From: an uncultured Candidatus Melainabacteria bacterium | GTDB taxonomy: Bacteria > Cyanobacteriota > Vampirovibrionia > Gastranaerophilales > Gastranaerophilaceae | Direction: 5' to 3' | NCBI GenBank assembly: GCA_947090755.1 | Contig: CAMUPF010000012.1 | Coordinates: 1-48,858, forward strand | Length of the DNA stretch: 48,858 nt | Shown here: piece by piece, positions 1 through 48,858 of the stretch | Position numbering within the stretch: position 1 is the stretch's first letter | Layout of the letters: each line of letters opens with the position of its first letter | Program-made: the position numbers and the translations under genes | The notes under the pieces: model-generated | Seen by the model: only the letters and a program-made list of their open reading frames with translations | The model's database searches: none | Told to the model about the DNA's origin: nothing

Positions 1-58
1 GCGCTTTTGGCCGCAAGCGCGAGCGTTGGCGTTTAACGCGAAGGGCGGAGAGCCGGCG
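1..58 (+). repeat. Distal part of GC-rich palindromic leader element (copy 1)
   Basis: These 58 nt are base-for-base the same as 32461-32518, while the pilin sequence beyond has many synonymous differences. The segment holds the hairpin GCGCTT...AAGCGC and is translated in frame into the pilin leader. It is the 3' portion of the element described at 32378-32524. Confidence 0.8.
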
Positions 59-985
59 AGTCATGGTTTTACGATGGCGGAAATCCTGTTATCCCTAACA
101 ATCATCGGCGTAGTCGCGGCGATAACGCTTCCGTCGTTGACAGGCAACATTAACGAACGCACGTGGAACACACAAAGAAAAGCGCTTTATGCGCGAATGA
201 GTCAGGCAGTAGCGCTAATGCCGGCGTTAAATGGCTATGGAACACTGGACGATACAACAGACACAGCCGCTGAAACTTTCGTAACAGAAGGGCTTTCTAA
301 AGTATTAAAAATAAACAATATCTGTGATAGTGACCACCTCGCTGATTGCGGAATTCCGACCAAAATTTCCCCGCTTGGCGGAGAGAATCCTATTGATGTT
401 CCTTTAACATTAGTTGGGTTGAATAGTATGTTTAACGGCTCAACAGATATTGGTGGGCCAAATTCCCAGCATTACGAATATTCTCAAAAAGATACAAAAG
501 CTGCAGCGTTTGAAACGCAAAATGGTGAAAGTATTCTTGTTTTCTATAATCCTTCTTGTGTAAGTGATATGGGTGAAAATAGTTTTAGTTATGTTCAACC
601 GAAAATGTGTGCAAATTTTATTTATGACTTGAACGGAAATAAAGGGCCAAATACAGTGGGTAAGGATATCGGTTTTATGACAGCGATATACCCTGCTGAT
701 TCTATTGTTGTAGCGCCGGTACCTCAGGATTTTAATGGTGGCTCGGGCTCACATGAGGACGCTGTTAATAAATGTAGAAATTTTGAGGACAGCAGATTAC
801 CGAATATCCATGAGGCGATGTCAATGTTCTATAATAGGTCATTATTAGGCGGTGGCTGGGGAGGTTTGGCAATATGGACTTCTACGTCAAGCGGCGGCGG
901 AACTTTTTGGCGTCAAAATCTAAATACAGGCCATCGAGGACCTTCTAGTAGGGATCCATGGAATGTTCGTTGTGTTAAACGTTAA
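2..985 (+). CDS. Type IV/II prepilin-like protein, copy 1 (5' end outside window)
   Basis: The reading frame is open from the window edge through a GC-rich leader and then shows the prepilin signature SHG|FTMAEILLSLTIIG, with Gly at -1, Phe at +1 and Glu at +5, followed by a hydrophobic helix. A prepilin peptidase should cut before Phe and the mature protein should enter a pilus or pseudopilus at the envelope. The ectodomain has paired cysteines (NNICD...ADCG, PSC...KMC, CRN...VRCVKR) and a C-terminal RLPN...W(T)S...VRCVKR pattern reminiscent of the Lcl/DUF1566 C-terminal fold; that fold assignment is inference. The first 58 nt are identical to positions 32461-32518 upstream of another copy, so the true ATG and a G run probably lie just outside the window. 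A TTG at 26 is in frame but has no ribosome-binding site. Confidence 0.85.
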   Translation, partial: RFWPQARALAFNAKGGEPASHGFTMAEILLSLTIIGVVAAITLPSLTGNINERTWNTQRKALYARMSQAVALMPALNGYGTLDDTTDTAAETFVTEGLSKVLKINNICDSDHLADCGIPTKISPLGGENPIDVPLTLVGLNSMFNGSTDIGGPNSQHYEYSQKDTKAAAFETQNGESILVFYNPSCVSDMGENSFSYVQPKMCANFIYDLNGNKGPNTVGKDIGFMTAIYPADSIVVAPVPQDFNGGSGSHEDAVNKCRNFEDSRLPNIHEAMSMFYNRSLLGGGWGGLAIWTSTSSGGGTFWRQNLNTGHRGPSSRDPWNVRCVKR

Positions 986-988
986 ATA

Positions 989-1008
989 AGGCGGTTTGAA
1001 TGCCGCCT
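989..1008 (+). terminator. Hairpin after prepilin copy 1
   Basis: AGGCGG and CCGCCT form a 6-bp stem with an 8-nt loop just after the stop codon, followed by a moderately T-rich stretch. It is a weak intrinsic terminator. Confidence 0.45.
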
Positions 1009-1009
1009 C

Positions 1010-1043
1010 TTGTTTATATTTCACCTTGTGCTATACTTGTGGT
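1010..1043 (+). promoter_or_regulatory. Promoter of dgt, apparently leaderless
   Basis: TTGTTT (1010-1015), a 16-nt spacer and TATACT (1032-1037) resemble a sigma-70 promoter. The -10 box lies only 6 nt before the ATG at 1044, and no Shine-Dalgarno sequence precedes that ATG, so transcription probably starts at or next to the start codon. Confidence 0.5.
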
Positions 1044-2078
1044 ATGAAGCATAATATTGTTGACGACAGCATAAGAAGAGGCTTAGAGGATAGAGAGATT
1101 CAAACTCTTAGTGAATTTGCGACCAAAAGCAGGTTTACGCGCGGCCGTGTAAGGGAAGAAGCGGGTTGTCCATTCCGGACGGATTTTCAGCGTGATAGAG
1201 ATAGGATTATTCATTCAAAAGCGTTTCGCAGGTTGAAACACAAGACTCAGGTTTTTTTGTCGCCTTATGATGATCATTTTAGAACCCGTTTAACCCATAC
1301 GCTTGAGGTTTCGCAAATCGCAAGAACTATGGCGCGTGCTTTGAATTTGAACGAAGATTTGACAGAAGCTATTTCGCTCGGACACGATTTGGGACATACT
1401 CCTTTCGGGCATTGCGGCGAAGGTGTGTTGAATCGTTTATTGAAGGACGGGTTTAAACATAATGTTCAGAGTGTTCGTGTGGTTGAAATATTAGAGGATT
1501 TGAATCTCTGTCAGGAAACAGTTGACGGGATTTTGACTCATTCGTGGGGGTATAAGCCCGAAACTCCCGAGGCGCAGGTAGTACAGTTTGCGGACAAAAT
1601 TGCATATATCAATCATGATATTCAGGATTCAATAAGAGCGGGGCTTATCGAGGAGAAGGATTTACCAAAAGATTGTATCCGCTATTATTCGTCTACACCG
1701 TCAAAAAGATTGAATCGCATGGTTTCAGATATTATTTACAGTTCACTTGGCAAGCCCGAAATCCGTATGAGTGAAGAGGGTTGGAGTTATACGACACGTC
1801 TTCGTGAGTGGATGTTTGAGAATGTCTATGTCGGGTCGCCGGCAAAAATGGAGGAGAAAAAAGCCTCCAGATGTGTGGAAGAATTGTTTAATTATTATAA
1901 AAATCTTCTGCGTAATGAACTGCCTGCTGATCAACTGGAAACAGTTATTTCCGACTATATTTCAGGAATGACCGACCGTTACGCCATTGAACGCTTCTCA
2001 GAAATTTTTATTCCTAAAGGATTACAAACGCAAACGGGCGATGAATTTTTGTATAAATTGATAAAAAGTTTTAAATAG
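1044..2078 (+). CDS. dgt: Deoxyguanosinetriphosphate triphosphohydrolase-like protein
   Basis: This HD-domain enzyme is expected to hydrolyse dGTP (or other dNTPs) to the deoxynucleoside and triphosphate. The 344-aa protein carries the family's FRxDFxRDRDRIIHSKAFRR-like N-terminus, the metal ligands H85 in RLTHTLEV, H114-D115 in GHDLGHTPFGH, and a later Asp in QFADKIAY. Length fits the shorter bacterial dGTPase type. I chose the ATG at 1044 because the family alignment starts there and the reading frame upstream (from 996) is cysteine-rich and not family-like. The gene follows a prepilin gene and precedes a glycosyltransferase, with its own probable promoter. Confidence 0.93.
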   Translation: MKHNIVDDSIRRGLEDREIQTLSEFATKSRFTRGRVREEAGCPFRTDFQRDRDRIIHSKAFRRLKHKTQVFLSPYDDHFRTRLTHTLEVSQIARTMARALNLNEDLTEAISLGHDLGHTPFGHCGEGVLNRLLKDGFKHNVQSVRVVEILEDLNLCQETVDGILTHSWGYKPETPEAQVVQFADKIAYINHDIQDSIRAGLIEEKDLPKDCIRYYSSTPSKRLNRMVSDIIYSSLGKPEIRMSEEGWSYTTRLREWMFENVYVGSPAKMEEKKASRCVEELFNYYKNLLRNELPADQLETVISDYISGMTDRYAIERFSEIFIPKGLQTQTGDEFLYKLIKSFK

Positions 2079-2080
2079 GG

Positions 2081-2115
2081 TTTACCAAACAAAGGAAATG
2101 CTTTATAATAATAAT
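2081..2115 (+). promoter_or_regulatory. Promoter of the WecG/TagA gene, apparently leaderless
   Basis: TTTACC (2081-2086), a 17-nt spacer and a perfect TATAAT (2104-2109) precede the ATG at 2116 by 6 nt. There is no room for a Shine-Dalgarno sequence if transcription starts at the usual distance from the -10 box. Confidence 0.6.
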
Positions 2116-2835
2116 ATGGAACGCAGGACAGAGAGATTACAGGATTTAGAGGTTGACACTTTTGCTATTGACGAGGCGATTGAATACGGGTTTAAAACCC
2201 GCGGACAGGTTGTCACTTTGAACCCTGAAATGGTTATGAATTCCCGTGAAAATCAGTCCTTGAAAAGTATTATTCAAAATGCGCAGCTTGTTATTCCTGA
2301 TGGCGTGGGCATTGAAATCGGATTTAAGATTCTCGGTAAAAATAATGTGCACAGAATCGCAGGTATTGAGTATGCGAAATCTATGGTTAAAAAGTTTTAT
2401 GAAGAAAAACTTCCTGTGGCTCTAGTCGGGGCGAAGCAGGAGGTTATTGAACTTGCCGCTGAAAATTTGAAAAAAGAATTTAACGGCTTGAACATTGTTT
2501 ATCTGCATAATGGTTTTTATGATGATGAAACGGTGATGTTTGAAGAACTAAAGAAATCCGGTGCTCAATTGGTTCTGGTGGCGCTGGGTTCACCGAAGCA
2601 GGAAGAATTTATTTACAGACTTAAAAGTGATATGCCGCAGGCATTGTTTATTGGTGTCGGCGGAAGTTTTGATGTATGGTCTAATAAGGTTGAAAGAGCA
2701 CCGGAATTTTATCAAAAAGCGGGTTTGGAATGGCTTTACCGTACGGTAAAGGAACCTTCAAGGTTTAAGAGAATATTTCCGGCTCTGCCGTTATTTGTGT
2801 TGAGAGTGGTTAAAGAAAGGGTTTCTAAATGTTAA
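2116..2835 (+). CDS. WecG/TagA/CpsF family glycosyltransferase (GT26)
   Basis: Family members transfer an N-acetylhexosamine (for example N-acetylmannosamine) to a lipid-linked sugar in wall teichoic acid or envelope polysaccharide synthesis at the inner face of the membrane. The 240-aa protein shows the family blocks in order: VVTLNPEMVM near residue 30, IPDGVGI, HRIAGIEYAKSM (normally RxxGxD), LGSPKQEEF and GVGGSFDVWSNKVERAPEF, ending in the usual LEWLYR...EPSRFKR. The ATG at 2116 is preferred to one at 2098 because of the TATAAT box 6 nt before it and family length. The stop overlaps the next gene by 7 nt, suggesting translational coupling. Confidence 0.9.
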   Translation: MERRTERLQDLEVDTFAIDEAIEYGFKTRGQVVTLNPEMVMNSRENQSLKSIIQNAQLVIPDGVGIEIGFKILGKNNVHRIAGIEYAKSMVKKFYEEKLPVALVGAKQEVIELAAENLKKEFNGLNIVYLHNGFYDDETVMFEELKKSGAQLVLVALGSPKQEEFIYRLKSDMPQALFIGVGGSFDVWSNKVERAPEFYQKAGLEWLYRTVKEPSRFKRIFPALPLFVLRVVKERVSKC

Positions 2836-3653
2836 ATGATATTGAAGTGAAAAAATTAGAAGAATTATGCCTTGAAACAAGGAAAAATATACTTTCAATG
2901 GTTTTTAACTCTCAATCCGGTCATATTGGCGGTGCGTTTTCTTCTGTTGAATTGCTTACGGTTTTGTTTCATAAATGCATGAAGACGGTGCCGTTATGGA
3001 AACAGGACAAAGATTTTGAAGCGCGTGACAGATTTGTACTTTCTAAAGGTCATGCTTCTGCAGTGTTATATTCCGTGTTAGCGCAATTAGGTTATTTCCC
3101 GCAGGAAGAATTGATGACGTTTAGAAAATTTGGCAGCCGCTTGCAGGGCCATCCGACGAAACTTTGTCCGGGGGTGGAGGTTCCGACCGGTTCTCTGGGA
3201 CAGGGGCTTTCAATTGCCTGCGGAATTGCGATGGCATTAAAACTTGACCATAAATCTAATAAAGTTTATGCATTGCTCGGTGATGGTGAGCTTCAGGAGG
3301 GCAGCGTATGGGAAGCGTTTATGCATATAGCGCACCTGAAACTTGATAATATAATTGCGATTATTGACAGAAACGGGCTTCAAATTGATGGAGGCACCGA
3401 GAACGTTAAATCTCTGGATAATCTTAAAGCCAAAATTGAAGCTTTTAACTGGGAGGTGCTTGAGATTAACGGGCATGATGTAAACGAAATTTATTGCGCA
3501 ATAGAAAAAGCAAAAGCTGCAGGAAAGCCTGTTGCTATACTTGCTAAAACTGTTAAAGGTAAAGGCGTTTCGTTTATGGAAAACAACGCCGGCTGGCATG
3601 GCAAAGCGCCGAATAAGGATGATTATGAACGCGCAATGGCTGAATTGAAGTAA
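2829..3653 (+). CDS. Transketolase, N-terminal (ThDP-binding) subunit
   Basis: The 274-aa protein corresponds to the thiamine-diphosphate domain of transketolase, which moves two-carbon units between sugar phosphates in the pentose phosphate pathway. SGHIGGAFSSVELL, SKGHASAVLYSVLAQLGY and GSLGQGLS are typical, and the cofactor motif GDGELQEG...IIDRN is present near residues 150-175. Split transketolases normally have a C-terminal subunit gene directly downstream. Here a pilin gene follows instead and no C-terminal half is in the window. It overlaps the glycosyltransferase gene by 7 nt. Confidence 0.92.
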   Translation: MLNDIEVKKLEELCLETRKNILSMVFNSQSGHIGGAFSSVELLTVLFHKCMKTVPLWKQDKDFEARDRFVLSKGHASAVLYSVLAQLGYFPQEELMTFRKFGSRLQGHPTKLCPGVEVPTGSLGQGLSIACGIAMALKLDHKSNKVYALLGDGELQEGSVWEAFMHIAHLKLDNIIAIIDRNGLQIDGGTENVKSLDNLKAKIEAFNWEVLEINGHDVNEIYCAIEKAKAAGKPVAILAKTVKGKGVSFMENNAGWHGKAPNKDDYERAMAELK

Positions 3654-3662
3654 AAAAGGAGT

Positions 3663-4553
3663 ATGATGATGAGTAGTAATCCTAAGATTTTAAAAAAAGC
3701 ATTCACACTGGCAGAAATCTTTATTGCGATGGTAATTCTTTCTGTTCTGGTGTCAGTTTGCGTTACTTTTTTTACATCTAAAAAGGATTATGAACGTGAA
3801 TTCTTTTATTACTCGGCGTATAAAAACCTTGTGAATGTTGTTGACACGGCGCTTATGAACGAAAAGTATTTGAACCCTCCTGCCGGTTCTACAGCGAAGG
3901 TAGAGGAATCAACCTGCGGACAAGTGGCTTACCCGACAAAATGCAGAGCATTCAAGCCAGATTCCGGAACGCTGTGTAATGTTTTAAGCGATTATTTTAA
4001 TACCGTGGGTACAGTTAATTGCAGCGTTACGAATGCGACACCTCAAAACGGCGCTAATGTGGCAATGAAATTGACAAACGGTATGGAAATATATTTTGCT
4101 AATCAGGCTTCAACAGCGGTGTTAGCCGATGCTGAAGCGCAGGTGGTTGCTTCTGAGCAAAACGGTTATACAATTTGGATTGATTTGAATGGTCACGGAA
4201 AGGGTGAAGATAAATTATATTATGATATTATGCCTTTTTATATAACTCTAGCCGGTAAAGTTGTTCCGGGGGTAGGGAATGTTGCCGGTCTGCGCGGATA
4301 TGATTATGTAGGCTTAGACGCCGGTGATAATTCTTCATTGATGGCGTTTGATATCGTTAAGGTTGAACCGGATTCTAATATTCAAACAGTTAAGGCGCGT
4401 TCTTTATCATTCAGAGCAGCGGCTTGCCGTTCCGGATATTTGAGTCAGGGTACAAGTTATTGTAAATATGATGTAGATAATGTCGAAACCCTGAATCCGG
4501 ATTACGCAGATTGTGAAATCCGTCTTGTTAAAAAGTTGAAAAGGGTTAAATAA
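3663..4553 (+). CDS. Prepilin-type N-methylation protein, different from the FTMAEILLSL family
   Basis: The N-terminus ILKKAFTLAEIFIAMVILSV is a type IV prepilin signal with the expected short basic leader, Phe at +1, Glu at +5 and a hydrophobic helix; Ala rather than Gly is at -1. The 296-aa ectodomain contains several cysteines and ends in basic residues. Its body does not match the five paralogous pilins in this window and it has no G run in the leader, so it should be constitutively in frame. It follows the transketolase half-gene by 9 nt and its TAA shares one base with the ATG of the next gene, indicating a transcriptional unit. Confidence 0.85.
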   Translation: MMMSSNPKILKKAFTLAEIFIAMVILSVLVSVCVTFFTSKKDYEREFFYYSAYKNLVNVVDTALMNEKYLNPPAGSTAKVEESTCGQVAYPTKCRAFKPDSGTLCNVLSDYFNTVGTVNCSVTNATPQNGANVAMKLTNGMEIYFANQASTAVLADAEAQVVASEQNGYTIWIDLNGHGKGEDKLYYDIMPFYITLAGKVVPGVGNVAGLRGYDYVGLDAGDNSSLMAFDIVKVEPDSNIQTVKARSLSFRAAACRSGYLSQGTSYCKYDVDNVETLNPDYADCEIRLVKKLKRVK

Positions 4554-5014
4554 TGATTTTTGACGATATAAAAAATATTAAAAATTACGCTGAAATTGAT
4601 GGGAAAATTGCAGAATTTATCAGCGGCTTGCAGGCTGATATTCCGGCAGGTAGAATTTATCTGAGCGATGACGGTTTGACATACGCTAATGTCGATGAAT
4701 ATACGACTAAATTACACGAAAATTGCAAACCGGAGGCACATAAAAAGTATATTGATATTCAGATTATGCTTGATGGTGTCGAGGAATTGGATTACACGGA
4801 TATTGAGGGGTTGGATGTCAGCGAAGCTTACGATTCTGCACGCGATGTAATGTTTTTTGCAAAACCTGAAAGAGTTTTGAATAAAGTCGTTCTTGCGGCA
4901 GGTAAGTTTATTTTGCTTTATCCTCATGAAGCACATCAACCGCAAATGGCTTATAAAAATTTGCCGGCAGCGGTTAAAAAAGTGGTAGTTAAAATCCCTG
5001 TAGACCGGCTATAA
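4553..5014 (+). CDS. YhcH/YjgK/YiaL family (DUF386) protein
   Basis: This 153-aa protein matches the cupin-like YhcH/YjgK/YiaL family. Family members have been linked to sugar or sialic-acid catabolism, but the reaction is not firmly established. Visible family features are the EAHKKYIDIQIMLDGVEEL block near residue 65 and the metal-site-like FxxLYPHEAHQP block near residue 125, followed by KVVVKIPV at the end. The start overlaps the preceding pilin stop by one base. The 3' end overlaps the convergent transporter gene by 26 bp. Confidence 0.85.
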   Translation: MIFDDIKNIKNYAEIDGKIAEFISGLQADIPAGRIYLSDDGLTYANVDEYTTKLHENCKPEAHKKYIDIQIMLDGVEELDYTDIEGLDVSEAYDSARDVMFFAKPERVLNKVVLAAGKFILLYPHEAHQPQMAYKNLPAAVKKVVVKIPVDRL

Positions 5015-5528
5015 TTCCGTAAATCGCCGAAATTCCAAGGTAAAATAGCGGATTAAGTTTTTTGTGCAGGCTTATTAGAATTAGTATTGCTAAAAATACT
5101 ATATTGTATAGGTTTATGTTTTCGCCCAGAAAGTTATTTATAAACATATTTACGCCGACTGCCGACAGAAGCCCGCACCCAAGCGGCTTTAGTACGTAAA
5201 TTATCGACCGGACGTAAATATTTTCACGAAATTTTCGAAGTGCTTTTGAGATTAAAACAACAAATATTAATGATGGAAGCGCAATAGCGGTTGTTGAAAC
5301 GAGCGAACCAATAAGTCCGGCGGTTTTAAACCCTGCAAAAGTTGCCATGTTAATGCCGATTGGCCCCGGAGTGATTGATGAAATCGCAATCATATTGCTT
5401 AAATCATCAAATGTGTACCAGTTGTAGACTTCGGAAATATTATAGAGGAAAGGCAGTGTTGCGTATCCTCCGCCGAAGGAGAATATGCCAATATTGAAGA
5501 AGTTTTGGAATAAATCCCACAAAATCAT
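4989..5528 (-). CDS. Chromate transporter-type half protein, second of pair
   Basis: This 179-aa integral membrane protein is a single CHR domain. FSFGGGYATLPFL near residue 18 and the TPGPIGINMATFAGFK segment near residue 55 are the family hallmarks, with about five to six hydrophobic helices. Short CHR proteins act in pairs, and here the partner lies immediately upstream with a 4-nt ATGA overlap. Chromate export is the name-giving activity, but for a gut anaerobe the real substrate may be another anion. It is at the end of a minus-strand run starting with atpD. Confidence 0.88.
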   Translation of the reverse strand: MILWDLFQNFFNIGIFSFGGGYATLPFLYNISEVYNWYTFDDLSNMIAISSITPGPIGINMATFAGFKTAGLIGSLVSTTAIALPSLIFVVLISKALRKFRENIYVRSIIYVLKPLGCGLLSAVGVNMFINNFLGENINLYNIVFLAILILISLHKKLNPLFYLGISAIYGIIAGLQGF

Positions 5529-6073
5529 GCTCTTCTCCCTTTAAAAAATCCGATTACAACTCCGAGTAGAATCCCTGCGATAACGATGTACATCGGGAGA
5601 ATTTTAAGTCCCAGAAGCGCTGTGAATGACGCAAAAAATATTACAAGTGCGCCGTTATCGACTATACTTTTCTTCCACATTTCATTAACCGCTTGAAAAA
5701 GCAGCGCAAGGACACCGATTCCGACGCCTGTAAAAATGCTTTGAACAAATGAAACGTGAACGACCTGTGCTAAAAGGTTTGCAAGCAGGATTATGCAAAG
5801 AAATGCGGGGGTAACCATTCCTGTTATAGCCGCAATTGCACCTTTGGTTCGGGCAAGCTTGTAGCCCACAAAAACGGCTGTATTAATCGCGATTACACCG
5901 GGTAGGCTTTGCGAAATAGCGTAATATTCGCAAACCTCGTCGTCGGTAATTTCTTCGTATTTTGCGGCAATTTCAGACTGCAAAAGCGGCAGGATTACAT
6001 ATCCGCCGCCTAAAAGTAATGTTCCGATTCGGAAAAATCTTATATAGATGTCTTTTAAACTAATGTTAGTCAT
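5525..6073 (-). CDS. Chromate transporter-type half protein, first of pair
   Basis: This 182-aa membrane protein is the other CHR half. It has LLGGGYVILPLL near residue 18 and SQSLPGVIAINTAVFVGYK, where the usual Pro-Gly-Pro is Pro-Gly-Val, a difference from its partner that suggests the halves are not interchangeable. It begins 18 nt after atpC on the same strand and has no obvious ribosome-binding site, so it may depend on read-through from the ATP synthase genes. Pairing of short CHR proteins is established for the family; the substrate here is unknown. Confidence 0.87.
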   Translation of the reverse strand: MTNISLKDIYIRFFRIGTLLLGGGYVILPLLQSEIAAKYEEITDDEVCEYYAISQSLPGVIAINTAVFVGYKLARTKGAIAAITGMVTPAFLCIILLANLLAQVVHVSFVQSIFTGVGIGVLALLFQAVNEMWKKSIVDNGALVIFFASFTALLGLKILPMYIVIAGILLGVVIGFFKGRRA

Positions 6074-6091
6074 GTTTTTTATCGCCGGCTG

Positions 6092-6484
6092 CTATTTCGT
6101 CATTGTTGCTTTAAGACGTGCAAGAGCTCTGGCTTTTGCCGCTTCTGCGCGTTTTGCGTCAATTTCTGCTTTAGCGTCCGCTAAACGTTCTTCTGCACGT
6201 GAAAGAGCAAGTCTTGCACGGTTGCAATCGATTTCTGCACTGCATTCTGCTATATCAGTCAGGATTAAAGCCTCGTTGTTTTTGAACTGCAAAACCCCGC
6301 CCATTACGGTGAAAAGTTTGACTTCGCCGTCTTTTATGATTTTGGCAACGCAAATATCAAGCACTCTCATACAAGGAACGTGATTTTCTAAAATACCGAA
6401 TTCGCCTTCGGTACTTTTGGCAATAATTTCATCGGCCTCGCCGTCAAATACAACTTTTTCGTGAGTAATGATTTTTACTTTCAT
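6092..6484 (-). CDS. atpC: ATP synthase F1 epsilon subunit
   Basis: This 130-aa protein is the epsilon subunit of the F1 rotor stalk, which couples rotation to catalysis and restrains ATP hydrolysis. KVVFDGEADEIIAKSTEGEFGILENHVP is the canonical N-terminal beta-sandwich pattern (only part quoted in sequence order), followed by the Ala/Arg-rich two-helix C-terminal domain. It begins 8 nt after atpD. No other F1Fo genes are nearby, matching the cyanobacterial habit of keeping beta and epsilon as a separate pair. Confidence 0.95.
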   Translation of the reverse strand: MKVKIITHEKVVFDGEADEIIAKSTEGEFGILENHVPCMRVLDICVAKIIKDGEVKLFTVMGGVLQFKNNEALILTDIAECSAEIDCNRARLALSRAEERLADAKAEIDAKRAEAAKARALARLKATMTK

Positions 6485-6492
6485 TTTTACTC

Positions 6493-7914
<1,422 letters not shown>

Positions 7915-7944
7915 TTATCTTGCCTTTATTATACATCAAATAAA

Positions 7945-7979
7945 TTTACAAGCGCAAGTTTTTAGTGTAATATATAGGT
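7945..7979 (+). promoter_or_regulatory. Promoter of the unknown gene at 7980, apparently leaderless
   Basis: TTTACA (7945-7950), exactly 17 nt, TAATAT (7968-7973), and then only 6 nt to the ATG at 7980. No Shine-Dalgarno sequence is present. It is divergent from atpD. Confidence 0.6.
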
Positions 7980-8681
7980 ATGAATTTCGTACAGCGAGTT
8001 ATTTATATGTTATTGGCGATGAAGGAAAGAGGTTTAAGGCTTCGGCTTGATAAACACCTTCGTACTTCTGCGACGAATTCTACATCAAAAAGGGTTATCG
8101 CGGGTAACTGCTCATTGACTCTTAACACCGAAACAAACAAGAATATTGAACTCGTTAAGCAAAATATGCTTGATATCGTAAAAAATTCAAATTTTACGGT
8201 GGAATTTTTACTTGATTTGATTAAGCAAAAGGGCGTTAAGGTTGTCTACCTGAAGGACGCGTACAAAATTCTTGCACTTTTGAATGCGGAAGAAGGCTTG
8301 GTTCTGGAACGCAAAGGCTTTGAAGCTCTAATGCTGAACCTTATTGCCGGAAACGGATTCGGGCTTTCGACAAAACCTGTGTTTGTGCTTGAAAAAGACT
8401 GTAACGATTTCTACTTTTTGTTGTTTCATTTTTATAAAATGCACAGTTATTTTCAAAAACTTCCGGGGCTTGATTACAATTCGCAAGAGTTGTTCCGAAT
8501 CTATTCCCGCGATCCTGAGAAATGCGACCTTACGCAATTAGGGTTTGAAGAAATGACAGCATTAAAAGAGGCGATTGCGCGCGATAACGAAGCCAGTGAA
8601 TTTGTAATAGAAGTTGCGAAACAAAAAGACGGGGCGAAGAACGCGATGGCAAAACTAAAAGATGGCGGTGCCTCTTTATAA
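7980..8681 (+). CDS. Unknown 233-aa protein
   Basis: I do not recognise this protein. It has a basic N-terminus (MKERGLRLRLDKHLR), no clear signal peptide or membrane segment, and a mostly helical, mixed-charge body ending in AKLKDGGASL. Its start is fixed by a good promoter whose -10 box is 6 nt before the ATG, and codon use looks like its neighbours. It stands alone between divergent atpD and convergent rhodanese genes. A hairpin overlaps its stop codon. Confidence 0.75.
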   Translation: MNFVQRVIYMLLAMKERGLRLRLDKHLRTSATNSTSKRVIAGNCSLTLNTETNKNIELVKQNMLDIVKNSNFTVEFLLDLIKQKGVKVVYLKDAYKILALLNAEEGLVLERKGFEALMLNLIAGNGFGLSTKPVFVLEKDCNDFYFLLFHFYKMHSYFQKLPGLDYNSQELFRIYSRDPEKCDLTQLGFEEMTALKEAIARDNEASEFVIEVAKQKDGAKNAMAKLKDGGASL

Positions 8682-8690
8682 AGACACCGC
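8663..8690. terminator. Bidirectional hairpin between convergent genes
   Basis: GGCGGTG and CACCGCC form a stem around an AT-rich centre, overlapping the end of the 7980 gene and lying just beyond the rhodanese stop. There is no long T run. Confidence 0.4.
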
Positions 8691-8696
8691 CTAAAA

Positions 8697-9080
8697 TTAT
8701 GTCGTTGCGAAGCCGAATTCTTCTTTCCATGTTTTGAAGCCGCCTTCTAAATGCATGCACGGATAGCCGTAATCCGCAAGTTTCAGGCACGCTTTTGCGC
8801 CTAAATGACATTGCTGGTTATAACAACAAACAACAGTCGTTTCGTCCTTTGATAACTGGTCAATACGCTCGCTTATCGTTTCATAAGGCATGGAAATCGC
8901 ACCCGGGATGTGCGAAATTTCATAATCCGCTTCGCCCCTCACGTCAATTACCCTAACCTTACCCTCTTCCATTAAGTCTTTTAACTCTACAGGGCCTAGA
9001 GTGTAAGCAAGGCATTTCATAAAGTATTTTTTGGCCATTTCTGTGTCGTTGCGTAATTCTTTGATTTCTAGATTCGTCAT
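8697..9080 (-). CDS. Rhodanese-like sulfurtransferase, single domain
   Basis: The 127-aa protein has a rhodanese domain preceded by about 30 residues of extension. VRVIDVRGEADYEISHIPGA is the conserved first half and the active loop follows TTVVCCYNQQCHLGAKA, where the cysteine after VVC is the likely persulfide carrier. A related Cys-Tyr-Asn-Gln-Gln-Cys loop is seen in several anaerobe rhodanese-like proteins. The C-terminal EGGFKTWKEEFG is standard. It probably moves sulfur or handles thiosulfate in the cytoplasm. A GGAGT ribosome-binding site precedes the ATG. Confidence 0.9.
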   Translation of the reverse strand: MTNLEIKELRNDTEMAKKYFMKCLAYTLGPVELKDLMEEGKVRVIDVRGEADYEISHIPGAISMPYETISERIDQLSKDETTVVCCYNQQCHLGAKACLKLADYGYPCMHLEGGFKTWKEEFGFATT

Positions 9081-9154
9081 AAGTTACTCCTTTCGATTAA
9101 GGTTATAACCGAATTAGAAAAATTTTTAATTCGCCGTAAGACTTGTTATTCCGG

Positions 9155-10181
9155 TTAACGTTTTACGCAGTGTACTGACCACTTGGCATTGCTTGTATCA
9201 TAACTCCATACCGCTGCACTTTCCATACCCATGCCCCACGCATAATTGTTTGGGGCATGGTTTGAAGACCAGTAGGCTGTAGATGTCTTATAGGAAGTTC
9301 CGTATATTAAATTTTGGTTGACAAAAACGGCGACTAATTCATCAATATTTGGCAATCTTAGTTCTTCAGCCTGATTTTTGCATATACTAACTGCTCCCTG
9401 TTGGGTGACTTTAGCACTAGTGCCGGCAGCCATTTTATTAGGTAATTGTGGCGCGACTACGATACTGTCGCTTGAATATAGTGTGGTCATAAAACCTATG
9501 TCTTTTCCGACAGTATTAGGGCCTTTGTTTCCGTTTAAGTCAAATACGAAATTCGCACATATTTTAGGATAAACAAAGTAATAATATCCGTAATAGGCTG
9601 TGGAGCGTTCATTCATATACATTTGACAATTGGGATTATAGAATACTGCAATACTTTCGCCGTTTATTGTTTCAAAAGCTGCAGCCTTCGTGTCTAATGT
9701 TGAAAATGATGTATATCCATAAGAAGCACTGACACTTGTTAGCAACGGGTTTAATTCAGACATTTTGTTCGGAAAAGTAATTAAAGAACCGTTCATTGTA
9801 GTGATTTTGCTGCTTATTCCGCAGTCTTGCAGGTGGTCGCTATCGCAAATATTGTTTATTTTGAGAACTTTGGACAAACCCTCTGTCACAAACGATTCGG
9901 CCGCTGTGTCGACGGCGGATTTTGATTCATTGCCTTCCGTTAAAGTCCCGTAACCATTCAATGCGGGCATTAAAGCCAATCCTTGAGAAAATCTTGCATA
10001 TAAAGCTTTACGCTGTGTGTTCCATGTTCGTTCGTTAATATTTCCCGTGAGCGACGGTAACGTAATTGCCGCAACTACGCCAATAATCGTTAATGACAGC
10101 AGGATTTCTGCCATTGTGAAGCCCCCCCCCCCTCAGCAGGAAGCCACGTTTTACAAGCCTTTTCAGGATTTTAGTTTTCAT
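9155..10181 (-). CDS. Phase-variable prepilin, copy 2 (leader and pilin out of frame as assembled)
   Basis: The start ATG at 10181 follows a GGAGG site and gives a classic basic prepilin leader (MKTKILKRLVKRGFLL), then a run of 11 G, then CTTCACAATGGCAGAA. With 11 G the frame shifts and stops within about 45 codons. With 10 G it reads LLRGGG|FTMAEILL, a perfect prepilin cleavage site with a 20-residue leader. The pilin part continues to a stop at 9155 with NNICDSDHLQDCG, FDLNGNKGPNTVGKDIG, RLPNIDEL and SVHCVKR. This copy has no palindromic insert and so probably shows the ancestral leader. An internal ATG at 10114 lies 7 nt after the G run. Frame change by slippage at the G run is inference; the alternative frames are seen directly. 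Confidence 0.85.
10122..10132 (-). repeat. 11-base homopolymer (C on +, G in gene) in prepilin leader
   Basis: Eleven consecutive C on the plus strand fall inside the leader of prepilin copy 2. Ten or thirteen would restore the frame. Confidence 0.9.
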
Positions 10182-10206
10182 AATACCTCCAAATTTTTAT
10201 ATTTTT

Positions 10207-10235
10207 ATTTTAAACTATTTTTATCATTGAGTCAA
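10207..10235 (-). promoter_or_regulatory. Prepilin promoter, copy 2
   Basis: On the minus strand TTGACT (10230-10235), a 17-nt spacer and TAAAAT (10207-10212) precede the ATG at 10181. The box TAGTTTAAAATAAAAA and the GGAGGTATTATG start region are shared with copies 3 and 4. Confidence 0.8.
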
Positions 10236-10241
10236 CTCTAA

Positions 10242-10688
10242 ATTTTTTGAAATTATTGATAAATTCGCGCACGGGATTAGTATATGGCTGTCGACTCAGT
10301 CGACCAAAAAAAATTACCTGATAGTTTTGGGGTAATCCTACTACAAGGTAATATCGGGTAAATGTATAGTTTATGTTTGTTATGCTAAACTAATATTTGG
10401 ATTGTTTTTTATTTTTAGGGGTGTTTGTATTTTATTAATACTTTTAGGTAAATGTATATATTAAGTCTAATCTACATTCTATTCCAGCTATATCATTTAA
10501 TATCGAGATAGTGACGATACACAATGTATAATAGTCGTCTTAACAAGTGTTGGGGTAACACTTCATTTAGTGTATCTACTATAACTCAACGCAAAAAAAA
10601 TGTCAAGCGAAATTTTTCATAAATTTTTATAAAAATTTACACTAGCGTATTGTCGCTGTTATAAATACTTTTTTTGATATAAAATGGG
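10242..10688. other. 447-bp noncoding region upstream of nifU
   Basis: This AT-rich stretch holds no convincing gene. I see a direct repeat GGTAAATGTATA at 10357-10368 and 10447-10458 (exactly 90 bp apart), an inverted repeat AAGTGTT-GGGGT-AACACTT near 10544-10562, and a short palindrome GTCGACTCAGTCGAC near 10291. They could be operator sites for the divergent prepilin and nifU genes; no regulator is assigned. Confidence 0.4.
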
Positions 10689-10706
10689 GTGAAGGGAGAA
10701 AACACT

Positions 10707-11540
10707 ATGTGGGATTACTCAGAAAAAGTTATAGAACATTACAGAAATCCCCGCAATGTAGGGAAAATTGATAACGCTGACGCCATTGGTGTCGCGGGTT
10801 CTCTGGCATGCGGTGACCAGTTGAAAATATATTTAAAAATCGAAAATAATATAGTTACTGACGCTAAATTCCAAACATTTGGCTGCGGGTCGGCTGTTGC
10901 AAGTTCAAGCATTTTGACCGAAATGATTATCGGTAAAACCATTGACGAAGTTAAAAAGATTACCAATCAGGATATTGCAGACCAGCTTGGCGGGCTTCCG
11001 CCGGAAAAAATGCACTGTTCTGTCATGGGATATGAAGCGCTTGAAGACGCGCTTAAAAATTATGATGATTATGTAGATTTGGATGAACTTCGCCAAGAGA
11101 AAGTAAGCGAAAAAATTATTTGTACATGCTTTGGCGTGACTGAAAACCAGATTTGGGATGCGATTAAACACAACGGGCTTAAAACGGTTGAAGAAGTTAC
11201 CAATTTCACCAAAGCCGGCGGAGCATGCGGACGTTGTAAAGAGGCCATCAAAGACATAATCGACACCTATTACAAAAAAGAGGCGAATGAAGAATCATCA
11301 CTTTCTCCGGCGCAAAAAATTCTTAAAATCAGCAAGGTTATAGAAACTCAAATCGCCGCTGAACTTCAAAAAGACGGCGGTGATATAACTTTAGTTGATA
11401 TTGACGGGCCAAAAGTTTTTGTGAAACTTCGCGGAAAATGTTCCGGCTGTAAAAACGCCATGATGACCCTGAAAGGTTTCGTTGAAAATACTCTCAAAGA
11501 AGCCGTTGACAGAAATATTGAAGTAGTAGAGGTTGAATAA
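10707..11540 (+). CDS. nifU: NifU-type Fe-S cluster scaffold protein (three domains)
   Basis: The 277-aa protein is a full-length NifU. Residues 1-125 are the IscU-like scaffold (HYRNPRNVG, ACGDQLKIYL, TFGCGSAVASSS, HCSVMGYEAL with three cluster cysteines). The middle, near 135-190, is a BFD-like [2Fe-2S] domain (CTCFGVTE...CGRCKEAI). The C-terminal NifU domain has CSGCKNAMMTLKG. It assembles Fe-S clusters using sulfur from NifS, encoded next with a one-base overlap. I prefer the ATG at 10707, which follows an AAGGGAGAA site, over one at 10689. No nitrogenase genes are present, so the pair is probably for general Fe-S assembly. Confidence 0.95.
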   Translation: MWDYSEKVIEHYRNPRNVGKIDNADAIGVAGSLACGDQLKIYLKIENNIVTDAKFQTFGCGSAVASSSILTEMIIGKTIDEVKKITNQDIADQLGGLPPEKMHCSVMGYEALEDALKNYDDYVDLDELRQEKVSEKIICTCFGVTENQIWDAIKHNGLKTVEEVTNFTKAGGACGRCKEAIKDIIDTYYKKEANEESSLSPAQKILKISKVIETQIAAELQKDGGDITLVDIDGPKVFVKLRGKCSGCKNAMMTLKGFVENTLKEAVDRNIEVVEVE

Positions 11541-12733
11541 TGACTTTAGTATATTTAGATAATAACGCGACAACAAAAGTCGATAGTGCCGTTTTATCAG
11601 CAATGATGCCGTTTTTTGAAGAAAATTACGGTAATCCGTCTTCAATTTATGACTTTTCACGTTCTGCTTCACGTGCTATTCAAAATGCACGCGGGCAAAT
11701 GAAGGATTTTTTCAACGCTGAGGACGAAAAGAATATAATTTTTACCGCCGGCGGCTCAGAAAGCGCAAACACTGCTATCCGCGGTGTCCTTAATATGGAT
11801 AAAAATAAGCGGCATGTTGTGACAACTAAGGTTGAACATCCATGCGTCTTGAATCTTTATAAACAGCTTGAAAAAGAGGGCTACAAAGTCGACTATATTA
11901 ACGTAAATTCTAACGGTGATTTAGACTTAGAACAGCTTAATGAAGTCGTAAATTATGACACAGCGCTTGTGTCCGTTATGTACGCAAACAATGAAACCGG
12001 TGTTATTTTCCCCATAGAAAAAATCGTGGAAATCGTTAAGTCTAAAAACAAAGAAACCAAGATTTTTGTTGATGCGGTTCAGGCGGCAGGAAAAATCGAT
12101 ATAAATGTTCAAGAGTTAGGTGTTGATTTATTGGGCGTTTCGGGGCATAAATTCCATGCTCCAAAAGGTATCGGCGCGCTTTATGTTAATCCTAAAACAC
12201 CAATTACGCCGTTAATTATCGGCGGCCATCAGGAGCGTGGCAAACGCGCAGGAACCGAAAATGTTCCTTACATCGTCGGCATGGGCGTTGCGGCAGGGCT
12301 TGCAAAAGACGGGCTGCAATACGAAGCAACGGAAGTTAAACGGTTGCGTGACAAGCTTGAAACAAGTTTATTGAAAAATATTTATAATGCACGGCTTAAT
12401 ACCGGTGTGACAAACCGTGTTCCTAACACGACAAACATCGGGTTTGAATACATTGAGGGCGAATTAATCTTGCTTCACCTGAGTGACGTTGGAATTTGTG
12501 CAAGTTCCGGCAGTGCCTGCACATCAGGTGCGCTGGAACCCAGCCATGTCCTGCGTGCTTTGAATGTTCCGTTTACAGCGATTCACGGAAGTATTCGTTT
12601 TTCACTCAGCAAGTACACGACAGAAAAAGAAATCGATTACGTAATCGAAAAAATGCCGCCGATTATTGATAAATTAATCGGTATTTCGCCATATCAAGAT
12701 GAATTAGAGGCGATTAAAAAGTTAAAATTATAA
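11540..12733 (+). CDS. nifS: Cysteine desulfurase, NifS type
   Basis: This 397-aa PLP enzyme takes sulfur from cysteine, forming a persulfide that is passed to NifU. It shows VYLDNNATTKVD at the N-terminus, GGSESANTAIRG, the PLP lysine in SGHKFHAPKGIGALY near residue 203, and the catalytic cysteine in SSGSACTSGALEPSHVL near residue 330. Its ATG overlaps the nifU stop by one base, and a strong terminator follows, so nifU-nifS form a two-gene operon. Confidence 0.96.
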   Translation: MTLVYLDNNATTKVDSAVLSAMMPFFEENYGNPSSIYDFSRSASRAIQNARGQMKDFFNAEDEKNIIFTAGGSESANTAIRGVLNMDKNKRHVVTTKVEHPCVLNLYKQLEKEGYKVDYINVNSNGDLDLEQLNEVVNYDTALVSVMYANNETGVIFPIEKIVEIVKSKNKETKIFVDAVQAAGKIDINVQELGVDLLGVSGHKFHAPKGIGALYVNPKTPITPLIIGGHQERGKRAGTENVPYIVGMGVAAGLAKDGLQYEATEVKRLRDKLETSLLKNIYNARLNTGVTNRVPNTTNIGFEYIEGELILLHLSDVGICASSGSACTSGALEPSHVLRALNVPFTAIHGSIRFSLSKYTTEKEIDYVIEKMPPIIDKLIGISPYQDELEAIKKLKL

Positions 12734-12735
12734 AC

Positions 12736-12769
12736 AAAAAAAGGTATGGATTTAATCCATACCTTTTTT
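12736..12769. terminator. Bidirectional terminator between nifS and rplL
   Basis: AAAAAAAGGTATGGATT pairs with AATCCATACCTTTTTT around a 2-nt centre, with A and T runs on both sides. It can end transcription of nifS on the plus strand and rplL on the minus strand. Confidence 0.85.
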
Positions 12770-12789
12770 GTTTAACCTTTATAGAAAAA

Positions 12790-13164
12790 CTATTTAAGTT
12801 CAACAGATGCACCAGCAGCTTCAAGTTGTTTTTTGATAGCTTCAGCTTCGTCTTTTTTAACGTTTTCTTTAACTGGTTTTGGAGCGCCATCAACTAAGTC
12901 TTTAGCTTCTTTCAAGCCTAAGCCTGTGATAGCACGAACTTCTTTCAATACAGCGATTTTGTTTGCACCAGCTGATGCAAGAACAACTGTAACTTCGTCT
13001 GAACCAGCTTCTTCTGCTGCTGCAGGAGCTGCTGCTACTGCTGCTACTGCAACTGGAGCTGCTGCTGATACGCCGAATTTTTCTTCCATAGCTTTTACTA
13101 ATTCAGCTGCTTCTAATAATGTTAATGATGAAATTTCTTCTAAAATTGTTTCTACTTTACTCAT
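12790..13164 (-). CDS. rplL: 50S ribosomal protein L7/L12
   Basis: The 124-aa stalk protein has the N-terminal dimerisation domain ([19 protein letters not shown]), an Ala/Val-rich hinge near residues 35-50 and the conserved factor-binding C-terminal domain ([32 protein letters not shown]). L7/L12 dimers sit on L10 and recruit translation factors. It follows rplJ, separated by a GC-rich repetitive spacer of about 190 bp, much longer than usual for this gene pair. An AAAGGAG site precedes the start. Confidence 0.97.
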
Positions 13165-13213
13165 TTTTTTCTCCTTTATAAGTTTTTAAATGTTTTTGTA
13201 CTTTTAAGTATTT

Positions 13214-13350
13214 TTCCGGCTCCACACCGGCTGTCTTGGATTATTGCTTCACTCGGACAAGTCGCTCATTTCGCTACCGCTGTCATTCGCTTTGTCCTCG
13301 CTACTTCGGCGTTCCGTTCGGCAAGCCTCACTTCAGCCTACGCAAAATCC
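13214..13350. repeat. GC-rich hairpin-forming intergenic element between rplJ and rplL
   Basis: This spacer is far richer in GC than its surroundings and contains CCGGCTCCACACCGG, an inverted GGACAA/TTGTCC pair, and several GCG/CGC-rich repeats of the CGCTA type. It resembles in style, though not in exact sequence, the palindromic elements at 19017-19135, 44616-44711 and in the prepilin leaders. No coding potential is apparent. Confidence 0.45.
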
Positions 13351-13351
13351 G

Positions 13352-13873
13352 TTACGCACTTTTTTGATCACGTACAGCTGCCATAGCACGTGTAAGTTGT
13401 GACATAACTGCTGAAAGTGAGTTTGCAATGCCTGATGCAGGTGAGTTGATTGAACCAAGAATTTTTGCGTAAAGTTCTTCTTTTGAAGGAAGTTTTGATA
13501 ACGCTTCTGCTTCTTTTGCGTCCAACAATTTACCGTCTAAGGCACCGCCGAGCATAGCACCTTTTTTGCTTTCTTTGATGAATTGAGCAAGTACTTTTGC
13601 AGGTGCAACTTGATCTTCAAAACCAAATGCAATTGCTGTTGCGCCGCTCATTAACTCTGATAATACTTCAAATTCTGTACCTTTCAGAGCGATTTTAGCC
13701 AAAGTGTTTTTGGTAACCATATAGTCGCCGCCTTCTTTTTGAAGTGCGCGTCTTAATTTTGTGATTTCTTCTACACTGTAGCCTTTGTATTCAGTCAAAA
13801 TAGCAACTTGGGCTTTTTCAATCTTAGCTTTCATAGCTTCGACTTTTTCTGATTTAAATGCTTTTGTTGACAT
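13352..13873 (-). CDS. rplJ: 50S ribosomal protein L10
   Basis: The 173-aa protein has the usual L10 pattern: KVEAMKAKIEKAQVAILTEY, YSVEEITKLRRALQKEGGDY, VTKNTLAKIAL and the C-terminal helix that anchors L7/L12 dimers. A GGAGCC ribosome-binding site precedes the ATG. Upstream lies an L10-leader-like RNA. The rplK and rplA genes that often precede rplJ are not adjacent here. Confidence 0.96.
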   Translation of the reverse strand: MSTKAFKSEKVEAMKAKIEKAQVAILTEYKGYSVEEITKLRRALQKEGGDYMVTKNTLAKIALKGTEFEVLSELMSGATAIAFGFEDQVAPAKVLAQFIKESKKGAMLGGALDGKLLDAKEAEALSKLPSKEELYAKILGSINSPASGIANSLSAVMSQLTRAMAAVRDQKSA

Positions 13874-13904
13874 TTTCGGCTCCTTTTTTATTACCTTATT
13901 TATA

Positions 13905-14075
13905 ATCGACCTGTCTAATATTAAAAAAGACTTTACAGTCCATAAACCGCAAAATCTTGTACATAGTCTTTAAAGTTTTTGTTTTAAAGCCTCGATTGGC
14001 TGATGTTTTAAGAACCTTTTTGTTAAGAGAACACACGATTCCCTTTTAGTCGGTTCACCAATTGTCTACGGTTTA
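13905..14075 (-). ncRNA. L10 ribosomal protein leader (autoregulatory)
   Basis: Upstream of rplJ the minus strand carries CCGTAGACAATTGGTG (rc of about 14056-14071) and CCAATCGAGGC (rc of 13989-13999), which can pair ATTGG with CCAAT and match the conserved parts of known L10 leaders, where L10 or L10(L12)4 binds. Downstream AAAGAC...GTCTTTTTT could act as an attenuator. The assignment comes from motif recall, not a covariance search. Confidence 0.6.
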
Positions 14076-14119
14076 TACATTTATCGTATCATGAACATAT
14101 AAAAATGCAACGAAATATG

Positions 14120-15022
14120 TTAATGTTTCTTAACAAGTTCATAAATATTATTTTCAGATCCGGAGTATTCGCCGTTGTTTATAGCGTTGAAATTGTTTTC
14201 CGGTAGCAGATTAAGGCATTCTGATACTATTTGGTAGCAAAGAATTTTTCTGCTGGAGTGAAGATTCATCAGTCTTGTCGCGTCTGTAAGTGCTTGTTGG
14301 GAGGATTCCAATGCATTGTAGGTCGTTACGGCCATATTGAAATCTAATCCCTCTTTTACATATTTTTCTACGTTGCAGATACTGTATATGAAGAAAAGCA
14401 TCTGATTAAGTTCTTCGGCGTCTTTTACATTAAATATAAGCATATCGCCGAATTCTTTTGCCGGAGTTTTTACGCTCATTGTTATCATTGAGGTTATTTC
14501 TTTAAGCATTTTTTCAGCCTTCAATTTTAATGCTGTTTCCATTTTCTCATCTTTGAAGGCTTGATTTTCAAAAAATTGAGGTTTAATTGAGAGCCGAAAT
14601 GTTACGATAAAGCGAATTGCCGTTTTTAGGTGCATTTTGTATCTGTGCTGTAAGTCGTTATTAATTTTTTCGTTTTCTTCGATTACGGCTTCCTCCTGCT
14701 TTTTATCGCATATTTTAAGAATATCAGCCGTAATGTCGGTGATTGTTTCAAAAAGCATCAGGAAAAATACTACCGCCAGAGCCATATACATTAACGCACC
14801 GGCCGTTTCGTCACTGTCACGGGTTGGTGTATAGAATACGTAACTCAGGTTTGAAAGAAAGTTGTTTATGGAATCATAAAACGGGATTACTGCTTCCATT
14901 TCTGCGATTTGGGCCGCCCAGATTATAATTATTAAACCTAAAAACAAACATAGGCCTACTTTTAAAAACGCTAAAACGTTATTAATCAGCTTTGAAAGTT
15001 TGGCTTTATCTTTATCCTGCAT
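14120..15022 (-). CDS. Unknown membrane protein with two N-terminal helices
   Basis: This 300-aa protein has hydrophobic segments near residues 18-38 (FLKVGLCLFLGLIIIIWAA) and 78-95 (LMYMALAVVFFLMLF), then a charged and probably helical cytoplasmic region of about 190 residues. I recognise no family. It starts 20 nt after panC with a GGAG site and is last in the minus-strand run pxpA-yvcK-panB-panC, so it is probably co-transcribed with pantothenate genes without necessarily sharing their role. Confidence 0.75.
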   Translation of the reverse strand: MQDKDKAKLSKLINNVLAFLKVGLCLFLGLIIIIWAAQIAEMEAVIPFYDSINNFLSNLSYVFYTPTRDSDETAGALMYMALAVVFFLMLFETITDITADILKICDKKQEEAVIEENEKINNDLQHRYKMHLKTAIRFIVTFRLSIKPQFFENQAFKDEKMETALKLKAEKMLKEITSMITMSVKTPAKEFGDMLIFNVKDAEELNQMLFFIYSICNVEKYVKEGLDFNMAVTTYNALESSQQALTDATRLMNLHSSRKILCYQIVSECLNLLPENNFNAINNGEYSGSENNIYELVKKH

Positions 15023-15042
15023 TATTCTAACTCCATGATATA

Positions 15043-15894
15043 TTATTTCAGGGACAAATTGTCTATAAGTCGAACATTTCCTATTTTAACAGCGATGAAG
15101 GCAATAGTTCTATCATCTATTATACTCTTTTCTTCGAGGTTTTCCTCATCTCTAAAGTCGAGATATTCGAGATTGTGGTTTTTGTTGAGATATTGGAAGG
15201 CTGTTTCTTTAAGCGCAATTGAGTCTTTGATTCCGTTTTTGTAGCAGTTTTTAATATTTGACAGAATCTTGTTTAAAGCTAACGCGTCCTGATATTGTTC
15301 CGGTGTCAGGTATGTGTTGCGGGAACTTAGGGCAAGACCTGATTCTTCGCGGACAATCGGGCAGCCGATAATTTCGATTGGAATATTCAAATCCTTAACC
15401 ATTTTTTTGATAATGATTAATTGCTGGCGGTCTTTTTCGCCGAAGAAAGCAAAATCCGGCTGAACTATATTGAAAAATTTGTTTACGACAGTACATACAC
15501 CGTCAAAGTGGCCAACTCTGGATTTGCCGCAAAGCTTATCCATATAGAAGTATGGCGGAATTACATAGGTTAAGAAATCGTTGGATAAAATATGTCCTTC
15601 CCCGTACATTTCAGCGGGTGAGGGTGCAAAAATTAAATCTGCGTCTTTTGCGGTTTCGCAGTCAGCCTCAAGTGTACGCGGATACTTGTCTAAATCTTCG
15701 CTTGGCCCGAACTGGATAGGGTTTACAAAAATTGAAACGACGGTTCGGTCGCATTTTTCAACGGATTTTTTTATTAAACTCAGGTGGCCGGCATGGAGAG
15801 CGCCCATTGTAGGTACAAAACCAACTGTCAAACCTTCTTTTCTCCACTCTCTTACCTGCTCTCTTACTTCATTAATTTTATGTACTAATCTCAT
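15043..15894 (-). CDS. panC: Pantothenate synthetase
   Basis: The enzyme condenses pantoate and beta-alanine with ATP to make pantothenate, precursor of coenzyme A. It carries the nucleotidyltransferase motif VPTMGALHAGHLSLI, FVNPIQFGPSEDLDKYPRT, KSRVGHFDGVCTVV, FGEKDRQQL and LALSSRN. I chose the ATG at 15894 (MRLVHKINEV) because GAGAGG lies just before it; an in-frame ATG at 15906 overlaps the panB stop and lacks such a site. It follows panB directly. Confidence 0.95.
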   Translation of the reverse strand: MRLVHKINEVREQVREWRKEGLTVGFVPTMGALHAGHLSLIKKSVEKCDRTVVSIFVNPIQFGPSEDLDKYPRTLEADCETAKDADLIFAPSPAEMYGEGHILSNDFLTYVIPPYFYMDKLCGKSRVGHFDGVCTVVNKFFNIVQPDFAFFGEKDRQQLIIIKKMVKDLNIPIEIIGCPIVREESGLALSSRNTYLTPEQYQDALALNKILSNIKNCYKNGIKDSIALKETAFQYLNKNHNLEYLDFRDEENLEEKSIIDDRTIAFIAVKIGNVRLIDNLSLK

Positions 15895-15902
15895 ATTGCC
15901 TC

Positions 15903-16712
15903 TCATTTATCTGTGTGGAAGACTTCGTCATCGTTGGGGAAGTTTCCTGTTTTTACGTCATTGTCGTATTGTTGTGCGCAATCGTAGATGAGTTTGCGCA
16001 TATCGCCGTAGCGTCTGGCGAATTTAGGTTTAAATCTGTTGAATTTTCCGAAAACATCGTCGCATACGAGAACCTGTCCGTCGCAAAATTTACCGGCCCC
16101 GCAGGAAATCGTCGGGATTGAAAGGTTTTCGGTAATATATTTTGCATTTTCTTCGGGCACCATCTCAAGGACAATCGCGAATGCACCGGCTTCTTCAAGC
16201 TTTTTAGCCTGTGCTAAAAGTTCCTGTGTTGCGTCAAAGGTTTTGCCTTGAATATAGCGGCCGCCTATTGCGTTAATCGCCTGCGGGGTGAAGCCGATGT
16301 GTGATATGACCGGAATCCCGAATTCAGTACATCTTTTCACCAGCGAATAAATATATTCGCCGGAGCCTTCAATTTTGACTGCATTAGCGCCGGCTTTGAT
16401 TGCTTCACCAATATTGGTTATTGCAGTTGAAATGTCGCTGTGGTAACTCATAAAAGGCATATCGCATACAACCATTGCGCGTGAAACGCCTTTTGCAACG
16501 GCTTTGGTGAAGATTTTCATTTCGTCCATGCCGATACTGTTTGTATTTTCATAGCCAAGGGCGACCATTGCAAGGCTGTCGCCAACCAGAATTATATCAA
16601 TTCCCGCTTCATCAAGGATTTGTGCGGTAGAAAAGTCGTAAGCAGTAAGTGCTGAAAATTTTTTACCTTGAAGTTTTGTTTCTCTGATGTATTTAGTGTT
16701 AACTTTTTTCAT
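15903..16712 (-). CDS. panB: 3-methyl-2-oxobutanoate hydroxymethyltransferase
   Basis: PanB transfers a hydroxymethyl group from 5,10-methylene-THF to ketoisovalerate to give ketopantoate. The 269-aa protein has SALTAYDFSTAQILDEAGID, the metal-binding GDSLAMVALGYENT, DMPFMSYH, AVKIEGSGEY and PVISHIGFTPQ. The ATG at 16712 follows a GAGGG site; the frame further upstream overlaps yvcK and is not family-like. It sits 10 nt after yvcK and just before panC. No panE or panD is in the window. Confidence 0.95.
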   Translation of the reverse strand: MKKVNTKYIRETKLQGKKFSALTAYDFSTAQILDEAGIDIILVGDSLAMVALGYENTNSIGMDEMKIFTKAVAKGVSRAMVVCDMPFMSYHSDISTAITNIGEAIKAGANAVKIEGSGEYIYSLVKRCTEFGIPVISHIGFTPQAINAIGGRYIQGKTFDATQELLAQAKKLEEAGAFAIVLEMVPEENAKYITENLSIPTISCGAGKFCDGQVLVCDDVFGKFNRFKPKFARRYGDMRKLIYDCAQQYDNDVKTGNFPNDDEVFHTDK

Positions 16713-16722
16713 CTGAAACCCT

Positions 16723-18072
16723 CTAAATCTTTGCAGTGATTGCCGGTTCTTTCTTTTTTGAGTTTTTGTTCGGGCGGTTTTCGCGGCGGAACCAGTAGTA
16801 TATTGCACGTGCTACGCGGGCTGAACTGTGGCGTACAAGGCCGTCTTTATTGTCTTCAATGAGTTTTTTGGTGAAAAGTTTTACGCCCATTCTTTCGATA
16901 TTGTCATAATCGATTGAAACAGGGAAAGAGCCGGCCTGCTGATATTTTTGGGCTAAATTTGACGGAATAAAGTCGTTCATAATGACAGTGTCAACAATTT
17001 TGCTGCTTCCGGCATGGTTAAATAATGCCTGAAGGTGGTCAGAAACTGCGTAGCCGTCAGTTTCACCCGGCTGGGTCATTATGTTGCAAACGTATATTTT
17101 CTTTGCGTTAGAATGTATAATTTCTTCTGAGATTCCTGAGATTAAAAGGTTCGGAATCACGCTGGTGTAAAGGCTTCCTGGGCCCAGAATTATTAAATCA
17201 GCTTCGCGGATTGCATGTAAAACTTCAGGAAGAGCGTTGCATTTTTGCGGGTTAGTGTAAATTTTCCTGATTTTGCCGTGTGCTTCAGGGATATTTGATT
17301 CCCCGTAGATTACGCGGCCGTCTTCCATTGTCGCAATAAGCTTCATATCGTCCAAGGTTGAAGGCAGAACCACACCGCGGATAGACAGTACGTTTGAGGA
17401 TTCCTTAACCGCGCGAACCATATCGCCTGTGATAGCGCACAGGGCTGATAAGAAAAGGTTTCCGAAACTGTGTCCTTCAAGTCCTTCGCCGTTTTTGAAA
17501 CGATATTGGAAAAGTTTTGTTACAAGGTCTTCGTCTTTTGCAAGCGCAGCAATACAGTTTCTGATGTCACCCGGAGGAAGAACGCCGAGTTCGCTTCTTA
17601 AACGTCCGGAACTTCCGCCGTCGTCGCCGACTGTTACTACTGCAGTGATATTATTGGTAATATTTTTTATTCCCTTTAATAACATAGAAAGACCTGTGCC
17701 GCCGCCTATTGCAACGATTTTAGGGCCGTTATTGAGTTTGCGTCTGCGGTATAGGGATTCTAAGATGTCGTAGTTGTCGGAACTTTTGGCTTCTAAAAGT
17801 GACATATTTGTTTTTGACCAAGAGATACAAAACAGTCCTACACCAACCGTTACCATAGAAATCGCAAGCCAGTTAGTAGGAACAACATCTGCTATGTATT
17901 TTATAAATTCCATTATATAATATACAGGTTTAAACCCGAAGATTATCAATACGCCGAGTAAAATTAGTGTTGCGCTGAAAAGGTAAAGCAAAAACCAGCG
18001 TTTGACCTGCAAACCCGGTATTAACCATCTTGCTTTTTCTGCTAATTTTACTTCTTTTTCTCTTATGTTCAT
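16723..18072 (-). CDS. YvcK/CofD-like (UPF0052) protein with N-terminal membrane segments
   Basis: The 449-aa protein has two N-terminal hydrophobic segments (near residues 25-45 and 65-85) and then a YvcK domain starting near residue 115 with IVAIGGGTGLSMLLKGIK, VTVGDDGGSSGRLRSELG, PPGDIRNCIAALA and GPGSLYTSVIPNLL. YvcK proteins are needed for growth on gluconeogenic carbon sources and for normal cell shape in Bacillus and bind UDP-sugars. The membrane-anchored form is common in cyanobacteria and relatives. It leads into panB on the same strand. Confidence 0.9.
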   Translation of the reverse strand: MNIREKEVKLAEKARWLIPGLQVKRWFLLYLFSATLILLGVLIIFGFKPVYYIMEFIKYIADVVPTNWLAISMVTVGVGLFCISWSKTNMSLLEAKSSDNYDILESLYRRRKLNNGPKIVAIGGGTGLSMLLKGIKNITNNITAVVTVGDDGGSSGRLRSELGVLPPGDIRNCIAALAKDEDLVTKLFQYRFKNGEGLEGHSFGNLFLSALCAITGDMVRAVKESSNVLSIRGVVLPSTLDDMKLIATMEDGRVIYGESNIPEAHGKIRKIYTNPQKCNALPEVLHAIREADLIILGPGSLYTSVIPNLLISGISEEIIHSNAKKIYVCNIMTQPGETDGYAVSDHLQALFNHAGSSKIVDTVIMNDFIPSNLAQKYQQAGSFPVSIDYDNIERMGVKLFTKKLIEDNKDGLVRHSSARVARAIYYWFRRENRPNKNSKKKEPAITAKI

Positions 18073-18133
18073 TTTGTATCCCTAATTCCTTTTTTCGTTA
18101 AAGTTTTACCGGTCGGCCAAATACGGATGTGCC

Positions 18134-18931
18134 TCAGGCACCGACCCAGCCGGAGGCAACAACATTTTTGTAGTTAATCGGAAGCGGTGTGATAACGTTT
18201 CTTGCTTCGCGAAGAACTTCAATTGCGTTAGGTGCAGAACCTGAGAAGTGGACTGTGTCTGCTTCTACGTAAGTTCTACCGCCTTCGTTGTTGTACACTT
18301 GTGAGGCTGCGAGTAATTGTTTTAATCTTGTGATTGAAGTTTCTGTGTTTACAATATCTTTTGCGCTGTAGTCGATTGAACCGTCAGCGTTGTAGATTTT
18401 GTTTAAGAAAACTTCTTTTGCAACTTTTACGTTAAGGTCTGATTCAACGCGGGCGATGTTTTCACCTGTTGCGCCGTAGTAAACAAGCCATTGAGAACAT
18501 TTTTTAACGGCTTTAGCAATTGATGCTGAAAAATCATAATTTTCAGCCGCCATTTTATACATAGCACCGTGCGGGCGAACATGTTCGATTTCCATTTTAA
18601 AGCTTTTTGCAAACGACATAATCGCACCGACCTGATAAAGTACAGTTGCTTCAATTTCTTCATCGGATAGGATTACAGGTCTGTTGCCGAACCCCTGAAT
18701 ATCATTAAATCCTATGTGGGCGCCCACAACAACATTGTGGGTCTTAGCCAGTTCTAACGCATTTTTGATGGCTATCGGATCACCGGCATGGAATCCGCAC
18801 GAAATGTTTACCGAACTTACGTAATTAAGAAGTTCAGACTCGGCATCATTCTTATAAACACCGAACATTTGCGCTAAATCGCAGTTAAAATCTATATTTT
18901 TAATAACTTTTCTCTCAAGAGTGTTTTGCAT
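18134..18931 (-). CDS. pxpA: LamB/YcsF family protein (5-oxoprolinase subunit A type)
   Basis: The 265-aa protein has the YcsF pattern FNCDLAQMFGVYKND, VSSVNISCGFHAGDP and VVGAHIGFNDIQGFGNR, with the conserved Asp and His residues of the family. PxpA works with PxpB and PxpC in ATP-dependent hydrolysis of 5-oxoproline to glutamate. Neither partner is in the window, so either they lie elsewhere or this member does another job. Family consensus DLGEgfG is changed to DLAQMFG and GAHPgypD to GAHIGFND, so it is a divergent member. Confidence 0.85.
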   Translation of the reverse strand: MQNTLERKVIKNIDFNCDLAQMFGVYKNDAESELLNYVSSVNISCGFHAGDPIAIKNALELAKTHNVVVGAHIGFNDIQGFGNRPVILSDEEIEATVLYQVGAIMSFAKSFKMEIEHVRPHGAMYKMAAENYDFSASIAKAVKKCSQWLVYYGATGENIARVESDLNVKVAKEVFLNKIYNADGSIDYSAKDIVNTETSITRLKQLLAASQVYNNEGGRTYVEADTVHFSGSAPNAIEVLREARNVITPLPINYKNVVASGWVGA

Positions 18932-19016
18932 ATAAAATCTACCTTAAAACTGTGCTCACAAATAAATTATACTCTCAAAAAATTACGATGGCTATATCTT
19001 TATATAAATTTAAGGT

Positions 19017-19135
19017 GCCCGAGAAATTTTTGCGATAGTTTCGCAAAAATTTGGAGTGGCGTGTTAGACAGCGTAGCCACGGGTTGACCTGCGTGAGCGG
19101 GGCAAGCAGGTGGCGGAGTACTGCTTTTAACGCAT
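19017..19135. repeat. Palindromic intergenic element
   Basis: Two stems are clear: AAATTTTTGCGA...TCGCAAAAATTT (12-bp arms, about 19023-19051) and ACCTGC...GCAGGT (about 19088-19112). The segment CTGCGTGAGC..GGCAAGCAGGT closely resembles part of the leader element of prepilin copy 4 (TTGCGTGAGCAAGACAAGCAGGT on the minus strand near 29540-29562), so the element type also exists outside coding sequence. Confidence 0.6.
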
Positions 19136-19172
19136 TGTAACAAAAAAGATTTTGTGCGGTTTTTTAATTGGT

Positions 19173-19670
19173 ATGATAAATTCGCCGTCATTCAAAATTG
19201 TGCCGCAGGGCAATAAAGTTCTTGAAAGTTTGCAGCTTAAGCATCCGATTGTCGGACGCCTCAATATCGCTACCGAAAAATACGGGAGTTTGCCTAATAG
19301 ATTTATTACCGAACTAAAAAATGTCTGTGGCAAACCTCTTTGTCAGGAAATTTTTGCGTTTAAGCCGGAGTCAAATTCTATTTATGGACATTATATTCAA
19401 ACTGCGACCGAATATAGAAGGGGAAATTTTTCGTTTGGTGAGATTTTGCGGCTTGTAAGTATAATGTTGATGAAAGAAAATAAGGTTTCAAAATTCGATA
19501 TTAACGCAAAAGATACTGCAATCGGGTTTCATGCTAAATATGGGTTTCAAGAAATTGCTCCCCGCAGTAAACGTAGTGTTGATATGAGTCTTAGTATGGA
19601 AGATGTTATTGCCCGCAAAGATTTTTTCGATAATCTTTTTGCTAAACACGGCATAGATTATCGCATATAA
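19173..19670 (+). CDS. Unknown protein, weak GNAT acetyltransferase resemblance
   Basis: From the ATG at 19173 the protein has 165 aa. The C-terminal third contains FDINAKDTAIGFHAKYGFQEI, which resembles the last part of a GNAT domain (A..FYxkxGF), but the acetyl-CoA loop (Q/RxxGxG/A) is not clear. It could be a degenerate or specialised acetyltransferase-like protein. A TTG at 19152 extends the frame by seven codons; neither start has a good ribosome-binding site. It lies just after a palindromic element. Confidence 0.6.
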   Translation: MINSPSFKIVPQGNKVLESLQLKHPIVGRLNIATEKYGSLPNRFITELKNVCGKPLCQEIFAFKPESNSIYGHYIQTATEYRRGNFSFGEILRLVSIMLMKENKVSKFDINAKDTAIGFHAKYGFQEIAPRSKRSVDMSLSMEDVIARKDFFDNLFAKHGIDYRI

Positions 19671-19692
19671 TTATGCCAAGGGGCCTTGCGGC

Positions 19693-21054
19693 TTAATTGT
19701 TCAAGCTATGTATCGGTGCAGGAATTCTTCCGCCTCTTCTTACAAAGATTTCCGGCGAAAGTGTGTTTACAGGCATTATCGGTGCTTCTCCAAGAAGGCC
19801 GCCGTAATAAATTTTATCACCTACGTCTTTTCCCACTGCAGGAATCACGCGAACCGCGGTTGTTTTTTTGTTAATCATACCGATTGCCATTTCATCGGCA
19901 ATTATTCCTGCGATAACATCTGCAGTTGTTTTGCCCGGAATCGCTATCATATCAAGCCCGACGGAGCACACGGAAGTCATTGCTTCAAGTTTGTCAAATG
20001 TTAAATAACCCTTTGTTGCGGCTTCAATCATACCTGCGTCTTCTGATACAGGAATAAATGCTCCTGATAGTCCGCCGACGTAAGAACTTGCCATAATCCC
20101 GCCTTTTTTAACCGCATCATTGAGCATTGCAAGTGCGGCGGTTGTTCCATGAGCGCCCGCGTGTTCAAGCCCCATCGCCTGAAAAATTCCCGCAACGCTG
20201 TCGCCTTCGGCCGGTGTCGGGGCGAGTGATAAATCAATTACGCCAAACGGGATATCAAGACGATCTGCAAGTTTGCGGCCGATAAGTTCTCCGGTTGTCG
20301 TGATTTTGAACGCTGTTTTTTTGATGGTGTTTGCCAGAACGCTCATATCTGCGTTTTGCGGTAATGCTTCGATTGCCGCTCTGACAACTCCGGGGCCTGA
20401 AACCCCTACGTTTAGGGCGCATTCAGGTTCTGACATCCCGCAGTAGGCGCCTGCCATAAACGGGTTATCGTTTACAGAATTACAGAAACAAACCAGTTTT
20501 GCCGCTCCGATTCCGTCGCGGTCGGCTGTAAGGCGTGCCGCTTCTTTTATTGTTTCGGCCATTTTCAAAACCGCGTCCATATTGATTCCTGCCTTTGATG
20601 TTGCAAGGTTCACTGATGAACAAAGGCATTCAGTCTGTGCCAGGGCTTCCGGAATACTTTCAATTAAAAGTCTGTCGCCTCTTGTAAATCCTTTTTCAAC
20701 CAGCGCAGAAAATCCGCCGATAAAATTAACGCCAACGCTTCTTCCTGCCTCATCAAGAGTTTTCGCAATCCTTACATAATCAGGATTCTTGCAAGCCTCG
20801 CCAATCAGCGAAATCGGGGTTACTGCGATACGTTTATTAATAATCGGGATAGAATAATCGTTTTCCAGTTCTCCGGCGTATTCGCAAAGGTTTTTCGCGT
20901 ATTTTGTAATCTTATTATAAATATTGTCGCAAACCTCATTGATATCAGGCGAAATGCAATCACGAAGACTTATTGCCATCGTAACTGTTCTGATATCAAG
21001 ATTATGAAGTTTAATCATATTAATTGTTTCTAAAATAGAATGTTCATTAATCAT
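19693..21054 (-). CDS. PFL-like DUF711 (UPF0210) protein
   Basis: This 453-aa protein matches the DUF711/UPF0210 family, distantly related to pyruvate formate-lyase-like folds but without the glycyl-radical motif; no enzymatic reaction is firmly known. Visible features are [20 protein letters not shown] at the N-terminus, [53 protein letters not shown] and DMIAIPGKT. In many genomes a small ACT-domain gene precedes it; here it instead overlaps the end of a MotB-like gene by 8 nt. Confidence 0.9.
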
Positions 21055-21745
21055 GGAAACTTACAAACCCCATTCTTGATAAAATATCAAATGTTTTAAC
21101 TTTTAATTTCAATTCTACGCGACGGCTTTTGTCAAAGTCTTCAACTCCGTCTACAAGCACCGGATCAGAATAGCTTCTGCCTTCAACAACAAGCATTTTG
21201 CGCAGTTTGTCTTCATACATTTTGTTAAAATTGGTTCTGAAAATGTATTCGGCAACAGAATTGGCACGTTGAAGACTCAGTGTCATATTCCTCACATACT
21301 GTTCGTTTTCGGTTGAAAGGTTTGCGAATTGTTGTGAATCCGTGTGGCCTTGAACGACAATATTCGTGATGTTAGATTCAAGTTCTGCGTTGGCAAATAT
21401 GTTTTCTATGTAAATCGGAACGAGTTTGTCAAGGTATTGTTTACCCTTCGGTGAAAGTACGTAACTGTTAACCTCAAACAGTTCCAAATCTGAAATTTTA
21501 ACATCCCCCGTCATTGCGTCAACTTTGGCGTCAATATTTGCTTCTTTCAGCTTTTCGACCAGTTCTTTAGATGCTTCCATCTGTGATTGCTTAGCTTTTA
21601 CAGAATCCTGTGTAAACCCTGTCATCGCAAGCACAAACAATACCATGAAGATAATCGCCAGACCTAATAACAAGTCTGACATTGTCGTCCAGAAAATATT
21701 ACCTTCACCGGCGGCTTCTTTCCCGCCCTTTTTTCTCATTAGCAT
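21047..21745 (-). CDS. MotB/OmpA-type protein: one membrane helix plus peptidoglycan-binding domain
   Basis: The 232-aa protein has a short N-terminus, one membrane helix ([19 protein letters not shown] near residues 22-42) with the Asp at its start that carries protons in MotB-like stators, a linker, and an OmpA-like domain ([11 protein letters not shown]...[12 protein letters not shown], residues about 130-215). It should pair with the MotA-like protein encoded 22 nt upstream to form a proton-driven 5:2 motor anchored to the cell wall. No flagellar genes are nearby, so its role is probably not swimming. Confidence 0.85.
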
Positions 21746-21767
21746 TGTTTGTTACCTTTAAAAATTT

Positions 21768-22667
21768 TTAGAACAAATCATCAACATCATCAGTTTTCTT
21801 AGCGGTTTCCTTAAGCTGTTTGTTCATCTGGTTGATACCGAAAATAAGGTTTTCCAGATACGGAACAAGGTTGCTTGCAATACCTGAATTCAACGCTACT
21901 TTGAAGTTGGCCGGAAGCATTGAGAGCAGATTGGATATTGAATTATTCTGTATTTTTGTTTCTTTCAACAGTTCAAGCAGGAATTTTTCGGACGAAATAT
22001 TGTCGAATAATTTTGCCATCATGTCTTCAGCCGCCGCAAGTTTCCTTCTGATCATCATTGCGAACAGAGCGTTTTCCATAATCATAAAAGTAAGTGACGC
22101 ACCTACCGCGATAACGGAAACGAGCGCTGCGACCTGCATGGAACTCATAAGGTTCGCAACTGAGGCAACGGTTCTTTCCTGAGTAGAAAAGTCGATTTTA
22201 CCGAACGCGATTGCGATGTTTAAGAATGTAAATAACGGCCCGAAACCTGTCAGGATTGTCGGAAATGTGCCGATTAATTTAGCGTTAAATTGTTTTGACG
22301 CTAAAGTATCTTCGTTAAAGAAATAAAGCGGATCAACGGTTGTTTGAATATTTTGAACAGTTGATGAAACTTCTTTGTATGTAAGTTGATTGTTTTCGTT
22401 TTTTAGGGCAACGGATTCCGAGAAAACAAGCGTATTTTTGAACTCCAGCCACATCGGTGCAACATACGGATTGCTGCACATCCATTCATCAATCTCGTTG
22501 AACCTGAAATTTAAGTCATTTTTCTTGAACTTCGAAATGAAATCGTTAAATACAACGAGGTTCTTACCGACTTTTTTGTAAGATTTGATTGTATAGCAGG
22601 TTGCAAATACAAAAGTCGAAAGAACGATTAAAATAGGCGGGTCTTGAAAAATATGTGCTAAATTCAT
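21768..22667 (-). CDS. MotA/ExbB/ZorA-like channel protein
   Basis: The 299-aa membrane protein has an N-terminal helix (ILIVLSTFVFATCYTI), a cytoplasmic stretch, then GTFPTILTGFGPLFTFLNIA near residue 135 and a further helix pair (AALVSVIAVGASLTFMIMENAL), arranged as in MotA/ExbB/TolQ proteins. With the MotB-like product downstream it should form an ion-driven stator. The C-terminal 100 residues are helical. The GTFxG..G pattern resembles ZorA of Zorya, but the tail is far shorter and no zorC, zorD or zorE gene is present. Confidence 0.8.
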   Translation of the reverse strand: MNLAHIFQDPPILIVLSTFVFATCYTIKSYKKVGKNLVVFNDFISKFKKNDLNFRFNEIDEWMCSNPYVAPMWLEFKNTLVFSESVALKNENNQLTYKEVSSTVQNIQTTVDPLYFFNEDTLASKQFNAKLIGTFPTILTGFGPLFTFLNIAIAFGKIDFSTQERTVASVANLMSSMQVAALVSVIAVGASLTFMIMENALFAMMIRRKLAAAEDMMAKLFDNISSEKFLLELLKETKIQNNSISNLLSMLPANFKVALNSGIASNLVPYLENLIFGINQMNKQLKETAKKTDDVDDLF

Positions 22668-22762
22668 AAAATCTCCATTATACGGGGTAATTTTATCACG
22701 TCGACAAAGTCTGTGTCAAAGGTAAATGACAAAATTCCACCGTTCGGAGTATAAAGATAAGT

Positions 22763-22784
22763 CGCCGCGGTTTTAACCGCGGCG
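22763..22784. other. Perfect inverted repeat after prepilin copy 3
   Basis: CGCCGCGGTT and AACCGCGGCG flank a 2-nt loop 14 nt beyond the stop of prepilin copy 3. No T run follows, so it may stabilise the mRNA end rather than terminate. Confidence 0.5.
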
Positions 22785-22797
22785 CCACCCTTTGAAT

Positions 22798-23947
22798 TTA
22801 TCGTTTTACGCAGCGAACTGATAGGTTAAGTGTTTTCATATCGGAATTTCTGATTCCGGAAGTATAAAATACATCCCATGCTCGTTCTGAGTTATAAACC
22901 GTTCCGGACCAAATTTTGGTTGTAGTCGTTAAGTTTAAAATATCTTTATTTATAAGCATCGCAGAAAGTTCGTCAATATTTGGTAGGCGGGATTCAGAAT
23001 CCGCGGTTGTACATAATTTTGCTGCATTAGGCCATGTCGCCGTTCCTGCGTTATTGGCTGATGAAGGCATTGGAGCGACAACCAGAGAGTCAGTCGCGTT
23101 AAAAACTGTCATAATGCCTATGTCTTTGCCTACCGTGTTTGGCCCTTTGTTACCATTTAAGTCGTAAATAAAGTTAACACACATATTTGACTGTGGGAAT
23201 CCGAATACATTTCCATAAGCTGTCAAGCTTTCCTGATTTAAATATTGTGTGCTGCAGGACTGATTATAGTATGCAACAATGCTTTCCCCGTTTTGGGTTT
23301 CAAAAGCCGCGGCCTTAGTATCTTGTGTCGTGTATGAACTTCCTGAGTATGCGATACTTCTAAAGTATGAGTTTAGTTCATAAAGTGTTGTTGGTAATGA
23401 AATTATTGACCCTGCCATGTTGGTAAAAGATGAAACTGTTCCGCAATCGGCTAAATGAGTGTTGTCGCAAATGTTGTTGATTTTAAGTACTTTTGCCAAC
23501 CCTTCTGTCAAAAAAGTTTCGGTGGCTGTGTCGATTGCGGAAGCTGATTCCGTTGCTTCTGCTATTGTTCCGTACCCGTTAAGTGCGGGCATTAGGGCTA
23601 TTGCTTGTGAAAAACGCGCGTAAAGTGCTTTTCGCTGAGTGTTCCAAGTCCGCTCGTTAATATTACCTGTTAATGATGGTAATGTAATCGCGGCGACCAC
23701 GCCGATGATTGTTAATGAGAGCAATATCTCCGCCATGGTGAATGCCAAGCCGAGCAGAGCCACGGAGCAAGGCTTGCCTTGCGAAGAGACGAGCGTGCGA
23801 CGGTCAAGACCGCGCTCTTGACCGCTAACGCGAGCGGTGGCGTTTAACGCGAGGCGCAGTACCGGCGTTGCGTTAGCGTGCTCGGCTTGCCCCCCCCCCC
23901 CTACTGTTCAGGCCCATATTACAAGGGTTTTCAGCTTTTGTGTTCAT
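22798..23947 (-). CDS. Phase-variable prepilin, copy 3, with in-frame palindromic insert (out of frame as assembled)
   Basis: The ATG at 23947 follows GGAGGTATATAAT. Fifteen codons run to AACAGTA, then 12 G. With 12 G the frame ends after five more codons (CGC TAA). With 11 (or 14) G it stays open through a 144-nt insert and into LGLA|FTMAEILLSLTIIG, giving a leader of about 68 residues. The mature part has NNICDNTHLADCG, YDLNGNKGPNTVGKDIG, RLPNIDELSAM and NLSVRCVKR. Ala rather than Gly is at -1. A GTG at 23763 is in frame inside the insert but lacks a ribosome-binding site. The ectodomain differs strongly from the other copies between the conserved blocks. Confidence 0.85.
23746..23889 (-). 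mobile_element. 144-bp palindromic element in prepilin leader, with 11-bp terminal inverted repeats
   Basis: CAAGCCGAGCA at one end (23746-23756) is the exact reverse complement of TGCTCGGCTTG at the other (23879-23889). The length is 48 codons. Its plus strand aligns with the element at 32378-32524 (GAGCAGAGCCACG, GACGAGCG.GCGACGG, ACCGCGCT.TTG.CCGC, TGGCGTTTAACGCGA), but the prepilin here reads the opposite strand. Mobility is inferred from its repeats and orientations; it encodes no transposase. Confidence 0.75.
23890..23901 (-). repeat. 12-base homopolymer in prepilin leader (copy 3)
   Basis: Twelve C on the plus strand, G in the gene, lie directly beside the palindromic element. Eleven or fourteen would open the frame. 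Confidence 0.9.
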
Positions 23948-23975
23948 ATTATATACCTCCAATTTTTACCTTTTT

Positions 23976-24004
23976 ATTTTAAACTGTTTTTCAGTCCGTG
24001 TCAA
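23976..24004 (-). promoter_or_regulatory. Prepilin promoter, copy 3
   Basis: Minus-strand TTGACA (23999-24004), 17-nt spacer, TAAAAT (23976-23981), in the same context as copies 2 and 4. The -35 box abuts the T run of the metK terminator. Confidence 0.8.
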
Positions 24005-24035
24005 TAAAAAATCGGCGGAGAATTTCCCCGCCGAT
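24005..24035 (-). terminator. metK terminator
   Basis: ATCGGCGG and CCGCCGAT form a stem 15 nt beyond the metK stop, followed on the minus strand by six T. Confidence 0.85.
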
Positions 24036-24049
24036 TAAATTTTATTTTA

Positions 24050-25321
24050 TTAGCAGCAAGCTGATGATGAGCAAGCTTGTGATTTTAACGTTTCAGCCTT
24101 ATCAACTGATTCCCAGGGAACGTTGATATCTGTTCTGCCCATGTGGCCGTAGGCTGCAAGTAATTGATAGAATTTACCGCCGTTTTTCGCAGGTAATCCT
24201 CTCAAGTCAAAACCGTTGATGATAGCTGCCGGTCTAAGGTCGAAGTTCTTTTGAACAAGAACTGAAAGTTCTTCGTCAGAAATTTTACCTGTACCGAAAG
24301 TATCAACCATTACAGAAACCGGTTCTGCAACACCGATAGCGTAAGCAAGTTCGATTTCACATTTTTCAGCTAAGCCTGCTGCAACGATGTTTTTAGCAAC
24401 GTATCTTGCGGCGTAAGCAGCAGATCTGTCAACTTTCGTAGGATCTTTTCCAGAGAAAGCGCCGCCGCCGTGACGAGAGTAACCGCCGTAAGTATCAACG
24501 ATGATTTTTCTGCCTGTAAGTCCTGCGTCACCTTGAGGGCCGCCGACTACGAATCTTCCTGACGGGTTAACAAGAATTTTTGTTTCGCTGTCGATTTTGA
24601 TTTCTTCGTTAGCAAAAACTGCGTCAATAACGTATTTTTTGATATCGTTTCTGATGATTTCCTGAACTTTAGAGTTATCGCATTCCCCGTTAATTTCAGG
24701 GTCGTGCTGTGTTGAAATCAATACGGTGTGAATTTTAGCCGGTTTGCCGTTGATGTATTCAACTGTAACCTGAGATTTACCATCCGGTCTGAGGTAGTTA
24801 AGAATACCTTGTTTACGAACCTGTGCTAATTTGTATGATAGTTTGTGTGCAAGGCTGATAGGTAACGGCATTAATTCAGGTGTTTCGTTACAAGCGTAAC
24901 CGAACATAATACCCTGGTCGCCTGCGCCGATTGCTTCTGTTTCAGATACAGAAGTGTCAGCGTTTTCAGAACGGGTTTCAAGCGCTTTATTTACGCCGCC
25001 TGCGATATCGCAAGATTGTTCGTCGATACTTGTTAAAACTGCGCAGGTTTTGTAATCAAAACCGCCGCCTTCTCTGCCGATATAACCGATATTTTTAATG
25101 GTGTTTCTAACAACCTGCGGAATATCTACGTAACAATCAGAAGTAATTTCACCGCAAACTAAAGCCATACCTGTTGTAACGGTAGTTTCTGCGGCAACTC
25201 TTGATTGAGGGCATTTTGTTAAAAGTGAGTCAAGGATTGCGTCTGAAATTTGGTCACAAACCTTGTCAGGGTGTCCTTCTGTTACTGATTCAGAAGTGAA
25301 TAAAAAGTTTTTGTTTGACAT
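24050..25321 (-). CDS. metK: S-adenosylmethionine synthetase
   Basis: MetK makes SAM from methionine and ATP. The 423-aa protein starts with [20 protein letters not shown] and contains [12 protein letters not shown], the P-loop-like [19 protein letters not shown] and [16 protein letters not shown], all near their usual positions. The final residues [10 protein letters not shown] form a short cysteine-rich tail not typical of the family. A TAAGGAGA site precedes the ATG. I saw no SAM riboswitch in the roughly 150-bp upstream region. Confidence 0.97.
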
Positions 25322-25473
25322 CTTTTTCGATTCTCCTTAATTTTTTGACTGGTAAGGTTTTTAATTCCGACCCAGCATTGTAATAATGTATTGCTAAACA
25401 TTTTACAACGGAAAATAGGAAAAATCAAAAAATTTGAGTGTGTCTTTTACAATTCTTAACGGCTAAGAAAGAT

Positions 25474-25755
25474 CTATCCCTGTTTAAAAATTACGCCTTT
25501 GGTGCCTTTCGGGTATTCCCAGCCTAAAGATTTCTTTTCGCAGGCGATTTTGCAGGCGCCGCATTCTAAGCAGTTCTCAAAATTTACCATTAATTCCTGA
25601 CGTTCTTCTGACCATTCGTAGACATGGGCAGGGCAGACGTATTCACAGCATTTACTTTCGCAAATCAGGCAGTCGGCTTGATTCGGGTGAAGATGGCAGT
25701 GGACGTCACAATTATATTTTACTGTTGCTAATTTTTTTTCTATATTTTCGCTCAT
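25474..25755 (-). CDS. fixX: Ferredoxin-like protein FixX
   Basis: This 93-aa protein has two cysteine clusters, CLICESKCCEYVCP near residue 28 and CLECGACKIAC near residue 63, and ends with the FixX signature YPKGTKGVIFKQG. It is the ferredoxin partner of the FixC flavoprotein in electron transfer to quinone. Its ATG overlaps the fixC stop (ATGA), which fixes the start at 25755 rather than the upstream in-frame ATG. Confidence 0.92.
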   Translation of the reverse strand: MSENIEKKLATVKYNCDVHCHLHPNQADCLICESKCCEYVCPAHVYEWSEERQELMVNFENCLECGACKIACEKKSLGWEYPKGTKGVIFKQG

Positions 25756-27050
25756 GGTACGATTATCCCCCAAAGAATTTTTAGAACGCCCCAGATATCT
25801 TTGAATATTTCTAATATGTTACGTCCTATAACGAAATTTTTCAAGAAATTCCAGTATTTTTCGCGTTTAGGAATGCTGTCAACCGAGGTGAAAGATTCAA
25901 AAAACTCGTTAATTTTTTTGAAATAATATCCGAAGAAGGATTCGCGCCGGTCGTGAGCGGCTTCCATTAAGAAACGGTAGGCCTTAAGGTCTTTCAGGAT
26001 AAATGAATTCTCAAGCTTTTCAGAATAAGCGCTAAGGCATTCTTCGCTGAAATCATTTTTTTCGATTGCTTCGATTGCTGTTTCAGCGGCGAGTTTTCCG
26101 CTAATCATCGCAAGGTTTGTACCTTCCCAGTGCAGGTTGTCTACAAGCATTGCCGCATCGCCTGCTATCATTACGCCGTTTGCACAAAGCTGAGGGATTT
26201 TTTTATAACCGCCCTCCGGAATCAGGTGCGCTGAATATTCAAGAAGTTCACCGCCTTTGATTAAAGGCGCGATTGTCGGGTGTTTTTTGATACCTTCAAG
26301 AAGTTCATAAGGTGTAATTTTGTTTTCGGTAAGTTCGTTTAAGGTGATACCAAGGCCTATGCTGACAGAATTTTCGTTTGTATAAAGGAAACCTAAGCCG
26401 AGTTTGCCGAGCATTGAGCCCCCGAAAAGCTGGTAAACACAACCTTCACCATCCTCAAGGTTAAATCTGTCGTTAATTTTTTCTTTATCAAGTTTTATAA
26501 CTTCTTTTACGCTGAGAGCAACATCTTTTGTTTCAATGTCGTCGCGAAGTCCGATTTGTCTTGCCAGAAGGGAGTTTACACCGTCCGCCAGAATTACAAG
26601 CTTAGCGCCGATATCTTCAAGTTCAGTTTTAACGCCGACTACAAAACCTTCTTCTACGATAAGCTCTTTTACTACGGTTTCTTCAACAATAATTACACCG
26701 GCTTTTTTCGCTTCATCTGCCATCCAGCGGTCGAATTTCGCGCGGATTACGGTGTAGCTGGAGGCTTCGGCATTTTTATTATTATATGAAACAACGGTTG
26801 AGTCTTCTTCGCCAAGAATTGCATATTTATGCATAATATTTTTTCTTTCAAGCGGCGCAGAGGTTTCAAAGTCAGGAAAAATTTCTTTTGTCGGTTTTGT
26901 GTAAATCGCGCCGCCAAAAACATTTTTGGCACCGGAGAATCTTCCGCGCTCAATTAAAATAACCTTCAAACCTGCTCTTGCGATTGTGATTGCCGCCGAA
27001 ATTCCGGCCGGCCCGCCGCCAACTACTATTACATCTGTTGTTGTTTCCAT
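25752..27050 (-). CDS. fixC: Electron-transfer flavoprotein:quinone oxidoreductase-type protein FixC
   Basis: The 432-aa FAD protein opens with VIVVGGGPAGISAAITIARAG and ERGRFSGAKNVFGG, and has the ETF-QO-like GDAAMLVDNLHWEGTNLAM block near residue 310. FixC with FixX passes electrons to quinone from the FixAB flavoprotein, and in some anaerobes FixABCX bifurcates electrons. FixA and FixB are not adjacent here. A run of hydrophobic and aromatic residues at the C-terminus (ILEIFKDIWGVLKILWG) may help membrane contact. Confidence 0.92.
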   Translation of the reverse strand: METTTDVIVVGGGPAGISAAITIARAGLKVILIERGRFSGAKNVFGGAIYTKPTKEIFPDFETSAPLERKNIMHKYAILGEEDSTVVSYNNKNAEASSYTVIRAKFDRWMADEAKKAGVIIVEETVVKELIVEEGFVVGVKTELEDIGAKLVILADGVNSLLARQIGLRDDIETKDVALSVKEVIKLDKEKINDRFNLEDGEGCVYQLFGGSMLGKLGLGFLYTNENSVSIGLGITLNELTENKITPYELLEGIKKHPTIAPLIKGGELLEYSAHLIPEGGYKKIPQLCANGVMIAGDAAMLVDNLHWEGTNLAMISGKLAAETAIEAIEKNDFSEECLSAYSEKLENSFILKDLKAYRFLMEAAHDRRESFFGYYFKKINEFFESFTSVDSIPKREKYWNFLKNFVIGRNILEIFKDIWGVLKILWGIIVP

Positions 27051-27093
27051 AATAACCTCTTCTTAACACTATTATAATATAAATTTTTTATTG

Positions 27094-27106
27094 TACAATA
27101 ATAAAT
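27094..27106 (+). promoter_or_regulatory. -10 box of rsmD, apparently leaderless
   Basis: TACAAT (27094-27099) lies 7 nt before the ATG at 27107, with no Shine-Dalgarno sequence. The -35 region is AT-rich and weak. Confidence 0.4.
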
Positions 27107-27631
27107 ATGATAATAACAGCAGGTGAATTTAAAGGGCAAAAAATTGTTGCGCCCGATGAAAAAATAACGCGTCCGACGCTTTCGAAGGTTCGGATGGCAG
27201 TTTTTAATACACTGCAAGCTCTGATTGATTTTGAGGGTAAAAGTTTTTATGATATGTACGCCGGTTCCGGAATTATGGGCATTGAAGCGCTTTCGCGCGG
27301 TTTTGTGAAACTCGTTGCGACCGAAAAGAACCCCAAAGCTGCACAAATACTGAAAAATAATTATAAAAAGTTTTCTTCTAAACGTCTGATTGATTTTATA
27401 ATGGGCGACGCGTTGAAAGTCGCTGCCAAACAGAATGAAAAGTTTGACGTTGTTTACATTGATCCGCCATACTTTTCAGGCGTATACGAAACAAGTCTTG
27501 ACGCAGTAAAAAATATAGCAAGGCTTGTGATACTTGAACACGTAGTGGATGTGGATTTTACGGATTGGGAAGTCTTAAAACAAAAAACTTATGGCGGTAA
27601 AACGATAACATTTTTAAAAAGGCCGGACTAG
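27107..27631 (+). CDS. rsmD: 16S rRNA (guanine-N2)-methyltransferase, RsmD family
   Basis: RsmD methylates G966 of 16S rRNA (E. coli numbering). The 174-aa protein begins MIITAGEFKGQKIVAP and has TRPTLSKVRMAVFNTL, the SAM-binding MYAGSGIMGIEALSRG near residue 50 and the catalytic DVVYIDPPY near residue 120. The size is normal. It is divergent from fixC and its stop codon lies within a hairpin. Confidence 0.93.
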   Translation: MIITAGEFKGQKIVAPDEKITRPTLSKVRMAVFNTLQALIDFEGKSFYDMYAGSGIMGIEALSRGFVKLVATEKNPKAAQILKNNYKKFSSKRLIDFIMGDALKVAAKQNEKFDVVYIDPPYFSGVYETSLDAVKNIARLVILEHVVDVDFTDWEVLKQKTYGGKTITFLKRPD

Positions 27632-27643
27632 GAAGTCCGGCCT
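27620..27643 (-). terminator. Terminator of the response-regulator gene, overlapping the rsmD end
   Basis: AGGCCGGACT and AGTCCGGCCT form a 10-bp stem. On the minus strand it is followed by a T run, so it best serves the regulator gene. Confidence 0.7.
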
Positions 27644-27648
27644 CAATT

Positions 27649-28335
27649 CTACACTATACCCTCTTTAACAGCTTTGACCGCGGCTTGAACCCTGTCGTTT
27701 ACGCACATCTTTTGCAGAATTGAACAAACGTGTGCTTTTGCTGTGTGAACACTTACGATTAATTCTTTAGCGATTTCGGTATTGCTTTTACCTGAAACGA
27801 GATGTCTTAAAACTTCGAACTCACGTTCAGTAAGAGGAACGCGGCCTTCCTGAGTATTTTTGCAAGGCAGGAAGCCGACATTTTCAACCTTAGGCAGAGA
27901 ACTTAGGGCCTGAGCCGCAACCATTGCGTCAATCCAGCAAACCCCTGTTGCAACATCGCGGATTACCCCCGCAAGCTTTTGAGGCTCAATATCTTTTAAG
28001 CAATAAGCGCTTGCCCCTGAACTCAATGTCGCAACAACTTCTTCACCCCTGTCATGCGACGTTAGTGCAATAATGCGGGTTTCAGGTGAAATTTCTTTTA
28101 TCTTTTGTGTTGCTTCAATACCATTCATAGATGGAAGTCCTAAATCCATCAAGACGACATCCGGTTTATAATGTTCTACATATTTAATCCCGTCTATTGC
28201 GTTTTCAAATTCAGCTACGACTTTAATGTCCGGATTTTCGTTCAACGCACATCTTAAGCCTACCCTTGTAAGTTTAAAATCCTCCACTATCACAACTTTA
28301 ATCATACGATGTTGGTCATTAGAGTTACTTTCCAT
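27649..28335 (-). CDS. NarL/LuxR-type response regulator
   Basis: The 228-aa protein has a receiver domain (KVVIVEDFKLTRVGL, phosphoacceptor Asp in VVLMDLGLPSMNG near residue 61, conserved Thr in IIALTS and Lys in YCLKDI) and a LuxR-type helix-turn-helix (PLTEREFEVLRHLVSGKSN, EIAKELIVSVHTAKAHV) near residues 165-215. It is expected to bind DNA when phosphorylated. No histidine kinase is adjacent, so it is an orphan here. It lies directly downstream of prepilin copy 4 in gene order, but a strong terminator and different transcription start separate them. Confidence 0.93.
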   Translation of the reverse strand: MESNSNDQHRMIKVVIVEDFKLTRVGLRCALNENPDIKVVAEFENAIDGIKYVEHYKPDVVLMDLGLPSMNGIEATQKIKEISPETRIIALTSHDRGEEVVATLSSGASAYCLKDIEPQKLAGVIRDVATGVCWIDAMVAAQALSSLPKVENVGFLPCKNTQEGRVPLTEREFEVLRHLVSGKSNTEIAKELIVSVHTAKAHVCSILQKMCVNDRVQAAVKAVKEGIV

Positions 28336-28464
28336 AACAAACTTTCTCCTCTTCTTGGTTAATTCAAGTTTCTTTACACATTTTATTTAAGTGTAAAAAA
28401 GGCGATTAATCTATTGCCAACATGGCTAAATTTTTAGAGGGTGAATATTACCGGCCTGGGTAAG

Positions 28465-28503
28465 TAAAAAAGAAAACGGCGGAGCCAAACGGCTCCGCCG
28501 TTT
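28465..28503 (-). terminator. Terminator of prepilin copy 4
   Basis: AAACGGCGGAGCC and GGCTCCGCCGTTT form a 13-bp stem with a 4-nt loop; on the minus strand it is followed by TTCTTTTTTAC. Confidence 0.85.
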
Positions 28504-28504
28504 A

Positions 28505-29648
28505 TTATCGTTTAATGCATCTTATTGCATAAGCTATAGTGCGAAAGTTATAAAATTTCCTGAATTGTCCGTCTACTCCCCAGGCTTTTAAGCCATCGTT
28601 TCCACTGCTCCATAATGATGAAGACCAGTGTGCGCCTAGCCCGAGAGAAAAGAGTTGATAATTATAATACATTGAAGCGAGTTCTTCTCTATTTGGAGTC
28701 CTGTATTCAGGGTCAAATTTAGTGCATTCGCTTACCCCGTCTTCCTGTGCAACATTCGCTGTATCTCGATTAAACGGATACGGGGACACGACAATCGGGT
28801 CGACTGCGCCCAGTACTGTAATTACTCCGATATCTTTGCCTACTGTGTTAGGGCCTTTGTTTCCGTTCAAATCATAGATAAAATTCACACACATTTCGTT
28901 TTGTGTTGGAGCCCACGGAACCTCGCTTATGGTTGCACTGCAGCGAGGATAGTAGTAAACGGCAATGCTTTCACCGTTAACGGTTTCAAAAGCTGCAATT
29001 TTTGTGTTTACTTGGGAGTAATCATGATTATTTGTTGAACCTCTTACTGTTTTAAATGCTGTGTTGTAATCGAAAAGATTATCCGGCAGGCCTGTAGAAT
29101 ATGCTGAATATGGCATTGTGCCATCAAGGGCGGTTATTTTTGTCGGTATTCCGCAATCTTGAATATGCTCGTGGTCACAGATGTTGTTAATTTTAAGGAC
29201 TTTGGCTAAGCCTTCTGTGACAAAACTTTCAGCGGCTGTGTCGGTTGTAATATTCCCGTCTGCGTCCTCGGTTAAATTCCCGTATCCGTTTAACGCCGGC
29301 ATTAAGGCAATAGCCTGCGACATACGGGCAAAAAGCGCTTTTCGCTGTGTGTTCCACGTGCGCTCATTTATGTTGCCAGTCAAACTTGGTAATGTAATCG
29401 CCGCTACCACACCAATAATCGTTAAGGACAGCAAGATTTCGGCCATTGTAAATGCGACGTTTTTCGCTCCTGACAAATTCCACGCAATTGTACTAAACAA
29501 TTGCGGAATTTGAAACGTCGCTATCGTAGTGCTGACCTGCTTGTCTTGCTCACGCAAGCCAACACCGTCAGCACCGGCTGACGCAATCTTACCCCCCCCC
29601 TGAGCAGAATGTCCATATTATACGACTTTTCAGAATTTGTTTTTTCAT
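28505..29648 (-). CDS. Phase-variable prepilin, copy 4, with in-frame palindromic insert (out of frame as assembled)
   Basis: The ATG at 29648 follows GGAGGTATT and gives MKKQILKSRIIWTFCS before a run of 9 G. With 9 G the next codon is TAA. With 8 or 11 G the frame is open through a roughly 136-nt insert into KNVA|FTMAEILLSLTIIG; with 10 it stops at a TAG near the insert middle. The mature part shares NNICDHEHIQDCG, YDLNGNKGPNTVGKDIG and AIRCIKR, with RTPNREELASM in place of RLPN. A TTG at 29557 is in frame but has no ribosome-binding site. Confidence 0.85.
29456..29591 (-). mobile_element. Palindromic element in prepilin leader (copy 4)
   Basis: On the minus strand I see CGTCAGC-CGGT-GCTGACG, CTTGC-GTGA-GCAAG, and a long stem AAATTCC/GCAATTG...CAATTGC/GGAATTT nested inside GCGACGTTT...AAACGTCGC. 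The segment TTGCGTGAGCAAGACAAGCA resembles the intergenic element at 19017-19135. The insert lies exactly between the G run and the pilin, as in copies 3 and 5. Outer limits are set by comparison with copy 2, which lacks it. Confidence 0.65.
29592..29600 (-). repeat. 9-base homopolymer in prepilin leader (copy 4)
   Basis: Nine C on the plus strand, G in the gene. Eight or eleven would open the leader frame. Confidence 0.9.
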
Positions 29649-29673
29649 AATACCTCCAAATTTTTATATTTTT

Positions 29674-29702
29674 ATTTTAAACTATGTTTTGGACCGTGTC
29701 AA
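29674..29702 (-). promoter_or_regulatory. Prepilin promoter, copy 4
   Basis: Minus-strand TTGACA (29697-29702), 17-nt spacer, TAAAAT (29674-29679). It overlaps the 3' end of nth. The context matches copies 2 and 3. Confidence 0.8.
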
Positions 29703-30327
29703 TGTTTGTCTTGCAGAAGTCCTTAATCGGGCATTGTGTGCATTTCGGGTTGATTGGTTTGCATACATTCTGACCGTGTGTTACAAGAAGTGAATTTATG
29801 TCTATCCAGTGCTTTACAGGAAGTTTTTCTCTTAGCGCAAATTCTGTTTCTTCAGGATTTTTTGTGCACACATAGCCGATTCTGTTAAAGATTCTGTGAA
29901 CATGCACATCTACGCAAATAGCCGGTTTCTTGAAGCCTTCCGATAAAACGAGGTTTGCTGTTTTTCTGCCGACGCCTTTAAATTTGCACAGTTCCTCTAT
30001 TTCATCCGGAACAACGGAATTATAATTTTCGACTAATTGTTTAGATAACTCAACGATTTGCGCGGCTTTGTTTGCGTAAAATCCGACCGGATAAATTGCT
30101 TTTGAAAGAGTTTCTACATCACATTTTGCAAAATCCTCAGGAGTTCTACCCAGTTCCAGCATCCTTAAAGTTGCCGGATAAGTTGTTCTGTCGTTTGTTC
30201 TCAGGCTCAGAATGCAAGCAATCAAAACAAGATACGGGTCGTCAAATGAATCCATAAGTTTAACAAAATCGCTTCTGGGCTGCTCTGCTTCTTTAAGTTT
30301 CTTAACAATTTTATCTATATCAATCAT
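29677..30327 (-). CDS. nth: Endonuclease III
   Basis: This 216-aa base-excision-repair enzyme removes oxidised pyrimidines and cuts at abasic sites. The helix-hairpin-helix FKGVGRKTANLVL carries the catalytic Lys, ICVDVHVHRIFNRIGY the catalytic Asp, and the C-terminal CKPINPKCTQCPIKDFC has the four cysteines of the [4Fe-4S] cluster with spacing 6-2-5. Everything needed for activity is present. The promoter of prepilin copy 4 lies within its last codons. Confidence 0.96.
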   Translation of the reverse strand: MIDIDKIVKKLKEAEQPRSDFVKLMDSFDDPYLVLIACILSLRTNDRTTYPATLRMLELGRTPEDFAKCDVETLSKAIYPVGFYANKAAQIVELSKQLVENYNSVVPDEIEELCKFKGVGRKTANLVLSEGFKKPAICVDVHVHRIFNRIGYVCTKNPEETEFALREKLPVKHWIDINSLLVTHGQNVCKPINPKCTQCPIKDFCKTNIDTVQNIV

Positions 30328-30544
30328 GTCAGTAATTATGACACAATCCCGTCAAAAGGCGTATTATTTACACGAAAAATTAAGTAAATTTTACATTTAT
30401 TAAATTTTGTTCATAATTGCCGATTTTTTGTTGTACTTTTTTTCTATTTAAAATAATATGTTGTTAAGAGTATCATCCTTAAGATTTAGACTAGGGGTAT
30501 GATGTTTGGAAGTTAAACAATAATATGATAATGAGGTAACAAAA

Positions 30545-31765
30545 GTGGAAAATTTAGCAGATCTTTTTGCAAGAAAGGAAGATACAAACTCCAGTAGTAA
30601 CGAAATGGAGATTCGCAGATCACCTATCAACCCTACTAATATTAAAGTAGTTGGTGTCGGCGGCGGCGGCGGTAACGCTGTAAACCGAATGATTAAAGCA
30701 GGACTCTCCGGTGTTGAATTCTGGTTGATGAATACTGATTTACAGGTATTAGAAGGCGGACGTACCCCGAATAAAATTCAACTCGGCGCAAAATCAACAT
30801 CAGGTTTAGGTGCCGGTGGTGATCCTTCAGTTGGCGAAAAGGCTGCAGAAGAAGCACAACAAGAAATCACACAGGCTCTTGAAGGCGCTGATATGGTATT
30901 TATCACAGCCGGCATGGGCGGCGGTACCGGTACCGGTGCGGCTCCTGTTGTTGCTAAAATCGCTAAAGAACTTGGCATTTTGACTATCGGTGTTGTCACA
31001 AAACCATTCTCTTGGGAAGGTAAAAAACGCCAAAATCAAGCTGTTCAAGGATTGGAAAAATTAAGAGAAGCTGTTGATGCTGTAATCGTTGTTCCTAACG
31101 ACAAATTGTTACAGGTTGTTGACAGACAGGTTTCTCTGACAGACTCATTTATTATTGTTGACGAAGTGTTGTTACGCGGTGTTCAAGGTATTTCTGATAT
31201 CATCACCGTACCTGGCTTAATCAACGTTGACTTCGCAGATGTTAAAAACGTTATGCAGGCTTCAGGCTCAGCTCTTATGGGTATCGGCCGTGGTCAGGGC
31301 GAAGGCAGAGCTGTTAAAGCCGCTGAAATCGCTATCAACTCTCAACTTCTTGAAACATCAATCAACGGCGCAAGTGGTGTTATCGTTAACATCACAGGCG
31401 GCCCTGATATGACTCTTCACGAAATCACAGACGCTGCAAACATTATCCACAATGCGGTTCTTGACGACGCTACAGTTATTGTTGGTACTGCAGTAAACGA
31501 AAATATTCAAGGCGAAATTCAAGTTACTGTTATCGCAACAGGTTTTGAATTGAAAAATCAGATGCCGGAAGAAAAAACTGAAGTTAAACAATTGAGAGCA
31601 GAAGATTTCTTCGCAAACTCATCTCTCGGAATGGGAAGCACTTCTTCAAGCAGCAATTCAATGTTCAGCGGTGCAGGACTCGGCATGAGTTCTAACCCGT
31701 CACCGGTAAGACGCGATAGCTCAAATTTCTATAACATAGAAATCCCTGACTTCTTGAAAAAGTAA
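30545..31765 (+). CDS. ftsZ: Cell division protein FtsZ
   Basis: FtsZ is the tubulin-like GTPase of the division ring. The 406-aa protein has an N-terminal extension of about 33 residues, then [23 protein letters not shown], the GTP-binding [14 protein letters not shown] near residue 120, the T7 loop ([19 protein letters not shown]) and the conserved C-terminal peptide IEIPDFLKK that binds FtsA/ZipA/SepF-type partners. The start is a GTG with GAGGT eight nt upstream. It is alone in its transcription unit; no ftsA or ftsQ is adjacent. Confidence 0.97.
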
Positions 31766-31805
31766 CCGGCAGGACAAATTTATAGCACATAGTATGGAAA
31801 AGATT

Positions 31806-31837
31806 GAGGGAAATTCTTTCGGGTTTCCCTCTTTTTT
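31806..31837 (+). terminator. ftsZ terminator
   Basis: GAGGGAAA and TTTCCCTC form a stem followed by six T. Confidence 0.85.
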
Positions 31838-31926
31838 GTTAATAAATGTAAATTTGCGCTCTATGTTTAGCAATTAAATTTATTCATTAATGTTAATTAA
31901 GTCGCATAACAGTAAAGGAAGATAAT

Positions 31927-32244
31927 ATGATTAAATCAGTAAACCAACAACCAACAGTACAACAACCAGCGTTCAAAGGAATTGTAATCAAGAAAATTCC
32001 GGCACAGACAGAATTCTCTAAATTCGTAGATTTTCTGGGCTCCGGCGATCCGGCACGTAAATTTAAAGGTTCAAATAAAAGAATTTTGGATCAGGATGTC
32101 TTTACTTTAGGCGTTCCAAAAGACGGAAACACTGTGGTATGGGGTAGAACTAAAGCCGCAGAAGAAAAGTTATTTAATGATTTATCGGCCAATAAAGATA
32201 TGATTCCGGGTGTTGAAATCCATAAAATTGACGACTGGGCATAA
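31927..32244 (+). CDS. Small unknown protein (105 aa)
   Basis: I do not recognise this protein. It begins with a Gln/Pro-rich segment (NQQPTVQQPAFKGIVIKK) and has no signal peptide or membrane helix. The middle is Lys-rich and the end is VEIHKIDDWA. A ribosome-binding site (AAAGGAAG) and a strong terminator show it is a real single-gene unit. It lies between ftsZ and prepilin copy 5. Confidence 0.75.
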   Translation: MIKSVNQQPTVQQPAFKGIVIKKIPAQTEFSKFVDFLGSGDPARKFKGSNKRILDQDVFTLGVPKDGNTVVWGRTKAAEEKLFNDLSANKDMIPGVEIHKIDDWA

Positions 32245-32259
32245 AATTTGTAAATAATA

Positions 32260-32287
32260 AAAAAACAGCCTTCGGGCTGTTTTTTTT
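32260..32287 (+). terminator. Terminator of the 105-aa protein gene
   Basis: AAAAAACAGCC-TTCG-GGCTGTTTTTTT is a stable tetraloop hairpin with a T run. Confidence 0.9.
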
Positions 32288-32288
32288 A

Positions 32289-32337
32289 TTGACAAACCTT
32301 GAAACATGCTACATAATGATTGTAAAAGGAGGATGAA
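32289..32337 (+). promoter_or_regulatory. Prepilin promoter and ribosome-binding site, copy 5
   Basis: TTGACA (32289-32294), a 17-nt spacer, CATAAT (32312-32317), then AAAAGGAGG five nt before the ATG at 32338. Confidence 0.8.
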
Positions 32338-33463
32338 ATGAAAAGTATAGTAAACATGTACGCAGGGGGGGGGGGGGAGCCCTGAGCAGAGCCACGAAGT
32401 AGTTTCCGAGCGTCAATTTTACGGAAACTACGAAGAGTCGAGCGCGCGACGGGCAAAACCGCGCTTTTGGCCGCAAGCGCGAGCGTTGGCGTTTAACGCG
32501 AAGGGCGGAGAGCCGGCGGGTCGTGCATTTACAATGGCCGAAATCCTTTTATCCCTAACAATCATCGGCATAGTAGCCGCTATAACGTTACCGAGTTTGA
32601 CCGGCAATATTAACGAGCGCACTTGGAACACGCAGAGAAAAGCTTTGTACGCCCGAATGAGTCAGGCGATTGCCTTAATGCCTGCAATGAACGGTTATGG
32701 AACTTTAACAGAAGACGAAAATCACAGTGTGACGGCCGACAACGCCGCTGAAACTTTTGTGACTGAAGGACTTTCAAAAGTTCTTAAGATAAACAATATT
32801 TGTGACGCTGACCATCTTGCGGATTGTGGTATTGTGTCTAAAATTACAACCTTCGCCGGCGATAATATAGATATGCCGAAAAACCTTAAAGAACTTAATC
32901 CCAAAGGCGCTGGATGTTATGGGGATGGACGTGGTTCTTCTATGTCTATTATTAATTCTAAAGCGGCTGCATTTGAAACTCAGAATGGTGAAAGTATAGC
33001 TGTTTTTTATAATCCTGCTTGCCAGTTTGATATGAACTCAACTTTTTATTATTCAAGTGTTGTTGTTTGTGCCAATTTTATATATGATTTGAATGGCAAT
33101 AAGGGGCCAAATACCGTGGGAAAAGATATCGGCATAATGACCGTCTTATATCCGACAGATACAAATGTGGTTGCACCAATGTTGGCAAAAACTATTAGCA
33201 GTGCTCGTTACACACAACCGGATGCCGGCAAAGCTTGTTCTGTGGCAAGTTCCGAAATTCGTTTGCCCAATAAAGAAGAATTAATGGCATTATGGTATAA
33301 CAGCCTGTTATTTGTAGAAAATCCATTTGCTCAACAAGGACTCTGGGCATCAACCGTATATGATGCAAAAAATGGCTGGTTGATTGATACCTCTAACGGG
33401 GTTATTTATGTAGTGCCGAAGGATGATACAAGGGTTTATAGTGTTAGATGTATTCAAAGATAA
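32338..33463 (+). CDS. Phase-variable prepilin, copy 5, with in-frame palindromic insert (out of frame as assembled)
   Basis: The ATG at 32338 gives MKSIVNMYA and then 13 G. As assembled the frame ends at TGA (32383-32385). With 14 G it ends at the TAG near 32400. With 12 G (or 9, 15) it stays open through a 147-nt insert and reads GRA|FTMAEILLSLTIIG, a leader of about 63 residues. The mature part has NNICDADHLADCG, CANFIYDLNGNKGPN, RLPNKEELMAL and YSVRCIQR. It differs from copy 1 at many synonymous positions in the pilin helix although the inserts are identical over 58 nt. A TTG at 32486 is in frame without a ribosome-binding site. Confidence 0.85.
32365..32377 (+). repeat. 13-base G run in prepilin leader (copy 5)
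   Basis: Thirteen G, the longest of the four tracts, directly precede the palindromic element. Twelve would open the frame. Confidence 0.9.
32378..32524 (+). mobile_element. 147-nt palindromic element in prepilin leader (copy 5)
   Basis: The element has stems GTAGTTTCCG...CGGAAACTAC (32398-32430) and GCGCTT...AAGCGC (32461-32480). It is 49 codons long and has no stop in the frame that joins the pilin. Its plus strand aligns with the plus strand at 23746-23889, where the pilin is read from the other strand, and its last part is identical to window positions 1-58. Confidence 0.75.
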
Positions 33464-33468
33464 TATAA

Positions 33469-33488
33469 AAGCGGGGTAAGCCCCGCTT
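33469..33488. terminator. Shared hairpin between prepilin copy 5 and the zinc-ribbon gene
   Basis: AAGCGGGG-TAAG-CCCCGCTT lies between the two convergent genes, with AT-rich flanks on both sides. Confidence 0.65.
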
Positions 33489-33490
33489 AA

Positions 33491-33988
33491 TTATTCTCCT
33501 CGTATCAATGAATCAAAGAGATTCTTGATTGGTTTTTGGTTTTGATATGCTTGCGGCGTTTTTAGGCCGGCTGTATTATAGACAGCCTTTAAAACATCTG
33601 CGCTTCGGTCGGCTTCTGTTTCGTATTCACTACGGATTTTTATTAATTCACCGTGATCCAAAAATTTTCCACCGCAGGAGTAGCATTCATCAAGTTGTAC
33701 ATCTTTTTTGATACTGCTGTAATTTTTGACCATTTTAGCGCCGCATACCGGACACATCCTCGTTTGGGAATCATCAACAAGTGTGAAGATTTTGCCCTTA
33801 ACTGCCTCGACAAGTGCGTCAATATTTTCATGTTTTTCGTCGAATTGTTGAAACTCTCTGTTATCAAAATATATTCCGCCGCAACCGTTTACGCATACGT
33901 CAAGATTTATGTTTTGCTCCGGCATGAAAATTTTCACCATTTCTTTGCCGCAGGCAGGACAGTTTATAGTTTTTACGTTGTCAGCCAT
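33491..33988 (-). CDS. Protein with two TFIIB-type zinc ribbons
   Basis: The 165-aa protein has two copies of a zf-TFIIB-like module: CPACGKEM...CVNGCGGIYFDNREF near residues 10-50 and CPVCGAKMV...CYSCGGKFLDHGEL near residues 80-115. Each should bind one zinc ion. Function of such bacterial proteins is unknown; binding of nucleic acid or protein is possible. It is convergent with prepilin copy 5. Confidence 0.85.
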   Translation of the reverse strand: MADNVKTINCPACGKEMVKIFMPEQNINLDVCVNGCGGIYFDNREFQQFDEKHENIDALVEAVKGKIFTLVDDSQTRMCPVCGAKMVKNYSSIKKDVQLDECYSCGGKFLDHGELIKIRSEYETEADRSADVLKAVYNTAGLKTPQAYQNQKPIKNLFDSLIRGE

Positions 33989-34063
33989 TTTTAATTCTCC
34001 TTTTTTCTGATTTTATCATTTTATAAAACTTTCGGCCTCGTACGATTGCGGGAATTTTGCGGC

Positions 34064-34098
34064 TTGACTGCGGCGTTGGAGTATTATAAACTGGATTT
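34064..34098 (+). promoter_or_regulatory. Promoter of trmFO, apparently leaderless
   Basis: TTGACT (34064-34069) and, after 17 nt, TAAACT (34087-34092) lie 6 nt before the ATG at 34099; an alternative -10, TATAAA (34085-34090), gives a 15-nt spacer. No Shine-Dalgarno sequence is seen. Confidence 0.45.
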
Positions 34099-35403
34099 AT
34101 GGAAGTAAGTGTCATTGGAGCGGGCTTAGCGGGCTCGGAAGCGGCTTTACAGCTTGCAAAACGCGGAATAAAAGTTAATCTTTACGAAATGCGACCGAAG
34201 AAAACGACGGGCGCGCATAAAACAGAGAAGTTTGCGGAATTCGTCTGCTCAAATAGTCTGGGGGCGCATGATATCAGCAACGCAAGCGGGCTGTTGAAGC
34301 GTGAAATGCAGATTTTAGGCGGAGAATTGATTGATATAGCGTTTGAATGTCAGGTTCCGGCCGGCGGTGCGCTTGCTGTTGATAGAGAACTTTTTTCCGA
34401 AAAAGTTACGGAAAAAATCCGCTCAAATCCTAATATCACGGTTTTTAATGAAGAAATCACCGAAATCCCTGACGGGCCGACTATAATTGCGTCCGGACCG
34501 TTAACAAGTTCTGATTTCGCCAATACAATTAAAGATTTTACGAAGAGCGAACACCTTTATTTCTTTGACGCGATTGCCCCGATTGTTGAAGTTGACAGTA
34601 TAAATTTTGATAAAGCTTTTTATGCAAGCCGTTACGACAAAGGTGAGGCGTCTTATATCAACTGTCCGATGAATAAGGAAGAGTATGAAAGGTTTTACGA
34701 TATTTTGACTCATGCAGAAAAAATTGAGTTGAAAGAGTTTGAAAAGGGTGCGAAGTTTTTTGAAAGCTGTCTTCCGATAGAAGTAATCGCTTCCCGCGGG
34801 GTTGATACTCTGCGTTTTGGCCCGATGAAACCGGTGGGGCTGATTGATAAGCGTACGGGTATTGAAAACTATGCGGTTGTACAATTGCGTCAGGACAATT
34901 CTGCAAAGACGCTTTATAATCTGGTAGGTTTCCAAACGAATCTTAAATGGGGTGCACAGAAAGAACTCCTTCAATCGATTCCGGGGTTGGAAAACGTGAA
35001 TATCGTACGTTATGGCGTAATGCACCGTAATACGTTTATAAATTCGCCAAAACTTTTGAATGCAACATTGCAAACCCGTGCAAGAAAAGATTTATTTTTT
35101 GCCGGCCAGATTACCGGTACGGAAGGCTATACAGAATCTATTGCTTCAGGGCTTCTGGCAGGAATAAACATGGCGCACTACGTAAAAGGGGAAGAGTTGT
35201 TGGAACTTCCGACCACTACTATTTTAGGCGCTCTGACACATTATATAAGCGATGAAAATCATACCAAATTCCAGCCGATAAATTCTAATTGGGGAATTTT
35301 AGAACCGATTGAACTTCCGAAAAAAGAACGGAAAAACAAGAAACTCAAAAACGAACTTCTTGCCAGACGTTCAATTGAATGCCTAGAAAATAGAATTGTT
35401 TGA
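34099..35403 (+). CDS. trmFO: Folate-dependent tRNA (uracil-54-C5)-methyltransferase TrmFO
   Basis: TrmFO makes ribothymidine-54 in tRNA using methylene-THF and FADH2. The 434-aa protein starts with the FAD fold [20 protein letters not shown] and has [51 protein letters not shown] and the C-terminal [20 protein letters not shown]. All fit the family. It overlaps the convergent SPOR gene by 21 bp at its 3' end. Confidence 0.96.
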
Positions 35404-36255
35404 GGCTTTAGGCTTTTCGTAATAGACTCTTGCCGGAAAGCTTTTAGTAGTTAATTCCTGAACAACGGCGTATGCCTGTTCTGATGTTGAGTATGAGCCG
35501 ATTTGAATTGTGTAGACATTGTCAACAAGTTTTACAAATGCGTTCTGGCCTAAAGATGTTTCGCGAATTATAGATTTTGCCAGTTGTGCCTGTTCTGCGG
35601 TTTGATATTTGCCGACAAGCACTTTATAGTCCGCTGATTTTTGAATCGGTGCTGCATTATTTTGAATCGCAGCGATTTTTTTGTTCAAATCTTCCTGAGA
35701 TTTTGCCGCCTGTTCGTTCGCGCTTGGCTGAGGTTTAGCTTGAGAAGGTGCCGGAACAGGTGCCGCGGTTGGTTTTGGTTCCATCGTTTGCACTTCTGTA
35801 AGATTTTTAGAAATAATATCCTGAACCTTACCTTTTAAATCATCGGTTTCGGCTTTTTCTTCGTTTTGAGTTTCTTTTTTATGCGCGCTTGGCAGGACAA
35901 CTTTTTCCTCAAGTGCGTCGTTGAAAATTTCTTTTTCTCTCTGGCGTTGAAGTTCACCGGAAGCAAGAGAGTCATTAAATTGTATAAGCTTTAATCTGTC
36001 GTCAATAGTTCCTTTGCCTTCAAGCTGTTCGGTAGTTTCCGCGGCGTTAGAACCTATTGAAGTGTCGATTTTCGGAGTCATTTTTTTAGCAACCTGCAAA
36101 AACAACAGTGACAGCAGGAAAAATAAGCAGACAAACGTAATAGCGGTTTCGCCTAATTGACGTGTATTTTTTTCTTTTTTGCGTTTAGCGGCCGCTCTGT
36201 TTTTTTCTCTAAATTCTTCTAATGCTTTTTGTTGAACCTGCTCCACTCTTGGCAT
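35383..36255 (-). CDS. Membrane-anchored SPOR-domain protein
   Basis: The 290-aa protein has a basic cytoplasmic N-terminus (about 50 residues), one membrane helix ([20 protein letters not shown]), a long charged and Pro/Ala/Gln-rich periplasmic linker, and a C-terminal SPOR domain (residues about 205-285: [35 protein letters not shown]). SPOR domains bind denuded septal peptidoglycan, so a division or cell-wall role is likely. It is the last gene of an operon behind DUF366 and queC. Confidence 0.88.
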
Positions 36256-36260
36256 AAAGT

Positions 36261-36815
36261 TTAAACTCCTCTGACTTTTGTGCTTGCCATAACAATATCA
36301 TCAATTTCTTGAGAATATTTTAGCATAACTTCTTCTGCAAAGCAATTAATATCGTGGATATTTAAATCGCTTTCCAATCCCGCGGTTGGAATAGGTGTAC
36401 CGTCGGAGGTTATATTTAAACCTGTGTGGATAAGGGTTGAAGTTATAGATTTTGTGGCGATTGAAACGGAAAGCTTTCTACCGTTTATAAAAAGGTCGTC
36501 GCCTTCGCGTACAACAAAAATTCCGCGTTTTTCTAACGCTTCTTTGATAATGCACATCAAAAGCCGCTGGCGGAAAACACCTTCTACTAATTCTACGTTG
36601 AATTGTTCCGATATAAAACTCAACATTGATTTGCTGTAAATAGGTTCGTTGTTTATAACGTCTTCGATATCGACCATTTCAGTCAACTTTACTTCGCATT
36701 CGCCGATAAACGCTACAATCGCATCGCCCTGAATCTTGAAGTTTTTATAAATCCAGTGCGGGCAAAGCTGGTGGCCTTCATATTTTATCGGTTCGTTTAT
36801 GAACAGGGTTTTCAT
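36261..36815 (-). CDS. DUF366 family protein
   Basis: The 184-aa protein fits DUF366: INEPIKYEGHQLCPHWIYKN at the N-terminus, GDAIVAFIGECEV, VDIEDV, SMLSFISEQFNVEL and RQRLLMCIIKE, then FVVREGDDLFINGRKLSVSI. The biochemical function is not established. Position directly behind queC (2 nt gap, GAGGAATAATA ribosome-binding site) suggests a link to preQ0 or queuosine metabolism; this is inference from context. Confidence 0.75.
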   Translation of the reverse strand: MKTLFINEPIKYEGHQLCPHWIYKNFKIQGDAIVAFIGECEVKLTEMVDIEDVINNEPIYSKSMLSFISEQFNVELVEGVFRQRLLMCIIKEALEKRGIFVVREGDDLFINGRKLSVSIATKSITSTLIHTGLNITSDGTPIPTAGLESDLNIHDINCFAEEVMLKYSQEIDDIVMASTKVRGV

Positions 36816-36817
36816 TA

Positions 36818-37501
36818 TTATTCCTCAAATAATTTCTTTATATAAACGGTGTCGTTATTTGCTTTTAAAGCTCTTTTTAGTCTAACACAAGACTCGCATT
36901 TCCCGCAATGTTTTTGTGTGTTTGCGTAACAACTGTTTAACAATTCAAGCGGTGCGTTGTGTTTTAGTGCGAGTCGAACGATTTCGATTTTGTCACAGTT
37001 AATCAAAGGAGCCGTTACTTGCGGATGGACGCGTGTGGAGTATTCAAATTCTTTGTTAACTCTTTCAATGAATTCTTGAGTGTTGTCAGGGAAGGTTTGT
37101 GCTTCTTCTTTGTTTGCGCCGATGATTATGTTGGTGTAGTTTTCAGAATCAGCGAACGCGCCTGCAATGTTGAGAAAAAGACCGTTGCGGTTCGGAACCC
37201 ATACTGATTTTGCGGAATCTTCTTCATTCTTGAGTGCGTCGCCGGTTGGAACCTCTTTATCCGAACACAGCGCGGTGTGTGTAATTTCTTTCAACCAATC
37301 CAATTTGATTACTTTGTGCTCAAGTCCGTAAAATTTTGCGATTTTTTTTGACGCTTCAATTTCTTTTGCGGCAGACTTCTGGCCGTAATCAAATGTTAAG
37401 GCAAGGGTAACGTTTAATTCTTCTCTTACAATCGCAAGACTTACAACTGAATCCAGACCACCTGAGAGTAAAATTATTGATTTAATTTCGTTTTCTGACA
37501 T
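36818..37501 (-). CDS. queC: 7-cyano-7-deazaguanine (preQ0) synthase
   Basis: QueC converts 7-carboxy-7-deazaguanine to preQ0 with ATP and ammonia. The 227-aa protein has the PP-loop LLSGGLDSVVSLAI, FDYGQKSAAKEIEAS, VPNRNGLFLNIAGAFA and the zinc site CYANTQKHCGKCESCVRL. The ATG at 37501 with a GAGG site is preferred to an upstream in-frame ATG. It overlaps the 3' end of the HEAT gene by 20 nt. QueD, QueE and FolE are not in the window. Confidence 0.95.
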   Translation of the reverse strand: MSENEIKSIILLSGGLDSVVSLAIVREELNVTLALTFDYGQKSAAKEIEASKKIAKFYGLEHKVIKLDWLKEITHTALCSDKEVPTGDALKNEEDSAKSVWVPNRNGLFLNIAGAFADSENYTNIIIGANKEEAQTFPDNTQEFIERVNKEFEYSTRVHPQVTAPLINCDKIEIVRLALKHNAPLELLNSCYANTQKHCGKCESCVRLKRALKANNDTVYIKKLFEE

Positions 37502-38435
37502 CGTATTCCTCTTCATACTCGGCAATTAAATTTTCAGCCTCTTCTTTCAGGCTGTCAGGGTAAATCGGCAGGCTGATAACCTCGTCTAAAATGTCGCGGC
37601 CATCAATGTTATATAACGCAATTAGCGCGTTTTTTCTGACTTCTTCATCGCTGTCCTGCAATAGCGGCTTGATTGTTGCAGAGGATTTTGGGTGCTCGCT
37701 GTTCATAATAGCTTCTATGGCCGAAATCCTTACCTGTGCGGAATCGTCGACAAGAGAATTTTTAAGCGCAGTGAAAACAAGATCACTGCTGCCAAGTTTT
37801 AGTTTGCCCAAAGCTTCAATAACGCGTTCTTTCAGGAAAGTAAACCTGTTCAAAATCCCTTTGCTTGAATTTAAAATATTTACAAGAGGCTCAACCGCCC
37901 GAACATCACCAATAAGACCCAGCGCACAGGCCGCGGATTCTTTTACGTAAACAGAACGTTCATTCTGGTCGGTTACGACTTCAATTAACGGCGCAACTGC
38001 ATATCGGTCGCCAAGTTTTCCGAGTGCATCCGCACAGGCAAGGCGGATTTTGTAGTTCTCTTCTTTATTATTAAGGCAATAAAGTAAAGGTGTTACCGCC
38101 GCAGTATCCTTAAGGTTCGCGATTGCTTTGGCGCTCATTGCGCGAACACTGATAAAATTATCTTTTTCCTCCTGCGTACATTCAAAATTATTTTTCATCA
38201 ACAGAATATCAAGTAAAGCGTCAAGCGTTGAATTGTCACGGATTTTGTCCGCACAGCGAATTGTATGCATTAGAATTTCGGAGTTTTTAACGTTGGATAA
38301 AATATAATTGTAAATAAGAACAAGTTCATCGCGTGAATAGTGTTTTTCGAGGGTAATAATTTTCCTTATGGAACGTGAAATATTTTTTAGTTCCACAAGT
38401 CCGCATCTTTCCATTATGGCCGCAAAATCCAACAT
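37482..38435 (-). CDS. HEAT-repeat protein
   Basis: The 317-aa protein is built from helical HEAT/PBS-lyase-type repeats of about 31-33 residues, for example near residues 120-250: AVTPLLYCLNNKEENYKIRL, ACADALGKLGDRYAVAPLIE, ACALGLIGDVRAVEPLVNIL and STIKPLLQDSDEEVRKNALI. Such proteins act as protein-binding scaffolds. It begins an operon with queC, DUF366 and the SPOR gene. An in-frame ATG lies 9 nt upstream of the start chosen. Confidence 0.85.
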   Translation of the reverse strand: MLDFAAIMERCGLVELKNISRSIRKIITLEKHYSRDELVLIYNYILSNVKNSEILMHTIRCADKIRDNSTLDALLDILLMKNNFECTQEEKDNFISVRAMSAKAIANLKDTAAVTPLLYCLNNKEENYKIRLACADALGKLGDRYAVAPLIEVVTDQNERSVYVKESAACALGLIGDVRAVEPLVNILNSSKGILNRFTFLKERVIEALGKLKLGSSDLVFTALKNSLVDDSAQVRISAIEAIMNSEHPKSSATIKPLLQDSDEEVRKNALIALYNIDGRDILDEVISLPIYPDSLKEEAENLIAEYEEEYDVRKRN

Positions 38436-38597
38436 TAGTACCACTTACCCCTCATTTACTTAAAATATACTATAAAGATATTTAAAAGGCAACTGCGTAA
38501 CAGGTTTACAAATCTTAATTATATACGCAATTTTTTAATCTTAAAAAACTTTATATATGTAAGGTAGGTAAAGGTTATTTTTTAAGGTAGGTTTACT

Positions 38598-39437
38598 ATG
38601 AATGTAAGCGGTGTTGCATCGAATACATATCTAAATTACGCCAAACGGATTGGCCGTGTGTATCTGCATTCGACATTCGGTACCGGTATGGACGAATTTA
38701 TCACTTCTATGGATAAGTCGTTGTTTGCGAACAAGGCGGCCAGAAAACACTGGTACAGCAATCCGTGGGCCGGCATGGACAGAACTAATTTAGGCACGAA
38801 ATTTAAAGATGCATTCAAGTCGGTTGAGGCGCATGAAGAAGCTTTACGGAAAGCTAACGGCGGCAGTTATTTAAAAACTTTCTGGCATCAGGTACGGACG
38901 ATTCCGGAGGTATTCTCTAAAGAGTGGAAAGCCGGCGGTGCTGCGGCAAAAGCGGCAGGCAAATCCGTTACGTGGGGAAAAATCGGCGGTGCAAATAAGG
39001 CATTAATGAAACGTATGCCGTTGATTGGCGGTTTAATGGCCGTCGGGTTCCAGCTTCCAAATTTAATAACAGCATTCACTCATAAAGACGGCGGTGTCGG
39101 AACAGGGCTGGTCGAAACCGGAAAAGCTGCGGCTAAACTCGGACTTGAAACAGCAGGCTTTATGGTCGGTCAGGCGTTAATACCAATACCGTTTGTCGGC
39201 GGTCTTATCGGCAGTTTTGCGGCAGGATGGCTCGGTGAAAAGATTCTGGGTAAAAGTTTTGCAGAAAAGCATGAAGAACAACAACTTCCGGGAGAACTCC
39301 CGTTCATAGCGCAAAATAATCCACAGCAAACAACCGGTTCAGGCGAATATTCGGGCTGGACGCCTATAAAGCCGACAATGACTGACGAACAAATTTACAA
39401 CGCCGCACAATATCTTAATCGCGGAATAAATGTATAA
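38598..39437 (+). CDS. Unknown protein with glycine-zipper-like hydrophobic segments
   Basis: I recognise no family. The 279-aa protein has no N-terminal signal peptide. A polar, aromatic-rich half (residues 1-120) is followed by Gly/Ala-rich hydrophobic stretches (LIGGLMAVGFQLPNLITAF; GFMVGQALIPIPFVGGLIGS; FAAGWLGEKILG) that could insert in membranes, as in pore-forming or colicin-like proteins. The C-terminus is Gln/Pro-rich. AAGGTAGG precedes the ATG. It opens the block of exported-looking proteins that fills the rest of the window. Confidence 0.75.
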   Translation: MNVSGVASNTYLNYAKRIGRVYLHSTFGTGMDEFITSMDKSLFANKAARKHWYSNPWAGMDRTNLGTKFKDAFKSVEAHEEALRKANGGSYLKTFWHQVRTIPEVFSKEWKAGGAAAKAAGKSVTWGKIGGANKALMKRMPLIGGLMAVGFQLPNLITAFTHKDGGVGTGLVETGKAAAKLGLETAGFMVGQALIPIPFVGGLIGSFAAGWLGEKILGKSFAEKHEEQQLPGELPFIAQNNPQQTTGSGEYSGWTPIKPTMTDEQIYNAAQYLNRGINV

Positions 39438-39458
39438 AAACGGGTTTATCCCGTTTTT
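39436..39458. terminator. Bidirectional terminator
   Basis: AAAAACGGG-TTTAT-CCCGTTTTT lies between the convergent 38598 and 39457 genes, with A and T runs that suit both strands. It overlaps the stop of each gene. Confidence 0.8.
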
Positions 39459-42273
39459 ATGGTTTATATCCTGCCGGATATTCTAATGAACTGAATTCAT
39501 CAAGTGTTATATCCAAAATTTTACAGATATCTCCTATGTAATCGCGTTTGCGAATTAGTGAAGAGGCGTTGTAACCGTTCAAGGCCAGAATTATAATTCT
39601 TTTGCGAGCCTGCGAGTCTTTAGGAAGCTGGCTTAAATTTTTGACGCCCATATATCTTAAAATGTTTCGAACCCGTCGTTTACAAAGTCCTGACGCAATA
39701 TTTGCGTTGGAATACTGCTGGTTAAACTCATAAGCCGCCTCGTCAAAGGCTTTTGTCGCTTTAGCCGCGTTGCCGCCTGAGAGCACTTCAAGTGCCGCAT
39801 TTGTCTTATTGGAAAGCGTATTCATATAGTTTGGCGCGTTGAAGGATACATCAACAAGCGCTTCGTATTGGCCAGCTGTTAATTTTGATGTGTCGATACC
39901 TCTGGCTTTTTGGAGTTTATTGATTGCGTCAACAATATCGTGTGCAAGTATTTGATAGATTTCGCTTTCTGAAAGTTCGTGTTTATCAAGATAAGCTCTT
40001 TCCGCCGCTCTTGCGTTATGGAAATTGTGGCCTATACCGATAGTTTTTTTATTTGAACTGCATTTATAGGCGGTTTTACGGTACCCTTCGGTTTCTTTCA
40101 ACTCGTTTATGTAATCGAGGCTTACACCTGTGAACCTCGCTACATCTTCTGCGGATTTTATGTTTTTAAGGTTAGAATATTGCCATGAGAACTCACCGTA
40201 TTTTTTACCGATATCAATTTTTGCGATATTAGGTCTTACGTTTTGAATTGGTGTGATGATTTCTTGCTCAGAAACAGGCGGTTGTTCTTTAGAAATCCCT
40301 GCTGTCAGCGCTGCAAGGTGTTTGTTAAGCTTGTCCGCGGAGGCCGGCCCGAAACCGAACAATTCTTTGTTCAAACGGGTCGTAAAATCTGCGACAATTC
40401 CGCTGTTAACTTTGTCTTCACCGATTTGATTAACGACGGCCGACAAAATGTATAATATTTGTTTTTGTCTTGTACCGACATCTGTTCCGCGCTCTTCAAT
40501 AATTGCGTTTATAGGGGTTTCGTTGTCGTACATCTTTCGATACTGTTCAATTACGCCCTGCGCATTATTTTTATTGATTCGTGAAACCCATAGTTTTAAC
40601 GAAATATCATCCGCCGCACCGGTTTTATCAGAAACGATGTCTTCAATATTTTTGGCTATATCTCTTGTCGTTGTTTTCAGAAACGAATTTACAACCCTTG
40701 TGATATCGTCCGCGTCTTTGATATTTTTACGAATATATTTTTGTACATCTGATTGTAAAATTTCAAATGTTGTACTGAAATTTTCGTTTTCAAATTTCGT
40801 TTTATTAGCGTCAAGTAACTTATCTGTTATTGAAAGGATGTATTCCTGCGCGGTTACGTCGCCTTTTTTCTGTAAAAATTGTGTGATTGGAATTCCGCCC
40901 GAAAGTTTGTTGAAGGCTTCGAGGAATTTAACCACATTTTTCTGGTCAATACCATCAAGTAAATAATGAACATATTCTTTATCAATATTGTTTTTGTCTT
41001 TTGAAAGCGCTTCAAAGAGGGTTTTACTCATAAAATCAATATCTTTATTTTTACCGAGCGATGCGGTTAATTTTTCGATGTCATTAACGCTTTCGTTTTT
41101 TAACGAAGCGTTTACGTGTTCTAAAACGGTCTTGTTTGTCCCAAAACCGGAGGCGTCAACCTGTGCTCTGGTGATTTTTGAAATATAAGCCTTTCTAACC
41201 GGCTCATCACCCCATTCTTCATCTATAAGTGTGAGCAGTGATTTGCCGCCTGAAGCTTTTTTGAATTCTGCTAAAACTTCGGTGACATTTGATGAGTTGA
41301 CTTTATCCATTAAAACTTTTACATCAGTTCGACCTAGCGCAAAAGAGTTTTTATCGATTGTTTTGAAAAGTGAAGAGGCAATATCTTTAGGCTGTTTTAA
41401 AAGCAATGAATCCATTAAACTTTCAAGTTCTCCGATTTTGCCGTCTTTTAATAGTTGTTTAGCCTCGTCAAAATACGGTGAATCTTTGTAGCCGGCCGCT
41501 GTAAAATAGGAGTTGACAAAATTTTTCATCAATGCTTTTTTCTGTTCTTTTTCATCATCCGCGAACGGTTTTGTGAATTCATCGTTGAGGATTCTTAATA
41601 ATGATGTGTGGTCTTTGTTATTTTTATGGTTTTTAACTTTATTCGCAACCTCAATGGCGTTGCCCGCATTGATTGATTCTAAGAGATAGCGGAAGTCTTT
41701 ATCTGCGTATGAAAAGTGATTGTCATCCGCGTGGGTGAATATTTCGCCGGCAAGTTCCGTGGAATCAGCCGTATACATTTTCTGAACAGTTTCAACTATT
41801 TCGTTGACTTTGGAGGTTGAAATTCCCCATTCAAACCAGCTATCATCCATTTCAGAGGCTACTTCTTTATTAAACTCGGCCCTTAATCTTGCCAGTTCCT
41901 GCTTTTGGAAAGCGGTTTTAGCGCCGGTCATCGCTTTTTGATAAAGAATTTCAAAGGTTTTAATGGCTCCGGCTTTGCGCTCCTCACGTGTCATGGAATC
42001 ATCCTTGAGAAAGTCGCCCAGCAGTGTTTTACCTTTGTGCTCTTTTTCGTAATTCCCCATGACGGTGAGAATATTCCCCGTATTCAAATATTTTTCAGGT
42101 GTCTTTAGTGCCTTAACGTCAAGAATCCTCACCACAACTGTGCGCGTTTGGGTAGAATTAGATTTAGCCTTGCTGAAATTCACGTTGCTATTTTGGGCTT
42201 TTTTCTTATTACTGCTTTTTGCAGTATCACGTCTTGCGCTTGCTGCACCCACTTTTTGAACTTTTTCAGACAC
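39457..42273 (-). CDS. 938-aa repeat protein with C-terminal GH24 (phage-type) lysozyme domain
   Basis: The N-terminus is basic and low-complexity with no signal peptide. Residues about 150-700 hold several similar helical units of roughly 100 residues with a shared pattern like LLxxIxxxNVxxVLxxFxKxSGGxxL. Near residue 715 a GH24 domain starts: the catalytic Glu in KETEGYRKTAY, then KTIGIGHNF near residue 742 and TAGQYEALVDVSFNAPN. It ends with RIIILALNGYNASS and a helical tail. GH24 enzymes cut the glycan strands of peptidoglycan. I infer a wall-remodelling or exported effector role; the N-terminal repeats are unrecognised. Confidence 0.85.
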   Translation of the reverse strand: MSEKVQKVGAASARRDTAKSSNKKKAQNSNVNFSKAKSNSTQTRTVVVRILDVKALKTPEKYLNTGNILTVMGNYEKEHKGKTLLGDFLKDDSMTREERKAGAIKTFEILYQKAMTGAKTAFQKQELARLRAEFNKEVASEMDDSWFEWGISTSKVNEIVETVQKMYTADSTELAGEIFTHADDNHFSYADKDFRYLLESINAGNAIEVANKVKNHKNNKDHTSLLRILNDEFTKPFADDEKEQKKALMKNFVNSYFTAAGYKDSPYFDEAKQLLKDGKIGELESLMDSLLLKQPKDIASSLFKTIDKNSFALGRTDVKVLMDKVNSSNVTEVLAEFKKASGGKSLLTLIDEEWGDEPVRKAYISKITRAQVDASGFGTNKTVLEHVNASLKNESVNDIEKLTASLGKNKDIDFMSKTLFEALSKDKNNIDKEYVHYLLDGIDQKNVVKFLEAFNKLSGGIPITQFLQKKGDVTAQEYILSITDKLLDANKTKFENENFSTTFEILQSDVQKYIRKNIKDADDITRVVNSFLKTTTRDIAKNIEDIVSDKTGAADDISLKLWVSRINKNNAQGVIEQYRKMYDNETPINAIIEERGTDVGTRQKQILYILSAVVNQIGEDKVNSGIVADFTTRLNKELFGFGPASADKLNKHLAALTAGISKEQPPVSEQEIITPIQNVRPNIAKIDIGKKYGEFSWQYSNLKNIKSAEDVARFTGVSLDYINELKETEGYRKTAYKCSSNKKTIGIGHNFHNARAAERAYLDKHELSESEIYQILAHDIVDAINKLQKARGIDTSKLTAGQYEALVDVSFNAPNYMNTLSNKTNAALEVLSGGNAAKATKAFDEAAYEFNQQYSNANIASGLCKRRVRNILRYMGVKNLSQLPKDSQARKRIIILALNGYNASSLIRKRDYIGDICKILDITLDEFSSLEYPAGYKP

Positions 42274-42433
42274 TATACACCTCTTTTACCTTGTAAATAT
42301 AAGCTTTATTTCGGCAATTTTACCGTATAACTTTAATGTTTTTTACAATAATTTACAGAACCGCTTGAAAATAAACCGTTGTTTTAATATAATGACATAA
42401 GTAAGTTACATAATAATAGAAGGGGATATATCC

Positions 42434-43009
42434 GTGAATACATATATGACAGAAGGCGTTGGAAAAAGAATAGTTGATGCGCTTAAAAAACAGAGCGAAG
42501 TGGAATTTGTTAATAATACTGTGAATCCGCAGCCGGAAGAAACTGTTGAAACTATACAGCCGGATTTTACAGAAACACATACAATGGAGCCGGAAGTTTT
42601 TGTCGCAGAAAATAACTTCAATGCAATGCCGCAGCAACCGGTGTTCACAACTGTAAACCCTGTACAAAATAATGTTTATCCATCTGCGAATGACTTTAAC
42701 GGTCTTGAAGTTCCGCCCAATGTTGCGGTTTTACGCCAGTTGATTTCACAGCTTCCAAGCGGTGTTTCCCGTCAGGCAGGCGCTTTGGTCATCAAACAAA
42801 CAATGGAGGCTTTGGGTATTTCTATGAAATCCGTTCTTCAAGAAGCACAACAACTTCAAGAAAACATTAATCTTTCATCACGCGAATGCCAGAACAGCAT
42901 TTTAGAATGCAAAAAACAAATTAATACTCTTGAAGCGCAGGTTCAAAAATATCAAAAACAATCAGCATCTTTGAACGATATCGTTAGTTTATTTCTTCAG
43001 ATTAACTAG
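42434..43009 (+). CDS. Unknown protein with C-terminal coiled coil
   Basis: The 191-aa protein starts with an amphipathic helix (MTEGVGKRIVDALKKQSEVE), has an acidic Pro/Gln/Asn-rich linker (residues about 30-90), a hydrophobic central section (VAVLRQLISQLPSGVSRQAG) and a coiled coil at the end (ECKKQINTLEAQVQKYQKQS). No family is recognised. The GTG start at 42434 is supported by an AAGGGG site 8 nt upstream; an ATG four codons later is too far from it. It may be a scaffold or chaperone for the proteins encoded nearby. Confidence 0.7.
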   Translation: MNTYMTEGVGKRIVDALKKQSEVEFVNNTVNPQPEETVETIQPDFTETHTMEPEVFVAENNFNAMPQQPVFTTVNPVQNNVYPSANDFNGLEVPPNVAVLRQLISQLPSGVSRQAGALVIKQTMEALGISMKSVLQEAQQLQENINLSSRECQNSILECKKQINTLEAQVQKYQKQSASLNDIVSLFLQIN

Positions 43010-43329
43010 TATCTGAACGTGCTTTGGATATCTCTATCGAGCATACCTCTTGCTGATTCGTATTCAGTCATTACCATTCTTAACTGGTTTTGATAATTAT
43101 TCATTTGCTGATCAAGCCGCTGTTCTAATAACTTCATCTTGGCCTGTCGCTGCTGCAAAGTCTTCACAATAGGGGATTCGGTGTCATAGTCAGTACCGAC
43201 TTGCATTAAGTCATCATTAGACGACATCAAGTTCATCTTTGCTTGAGTAATCAATTGTATCTTGTATTCCAAATCGCATTTAAGACTTGTTAAATACTGC
43301 AAACGCATTGACGCTACTAACACACCCAT
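43006..43329 (-). CDS. Small helical protein, short member of the conserved-ends family
   Basis: The 107-aa protein is almost all helix. Its N-terminus (ASMRLQYLTSLKCDLEYKIQ) follows the same pattern as ASQARYLALTARKTNTEYEG of the 44712 gene, and its end (MLDRDIQSTFRY) resembles IEKNVESTFKTF there. It looks like the two conserved ends without the large middle domain. Such helical-hairpin proteins are typical of secreted filament or translocon subunits, but no family is recognised. It starts 11 nt after the 43341 gene and overlaps the 42434 gene by 4 nt at its end. Confidence 0.7.
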   Translation of the reverse strand: MGVLVASMRLQYLTSLKCDLEYKIQLITQAKMNLMSSNDDLMQVGTDYDTESPIVKTLQQRQAKMKLLEQRLDQQMNNYQNQLRMVMTEYESARGMLDRDIQSTFRY

Positions 43330-43340
43330 ACACTTTTTCC

Positions 43341-43613
43341 TTATCTTGTTTCGTTAAGATTGGCCCCTTTCAAAAACGTATGCTGGCTGTTTTTTGCGAT
43401 TAATTGTTCCATTTTCATCAACTGATGCTGGTGGTAATTCAACCTGTATTGTGCCATTTTTAACTTTTTTCTCATAGTTAAAAAATCTCTGACACCGTCC
43501 ATAAAAGACGCAACTAACGCTTTGACAGGGCTTTTTCTTATAATGAAGTTTCTTGAATATATTAAGAAATCAACTAATCTTTTTATATTCATCTCTAAAG
43601 TTTCTCGAAGCAT
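43341..43613 (-). CDS. Small basic helical protein
   Basis: From the ATG at 43613, which has an AAAGGA site, the protein has 90 aa. It is basic and helical, with RRLVDFL-like hydrophobic periodicity early and KKLKMAQYRLNYHQHQLMKM later. No family is recognised. It directly precedes the 107-aa helical protein on the same strand and is probably co-transcribed. The in-frame extension upstream (to 43667) lacks a ribosome-binding site. Confidence 0.6.
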   Translation of the reverse strand: MLRETLEMNIKRLVDFLIYSRNFIIRKSPVKALVASFMDGVRDFLTMRKKLKMAQYRLNYHQHQLMKMEQLIAKNSQHTFLKGANLNETR

Positions 43614-43779
43614 TACTGTTCCTTTACACTTTAGACCTACAAATATATAAAAACCCTCTATGCACAAATATTGCGCTTTTTCGAAATCATGTTACGAGTT
43701 CTTTACATTTTGTAAGCCAAATCTGTCTTAACGTTATGCATGCTCTATCGGACAAAAAAGAAAAAACTTTAATGAAAAG

Positions 43780-44592
43780 TTATAAGTTTTGTATAGCTTT
43801 ACTGTCACCTTCAATGGATTCTTTAAGCATTTTCTTGACGACATCGCCTTGAGTATCAAGCATTTTGCAAACGGTTTCAATGTTGCGAACTTTGTTTGTC
43901 AAAATTGTATCGGCGTTTGTCGTAACGTTTCCGGTTATTCTCTGATAAGCAGATAATGCTGCAGATGAAGTACCTTGCATTAAGTTACCCATAACGAGCG
44001 CAGGAAGTCCGTATTCCCCTAAGTATGGTGCGGCTGACTGCATAATTCCGCCCCATCCTGAGATTAAGCCTGCAACAGGTAGTACGAGGTTTTTGGCGAA
44101 CCCGAAACCGCTTGCGGTTCCGACGCCATAAGCGCTTGCGCTTGCCACGTTTGCGATACTGCTTGCGATACCTGACGCACCACCGGTAATGTAGCCGGTA
44201 TTAGTTCCCCAGCCGGAAATTGGTGATGCTCCGCCGGTGTAGAAACCTGAGTTGCCAAATAATGAAGCAGCCCCGCCAGGGAAGCCTGAATAGTTATAAA
44301 GTGAATCAATACCATAAGAACTTCCGCCTGAAACACCTGAGTGATAAGAGGTTCCGGCTACGTTCATGATTTCTGAGGAGCCGAAAGTTGTTGCAAAGTT
44401 TGACGGAGAAAATAAGGTTGCCATATTATACAAAAAGCCGCCTGTGCCTTCCCAGCCGGTGCCTGCGCCGGTTCCGGAAACGGTTATGTCGCGTAATTTG
44501 TCATAAGTTTCCCACAACTGCGCTTTGGCGTCGCTGCCCGCAGACCCGAATTTGTTTGCTATTACTAAATAACTGTCGTTTTTGTATGACAT
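43780..44592 (-). CDS. Gly/Ser/Ala-rich protein, probable exported structural protein
   Basis: The 270-aa protein starts MSYKNDSYLVIANKFGSAGS and has a long central region rich in Gly, Ser, Ala, Tyr and Phe (for example SGVSGGSSYGIDSLYNYSGF and SIANVASASAYGVGTASGFG), then a more ordinary helical C-terminus (IETVCKMLDTQGDVVKKMLK). There is no classical signal peptide. The composition resembles surface or appendage proteins. No family is recognised. An AGAGAGG site precedes the start. Confidence 0.7.
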   Translation of the reverse strand: MSYKNDSYLVIANKFGSAGSDAKAQLWETYDKLRDITVSGTGAGTGWEGTGGFLYNMATLFSPSNFATTFGSSEIMNVAGTSYHSGVSGGSSYGIDSLYNYSGFPGGAASLFGNSGFYTGGASPISGWGTNTGYITGGASGIASSIANVASASAYGVGTASGFGFAKNLVLPVAGLISGWGGIMQSAAPYLGEYGLPALVMGNLMQGTSSAALSAYQRITGNVTTNADTILTNKVRNIETVCKMLDTQGDVVKKMLKESIEGDSKAIQNL

Positions 44593-44615
44593 GATGACCT
44601 CTCTAAATTTTGTCT

Positions 44616-44711
44616 TGCTCGACTCGGACGGTGTAACCGTCTTTTATACTGGGCTTATCGGTGAAATTTAACGATTAGCCAAGTATAGAACCGGCTCAGC
44701 CGGCGCTCGCG
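44616..44711. repeat. Palindromic intergenic element
   Basis: Three stems lie in 96 bp: GACGGT-GTA-ACCGTC, an imperfect 16-bp stem TATACTGGGCTTATCG / CGATTAGCCAAGTATA, and CCGGCT-C-AGCCGG. The GC-rich ends (GGCGCTCGCG) resemble in style the prepilin leader elements. It separates the 43780 and 44712 genes on the same strand. Confidence 0.55.
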
Positions 44712-45950
44712 CTATGAACTGAATGTTTTGAATGTGCTTTCGACGTTCTTTTCAATAACTTTAGCAACGGCTTCCATTTCTGTTTGAAGCGCGTCTTGTT
44801 CGGTGTCAAGCTGTTTTAATCTTAATTCAAGCGTTCTGTCTTCTTCTTGAATAATTTTGGTTTTTGCGTTGATATCTTCAACTGCTTTTTCATACATTGC
44901 CTTGTTGTATTCGTATTGATTCATAGCATCCTGATATGCCGCCTGATCGGTAATTGTTTCGGTTTCGATGGTGAATGTTGCAGTTGAATTTTCATAGTTA
45001 ATTGATGTTGCACGGCCGGATTCGTCGAATTCAATGAATGCTTTGTCCGTTGAAGTGATTTTTGTTTTAATCGCTTCCGCGTAATATGTATTTAAATTTG
45101 TCTGATATTCGCTCGGATTAGCAGCGTTCATTGAAGAGTTTGCGCTGGCCATAAGTTCTTCTTCTGTTGCAAAATATTTTCTGCCCATAGAAGTATAGGT
45201 GTAAATGTTTTCTGCGGCTGCGATTTTGTCAGAAGGGTTATCTTTTCTGATTTGTTCAAGCATTAAATCAAGTTCTTTATCTTTTCCGGCTTCATATTTT
45301 GTAAGTTCATTGTTGCCAACGTAAGCAGGAACGATACCGTTAATTGAATATTCCTGAACGTCACCTGCGCCTAAAGTTGTTTTGTCGACGAAGTGCATTA
45401 CCTGTGCGTCATCGGTGTAAATGCCGAGATTTTCTTGCGGAATCGTCGCGAAGTCAGGATATTTATCTTTAAGAATATCGTATCTTGATTTTTCTTCGAT
45501 GTTAGCGGGATCGTAAGAAGACACCGGAAAACCGTCTACGGTGTAATTGGTGCCGTCGCTTGTGATTTTATCCGCAGGAATAAGGTTTGAAGTCGTATCG
45601 TAGCCTGTTCTAACCTGAGGATTTACTTTTGTATTTTTAATACCGGTAAATACATCTGAATAGTGGTAGTGTTTTACGAGGTAATTGTAGTCTGAAGAAG
45701 CATCAGAAAGTTCTGTCATTTCTTCAATGGCTTCTTCAACATTACCGTCCTGATAAGTATATTGAATAGTTGTGAAGTCCTGAGTGCTCGGTGCTGTCGG
45801 AACTTCAAGCGCTAAATACTGGTTGAAAGCATCAGCACTTTGGTTTGCAAGGGCTGTTCTTTCCTGATTTATTTGCTGGCCTTCATATTCCGTGTTGGTT
45901 TTTCTTGCGGTTAAAGCCAGATATCTTGCCTGTGATGCTGCCATACCCAT
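44712..45950 (-). CDS. Conserved-ends helical protein with large middle domain (MGMAASQAR family, copy A)
   Basis: The 412-aa protein begins MGMAASQARYLALTARKTN and continues in a helix rich in Gln and Glu to about residue 55. A variable middle (residues about 60-340) follows, and it ends in a coiled coil (IIQEEDRTLELRLKQLDTEQ and on to VESTFKTFSS). This plan, conserved helical ends and a variable centre, is like flagellins and translocator proteins, but I recognise no named family. A paralogue begins at 48096 and a minimal version is encoded at 43006. A GGAGAG site precedes the ATG. Confidence 0.8.
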   Translation of the reverse strand: MGMAASQARYLALTARKTNTEYEGQQINQERTALANQSADAFNQYLALEVPTAPSTQDFTTIQYTYQDGNVEEAIEEMTELSDASSDYNYLVKHYHYSDVFTGIKNTKVNPQVRTGYDTTSNLIPADKITSDGTNYTVDGFPVSSYDPANIEEKSRYDILKDKYPDFATIPQENLGIYTDDAQVMHFVDKTTLGAGDVQEYSINGIVPAYVGNNELTKYEAGKDKELDLMLEQIRKDNPSDKIAAAENIYTYTSMGRKYFATEEELMASANSSMNAANPSEYQTNLNTYYAEAIKTKITSTDKAFIEFDESGRATSINYENSTATFTIETETITDQAAYQDAMNQYEYNKAMYEKAVEDINAKTKIIQEEDRTLELRLKQLDTEQDALQTEMEAVAKVIEKNVESTFKTFSS

Positions 45951-46163
45951 AAGCGTACTCTCCTTCTATACAAAATTTATTTTTTACTACTCTACTTTAT
46001 TGCTTATAATGGTGATTTTTTAAAAGTCAATATTCTATAAAATATTATAAGCGCTATTATATTAAAAGGATATACAAAATAGCGTAAAATCAACCTTTAA
46101 GGGGAAGATATTTATTAAAAATCGTATATTTAGTGTATAATAATTTAAGAAAAAGGGGTAAAA

Positions 46164-47147
46164 ATGATTTTAGTAACAGGCGGAGCCGGATATATCGGAA
46201 GCCACTGCGTTTTAAAACTTAAAGAGGCAGGCGAAAAAGTTCTGGTTTTTGATAACTTTTCAACCGGTCATATTGAAACCGTGCAAAACTTAGGGGTTGA
46301 ATTCGTTAAGGGTGATTTGAAGAACCCATCTGATATAAATGCGGTTTTTGATGATTATAAAATCGATGCAGTAGTTCATTTTGCAGCTTTTTCGCAGGTT
46401 GGTGAAAGCGTTAAAGAACCTTATAAATATTTTCAAAATAATGTTTGCGGTACCCTGAACCTTCTAGATGTAATGGTTAAACACGATTGTAAAAAGATCG
46501 TATTTTCATCTACCGCGGCGACTTATGGTGAGCCGGTTTACACGCCTATTGACGAAAACCACCCGCAAAAACCGATTAATCCTTACGGTGAAACAAAACT
46601 TACCGTGGAAATGATAATGGATGATTTTGATAAAGCATACGGGTTAAAAAGTGTCCGGCTAAGATATTTTAACGTAGCCGGTGCAGATGAATCAGGCCGA
46701 ATCGGTGAATGGCACGAACCTGAAACCCATTTGGTTCCGAATGTATTAAAAGCGGCTCTTGGAAGCGGACAAGTATTTAAACTGTTCGGAGATGATTATG
46801 ATACAAAAGACGGCACCTGCGTTCGCGATTATATAGACGTAAACGATTTGATTGACGCTCATATACTTGCGCTTAAATATCTTCAAGATGGCGGTGACAC
46901 AAATGTTTTCAACCTCGGAACAAAAACCGGAAGCACTGTAAAAGAAGTTTTTGCGGCCTGCGAAAACGTAACCGGCATGAAAATTCCGTATGAAATCTGT
47001 CCGCGTCGTGAGGGCGATCCGGCGATTCTTGTCGCTGATAACACTAAGGCGCTTGAAATTTTTGGCTGGCAGCCGTCACGAAAACTTCAAAATAGTGTCC
47101 AATCGGCTTGGAACTGGGAGCAAATTTTAACAAACCGTAATAAATAG
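46164..47147 (+). CDS. galE: UDP-glucose 4-epimerase
   Basis: GalE interconverts UDP-glucose and UDP-galactose (or the N-acetyl forms) and feeds galactose use and surface-sugar synthesis. The 327-aa SDR protein has MILVTGGAGYIGSHCV, VVHFAAFSQVGESV, the catalytic Ser-Tyr-Lys set in FSSTAATYGEP and NPYGETKLTVE, RYFNVAGAD and GTCVRDYIDV. It has its own AAAGGGG site and probable promoter (TATAAT near 46136). It is the only ordinary metabolic gene in this 10-kb block. Confidence 0.97.
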   Translation: MILVTGGAGYIGSHCVLKLKEAGEKVLVFDNFSTGHIETVQNLGVEFVKGDLKNPSDINAVFDDYKIDAVVHFAAFSQVGESVKEPYKYFQNNVCGTLNLLDVMVKHDCKKIVFSSTAATYGEPVYTPIDENHPQKPINPYGETKLTVEMIMDDFDKAYGLKSVRLRYFNVAGADESGRIGEWHEPETHLVPNVLKAALGSGQVFKLFGDDYDTKDGTCVRDYIDVNDLIDAHILALKYLQDGGDTNVFNLGTKTGSTVKEVFAACENVTGMKIPYEICPRREGDPAILVADNTKALEIFGWQPSRKLQNSVQSAWNWEQILTNRNK

Positions 47148-47201
47148 GCAATTATATATCCCAAATATACTTTATATAAATAAGGAAATTAAGGGATATT
47201 T

Positions 47202-47936
47202 ATGGGATTTATCAGCGCATTAAATTTTGGATTTAGTAATTATGCTTATACGCCTTCGTTTATTCCAAGCTTTGGCGGATTTAATTCCTATGCCCCTTTA
47301 TTTAGTTTTGGCGGAACAAGTACCGGTTCAAGCTATGGGCTTAGCGGTTTATCATTTGCTCCAAAGAGTAATTCTTACGACTTCTCATTCCTCAATACTT
47401 CAGCCGGAAGCCGCGCAAAATCATCAACCCGCAGCAATCTTTCATTTGGAAGCCTTACGAGAAGAACCGGTAACTTACAGTTGGATTTGGTAAATAATGC
47501 AATGTCTTGGGTTGGTAAAGTTAACAATGATGCTACCGGCAACAGGTTGTTTTCTGGCGGCGTATCTCAACACTGGTGCGCAGATTTCGTAACCTGGAAC
47601 ACTAGAAAAACTTTTGGCTCTAAATTACCATCATCATTCGGTTCTTCAAGTGTTGCCGGACTAAGGGATTGGGGAGAAAGTAATAACTGTTATATAGACA
47701 CAACTGCGGTTTCAAACAAAAGTGATTTCATTGCTCAAAATGTAAAGCCGGGCGACATTATGATTGAAAAACGCGGCGGTAAATCTCATACCGGCATCGT
47801 TACAAAGGTTAATTCTGATGGTTCTTTTGAAACAGTCGAAGGAAACACGTCTAATAAAGTTGGTACACGTAAATATAGTGCAAATAGCTCTACCTTAAGC
47901 GGTTTTGTTTCATTGGATAAATATGCAGTCGCATAA
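47202..47936 (+). CDS. CHAP-domain amidase/endopeptidase
   Basis: The 244-aa protein has a Phe/Tyr/Gly/Ser-rich N-terminal half (residues 1-90; for example SFGGTSTGSSYGLSGLSFA) and a C-terminal CHAP domain, with the catalytic Cys in HWCADFVTWNTRK, the His in KSHTGIVTKV and VEGNTSNKVGTRKY. CHAP enzymes cut peptide parts of peptidoglycan. No classical signal peptide is present, as in the other proteins of this block, so export would need a dedicated route. An AAGGGA site precedes the ATG and a terminator follows. Confidence 0.85.
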   Translation: MGFISALNFGFSNYAYTPSFIPSFGGFNSYAPLFSFGGTSTGSSYGLSGLSFAPKSNSYDFSFLNTSAGSRAKSSTRSNLSFGSLTRRTGNLQLDLVNNAMSWVGKVNNDATGNRLFSGGVSQHWCADFVTWNTRKTFGSKLPSSFGSSSVAGLRDWGESNNCYIDTTAVSNKSDFIAQNVKPGDIMIEKRGGKSHTGIVTKVNSDGSFETVEGNTSNKVGTRKYSANSSTLSGFVSLDKYAVA

Positions 47937-47958
47937 TTAATAATTGTTAAAGCATGTA

Positions 47959-47981
47959 AAAGCCCCGTGATTCGGGGCTTT
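47959..47981 (+). terminator. Terminator of the CHAP gene
   Basis: AAAGCCCCG-TGATT-CGGGGCTTT, followed by a short T-rich stretch. Confidence 0.75.
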
Positions 47982-48095
47982 CTTGTATTTGTGTTAAGAT
48001 TTGTAAAGTGGCATGGAAGGGGTATTTAAAGTTTTAAAACCATGTTACCGACATGCATGGCACGGAAACACAAAAGCAAGGAAAGGTCGAAAGCG

Positions 48096-48858
48096 ATGGG
48101 CATGGCAGCATCTCAAGCCAGATTTCTGGGCTTGACAGCTAGAATGAATAACGTCGAATTTGAAGGACAGCAGATTAACCAGCAAAGAACTGCCCTTTCT
48201 AACAAATCAGCTTCTTACTACAGCGATTTGTTAGGAATGTCTGTTCCTACTGCTCCATCTGTTGAAGACTTCACTCAGACTGTCTATACTTTCAACGACG
48301 GCGCTTTGACTAACCAGATTACATCTTTAATCGCAGGTTCTAATGGTTCATACAAAGTTAGCTACATTAGAAGCTGGACTGACGATTTCTCTATCGTTGC
48401 TGCTTCACCTAGCATTATCACAAAGGCTGGTGCTAACTACAAAATCGGCGCGGTTACTTTAAGAGATTTAGGCACTCCACCGGCTAAAGGCGTAGATGAA
48501 TACTACGATTCTTTATCCGCTGACCAGCAAAAAAACTTGATCAAAGAAGAAGAAGATTACTTGAAGCTTTTACAAAAAACTCACGGCAATACAGATAAAT
48601 ACTACGTAAGATATGTTCAAAATACCTCCACCGGTGAGTATGAAGCTATCTTCTACAACCAAAACGAGGTTCAAGGCGCAGTCTTAGACGAACGCGGCAA
48701 CACTCAATCCTTCGTCGCAGCATACAAAAATGGTTCCGCTCAAAGAGTTGAAGAAATTAAAGGCGTCGAAAATTGCTACCTCGAACAGGATTCTACAGGA
48801 CGGTATATAAACATAACAATAGATGACAAGCAGTATGCATTATCTACCAACACCGTAA
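48096..48858 (+). CDS. Conserved-ends helical protein (MGMAASQAR family, copy B), truncated by the window
   Basis: From the ATG at 48096 the frame is open to the window end (254 codons). It starts MGMAASQARFLGLTARMNN and VEFEGQQINQQRTALSNKSA, nearly the same as the 44712 product, then diverges after about residue 55 (LLGMSVPTAPSVEDFT is still similar to EVPTAPSTQDFT). The middle is different and richer in Tyr, Asn and Ser. The expected C-terminal coiled coil lies outside the window. An AAAGG site is upstream. Codon use favours A- and T-ending codons, as in a well-expressed gene. Confidence 0.8.
   Translation, partial: MGMAASQARFLGLTARMNNVEFEGQQINQQRTALSNKSASYYSDLLGMSVPTAPSVEDFTQTVYTFNDGALTNQITSLIAGSNGSYKVSYIRSWTDDFSIVAASPSIITKAGANYKIGAVTLRDLGTPPAKGVDEYYDSLSADQQKNLIKEEEDYLKLLQKTHGNTDKYYVRYVQNTSTGEYEAIFYNQNEVQGAVLDERGNTQSFVAAYKNGSAQRVEEIKGVENCYLEQDSTGRYINITIDDKQYALSTNTV

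What the first reader, a model, noticed from the sequence alone, without database searches (positions are those of the whole stretch)
43006..48858. New-looking family with conserved helical ends and an optional middle domain
The N-terminal pattern (M)GMAASQARxLxLTARxxxxEfEgQQINQxRTALxNxS is shared by 44712 and 48096, and a reduced version (ASMRLQYLTSLKCDLEYKIQ) starts the 107-aa protein at 43006. The ends STFKTF and STFRY also match. A minimal and an expanded member side by side resembles the relation between flagellin core and flagellins with inserted domains.
Basis: partly seen in the sequence, partly recalled or inferred. Interest (0 to 1): 0.62.

Follow-up and report, generated by a model that had tools for sequence, protein, structure and literature searches.

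The report
Flagellin-like proteins without a flagellum
A gut bacterium that has no flagellin gene still carries a flagellum-type export machine and a large, previously unnamed family of flagellin-shaped proteins, which probably build or decorate an unknown surface structure.

Summary
The 107-aa, 412-aa and (contig-truncated) 48096 proteins belong to one family with no Pfam, NCBIfam, PHROG or PDB sequence match. Members share an N-terminal helix (~45 aa) and a C-terminal helix (~55-75 aa); the middle is absent or inserted (members of 107-773 aa were read). The genome (Gastranaerophilus-like) has about nine further members, and the family occurs in 57 of 59 relatives.

The window genes form a four-gene cassette, kept in order in 75 of 80 genomes. 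In 37 of 43 well-covered loci it lies within 10 kb of fliE-fliF-fliG(-like)-fliH-flhA. This second FlhA type is present whether or not flagellin is; a different FlhA type tracks flagellin (32 of 34 versus 0 of 25). The window genome lacks flagellin but keeps rod, MS-ring, ATPase and export-gate genes.

Stand-alone members and the W90-W107 pair carry a sigma28-like promoter (74 of 79 for W90; 1 of 499 background). AlphaFold predicts a helical hairpin for the minimal member and helix/beta-middle/helix for the 412-aa member, whose best structural matches are flagellar axial proteins.

Best explanation: late axial or secreted subunits of a non-motility flagellar-type secretion system. Polymerisation is inferred, not shown.

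The parts
44712..45950 (-). W412: expanded family member, first gene of the cassette (N-helix 1-46, beta-rich middle, C-helix 336-411)
43780..44592 (-). W270: 16% glycine cassette protein, conserved next to W412
   Evidence: no Pfam family
43341..43613 (-). W90: 90-aa cassette protein, first gene of the W90-W107 pair
   Evidence: found in 80/80 loci; promoter motif in 74/79
43006..43329 (-). W107: minimal family member, predicted helical hairpin (H2-45, H53-105)
48096..48858 (+). W48096: stand-alone family member, truncated by the contig end (N-terminal 254 aa present)
43746..43771 (-). sigma28-like promoter site TAAAGTTTTTTCTTTTTTGTCCGATA, upstream of W90-W107
48027..48053 (+). sigma28-like promoter site TAAAGTTTTAAAACCATGTTACCGACA, upstream of W48096
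42434..43009 (+). W191: divergent gene, coiled-coil-like product (weak FlxA-like hit below cut-off), conserved beside W107
   Evidence: called in 64/80 loci
39457..42273 (-). W938: protein with a phage-type lysozyme domain; probable member of the same regulon
   Evidence: phrog_7 endolysin E 2e-13; promoter-like site in the window and in both relatives where the gene was called
42309..42335 (-). sigma28-like site TAAAGTTATACGGTAAAATTGCCGAAA, upstream of W938

Best explanation
The proteins are a lineage-specific family of axial-type substrates of a second, non-motility flagellar-type type III secretion system of Gastranaerophilales. The core is a helical hairpin made of the two conserved ends (W107, and the 109-aa outgroup members). 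Expanded members carry an inserted, fast-evolving middle domain between the same two helices, as flagellin, FlgK and FlgL do. The export gate (FlhA, FliOPQR), ATPase (FliI, FliH), MS-ring (FliF), FliE and a FlgB/C/F-G-type rod are present, while no hook, FlgK or flagellin was detected. The family would fill the missing distal positions. W412 (with W270) is expressed without the sigma28-like promoter and may be the first-built or base part. W90-W107, most stand-alone paralogues and probably the W938 lysozyme are 'late' genes under a sigma28-type factor. Most likely the late members are exported and polymerise as, or decorate, an extracellular filament or needle whose exposed face changes with the inserted middle domain. 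Shown here: family unity, helix topology (predicted), genetic linkage, promoter association, absence of flagellin. Inferred: export, polymerisation, surface display, identity of the sigma factor.
For: Profile homology of minimal and expanded members with controls and the outgroup 109-aa members, one of which sits in W412's place in the cassette. Cassette order 75/80; FliE-FliF-FliG-like-FliH-FlhA block within 10 kb in 37/43 loci with full flanks. Own genome: FlhA, FliH, FliF, FliE, FliO, FliP, FliQ, FliR by Pfam; FliE, FliP and a FliI/YscN ATPase above NCBIfam cut-offs; rod genes on C10 and no long PF00460 protein; no flagellin. Two FlhA types: the 880-bit type tracks flagellin 32/34 vs 0/25, p 1e-14; the 720-bit type is in 54/59 regardless. 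Promoter motif: stand-alone members 29/47, W90 74/79, FliE 0/46, background 1/499; also 6/20 flagellin genes of relatives. Ends 94% and 88% identical versus 56% in the middle among W412 orthologues; 51/12/41% among a mixed set of members. AlphaFold and VIA-align: FlgK Z 9.9 (128 residues, 3.9 A), FliD 9.2, flagellin 8.8, FlgL 8.2, FlgG 7.7, hook 7.4, with unrelated folds at 6.2 or less.
Against: No sequence similarity to any axial family. Foldseek gives no match at E below 0.001, and the VIA Z-scores lie in the range where common helix arrangements can score; pTM of W412 is only 0.48. In the window's own genus the cassette is not next to the flhA locus (C12 versus C34). The f9 genomes and G396 have an FlhA without the family. 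One relative (G050) has both FlhA types but no family hit with the single-sequence query. The sigma28 factor itself was not located. The relaxed promoter pattern was set after looking at part of the data, and orthologous promoters are not independent. No data on expression or secretion.
Confidence: 0.72

Rival explanations
1. The proteins are exported by the same flagellar-type system but act as released or surface-attached effectors or adhesins, with the conserved ends serving only as export signals and chaperone-binding segments; they do not polymerise.
For: Many paralogues with unrelated middles and only the ends conserved; scattered stand-alone loci; late-type promoter.
Against: Both ends are conserved, and the minimal member consists of nothing else, so there is no cargo in W107 and its outgroup relatives; two-helix packing as in axial proteins.
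Confidence: 0.2
2. They are cytoplasmic or periplasmic coiled-coil proteins that scaffold or regulate the machine (FliJ-like, FlgN-like or spanin-like) rather than substrates.
For: The W107 hairpin matches many unrelated coiled coils, CT398/HP0958 among the top rows.
Against: Large beta-rich, fast-evolving middles and high copy number are unusual for such proteins; W412 matches axial proteins specifically.
Confidence: 0.06
3. Remnants of a lost flagellum: the machine and the family are decaying leftovers, as published readings of partial flagellar gene sets in this order imply (PMC3787301, PMC4040986).
For: Flagellin, hook and FlgK not detected.
Against: The 720-bit FlhA type is present in 54/59 genomes, including flagellin-bearing relatives that also have their own 880-bit FlhA; ORFs intact, cassette order kept in 75/80, promoters conserved, paralogues expanded.
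Confidence: 0.03

Closest known systems
Flagellin and hook-associated proteins (FliC, FlgL, FlgK; PF00669 and relatives)
   Same: N- and C-terminal helices conserved, middle optional and hypervariable; sigma28-like promoter; linkage to flagellar export genes; structural neighbours of the W412 model.
   Different: No sequence match; occurs in genomes without flagellin; tied to a different FlhA type.
T3SS needle subunit (SctF)
   Same: The minimal member is a helical hairpin of about 100 aa linked to an export apparatus.
   Different: No needle family match; the system has FliE, FlgB and FlgC, which are flagellum-specific by the criteria of Abby and Rocha (PMC3459982); here large paralogues share the same ends.
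Filament-less flagellar basal bodies of Buchnera (PMC8109811)
   Same: Flagellar export machine kept in a bacterium without a working flagellum.
   Different: For Buchnera the authors report no recognised secreted proteins; here a large candidate substrate family is linked and apparently co-regulated.
Myxococcales non-flagellar T3SS (PMC3459982)
   Same: Flagellum-derived T3SS without motility parts.
   Different: Myxo systems lack FlgBC and FliEG, which this system has or appears to have.

Membership tests
Flagellin (PF00669) | match to the Flagellin_N profile | tested here: not met
   no Flagellin_N match at E<=1 (window proteins) or E<=0.1 (paralogues); own genome has 0 Flagellin_N matches
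Flagellin (PF00669) | N- and C-terminal helices bracketing a variable middle | tested here: met
   (predicted structures)
Flagellin (PF00669) | polymerises as a filament on a flagellar basal body | not testable with these tools
   needs protein or cells
T3SS needle subunit (SctF) | match to a curated needle family | tested here: not met
   no needle family in Pfam or NCBIfam scans at E<=1
T3SS needle subunit (SctF) | short helical hairpin linked to an export apparatus | tested here: met
   W107
Flagellar-type T3SS (the machine) | FlhA, FliP, FliQ, FliR, FliI, FliH present | tested here: met
Flagellar-type T3SS (the machine) | flagellum-specific FliE, FlgB, FlgC | tested here: met
   FliE above cut-off; rod genes on C10; FlgB/FlgC named by PF00460 plus sequence reading
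Motile flagellum | flagellin, hook (FlgE), FlgK | tested here: not met
   no PF00669 match; the only three PF00460 hits have open frames of 239 aa or less
Motile flagellum | MotA/MotB, FliM/FliN, L and P rings | not tested
Non-flagellar T3SS (injectisome) | secretin SctC in the locus | not tested
   no dedicated search; loci were examined only for the named genes
sigma28 (FliA) regulon | TAAAG-N-nYCGWnW site upstream | tested here: met
   W90 74/79, stand-alone members 29/47, background 1/499
sigma28 (FliA) regulon | fliA gene in the genome | not tested

The most novel reading that the evidence does not exclude
Gastranaerophilales build a distinct non-flagellar surface filament on a dedicated flagellar-type export machine, using an unrelated or unrecognisably diverged protein family that re-creates the flagellin design; its interchangeable subunits (about ten or more per genome) vary the exposed domain, and their phages carry and express their own subunits.
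Probability: 0.45. Interest if true: 0.9.

Novelty: new variant of a known kind. Interest (0 to 1): 0.78.

Why it matters
Published work read the incomplete flagellar gene sets of these gut bacteria as flagellum loss (PMC4040986). The data here indicate two export systems, one tied to flagellin and one kept almost everywhere, the latter with its own large, apparently co-regulated substrate family. That would be a new surface organelle or secretion route in an animal-gut lineage, and a case in which the core-plus-insert flagellin design can be followed from a minimal hairpin (outgroup) to expanded members. It also makes testable why non-motile bacteria keep flagellar basal bodies.

Tried and rejected
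Known families: Pfam, NCBIfam, PHROGs and PDB sequence searches found none. Fold search with W107 alone was uninformative: a generic hairpin matching IpaB, CT398, Rad50 and others. Plasmids: no match for W412. INPHARED phages: no match for a phage-borne member. W107 in IMG/VR: none. Direct homology to FliE, FliH, FliG-like, W90, W191 or W270 profiles: not significant. Part of the canonical flagellum: rejected, because 24 genomes have the family and the 720-bit FlhA type but no flagellin. Chance promoter matches: rejected by background counts; the strict pattern was found in none of 20 flagellin upstreams, a relaxed -10 in 6. A membership of W270 in T3SS translocators was considered but not tested; its strongest 19-aa hydrophobic window is only 1.32.

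Full report
Observation. The three ORFs are as described. The window is a complete contig (G000:C12) of a 1.78-Mb, 53-contig genome. Near-identical loci in GTDB contigs are labelled Candidatus Melainabacteria and 'Fusobacterium sp.' (probably mislabelled), and a same-genus locus is Candidatus Gastranaerophilus phascolarctosicola. The third protein (48096) is cut by the contig end; contig C35 ends at the identical base of a paralogue, so this is a repeat-induced assembly break.

One family. Besides the three window members, nine further members were read out of the own genome (one of them truncated), of 300 to 750 aa where complete. Relatives: 57 of 59 genomes. Across the phylum sample 174 of 386 genomes have it, all in this order except one genome of another family (G374); none of the eight f9 genomes listed, and none of the listed genomes outside the class, has it. 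Profile-profile alignment joins W107 to the family ends (N 5e-7, C 1e-8, joint 4e-13) against control profiles of 0.011 or worse. G374 has four 109-aa members with the consensus of both ends, one of them standing in W412's place before W270 and W90. The simplest reading is that the hairpin came first and the middle was inserted later.

Genetic setting. In 80 genome loci the order W412-W270-W90-W107 is kept in 75; in 37 of 43 loci with full flanks the fliE-fliF-fliG-like-fliH-flhA block lies within 10 kb, mostly 3-6 kb downstream with other genes between. In the window's genome the two blocks lie on different contigs (C12 and C34), and also in same-genus G004 (C1 and C4). The third gene of the block has no Pfam hit and is called FliG-like only from its place and a FliG-like stretch. 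The own genome also has fliOPQR on C8, a FliI/YscN ATPase on C44 and flgB/flgC/flgF-G-type rod genes on C10. It has no flagellin and no PF00460 protein long enough for FlgE or FlgK.

Two export systems. FHIPEP searches show an 880-bit FlhA type found in 32 of 34 flagellin-bearing and 0 of 25 flagellin-less genomes, and a 720-bit type in 54 of 59 genomes regardless; four of the five lacking it are under 90% complete, and the fifth (G058) has no FlhA match at all. The 720-bit type is the one beside the cassette. By the marker genes of Abby and Rocha (PMC3459982: FliE, FlgB, FlgC) the system is flagellar-type rather than a classical injectisome. A third, C-terminal-only FHIPEP protein is also general.

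Regulation. In 189 kb of own-genome sequence, sites of the form TAAAG-N-nCCGAYA occur ten times, all upstream of family or cassette genes. With a relaxed -10 the site is found before 74/79 W90 genes, 29/47 stand-alone members, 6/20 flagellins of relatives, 5/89 cassette W412 genes, 0/46 fliE and 1/499 background ORFs. This is close to the sigma28 (FliA/SigD) consensus as I know it (TAAAGTTT-N11-GCCGATAA, from general knowledge). The relaxed pattern was set on other genera and on flagellins, so W90 is close to an independent test, although its search window was longer (330 against 200 bp). Chance sites do occur with it.

Structure. W107: helices 2-45 and 53-105, mean pLDDT 88. W412: helix 2-46, beta-rich middle, helix 336-411, pLDDT 87, pTM 0.48. 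Among PDB chains re-aligned by VIA, the top 24 rows are all flagellar axial proteins or complexes (FlgK, FliD, flagellin, FlgL, FlgG, hook), Z 9.9 to 6.4; the first unrelated row scores 6.2. Foldseek's own E-values are weak, best 5e-3, to a flagellar filament. This supports shared architecture, not proven homology.

Phage copies. Seven IMG/VR contigs carry a related family member; in those read, it lies shortly downstream of the terminase large subunit gene (in L156 with two genes between), in contigs with head, portal and, in one, baseplate genes, and several have the host-type promoter. The chromosomal C2 member is 36% identical over its full length to one of them.

Verdict. The family is real, large and unnamed in the libraries searched, and genetically tied to a non-motility flagellar-type secretion system. 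That the proteins form or decorate a filament is the best inference, not a result.

Noticed in passing
L155 7074-8798, L156 8001-10040, L157 8001-9719, L158 8001-10319, L160 8001-9665, also L161, L162: Phage contigs (IMG/VR) encode 555-773 aa family members shortly downstream of the terminase large subunit gene, several with the host sigma28-like promoter; possibly genes that alter the host surface.
   Followed up: partly
window 39457-42273: 938-aa protein with a phage-type lysozyme domain and a sigma28-like site; may be the wall-cutting enzyme of the system.
   Followed up: partly
G000:C8:59709-60731 (L058 7677-9152): Stand-alone FlhA C-terminal-domain protein (about 490 aa), found in nearly all relatives; role unknown.
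   Followed up: no
window 26-985, 9155-10114, 22798-23763, 28505-29557, 32486-33463: Many copies of a pilin-like protein family (TMAEILLSLTIIGVVAAITLPSLTGNINERTWNTQRKALYARFSQ...) with variable later parts: a second conserved-end/variable-part family in this genome.
   Followed up: no
L057 3556-4596: FliG-position protein with no Pfam or NCBIfam match, conserved between fliF and fliH in this lineage.
   Followed up: partly
window 47202-47936: CHAP-domain (peptidoglycan hydrolase-like) protein with a Ser/Gly/Phe-rich N-terminal part, beside the family gene.
   Followed up: no
L075 (JAMPIJ010000020.1), L111 (FR900478.1), L140 (ONYB01000081.1): Public genomes labelled Fusobacterium or Brachyspira that carry this cassette (in L140 only W90 and W107 on the stretch) and look like mislabelled Gastranaerophilales.
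   Followed up: no
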